Assembly: GCA_945869935.1 (NCBI GenBank)
Contig: CAMBSA010000072.1
Coordinates: 1 to 7,608 of the forward strand
Reading direction: 5' to 3'
DNA: 7,608 bases
DNA from: Bordetella parapertussis
Lineage (GTDB): Bacteria; Pseudomonadota; Gammaproteobacteria; Burkholderiales; SG8-39
The notes under the pieces were generated by a model, which saw nothing but the letters and a program-made list of their open reading frames with translations, was not told the DNA's origin and ran no database searches. Below are positions 1-7,608 of this stretch, in pieces (within the stretch, counting starts at the first letter, position 1; every line of letters starts with the position of its first letter). The position numbers were made by a program, and so were the translations under genes.

Positions 1-56
1 GTAAGGGAAACCCCGCGGTCCTGAACGAGATATTCCGCAAAAAGCTCGGCGCCTGA
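1..56 (+). CDS. gatB: Asp/Glu-tRNA(Asn/Gln) amidotransferase subunit B, C-terminal end (partial)
   Basis: Only the last 17 complete codons are present, read from base 3 and ending at TGA 54-56. The peptide KGNPAVLNEIFRKKLGA matches the conserved tail of GatB (a GKxNPxxVNExLRKKL-like ending), the tail domain that contacts tRNA. GatB belongs to the GatCAB complex, which converts misacylated Glu-tRNA(Gln) or Asp-tRNA(Asn) to the amide form in the cytoplasm. The synteny supports the call: gatB upstream of xth and pyrE is, as I recall, common in Burkholderiales. The body of the gene lies outside the window, so nothing can be said about its catalytic residues. Confidence 0.75.
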   Translation, partial: KGNPAVLNEIFRKKLGA

Positions 57-178
57 GAGAGGTAACCGAGAGGAAACCGGGAAGCGCCTGAGCGCGCCGC
101 GCGTTTCCTATGGAAGCGCTGATCAAGTTCCAATCGCCCCACCCGTTGAACAGAGCTTCCCTCTGAATTGGGGGATAT

Positions 179-201
179 ACAAGGGGGTATCGCCCCCTTG
201 T
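179..201 (-). terminator. Hairpin downstream of the DUF4124 pair, possible terminator
   Basis: A perfect 9-bp stem (ACAAGGGGG paired with CCCCCTTGT) with a 5-base loop lies 12 bases beyond the stop codon of the minus-strand gene at 213-839. The location suits transcript termination for the DUF4124 pair, and gatB transcripts from the other side would also meet it. Neither side has a clear T-run, so it is not a textbook intrinsic terminator. The rest of 57-212 holds no gene; it has a weaker 7-bp inverted repeat (71-77 with 103-109) just after gatB. Confidence 0.4.
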
Positions 202-212
202 TCAGACACTCC

Positions 213-839
213 CTATCTCTTTGCGGCGCGCGTCAGTTCGCCGAAGCGTTTCTTCTCGTCGTCGTAGCGGGCGCTGATCGCGCTGTATTCCTTTTTCTTT
301 GCATCGAGCAGCGCCTGCTGGTTCTTCAGTTCGCTCTCTGTCATCTTCGACTTCCCGCTATCTGCGATGCGCTGTTCGATCTGCTTGATGACCTGCTCGG
401 GTGCGCGCAATGCCCTGCCGTGGGCATCGTCGATGTCCTTCTCGCTCGCATAGGTGTCAAGCAGCGCGGTGTCCCGGCGGCGCTGGTCTTTCGCTGCCGT
501 CTCCTCGTCCTGCTTTTTCTTGCGATCCGCCTCGCGCGCCACCTGTTGCTCCGGTGTCAGCGCCTCGCCCTGCTTGGTGACATTGCCGCGCTTGTCGAGT
601 TCGTTCACCGTCCGGCCGAGACACTCCTTGGGCGGGGTCTGGGTGTAGAAGGTCTTGCCTCCCGCATCGATGCATTTGTACATTTTCTGGGCGAACGATG
701 AAGGCGACACGAGGGCGGCGCAGCACGCGGTGGCAAGGAGGGCGAACGCGCGCAGTCGGACGAGCGTGATTGTTCGCGTGCCCGCAGGCGCGGCGGGAGA
801 TTTCGATCGAGCAGTCGACTGGGTGAATGTTCCGTTCAT
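213..839 (-). CDS. Secreted DUF4124-domain protein, downstream paralogue
   Basis: This is a 208-residue protein of unknown function. An N-terminal extension of about 25 residues precedes a hydrophobic segment (about 31-46) and a signal-peptidase-like site after SFA (residue 50), so export to the periplasm is expected. Residues 53-73 carry the DUF4124 signature, a YKC(I)DAxGKTFYTQTPPKEC-like stretch with Cys56 and Cys73 that could form a disulfide. The remainder is highly charged (Lys/Glu/Arg/Gln-rich) and probably forms a coiled coil, ending in an ELKNQQALLD block. The start ATG overlaps the stop of the upstream paralogue (ATGA, 836-839), which suggests translational coupling. A GGGAG sequence 9 bases upstream (849-853, minus strand) could serve as ribosome binding site. 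No other start codon lies in frame before the hydrophobic segment, so the unusually long n-region appears real. LATACC is a poor lipobox match, so I do not call it a lipoprotein. Confidence 0.85.
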   Translation of the reverse strand: MNGTFTQSTARSKSPAAPAGTRTITLVRLRAFALLATACCAALVSPSSFAQKMYKCIDAGGKTFYTQTPPKECLGRTVNELDKRGNVTKQGEALTPEQQVAREADRKKKQDEETAAKDQRRRDTALLDTYASEKDIDDAHGRALRAPEQVIKQIEQRIADSGKSKMTESELKNQQALLDAKKKEYSAISARYDDEKKRFGELTRAAKR

Positions 840-1465
840 TTCTTTGCGCTCCCGCCCTTGGTGAGTTCGACGAACCTGCGCTTGTCCTCGTCATACTTGG
901 CGTTGATCAGGCCGATCTCCTTCTTCTTCACGTCCAGGAGTTCCTGCTGATTCTTGAGTTCGTTCCCGTTGTTCTGCAGGTCCTGCTTGAGCTTGGGCGG
1001 CATGGCGGATTTTTTGTAGAACTCCGCTTCCTGGGCGAGAGCGGCGCGGCGTTTCTGGCCTTCTGCAATACGTTTCTCCGTATCCTTGATGGCCTCGTTG
1101 CCTGCCCTGAGTGCGCGCGTCCGCGCCTCCTCCACGTCACTTTCGCTCGAATAGGTATTCAGCAGCGCAGCGTTCTTGCGTCGTTCTTCCTTGGCGGCAA
1201 TGTCCTCTTCGGCCTTCTTCTTGCGCTCTGCATCGCGCGCCGCCTGCTGTTCCGGCGTCAGTACCTCGTTCCTGCGGGTGACGTTGGCCCGTTTGTCCAG
1301 TTCATCGACGGTACGGCCAAGGCATTCCTTGGGAGGCGTCTGGGTGTAGAAGGTTTTGCCCGAGGCATCGACGCACTTGTACATGCGAGACTGCGCCTGG
1401 CAGACGGACGGCGCGAGTGCGCTTGCGAGCAGCGCGGTGGTGATGAGAACAGTGCGAAAAGACAT
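836..1465 (-). CDS. Secreted DUF4124-domain protein, upstream paralogue
   Basis: This 209-residue protein is the first gene of a two-gene minus-strand unit. It has a clear Sec signal peptide (hydrophobic residues 5-19, probable cleavage after CQA at residue 24). The DUF4124 signature follows at residues 28-48 (MYKC, then TFYTQTPPKEC) with Cys31 and Cys48 conserved relative to its neighbour. Beyond this is a charged, probably helical/coiled-coil region rich in Lys, Glu and Ala, ending in an ELKNQQELLD block shared with the paralogue. It contains roughly 28 residues between its RIAEGQ and ELKNQQ segments that the downstream copy lacks. The start is well supported: GGAG at 1473-1476 (minus strand) sits 7 bases before the ATG. 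DUF4124 proteins occur widely in proteobacterial envelopes, but the function is not known and I do not assign one. Confidence 0.87.
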   Translation of the reverse strand: MSFRTVLITTALLASALAPSVCQAQSRMYKCVDASGKTFYTQTPPKECLGRTVDELDKRANVTRRNEVLTPEQQAARDAERKKKAEEDIAAKEERRKNAALLNTYSSESDVEEARTRALRAGNEAIKDTEKRIAEGQKRRAALAQEAEFYKKSAMPPKLKQDLQNNGNELKNQQELLDVKKKEIGLINAKYDEDKRRFVELTKGGSAKK

Positions 1466-1622
1466 GACGTAGCTCCATATGCAGGCGCGTGAATGCAGCC
1501 CTGAATTTCAGGCTCGGATTTCAGAGCCGAATCTCGAACCGTTTGATTCCCGGGCAAGTCCGTTCCACCCGCCTATTTTGCCGGAAGTCCGCAACTCGCT
1601 CCTGACCGCAGGAGAAGGAATG

Positions 1623-1649
1623 CAATCCGCCGTCTGGAAGTACGGATTG
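1623..1649. repeat. 7-bp perfect inverted repeat upstream of xth
   Basis: CAATCCG (1623-1629) and CGGATTG (1643-1649) are perfect inverted copies separated by 13 bases, ending 17 bases before the putative xth -10 box. A second small dyad, CTCCTG/CAGGAG (1599-1604 and 1609-1614), lies just upstream, and a GGCTC/GAGCC pair is at 1511-1528. Any of these could be an operator or RNA hairpin, or chance. The 1466-1721 gap between the divergent DUF4124 and xth genes holds no gene. Confidence 0.3.
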
Positions 1650-1666
1650 GCCAGGGTGTGATCGCG

Positions 1667-1672
1667 TAAAAT
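1667..1672 (+). promoter_or_regulatory. Putative -10 element of the xth promoter
   Basis: TAAAAT matches the sigma-70 -10 consensus at 5 of 6 positions and lies 50 bases before the xth GTG start. No good -35 box sits at 16-18 bases: TTGGCC at 1647-1652 is only 14 bases away. The promoter is therefore tentative. Confidence 0.35.
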
Positions 1673-1709
1673 CCCGGCGCTTTCGCTCTTGCAGCCCCTC
1701 GAACGACAC

Positions 1710-1713
1710 GGAG
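1710..1713 (+). promoter_or_regulatory. Shine-Dalgarno sequence that fixes the xth GTG start
   Basis: GGAG lies 8 bases before GTG 1722-1724. It decides between this GTG and an in-frame TTG at 1689 that would add 11 residues not seen in the family. Confidence 0.7.
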
Positions 1714-1721
1714 ACAACCAA

Positions 1722-2498
1722 GTGACCCGAATCATCAGCGCCAATCTCAACGGTATTCGTTCGGCGTGGAACAAGGGTTTTCCCGACTGGCTCTCCCTGC
1801 AGAAGGCGGACGTCGTCTGCCTGCAGGAGGTCAAGGCGCAGGCGCCGGACTTGCACGCGGACATGCACGAGCCGCGCAGTTTCAGCGCGCACTATCATTT
1901 CGCCGAGAAGAAGGGCTACAGCGGCACCGCCGTATTCGCACGCAAGCCCCCGGATCGGGTTGCTGCCGGGTTTGGCAGCCGGGAGTTCGATCCGGAGGGC
2001 CGCCTGGTGCGCGCTGACTTTGGAACGCTCTCGGTGATATCGGTCTATCTGCCTTCGGGTTCGAGTTCCGAGGAGCGTCAGCAGGCGAAGTTCCGCTTTC
2101 TCGATGAGTTCCTGCCGTACATGAAATCGCTGCAGAAAGAGGGCAGGGAATTCGTGATTTGCGGCGACTGGAACATCGCACACAAGGAAATCGACCTGAA
2201 AAACTGGCGCTCGAACAAGAAGAATTCGGGTTTTCTTCCCGAGGAACGTGCCTGGCTCACCCGCGTATTCGACGAACTCGGCTGGGTGGATGTGTTCCGC
2301 ACGCTCGATCAGCGTCCCGAGCAATACACCTGGTGGTCGAACCGCGGGCAGGCATGGGCCAAGAACGTCGGCTGGCGCCTCGATTACCAGATCGCTACGC
2401 CGGGCGTCGCGGCCACCGCGAAGAAGACCTCCATCTACATCGCGACACGCTTTTCCGACCATGCGCCGCTGATCATCGACTACGACTGGCCGCTTTGA
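1722..2498 (+). CDS. xth: Exodeoxyribonuclease III family AP endonuclease
   Basis: This 258-residue enzyme belongs to the endonuclease/exonuclease/phosphatase fold. It cuts DNA 5' to abasic sites in base-excision repair and removes 3' blocking groups. All family motifs are present in order: SANLNGIR (Asn8), CLQEVK with metal-binding Glu36, GYSGTA (65-70), SVYLPSGS with Tyr109, GDWNIAH with Asp149 and Asn151, GWRLDY with Asp221, and the C-terminal SDHAP with catalytic Asp246-His247. Length and motif spacing match the usual 255-270 residue enzymes. The start is GTG, chosen because the ExoIII N-terminal strand begins there and a GGAG site precedes it. A small inverted repeat (CGGAA/TTCCG, 2506-2522) follows the stop. 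The gene lies upstream of pyrE on the same strand, but a separate promoter probably lies in the 120-base gap, so the two may be only partly co-transcribed. It appears intact. Confidence 0.95.
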   Translation: MTRIISANLNGIRSAWNKGFPDWLSLQKADVVCLQEVKAQAPDLHADMHEPRSFSAHYHFAEKKGYSGTAVFARKPPDRVAAGFGSREFDPEGRLVRADFGTLSVISVYLPSGSSSEERQQAKFRFLDEFLPYMKSLQKEGREFVICGDWNIAHKEIDLKNWRSNKKNSGFLPEERAWLTRVFDELGWVDVFRTLDQRPEQYTWWSNRGQAWAKNVGWRLDYQIATPGVAATAKKTSIYIATRFSDHAPLIIDYDWPL

Positions 2499-2546
2499 TG
2501 GCTGTCGGAATGACTACTTCCGCGGCCGTGCTCGCAGCAACCTCAT

Positions 2547-2576
2547 TTGACAATGCTTGGCGCCGCGCCAGACAAT
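2547..2576 (+). promoter_or_regulatory. Putative sigma-70 promoter of pyrE
   Basis: TTGACA (2547-2552, perfect -35) is followed after 18 bases by GACAAT (2571-2576, 4 of 6 to the -10 consensus). Transcription would begin near 2583, giving a leader of about 36 bases before the pyrE ATG. This argues against the in-frame upstream starts at 2547 and 2553, which lie inside the promoter. Confidence 0.45.
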
Positions 2577-2618
2577 CGTCCACTTTCCCTCAAGCGCGAA
2601 TCGACCCGCGAATCAAAC

Positions 2619-3308
2619 ATGTACTTTCCTGACAAGACCCTCGCAGCCGAACTAACCGCGCGCATGCTGCTCGAGGTCAAGGCGGTCCACTTCAGCGACT
2701 CCAAGCCCTTCATCTTCACCTCCGGCTGGGCGAGCCCTGTGTACATCGACTGCCGCAAGCTGATTTCTTACCCGCGCGTGCGGCGTGCGCTGACCGACTT
2801 CGCCGCGGCAACGATCGTGCAGGAAGTCGGATTCGAGGCGTTCGACACGGTGGCGGGCGGCGAGACCGCGGGCATTCCCTACGCCGCATGGATTGCGGAC
2901 CGGCTTGACCTGCCGATGCAGTACGTTCGCAAGAAGCCCAAGGGCTTCGGCCGCATGGCGCAGATCGAGGGCGACATCAAGGAAGGTGCGCGCACCCTGC
3001 TGGTGGAGGACCTGACCACCGACGGCCGCAGCAAGATCAACTTCTGCCGTGCATTGCGCGATGCAGGCGCGATCGTGGATCACGTGTTCGTGAACTTCTA
3101 TTACGACATTTTCCCCGAGAGCAAGAAGATCCTGAAGGACATCGGCGTCGAACTGCACCATCTCGCCACCTGGTGGGACATCCTCGCGGTGCTGAAAAAG
3201 CAGAACTATCTGCCCGCGCAGCAGATCGACGAGATCGAGCGCTTTCTGCACAACCCGGCGGTGTGGTCGGCCGAGCACGGCGGCGCGTCGAGCTTTCCCT
3301 CGGAATAA
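2619..3308 (+). CDS. pyrE: Orotate phosphoribosyltransferase
   Basis: This 229-residue cytoplasmic enzyme joins orotate and PRPP to form orotidine 5'-phosphate and pyrophosphate, the fifth step of UMP synthesis. Visible motifs are the substrate region [15 protein letters not shown] (34-48), the GGETAGIP loop (80-87), the lysine-rich flexible catalytic loop [11 protein letters not shown] (102-112), and the PRPP-binding loop [13 protein letters not shown] (127-139) with the paired acids Glu130-Asp131. ATG 2619 is chosen because homologues begin near this point and a promoter appears to lie inside the longer reading frame; the ribosome binding site is weak. The sequence resembles, from memory, the longer form typical of alphaproteobacteria (MLLEVKAV..., [15 protein letters not shown] near the C-terminus) more than the roughly 215-residue E. 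coli-like form usual in Burkholderiales. It converges on the regulator gene, with only 26 bases between the two stop codons and no clear terminator. Confidence 0.94.
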
Positions 3309-3334
3309 ATCAGGGGCGGCGGTCCGGGCGGCAA

Positions 3335-4237
3335 TTACCTTCGCCGGCCGCGCGCCCCACGATTGCGCTCGAGGATATTCTCGAGCAGCGCTGCGCCGGC
3401 TGAGCCCTTGAGCGAGCGCTTCCACAGGTCGGCAACCATGCGCTCGTAGAGCGTCACCGCTTCTTCCGCCGCGGTGACGGTTGCTATGCCCACGCGAACG
3501 TTCGGCTGCTCGCCGAGGCGGAACGGACTGGTCGCGAGCACGGTCCGCGACTCGCCTCGGAACAACTGGAAGGTGATGTTGGGCATCGTGTCCTCCACAA
3601 GGCCGATCTGCACGCCTATCGGCTCCTCGCGCATCAGCCGGGCCACGTTGGCGATTTCGTCGCGCGCGGCGGCACGCCGCCGCTCCCATTCTCGCGCGGG
3701 GAGATCGAAGCGGCCGATCAGCCCGAGCTGCAGGAAGCGCTCGATTTCCGATACGGTGATCAGGCTCACGATGTTGAAGCGCCTGCTGTGCATCAGGGAC
3801 TTGCGGTGCTCGAGCACGCTCATCAGCCGGTCGATTTCAGCCGCGGCCCGACGGTTCTGCGCGAGCGCGGGCGGAAGCGATTCGATTAGCATGGTCCGCA
3901 GATGCGCGGTGTAGGCGGTGGTGGTGAGCAGGTACGACACCGGTTCGAAGTGCGCCACCACCTGCTGGGATTCGGCCTCGAGCTGGCGCATGCGCTCGAA
4001 ATAGCTCGGCGCGTTGCTGTAGTACTCCACCGCGACGCCCAGCAGCGACGCGGTCGAGGTGCCGATCACTTGCGCCAGCCGCGCCACGGTTTCGACCTTG
4101 ACCACCTCGCCCGCCTCGATCCGGTACACCGCGGCTCGTGAGATGCCGAGCTTCTCCGCGATCGCCGCTGCGGAGAGTCCGTGACCGAGCCGGTAGGCGC
4201 GCAGGCGATTGCCGATGTCCTGGAAGGGCGGGGTCAT
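3335..4237 (-). CDS. XRE-family transcriptional regulator with large C-terminal sensor-like domain
   Basis: This is a 300-residue probable DNA-binding regulator. Residues 8-67 form a Cro/C1-type helix-turn-helix (IGNRLRAYR..., then AIAEKLGISRAAVYRIEAGE, with the recognition helix about 33-41). The remaining 230 residues carry no motif I can name with certainty. Their layout (an EPVSYLLTTTAYT segment, an RKSLMHSRRFNIVSLITVSEIER segment, a PIGVQIGLVEDTMPNITFQLF beta-rich segment and a C-terminal helix) is reminiscent of the DUF5753 domain attached to actinobacterial XRE regulators; this is an impression only. ATG 4237 is preferred over GTG 4297 because the helix-turn-helix starts normally there and the longer form would read through an inverted repeat, although no strong ribosome binding site precedes either. 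The gene is divergent from the pyrK operon, with 194 bases between starts, so it most likely controls that operon, perhaps in response to orotate or an intermediate, and possibly itself. Confidence 0.85.
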   Translation of the reverse strand: MTPPFQDIGNRLRAYRLGHGLSAAAIAEKLGISRAAVYRIEAGEVVKVETVARLAQVIGTSTASLLGVAVEYYSNAPSYFERMRQLEAESQQVVAHFEPVSYLLTTTAYTAHLRTMLIESLPPALAQNRRAAAEIDRLMSVLEHRKSLMHSRRFNIVSLITVSEIERFLQLGLIGRFDLPAREWERRRAAARDEIANVARLMREEPIGVQIGLVEDTMPNITFQLFRGESRTVLATSPFRLGEQPNVRVGIATVTAAEEAVTLYERMVADLWKRSLKGSAGAALLENILERNRGARGRRR

Positions 4238-4249
4238 GATGTCGTGCGG

Positions 4250-4269
4250 ATTCCGTACGGTTACGGAAT
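4250..4269. promoter_or_regulatory. Perfect 8-bp inverted repeat, probable operator next to the regulator start
   Basis: ATTCCGTA-CGGT-TACGGAAT is a 20-bp perfect dyad with a 4-base centre, ending 12 bases upstream of the regulator ATG. On the minus strand, a -10-like TAAGAT immediately precedes and overlaps it. A protein bound here would block the regulator's own transcription, which suggests autoregulation. Its sequence differs from the CTGAGAC-type repeats nearer pyrK. Confidence 0.5.
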
Positions 4270-4313
4270 ATCTTAGCGCATGCGGCGGCCGGTGCACCGG
4301 ATTTGTGCGGGGC

Positions 4314-4341
4314 TTGACACACCTTCTGAGACTCGTCTAAG
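4314..4341 (+). promoter_or_regulatory. Putative sigma-70 promoter of the pyrK operon
   Basis: A perfect -35 box TTGACA (4314-4319) is separated by 16 bases from TCTAAG (4336-4341, 4 of 6 to the -10 consensus). Transcription would start near 4348, giving a leader of about 84 bases. The weak -10 and the overlapping repeats are what a regulated promoter would show. Confidence 0.55.
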
Positions 4342-4350
4342 TTCTGAGAC
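4324..4350. repeat. Direct repeats and dyad over the pyrK promoter, probable operator
   Basis: TTCTGAGAC occurs twice, at 4324-4332 and 4342-4350, with an 18-base period (just under two helical turns). The first copy also forms a near-perfect dyad, CTGAGAC-TC-GTCTAAG (4326-4341, 6 of 7 arm bases paired), whose right arm contains the -10 box. The second copy covers the expected start site. Binding by the divergent XRE regulator would repress transcription by steric hindrance; that assignment is inferred. Confidence 0.5.
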
Positions 4351-4370
4351 ACGCCCCAAGGCTTCTGTTT

Positions 4371-4407
4371 CCGGGACAGCGGTTTCCCGGGGGCGGACGT
4401 CCCCGCC
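4371..4407 (+). other. GC-rich inverted repeats in the pyrK leader
   Basis: Two hairpin-forming repeats lie in the untranslated leader: CCGGGA/TCCCGG (4371-4376 and 4385-4390) and GGCGG/CCGCC (4392-4396 and 4403-4407). The second surrounds a GGACGTCC palindrome and ends 17 bases before the weak GGAA ribosome site. They could influence leader stability or translation. In DNA this GC-rich they may also be incidental, and they match no riboswitch I recognise. Confidence 0.25.
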
Positions 4408-4431
4408 AGCACCGCGCAGCAATGGAACCTC

Positions 4432-5316
4432 ATGAGCACAGGCCAAATTCTCCAGCCGTTCCAGGACAGGATCGAAGCGCCGCCGCCGGTTGCGTTTCCG
4501 GTCGTGGACGCGCGCTGCACGGTGATCGGGAACAGAAGTGTGAACGAGCGCTATCGGCATCTGGTGATGGATGCGCCGGCAACGGTCTGCGATGCAAAAG
4601 CGGGCCAGTTTGTGCATCTTCTCTGCCCGCCGGTCGGCGCGGATGAGCCGTTTTTGCGTCGTCCGATGAGCGTTTATCGAACCGATCCGGCACGTGGCCG
4701 GATCGAGTTTCTCTACAACGTCGTCGGCTCGGGCACCCGCTCGCTCGCGGCGCTGAAGGCGGGGGATACGGTGATGGCGCTGGGGCCGCTTGGCTCGGGC
4801 TTCACGATTCCTTCAGGCGCCCGAACGGTGATGGTGGTCGCGAGGGGGGTTGGTTTTGCCACACTCGCGCCGCTCGTACCGCTCGCCGCGCTACTCGGAT
4901 TGCGCGTCGGCGCGCTGCTTTCCTCGCGTTCGCCCGAAGACTTCATGCGGTCCGAGTTCGAGCAGGGCGAGGCAGTCGAGATCCATGCGGTGTTCGACAG
5001 TGACGGTTCTTCGGACGTGTCGCGGGTGGAGGCTTTGCTTCGCGGATTGTTCGTCCGGGCGCGGCCGGATGCGGTGATTACCTGCGGATCGAACCGGCTG
5101 CTTGTCCTGCTGCAGAGGCTCTGCGCGGAGTTCGATATTCCGGGTGAAGTCGCGCTCGAGCAGCAGATGGCCTGCGCGCTCGGGGTATGCCTTTGCTGCG
5201 TGCGCAGCCTGCGCTCACGCGACGGGTCGATCGAGCACCGCAGGGTCTGCTGCGAGGGCCCGGTGTTCGACCTGCAGGCGGTGGTTCCCGCCGCGGGCGG
5301 AGGCCATGCGCGATGA
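4432..5316 (+). CDS. pyrK: Dihydroorotate dehydrogenase electron-transfer subunit (PyrK type)
   Basis: This 294-residue iron-sulfur flavoprotein of the ferredoxin-reductase superfamily passes electrons between NAD(H) and the FMN of PyrD. In order it has an N-terminal extension (about 1-25), an FAD-binding beta-barrel with RRPMS (76-80) and the NVVGSGT turn (96-102), an NAD-binding half, and a C-terminal 2Fe-2S site with Cys248, Cys253, Cys256 and Cys273 in the C-x4-C-x2-C-x16-C arrangement (ACALGVCLCC, then VCCEGPVF) typical of PyrK. Cys255 and Cys274 are extra. The usual glycine-rich GGGxGxAPL nucleotide loop reads ARGVGFATLAPL (137-148), a departure from the Gram-positive enzymes. At 294 residues it is longer than many PyrK proteins (about 250-260), mainly from the N-terminal extension. 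The start has only a weak GGAA site. Its stop overlaps the pyrD start by ATGA, as expected for subunits of one complex. A different oxidoreductase partner role cannot be excluded. Confidence 0.88.
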   Translation: MSTGQILQPFQDRIEAPPPVAFPVVDARCTVIGNRSVNERYRHLVMDAPATVCDAKAGQFVHLLCPPVGADEPFLRRPMSVYRTDPARGRIEFLYNVVGSGTRSLAALKAGDTVMALGPLGSGFTIPSGARTVMVVARGVGFATLAPLVPLAALLGLRVGALLSSRSPEDFMRSEFEQGEAVEIHAVFDSDGSSDVSRVEALLRGLFVRARPDAVITCGSNRLLVLLQRLCAEFDIPGEVALEQQMACALGVCLCCVRSLRSRDGSIEHRRVCCEGPVFDLQAVVPAAGGGHAR

Positions 5317-6248
5317 CGGCCGATACGGTTGATCTGTCGGTGCGCATCGGATCGATGCGCCTGCGCAATCCGGTGATGCCGGCCTCGGGCTGCTTTTCGC
5401 ACGAATTCGGTCAGGTGTTCGATCTCGGCCGGCTCGGTGCGGTGGTGGCCAAGAGCGTCACGCCCAAACTGCGCAAGGGCAACCCGCTGCCGCGGGTGGC
5501 CGAAGTATCGCGCGGGATGCTCAATTCGATCGGCATCCCGAGCAAGGGTCTCGCGCACTTCGTGGGCGACGTCGTGCCGCTGTATCGCGATTGCGGCGCG
5601 CCGCTGGTGGCAAGCGTGTCGGCGGACACGGTGGCGGAATTCGCCGACGCGGTGGAGGTGCTGTCGGTGCCGGGTATAGCTGCAATCGAGGCGAACATTT
5701 CGTGCCCCAATCTCGAGGCGGACGGACGCGCCTTCGCGATGCTGCCCGACACGGCCCACGCGGCCATCGCCGCGATGCGCAGGCGCACGCACCTCCCGAT
5801 CTGGGCCAAGCTCACGCCCAATACCGGTGACATCAAATCGGTCGCGCTGGCAGCAGAGGCGGCGGGCGCGGATGCCCTGGTGGTCGCCAACACGATCCTC
5901 GGCATGTCGATTGACGTGCGCAGCTTTCGTCCGTCGCTCGGCAATGTCATGGGCGGATTGTCGGGGCCGGCGATCAAGCCGATCGCGGTTCGGCTGGTGT
6001 ACCAGTGCGCCACGGCGGTGAAGATCCCGGTGATTGGCAGCGGCGGCATTACCACCGCGGAGGACGCGGTCGAATTCATGCTTGCGGGGGCGAGCGCGGT
6101 GCAGGTGGGAACCGCCTCCTTCCTCCACGCCGATGCGATGATCCGGATCATCGAGGGGATCGAGGCGTTTTGCCTCGCGCGCGGCATCGGGCTCGTGAGC
6201 GAGCTGGTGGGCGCGGCGAAAATCGAACATGAGGTGCTGGAATGGTGA
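5313..6248 (+). CDS. pyrD: Dihydroorotate dehydrogenase catalytic subunit, class 1B type
   Basis: This 311-residue FMN TIM-barrel enzyme interconverts dihydroorotate and orotate. Seen motifs are ASGCFSHEF (24-32), Lys47 in AKSVTPK, the substrate loop NSIGIPSKG (71-79), ANISCPN (127-133) with probable catalytic Cys131, Lys166 in AKLTPN, ANTILGMSID (192-201), GGLSGPAIKP (214-223) and the FMN-phosphate motif IGSGGI (241-246). A catalytic Cys, rather than Ser, marks class 1, and the adjacent PyrK points to the NAD-linked 1B form. Dihydropyrimidine dehydrogenase (PreA) is less likely: the C-terminal 4Fe-4S ferredoxin domain is missing and the substrate loop has NSxG, as in dihydroorotate dehydrogenases. 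The start is ATG 5313, inside the pyrK stop (ATGA). Burkholderiales normally make pyrimidines with a membrane class 2 PyrD, so a 1B pair here suggests a separate role, probably running in the reductive direction. Confidence 0.9.
   Translation: MTADTVDLSVRIGSMRLRNPVMPASGCFSHEFGQVFDLGRLGAVVAKSVTPKLRKGNPLPRVAEVSRGMLNSIGIPSKGLAHFVGDVVPLYRDCGAPLVASVSADTVAEFADAVEVLSVPGIAAIEANISCPNLEADGRAFAMLPDTAHAAIAAMRRRTHLPIWAKLTPNTGDIKSVALAAEAAGADALVVANTILGMSIDVRSFRPSLGNVMGGLSGPAIKPIAVRLVYQCATAVKIPVIGSGGITTAEDAVEFMLAGASAVQVGTASFLHADAMIRIIEGIEAFCLARGIGLVSELVGAAKIEHEVLEW
6231..6236 (+). promoter_or_regulatory. Shine-Dalgarno sequence within the end of pyrD
   Basis: GAGGTG, 5 bases before ATG 6242, supports initiation of the hydrolase inside the last codons of pyrD rather than at a later start codon, and indicates coupled translation. 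Confidence 0.55.
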
Positions 6249-7516
6249 ACCGGGTGTTTTCGCCGGGATCGGACTACGCGCGAATGGCGGAGTCCCTGTT
6301 CGACGAGTTGCGTGCGATGAGTGCGGACGTGGCGGGCGTGAGCCGGCCCTCGTACGGCGAGATGGAAACGCGGGTGCTCGCGCATCTCGAGCGCGTCGCG
6401 AATTCGGCAGGCCTCGCGTCAGCGTACGACGGCGCGGGAAATCTCTGGATGGGTGCCGCTGGCGACACGACCGGAGGTGAACGCAGAATCGTGTCCGGCT
6501 CGCACGCCGATTCCGTGCCGCGAGGCGGCAACTTCGACGGACTCGCCGGCATAGTGGCGGCGATACTCTGCGCGGTTCGCGCTACCCGCGACGCCGAGCG
6601 GCCAAGATTGCCGGTCGCGGCACTCGGCCTGCGCGGTGAGGAGAGCGCGTGGTTCGGCAAGGCCTATCTCGGGTCCGCAGCCCTGCTCGGCCAGCTAACC
6701 GAGGCCGATCTCGCGCGCGGGCACCGCAGCACGCGCGAACCGCTGTCGGACTACATGCGACGCGCGGGCGTGGACCCCGCGCGCTGCCTTGGCGGCAAGC
6801 CGATGATCGACCTGTCGGGAATCGCGGCTTTTCTCGAACTGCACATCGAGCAGGGGCCGATGCTGGAAGAAGCAGGCCGCGCGGTCGGCGTGGTGACGGG
6901 AATTCGCGGCAATTTCCGCTATCGACAGGTACGTTGCATCGGCGAGGCGGGCCACTCGGGAACCGTCCCCAAACGGCTGCGGCGTGATGCGGTGTTCGCG
7001 GTATCGGACCTGCTCTCGCGCATCGAGGAAGCCTGGGAGGAATGGCTGGCAGCGGGCGAGGACCTCGTCGTCACCTCCGGCATGGTCCACACCAATCCGG
7101 ACCAGGATGCGCCTTCGATCATTGCGGGCGAGGTCGGTTTCAGCCTGGAGGTGCGCAGCCAGTCGATGGCAACGCTTGAGCGCTTTCACCGGTCGATCCT
7201 CGAGGAATGCGCCTCGCTCGAACAGTCGCGCGGCGTGCGCTTCGAATTCGGGGAGCGCATCGATTCGCCTTCGGCCGTCATGGACTCCGCGCTCTCGGCG
7301 CGGATGGCGAAGATCTGCCGCAGGCGGGAGATTCCGTTCATCATCATGCCCAGCGGCGCGGGTCACGATGCGTCGCTGTTTTCAAACGCAGGGGTCCCCT
7401 CGGGCATGGTATTCGTCCGCAACGCCTTCGGCTCCCACAATCCGCAGGAGAGCATGTCGATCGAGGACTTTCTTCTCGCCGCCGACGTGCTCTACGACTG
7501 CATGCTTTCCATCTGA
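6242..7516 (+). CDS. M20-family N-carbamoyl amino acid hydrolase (candidate ureidosuccinase)
   Basis: This 424-residue metal-dependent amidohydrolase belongs to the group of L-carbamoylase (HyuC/AmaB), allantoate amidohydrolase (AllC) and beta-ureidopropionase. The metal ligands are visible: His88 (GSHADSVPRGG), Asp99 (NFDG), Glu134 with catalytic Glu133 (GEES), His201 (LHIEQGP) and His399 (SHNPQE). His238 (GHSGTVP) and Arg305 (FSLEVR) match the substrate-contacting His and Arg of known L-carbamoylases. The usual NVIPG motif reads SIIAG (292-296), so the Asn that normally helps hold substrate is Ser. The usual TTPM after the dimerisation-domain His reads TVPK, adding Lys244 near the site. These changes suggest a different substrate. 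Within an operon of dihydroorotate enzymes, N-carbamoyl-L-aspartate is the best guess, giving aspartate, CO2 and ammonia. Its start overlaps pyrD by 7 bases. No signal peptide is seen, so it acts in the cytoplasm. Family confidence is high, substrate confidence moderate. Confidence 0.9.
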   Translation: MVNRVFSPGSDYARMAESLFDELRAMSADVAGVSRPSYGEMETRVLAHLERVANSAGLASAYDGAGNLWMGAAGDTTGGERRIVSGSHADSVPRGGNFDGLAGIVAAILCAVRATRDAERPRLPVAALGLRGEESAWFGKAYLGSAALLGQLTEADLARGHRSTREPLSDYMRRAGVDPARCLGGKPMIDLSGIAAFLELHIEQGPMLEEAGRAVGVVTGIRGNFRYRQVRCIGEAGHSGTVPKRLRRDAVFAVSDLLSRIEEAWEEWLAAGEDLVVTSGMVHTNPDQDAPSIIAGEVGFSLEVRSQSMATLERFHRSILEECASLEQSRGVRFEFGERIDSPSAVMDSALSARMAKICRRREIPFIIMPSGAGHDASLFSNAGVPSGMVFVRNAFGSHNPQESMSIEDFLLAADVLYDCMLSI

Positions 7517-7535
7517 TATTGAAAGAACGCACTTC

Positions 7536-7608
7536 ATGAGCAAGGAAAATCCACCCGGCATTACTCTGGTCATCCGTGGCGCCCGCCTTCTTGACCCCGT
7601 CAGCCCCG
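7536..7608 (+). CDS. Dihydroorotase-like cyclic amidohydrolase, N-terminus (partial, runs off window)
   Basis: The first 24 codons are present, from ATG 7536. The segment ITLVIRGARLLDPVSP has the opening beta-strand and (L/I)IRxARxxDP pattern of dihydroorotase, dihydropyrimidinase and hydantoinase N-termini; dihydroorotase fits best. The gap from the hydrolase stop is 19 bases and contains only a weak AAAGAA-type ribosome site, so the gene is probably in the same operon. A dihydroorotase here would convert dihydroorotate to N-carbamoyl-aspartate, linking PyrD to the M20 hydrolase. The metal-binding HxH motif lies beyond the window, so the assignment to this superfamily member is provisional. 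Confidence 0.6.
   Translation, partial: MSKENPPGITLVIRGARLLDPVSP

Follow-up and report, generated by a model that had tools for sequence, protein, structure and literature searches.

The locus analysed here raises the question of whether a class 1B dihydroorotate dehydrogenase encoded next to an M20 carbamoylase-family hydrolase serves UMP synthesis or the breakdown of orotate. The window, i.e. the whole stretch of 7,608 nucleotides that was analysed, being the entire contig C72 of genome G000, probably carries an orotate-degrading operon (pyrK, class 1B pyrD and the M20 gene) with substrate import and XRE control, a predicted function to which we assign a probability of about 0.84. The initial annotation had proposed a set for orotate catabolism, a proposal receiving strong support from genomic context, while its assignment of the ring-opening gene in the window was wrong.

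Gene content of the window and identity of the encoded enzymes

The window comprises the following features:

2619..3308, plus strand: pyrE, orotate phosphoribosyltransferase (NF001729, 389 bits, over cut-off)
3335..4237, minus strand: XRE-type regulator (HTH_31/HTH_3), divergent from the operon, C-terminal domain predicted to be phospholipase-D-like
4335..4350, no strand: predicted operator from motif search and scan, an imperfect palindrome that reads GTCTCAGAACTTAGAC on the minus strand and lies in the interval from the XRE gene to pyrK
4432..5316, plus strand: pyrK, FAD/[2Fe-2S] electron-transfer subunit of class 1B dihydroorotate dehydrogenase (PF10418, 42.6 bits, cut-off 23.9)
5313..6248, plus strand: class 1B pyrD, FMN subunit, predicted orotate reductase (NF005574, 344 bits, cut-off 269)
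6242..7516, plus strand: M20 hydantoinase/carbamoylase-family hydrolase, predicted N-carbamoyl-L-aspartate amidohydrolase (ureidosuccinase; TIGR01879, 243 bits, cut-off 204)
7536..7608, plus strand: start of an ATZ/TRZ-type aminohydrolase gene (full copy L025:10580-12121 in G001, a genome of the same genus, with a TRAP transporter after it)

The four open reading frames on the same strand are as tightly packed as had been claimed, their coordinates giving a 4-bp overlap (5313-5316), a 7-bp overlap (6242-6248) and a 19-bp gap before the ATG at 7536, with 24 codons of the fourth gene falling inside the window. The divergent XRE-type gene and the PyrK, class 1B PyrD and M20 calls had also been named correctly, the three enzyme models all scoring over cut-off. 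pyrE was found in a single copy in G000 and likewise in G001, and it is thus probably a housekeeping gene with the cluster beside it, making the pyrE neighbourhood alone weak evidence in the window's genome. The TRAP transporter, the operator and the spread to Alpha- and Gammaproteobacteria go beyond the initial annotation.

PyrK combines an FAD domain with a [2Fe-2S] domain (Pfam DHODB_Fe-S_bind over cut-off; PF00970 at 20.0 bits, just under the cut-off of 21.1), four cysteines being seen by eye in CALGVCLCC...VCC. It scores 112 bits with NF000798 (equivalog cut-off 219) and below cut-off with all other listed PyrK equivalog models, which points to a diverged PyrK. PyrD also exceeds the cut-off of TIGR01037 (306 versus 270 bits), and K47, N71-S-I-G, N128-I-S-C131-P-N and N193-T, presumably the orotate-site residues including the active-site Cys, are invariant in eight family members. 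Its closest solved relatives are dihydroorotate dehydrogenases, including the B form 1ep1. Subunits, family membership and orotate-site residues are those of the Lactococcus lactis-type PyrDB-PyrK, which is biosynthetic, whereas the cluster pair occurs alongside a class 2 pyrD and its predicted direction is the reverse one. A potential near -250 mV may apply to the orotate/dihydroorotate couple. At the much lower value of about -470 mV stated in a passage of a review (PMC8097209), NADH-driven orotate reduction would be uphill unless hydrolysis pulls, which counts against the reductive direction.

The M20 protein belongs to the hydantoinase/carbamoylase family, its two-metal site being conserved: H88, D99, E133, E134, H201, H399 and R305, presumably the metal and catalytic residues, are kept across 76 aligned proteins (H88 in 75, with one gap), one row of the 76 (L068_5) being a second copy outside the cluster. 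Three of 11 comparison rows (L016, L018, L021) were ignored as apparent wrong-strand translations. An Arg following the AllC Asn site, considered as an aspartate-specific residue, is present in 68 of the 76 proteins but is Ile in the window's lineage, and we therefore claim no residue signature for aspartate. A comparable enzyme is ErtE, an N-carbamyl-L-glutamate amidohydrolase and hence an M20 carbamoylase acting on an acidic N-carbamoyl amino acid, from which the window protein differs in scoring 261 bits with NF058540, below the equivalog cut-off of 520. Judged by its gene context, it is predicted to be a candidate ureidosuccinase (EC 3.5.1.7).

Extending the sequence beyond position 7608 by means of the G001 copy (L025), as the initial annotation had suggested, revealed a full aminohydrolase of 513 amino acids followed by the TRAP transporter. 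This gene had been called dihydroorotase-like, a call rejected on the models and solved relatives of the full same-genus sequence. Its best NCBIfam hits are TRZ/ATZ, 8-oxoguanine-deaminase and guanine-deaminase models, with neither dihydroorotase model (TIGR00856 or TIGR00857) among the best 25 of 41 hits, all 25 lying below their own cut-offs. Among solved structures, MTA/SAH deaminase and atrazine chlorohydrolase come closest, and the metal-ligand motifs (HxH, H, H, D) are intact, placing the protein in the ATZ/TRZ aminohydrolase branch. It is likely a feeder enzyme deaminating a related heterocycle.

Conservation of the cluster and biosynthetic genes elsewhere

A survey of homologous loci, suggested by the initial annotation, bore out the order of its first three genes. 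Of the 86 PyrD-centred loci examined, drawn from many named genera, 70 have PyrK, PyrD and M20 directly after one another on the same strand, so that their association is more than chance. The counts cover the 80 best of 569 confirmed stretches and describe near relatives of the window PyrD rather than all bacteria. Within 8 kb, PyrK is present in 84 of the 86 loci, M20 in 75 (the call being absent in 11), XRE in 47, MFS in 42, class II PyrC (dihydroorotase) in 28, DctM in 25 and AspA (aspartase) in 12. These gene calls were made by an in-house script, which may miss genes (PyrD was not found in L111), and L033 was left out as a duplicate of L029. The cluster recurs across Alpha-, Beta- and Gammaproteobacteria and is in part plasmid-borne. 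By our own gene calls, a Cupriavidus campinensis plasmid carries XRE, divided from MFS-PyrK-PyrD-M20-PyrC-AspA-malic-enzyme-like-porin; a P. putida plasmid carries, as annotated, MFS-PyrK-PyrD-M20-dihydroorotase-hypothetical-malic-enzyme-like-chemotaxis receptor, the dihydroorotase passing NF006688 (701 versus a cut-off of 535). A Klebsiella plasmid carries MFS, divided from PyrK-PyrD-M20-pyrC-XRE-small protein, with pyrC reaching 411 in TIGR00856 (cut-off 293) and PyrK, annotated as hypothetical, being 69% identical to the survey PyrK group. For the small companion protein a confident five-helix model was obtained, the structure comparison returning no significant solved relative.

The catabolic reading is supported by a class 2 pyrD separate from the cluster in 57 of 59 cluster genomes checked, including the window's genome, for which this check had been proposed; in the other two, both MAGs (L035, L083), none was found. 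It is further supported by the extra class II dihydroorotase in many clusters, by aspartase and malic-enzyme-like genes in some, and by a transporter gene of the MFS or TRAP type, which 66 of the 86 loci have within 8 kb. Ten genomes have two class II PyrCs, one copy lying in the cluster in all ten, as assigned by contig position. Against orotate degradation stands the lack of a dihydroorotase in the window's own operon. The proposed check for a separate pyrC showed PyrC to be encoded outside the cluster in G001 (C46) and, as a partial copy below the model cut-off, in G000 (C25). TIGR00857 was discarded as a class I dihydroorotase test, being too broad, since 53 of 59 genomes but also 14 of 14 controls match at 1e-60; of the eight genomes without class II PyrC, seven have a TIGR00857 match over cut-off and G039 has one only below it.

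Alternative readings and the proposed pathway

Could the cluster instead supply UMP, with the transporter importing orotate, dihydroorotate or carbamoyl-aspartate, PyrKD oxidising dihydroorotate, PyrE making OMP and M20 trimming excess? The presence of pyrE within 8 kb in 54 of the 86 loci and the pyrimidine-biosynthesis GO term on pyrD in three annotated plasmid records would fit, and two pyrE matches in 12 of 59 genomes, with one diverged copy in the cluster in several (e.g. G066, G032), are consistent with salvage. We consider this quite improbable, as nearly all of these genomes already have a class 2 pyrD, a carbamoylase would destroy the intermediate, and some clusters also have aspartase or malic-enzyme-like genes or a chemotaxis receptor, which speaks for catabolism. 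A different reducible ring, e.g. an amino- or otherwise substituted pyrimidine carboxylate, might be the substrate of PyrKD and M20, orotate not being the physiological one. The nature of the fourth gene speaks for this, as do its relatives (45-47%) in G082, G179, G222 and G297, which directly precede an AtzD/TrzD-group ring-opening amidohydrolase gene (tested by Pfam for G082); yet clusters with TIGR00856-type dihydroorotases (e.g. L062) or PyrE and the retained orotate-site residues of PyrD point to orotate, leaving this reading rather unlikely.

The product of the fourth gene might also have evolved dihydroorotase activity within the ATZ/TRZ branch and provide the ring-opening step that the operon otherwise lacks. 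It occupies the position of PyrC or another dihydroorotase in other clusters, its metal ligands are intact, and the G066 run continues after pyrE with an ATZ gene of 34% identity. A closer G066 relative (47%) lies on the opposite strand, however, L064 has PyrC next to an ATZ relative (41%) that reads in the same direction, and the four relatives adjoining AtzD-type genes argue in the same direction, so that we judge a dihydroorotase function of this gene very unlikely.

According to the orotate-degrading reading, substrate uptake likely falls to the TRAP transporter encoded downstream in G001, its place being taken in many other loci by an MFS carrier. PyrKD would reduce orotate to dihydroorotate with NADH, ring opening would be left to a PyrC dihydroorotase encoded elsewhere in the window's genome, and the M20 hydrolase likely splits N-carbamoyl-L-aspartate into aspartate, CO2 and ammonia, with the divergent XRE regulator likely binding the palindrome at 4335-4350 and controlling the operon. 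For comparison, orotate enters E. coli and Salmonella via the C4-dicarboxylate carrier DctA, as stated in an excerpt of PMC13328217.

The same sequence of orotate, dihydroorotate, ureidosuccinate and aspartate is familiar from orotate fermentation by Clostridium (Zymobacterium) oroticum and orotate breakdown in aerobic bacteria, whose enzymology dates from the 1950s-60s and included a degradative dihydroorotate dehydrogenase distinct from the biosynthetic one; the proteobacterial cluster differs in being a gene set with transporter, regulator and predicted operator. To our knowledge, orotate catabolism and ureidosuccinase are known mainly from old enzyme work, and we found no gene assignment for orotate catabolism among the literature matches listed. 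The reductive uracil/thymine route (PreTA/PydA, dihydropyrimidinase, N-carbamoyl-beta-amino acid hydrolase) likewise reduces, opens and decarbamoylates, whereas in the cluster PyrKD and PyrC replace PreTA and dihydropyrimidinase, and PyrE is orotate-linked. Its last enzyme is described in passages of PMC4016543 as homologous to allantoate amidohydrolase, the family of the window M20. In the DHase X1 or ygeW-ygeY-hyuA clusters, too, a dihydroorotate dehydrogenase relative occurs together with cyclic amidohydrolases and an M20 protein; X1 belongs to another dihydroorotate dehydrogenase clade and is linked to purine genes, PyrK, PyrE and PyrC not being named among the neighbours in the relevant passages of Barba et al. 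2013 (PMC4016543). If the orotate-degrading reading is true, the cluster would give orotate catabolism its genes and ureidosuccinase a candidate gene, a biosynthetic enzyme pair is likely reused in reverse, and annotations would be corrected for the cluster pyrD and for the hydrolase, named only 'Zn-dependent hydrolase' in the three plasmid records.

The XRE regulator and its predicted operator

The window XRE protein is 99% identical to its same-genus copy and 40-55% identical to 39 of 40 others aligned. Its AF2 model (pLDDT 90; best Foldseek E 3e-4, TM-scores low) leads us to predict a phospholipase-D-like C-terminal domain, and we predict the protein to regulate the pyrK-pyrD-M20 operon. 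XRE matches at 1e-60 occur in three of 397 genomes of the phylum, its own included (at most five candidates scored per genome). Its use as a specific cluster marker was rejected, since neither of the two other matches, in G589 and G648, is near a PyrKD cluster or has an operator in the 18 kb taken. More tentatively, at not quite even odds, we propose a widespread, partly plasmid-borne proteobacterial orotate regulon, in which a single XRE, sensing through a phospholipase-D-like domain, and a single operator (GTCTCAAAAATGAGAC) would govern uptake, reduction, ring opening, the missing ureidosuccinase, aspartate breakdown and interchangeable front-end modules (ATZ aminohydrolase, Rieske oxygenase, molybdenum hydroxylase) turning other heterocycles into orotate.

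Simple inverted repeats were sought upstream of 47 XRE genes, with a single unrelated hit, and the palindrome ATTCCGTA-CGGT-TACGGAAT near 4250 was dropped as operator, not being found in the same-genus locus L025. The 48 upstream regions taken from XRE-bearing loci, many of them from related species, include 28 in which the palindrome at 4335-4350 scores, versus 0-2 in shuffles, the remaining 20 not reaching a score of 12. The motif has a log-likelihood of 285.8 versus 34-50 in six shuffles. It is the only match at one mismatch or fewer in each of G000 and G001, a reversed-pattern control also giving one each. The predicted regulator-operator pair is testable, and the operator is also present outside the training set, i.e. 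in L124 and L127, weak hold-outs since their regulators share 97% and 89% identity with those of training loci L112 and L062, and in L126 with scores of 13.2-14.5.

Gene clusters around PyrD

The window makes up the whole of a 7608-bp contig (C72) from a 2.6-Mb assembly that is 72% complete, and the following features were located in it:

2619-3308, pyrE
3335-4237, minus strand, divergent gene of an XRE-type regulator
4335-4350, predicted operator
4432-5316, pyrK
5313-6248, class 1B pyrD
6242-7516, M20 gene (hydantoinase/carbamoylase-family hydrolase)
from 7536, start (24 codons) of an amidohydrolase-superfamily gene

The gene spacing described in the initial annotation agrees with these ORF coordinates. 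Two adjoining genes at 213-1465 (minus strand) encode similar, apparently secreted proteins (MYKC...GK.FYTQTPPKECLGRTV; compared by eye), perhaps resulting from a tandem duplication.

Scanning genome contigs with a PyrD alignment confirmed 569 stretches, of which we used the best 80; their named hosts belong to the Alpha-, Beta- and Gammaproteobacteria. Together with the loci of our G-series genomes and after removal of one duplicate this resulted in 87 loci, gene-called by a custom script and clustered, 86 of them with a PyrD call.

Genes within 8 kb of PyrD in the 86 loci (best 80 of 569 stretches plus G-series loci)
PyrK: 84
M20: 75
PyrE: 54
XRE: 47
MFS carrier: 42
Class II PyrC: 28
DctM: 25
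DctP: 20
DctQ: 20
AspA: 12
ATZ/TRZ-type aminohydrolase group (ATZ): 4

PyrK, PyrD and M20 directly follow one another on the same strand in 70 of these 86 loci, and 66 contain an MFS or DctM gene. Eight genomes of the same family, including the same-genus genome G001, have TRAP transporter, PyrK, PyrD and M20 genes grouped, with pyrE beside or within the run. One example per group was tested for PyrC (TIGR00856, 435 bits, cut-off 293), AspA (TIGR00839, 692 bits, cut-off 681) and MFS (matched below the cut-off of the best NCBIfam model). No M20 call was obtained in 11 of the 86 loci, some of which carry another gene set. In L073, L089, L100, L107 and L109 the setting of PyrK-PyrD differs, the accompanying genes resembling by eye those of HyuA/HyuB-type hydantoinases and of racemases, which perhaps represents another ring-reducing pathway. 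Just upstream of the cluster, L034 (5502-7889) and L064 (1-1689) encode a molybdenum hydroxylase large subunit of the xanthine/CO dehydrogenase type, the family being tested in L034 and the L064 gene belonging to the same cluster group.

The catabolic reading and the biosynthetic genes

From this gene inventory we infer a route in which orotate would be imported by a TRAP or MFS carrier and reduced by PyrD with electrons passed from NADH via PyrK. The ring would be opened by a dihydroorotase, encoded within the cluster in many loci and, for the window, presumably by PyrC encoded elsewhere in the genome. Hydrolysis of N-carbamoyl-L-aspartate by M20 would be an irreversible step pulling the chain, and the aspartate would enter central metabolism, in some loci via AspA and malic enzyme. 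The genes of orotate catabolism are not described among the open-literature matches listed (titles and abstract beginnings, subscription papers being mostly outside this scope).

PyrD residues K47, N71-S-I-G, N128-I-S-C131-P-N and N193-T, which we take to be those of orotate-binding class 1 enzymes, are kept in all eight aligned proteins. Across 76 aligned M20 proteins the presumed metal-binding and catalytic residues are kept with one gap at H88, and at window position S292, where AllC has Asn, 73 of them carry Ser, Ala or Thr. The following residue is Arg in 68 of the 76 and Ile in the window lineage; we therefore dropped this Arg as a substrate side-chain signature and make no side-chain claim for M20.

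A protein search of plasmid records yielded M20 in 72 records, 53 of these from Klebsiella, all below 60% identity. Gene sets were examined in four records:

P. putida: HTH regulator, hypothetical protein, MFS, PyrK, PyrD, M20, dihydroorotase, small protein, malic-enzyme-like protein, chemotaxis receptor
K. quasipneumoniae: MFS, PyrK (annotated as hypothetical), PyrD, M20, pyrC, XRE, small protein
C. campinensis (unannotated; own gene calls): small protein and XRE, then MFS, PyrK, PyrD, M20, PyrC, AspA, malic-enzyme-like protein, porin
A. tumefaciens: PyrK, PyrD, M20 beside an ABC transporter

The P. putida regulator matches a survey XRE protein at 97%, and its dihydroorotase scores 701 with NF006688 (cut-off 535). 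The full predicted orotate set is present in the single Klebsiella record examined (L126), out of the 53 with M20. Aspartase and malic enzyme would be expected downstream of aspartate, and their presence in some clusters is the strongest argument for catabolism.

Biosynthesis is covered outside the cluster, according to a check of 59 host genomes (nine plus the hosts of 50 of the 79 loci from named organisms). A separate class 2 pyrD, proposed as a check in the initial annotation, is present in 57, including the window's own genome G000 (C191) and G001. A separate pyrC copy lies away from the cluster in G001; in G000 the match is partial and below the cut-off (C25). Class II dihydroorotase is present in 51 of the 59 genomes; ten have two copies, one of which lies, judged by contig position, in the cluster in all ten. 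Of the eight genomes without it, seven match the class I-type model TIGR00857 above cut-off, a model that also matches 14 of 14 control genomes. A pyrE match was obtained in 51 of the 59, with two matches in 12. The copy beside the cluster is the only pyrE of G000 and G001, suggesting that the window pyrE is probably a housekeeping gene.

The fourth gene as a candidate feeder enzyme

The same locus in G001 (L025), with an M20 99% identical, extends beyond M20 and supplies the amidohydrolase and permease sought past position 7608: a full fourth gene of 513 amino acids, followed by the TRAP transporter genes DctP, DctQ and DctM. The full copy does not bear out the dihydroorotase-like assignment made from the stub. 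It is matched best by models of TRZ/ATZ-type chlorohydrolases and deaminases, the best 25 of 41 matches all being below cut-off with no dihydroorotase model among them. Among solved structures it is related to MTA/SAH deaminase, atrazine chlorohydrolase and 8-oxoguanine deaminase.

Relatives at 45-47% identity occur in four of 200 genomes of the order, all from one other genus, and each of the four is followed by a member of the AtzD/TrzD ring-opening amidohydrolase group (Pfam PF09663, tested in one of the four). G082 and G179 have a PyrE-M20 pair at a distance of one gene from this relative, and no PyrK or PyrD was found within the 19 kb taken. Further relatives are located inside or close to orotate clusters in L030, L064 and L082, the L064 gene adjoining PyrC. 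From these matches and neighbourhoods we conclude that the fourth gene probably encodes a feeder aminohydrolase. In L119 (6628-15816) and L120, a PyrE-M20 pair lies near genes for an ATZ aminohydrolase, an AtzD/TrzD ring-opening amidohydrolase, an ornithine cyclodeaminase-like protein and an amidase; PyrK and PyrD were not found in this stretch.

Small helical proteins, predicted operator and XRE regulator

Small all-helical proteins of about 108 amino acids form three sequence groups (e.g. L074:8387-8710, L037:15352-15678, L045:7089-7424) and occur near 37 of the 86 clusters (best 80 of 569 stretches plus G-series loci), the groups being found within 8 kb of PyrD in 16, 14 and 7 loci. Profile comparison clearly links groups 12 and 14 and more weakly group 21. 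Neither Pfam nor NCBIfam returned a match for the one example tested per group, and no significant solved relative of the structure model was found.

A motif search in upstream regions (250 bp, extended by 40 bp into the gene) of 48 XRE-bearing loci (the window and 47 others, including its near-twin L025) returned the palindrome GTCTCAAAAATGAGAC. The 17-bp operator model has a log-likelihood of 285.8 compared to 34-50 in six base shuffles, and scores at least 12 in 28 of the 48 regions compared to 0-2 in the shuffles. At a score of at least 13, the XRE-bearing loci (921 kb) gave 81 sites and the loci without an XRE call (701 kb) gave 9. This contrast is partly circular, since part of these loci served to train the model and many of them are related. 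Own gene calls place 85 of the 90 sites in intergenic regions, many of them ahead of genes for transporters, PyrK, AspA, porin or XRE. Outside the training set, candidate sites are present in L126 (13.2-14.5) and L125 (12.8) as well as in two loci closely related to training loci, L124 and L127. Allowing up to one mismatch, the predicted window operator gives a single match in G000 and in G001, as does a reversed control pattern. The predicted operator further occurs upstream of Rieske oxygenase, citrate/sulfate-type permease and ferredoxin reductase genes (L046:13073-16795, families tested there; L085:13070), which suggests further entry routes into the pathway.

The structure model of the XRE protein is confident, with a pLDDT of 90. 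For the C-terminal part of the protein, structural matches with low TM-scores point to phospholipase-D-like folds and, less strongly, to the sugar-binding domain of TrmB; we predict a phospholipase-D-like fold for this domain, which to our knowledge is unusual in XRE regulators.
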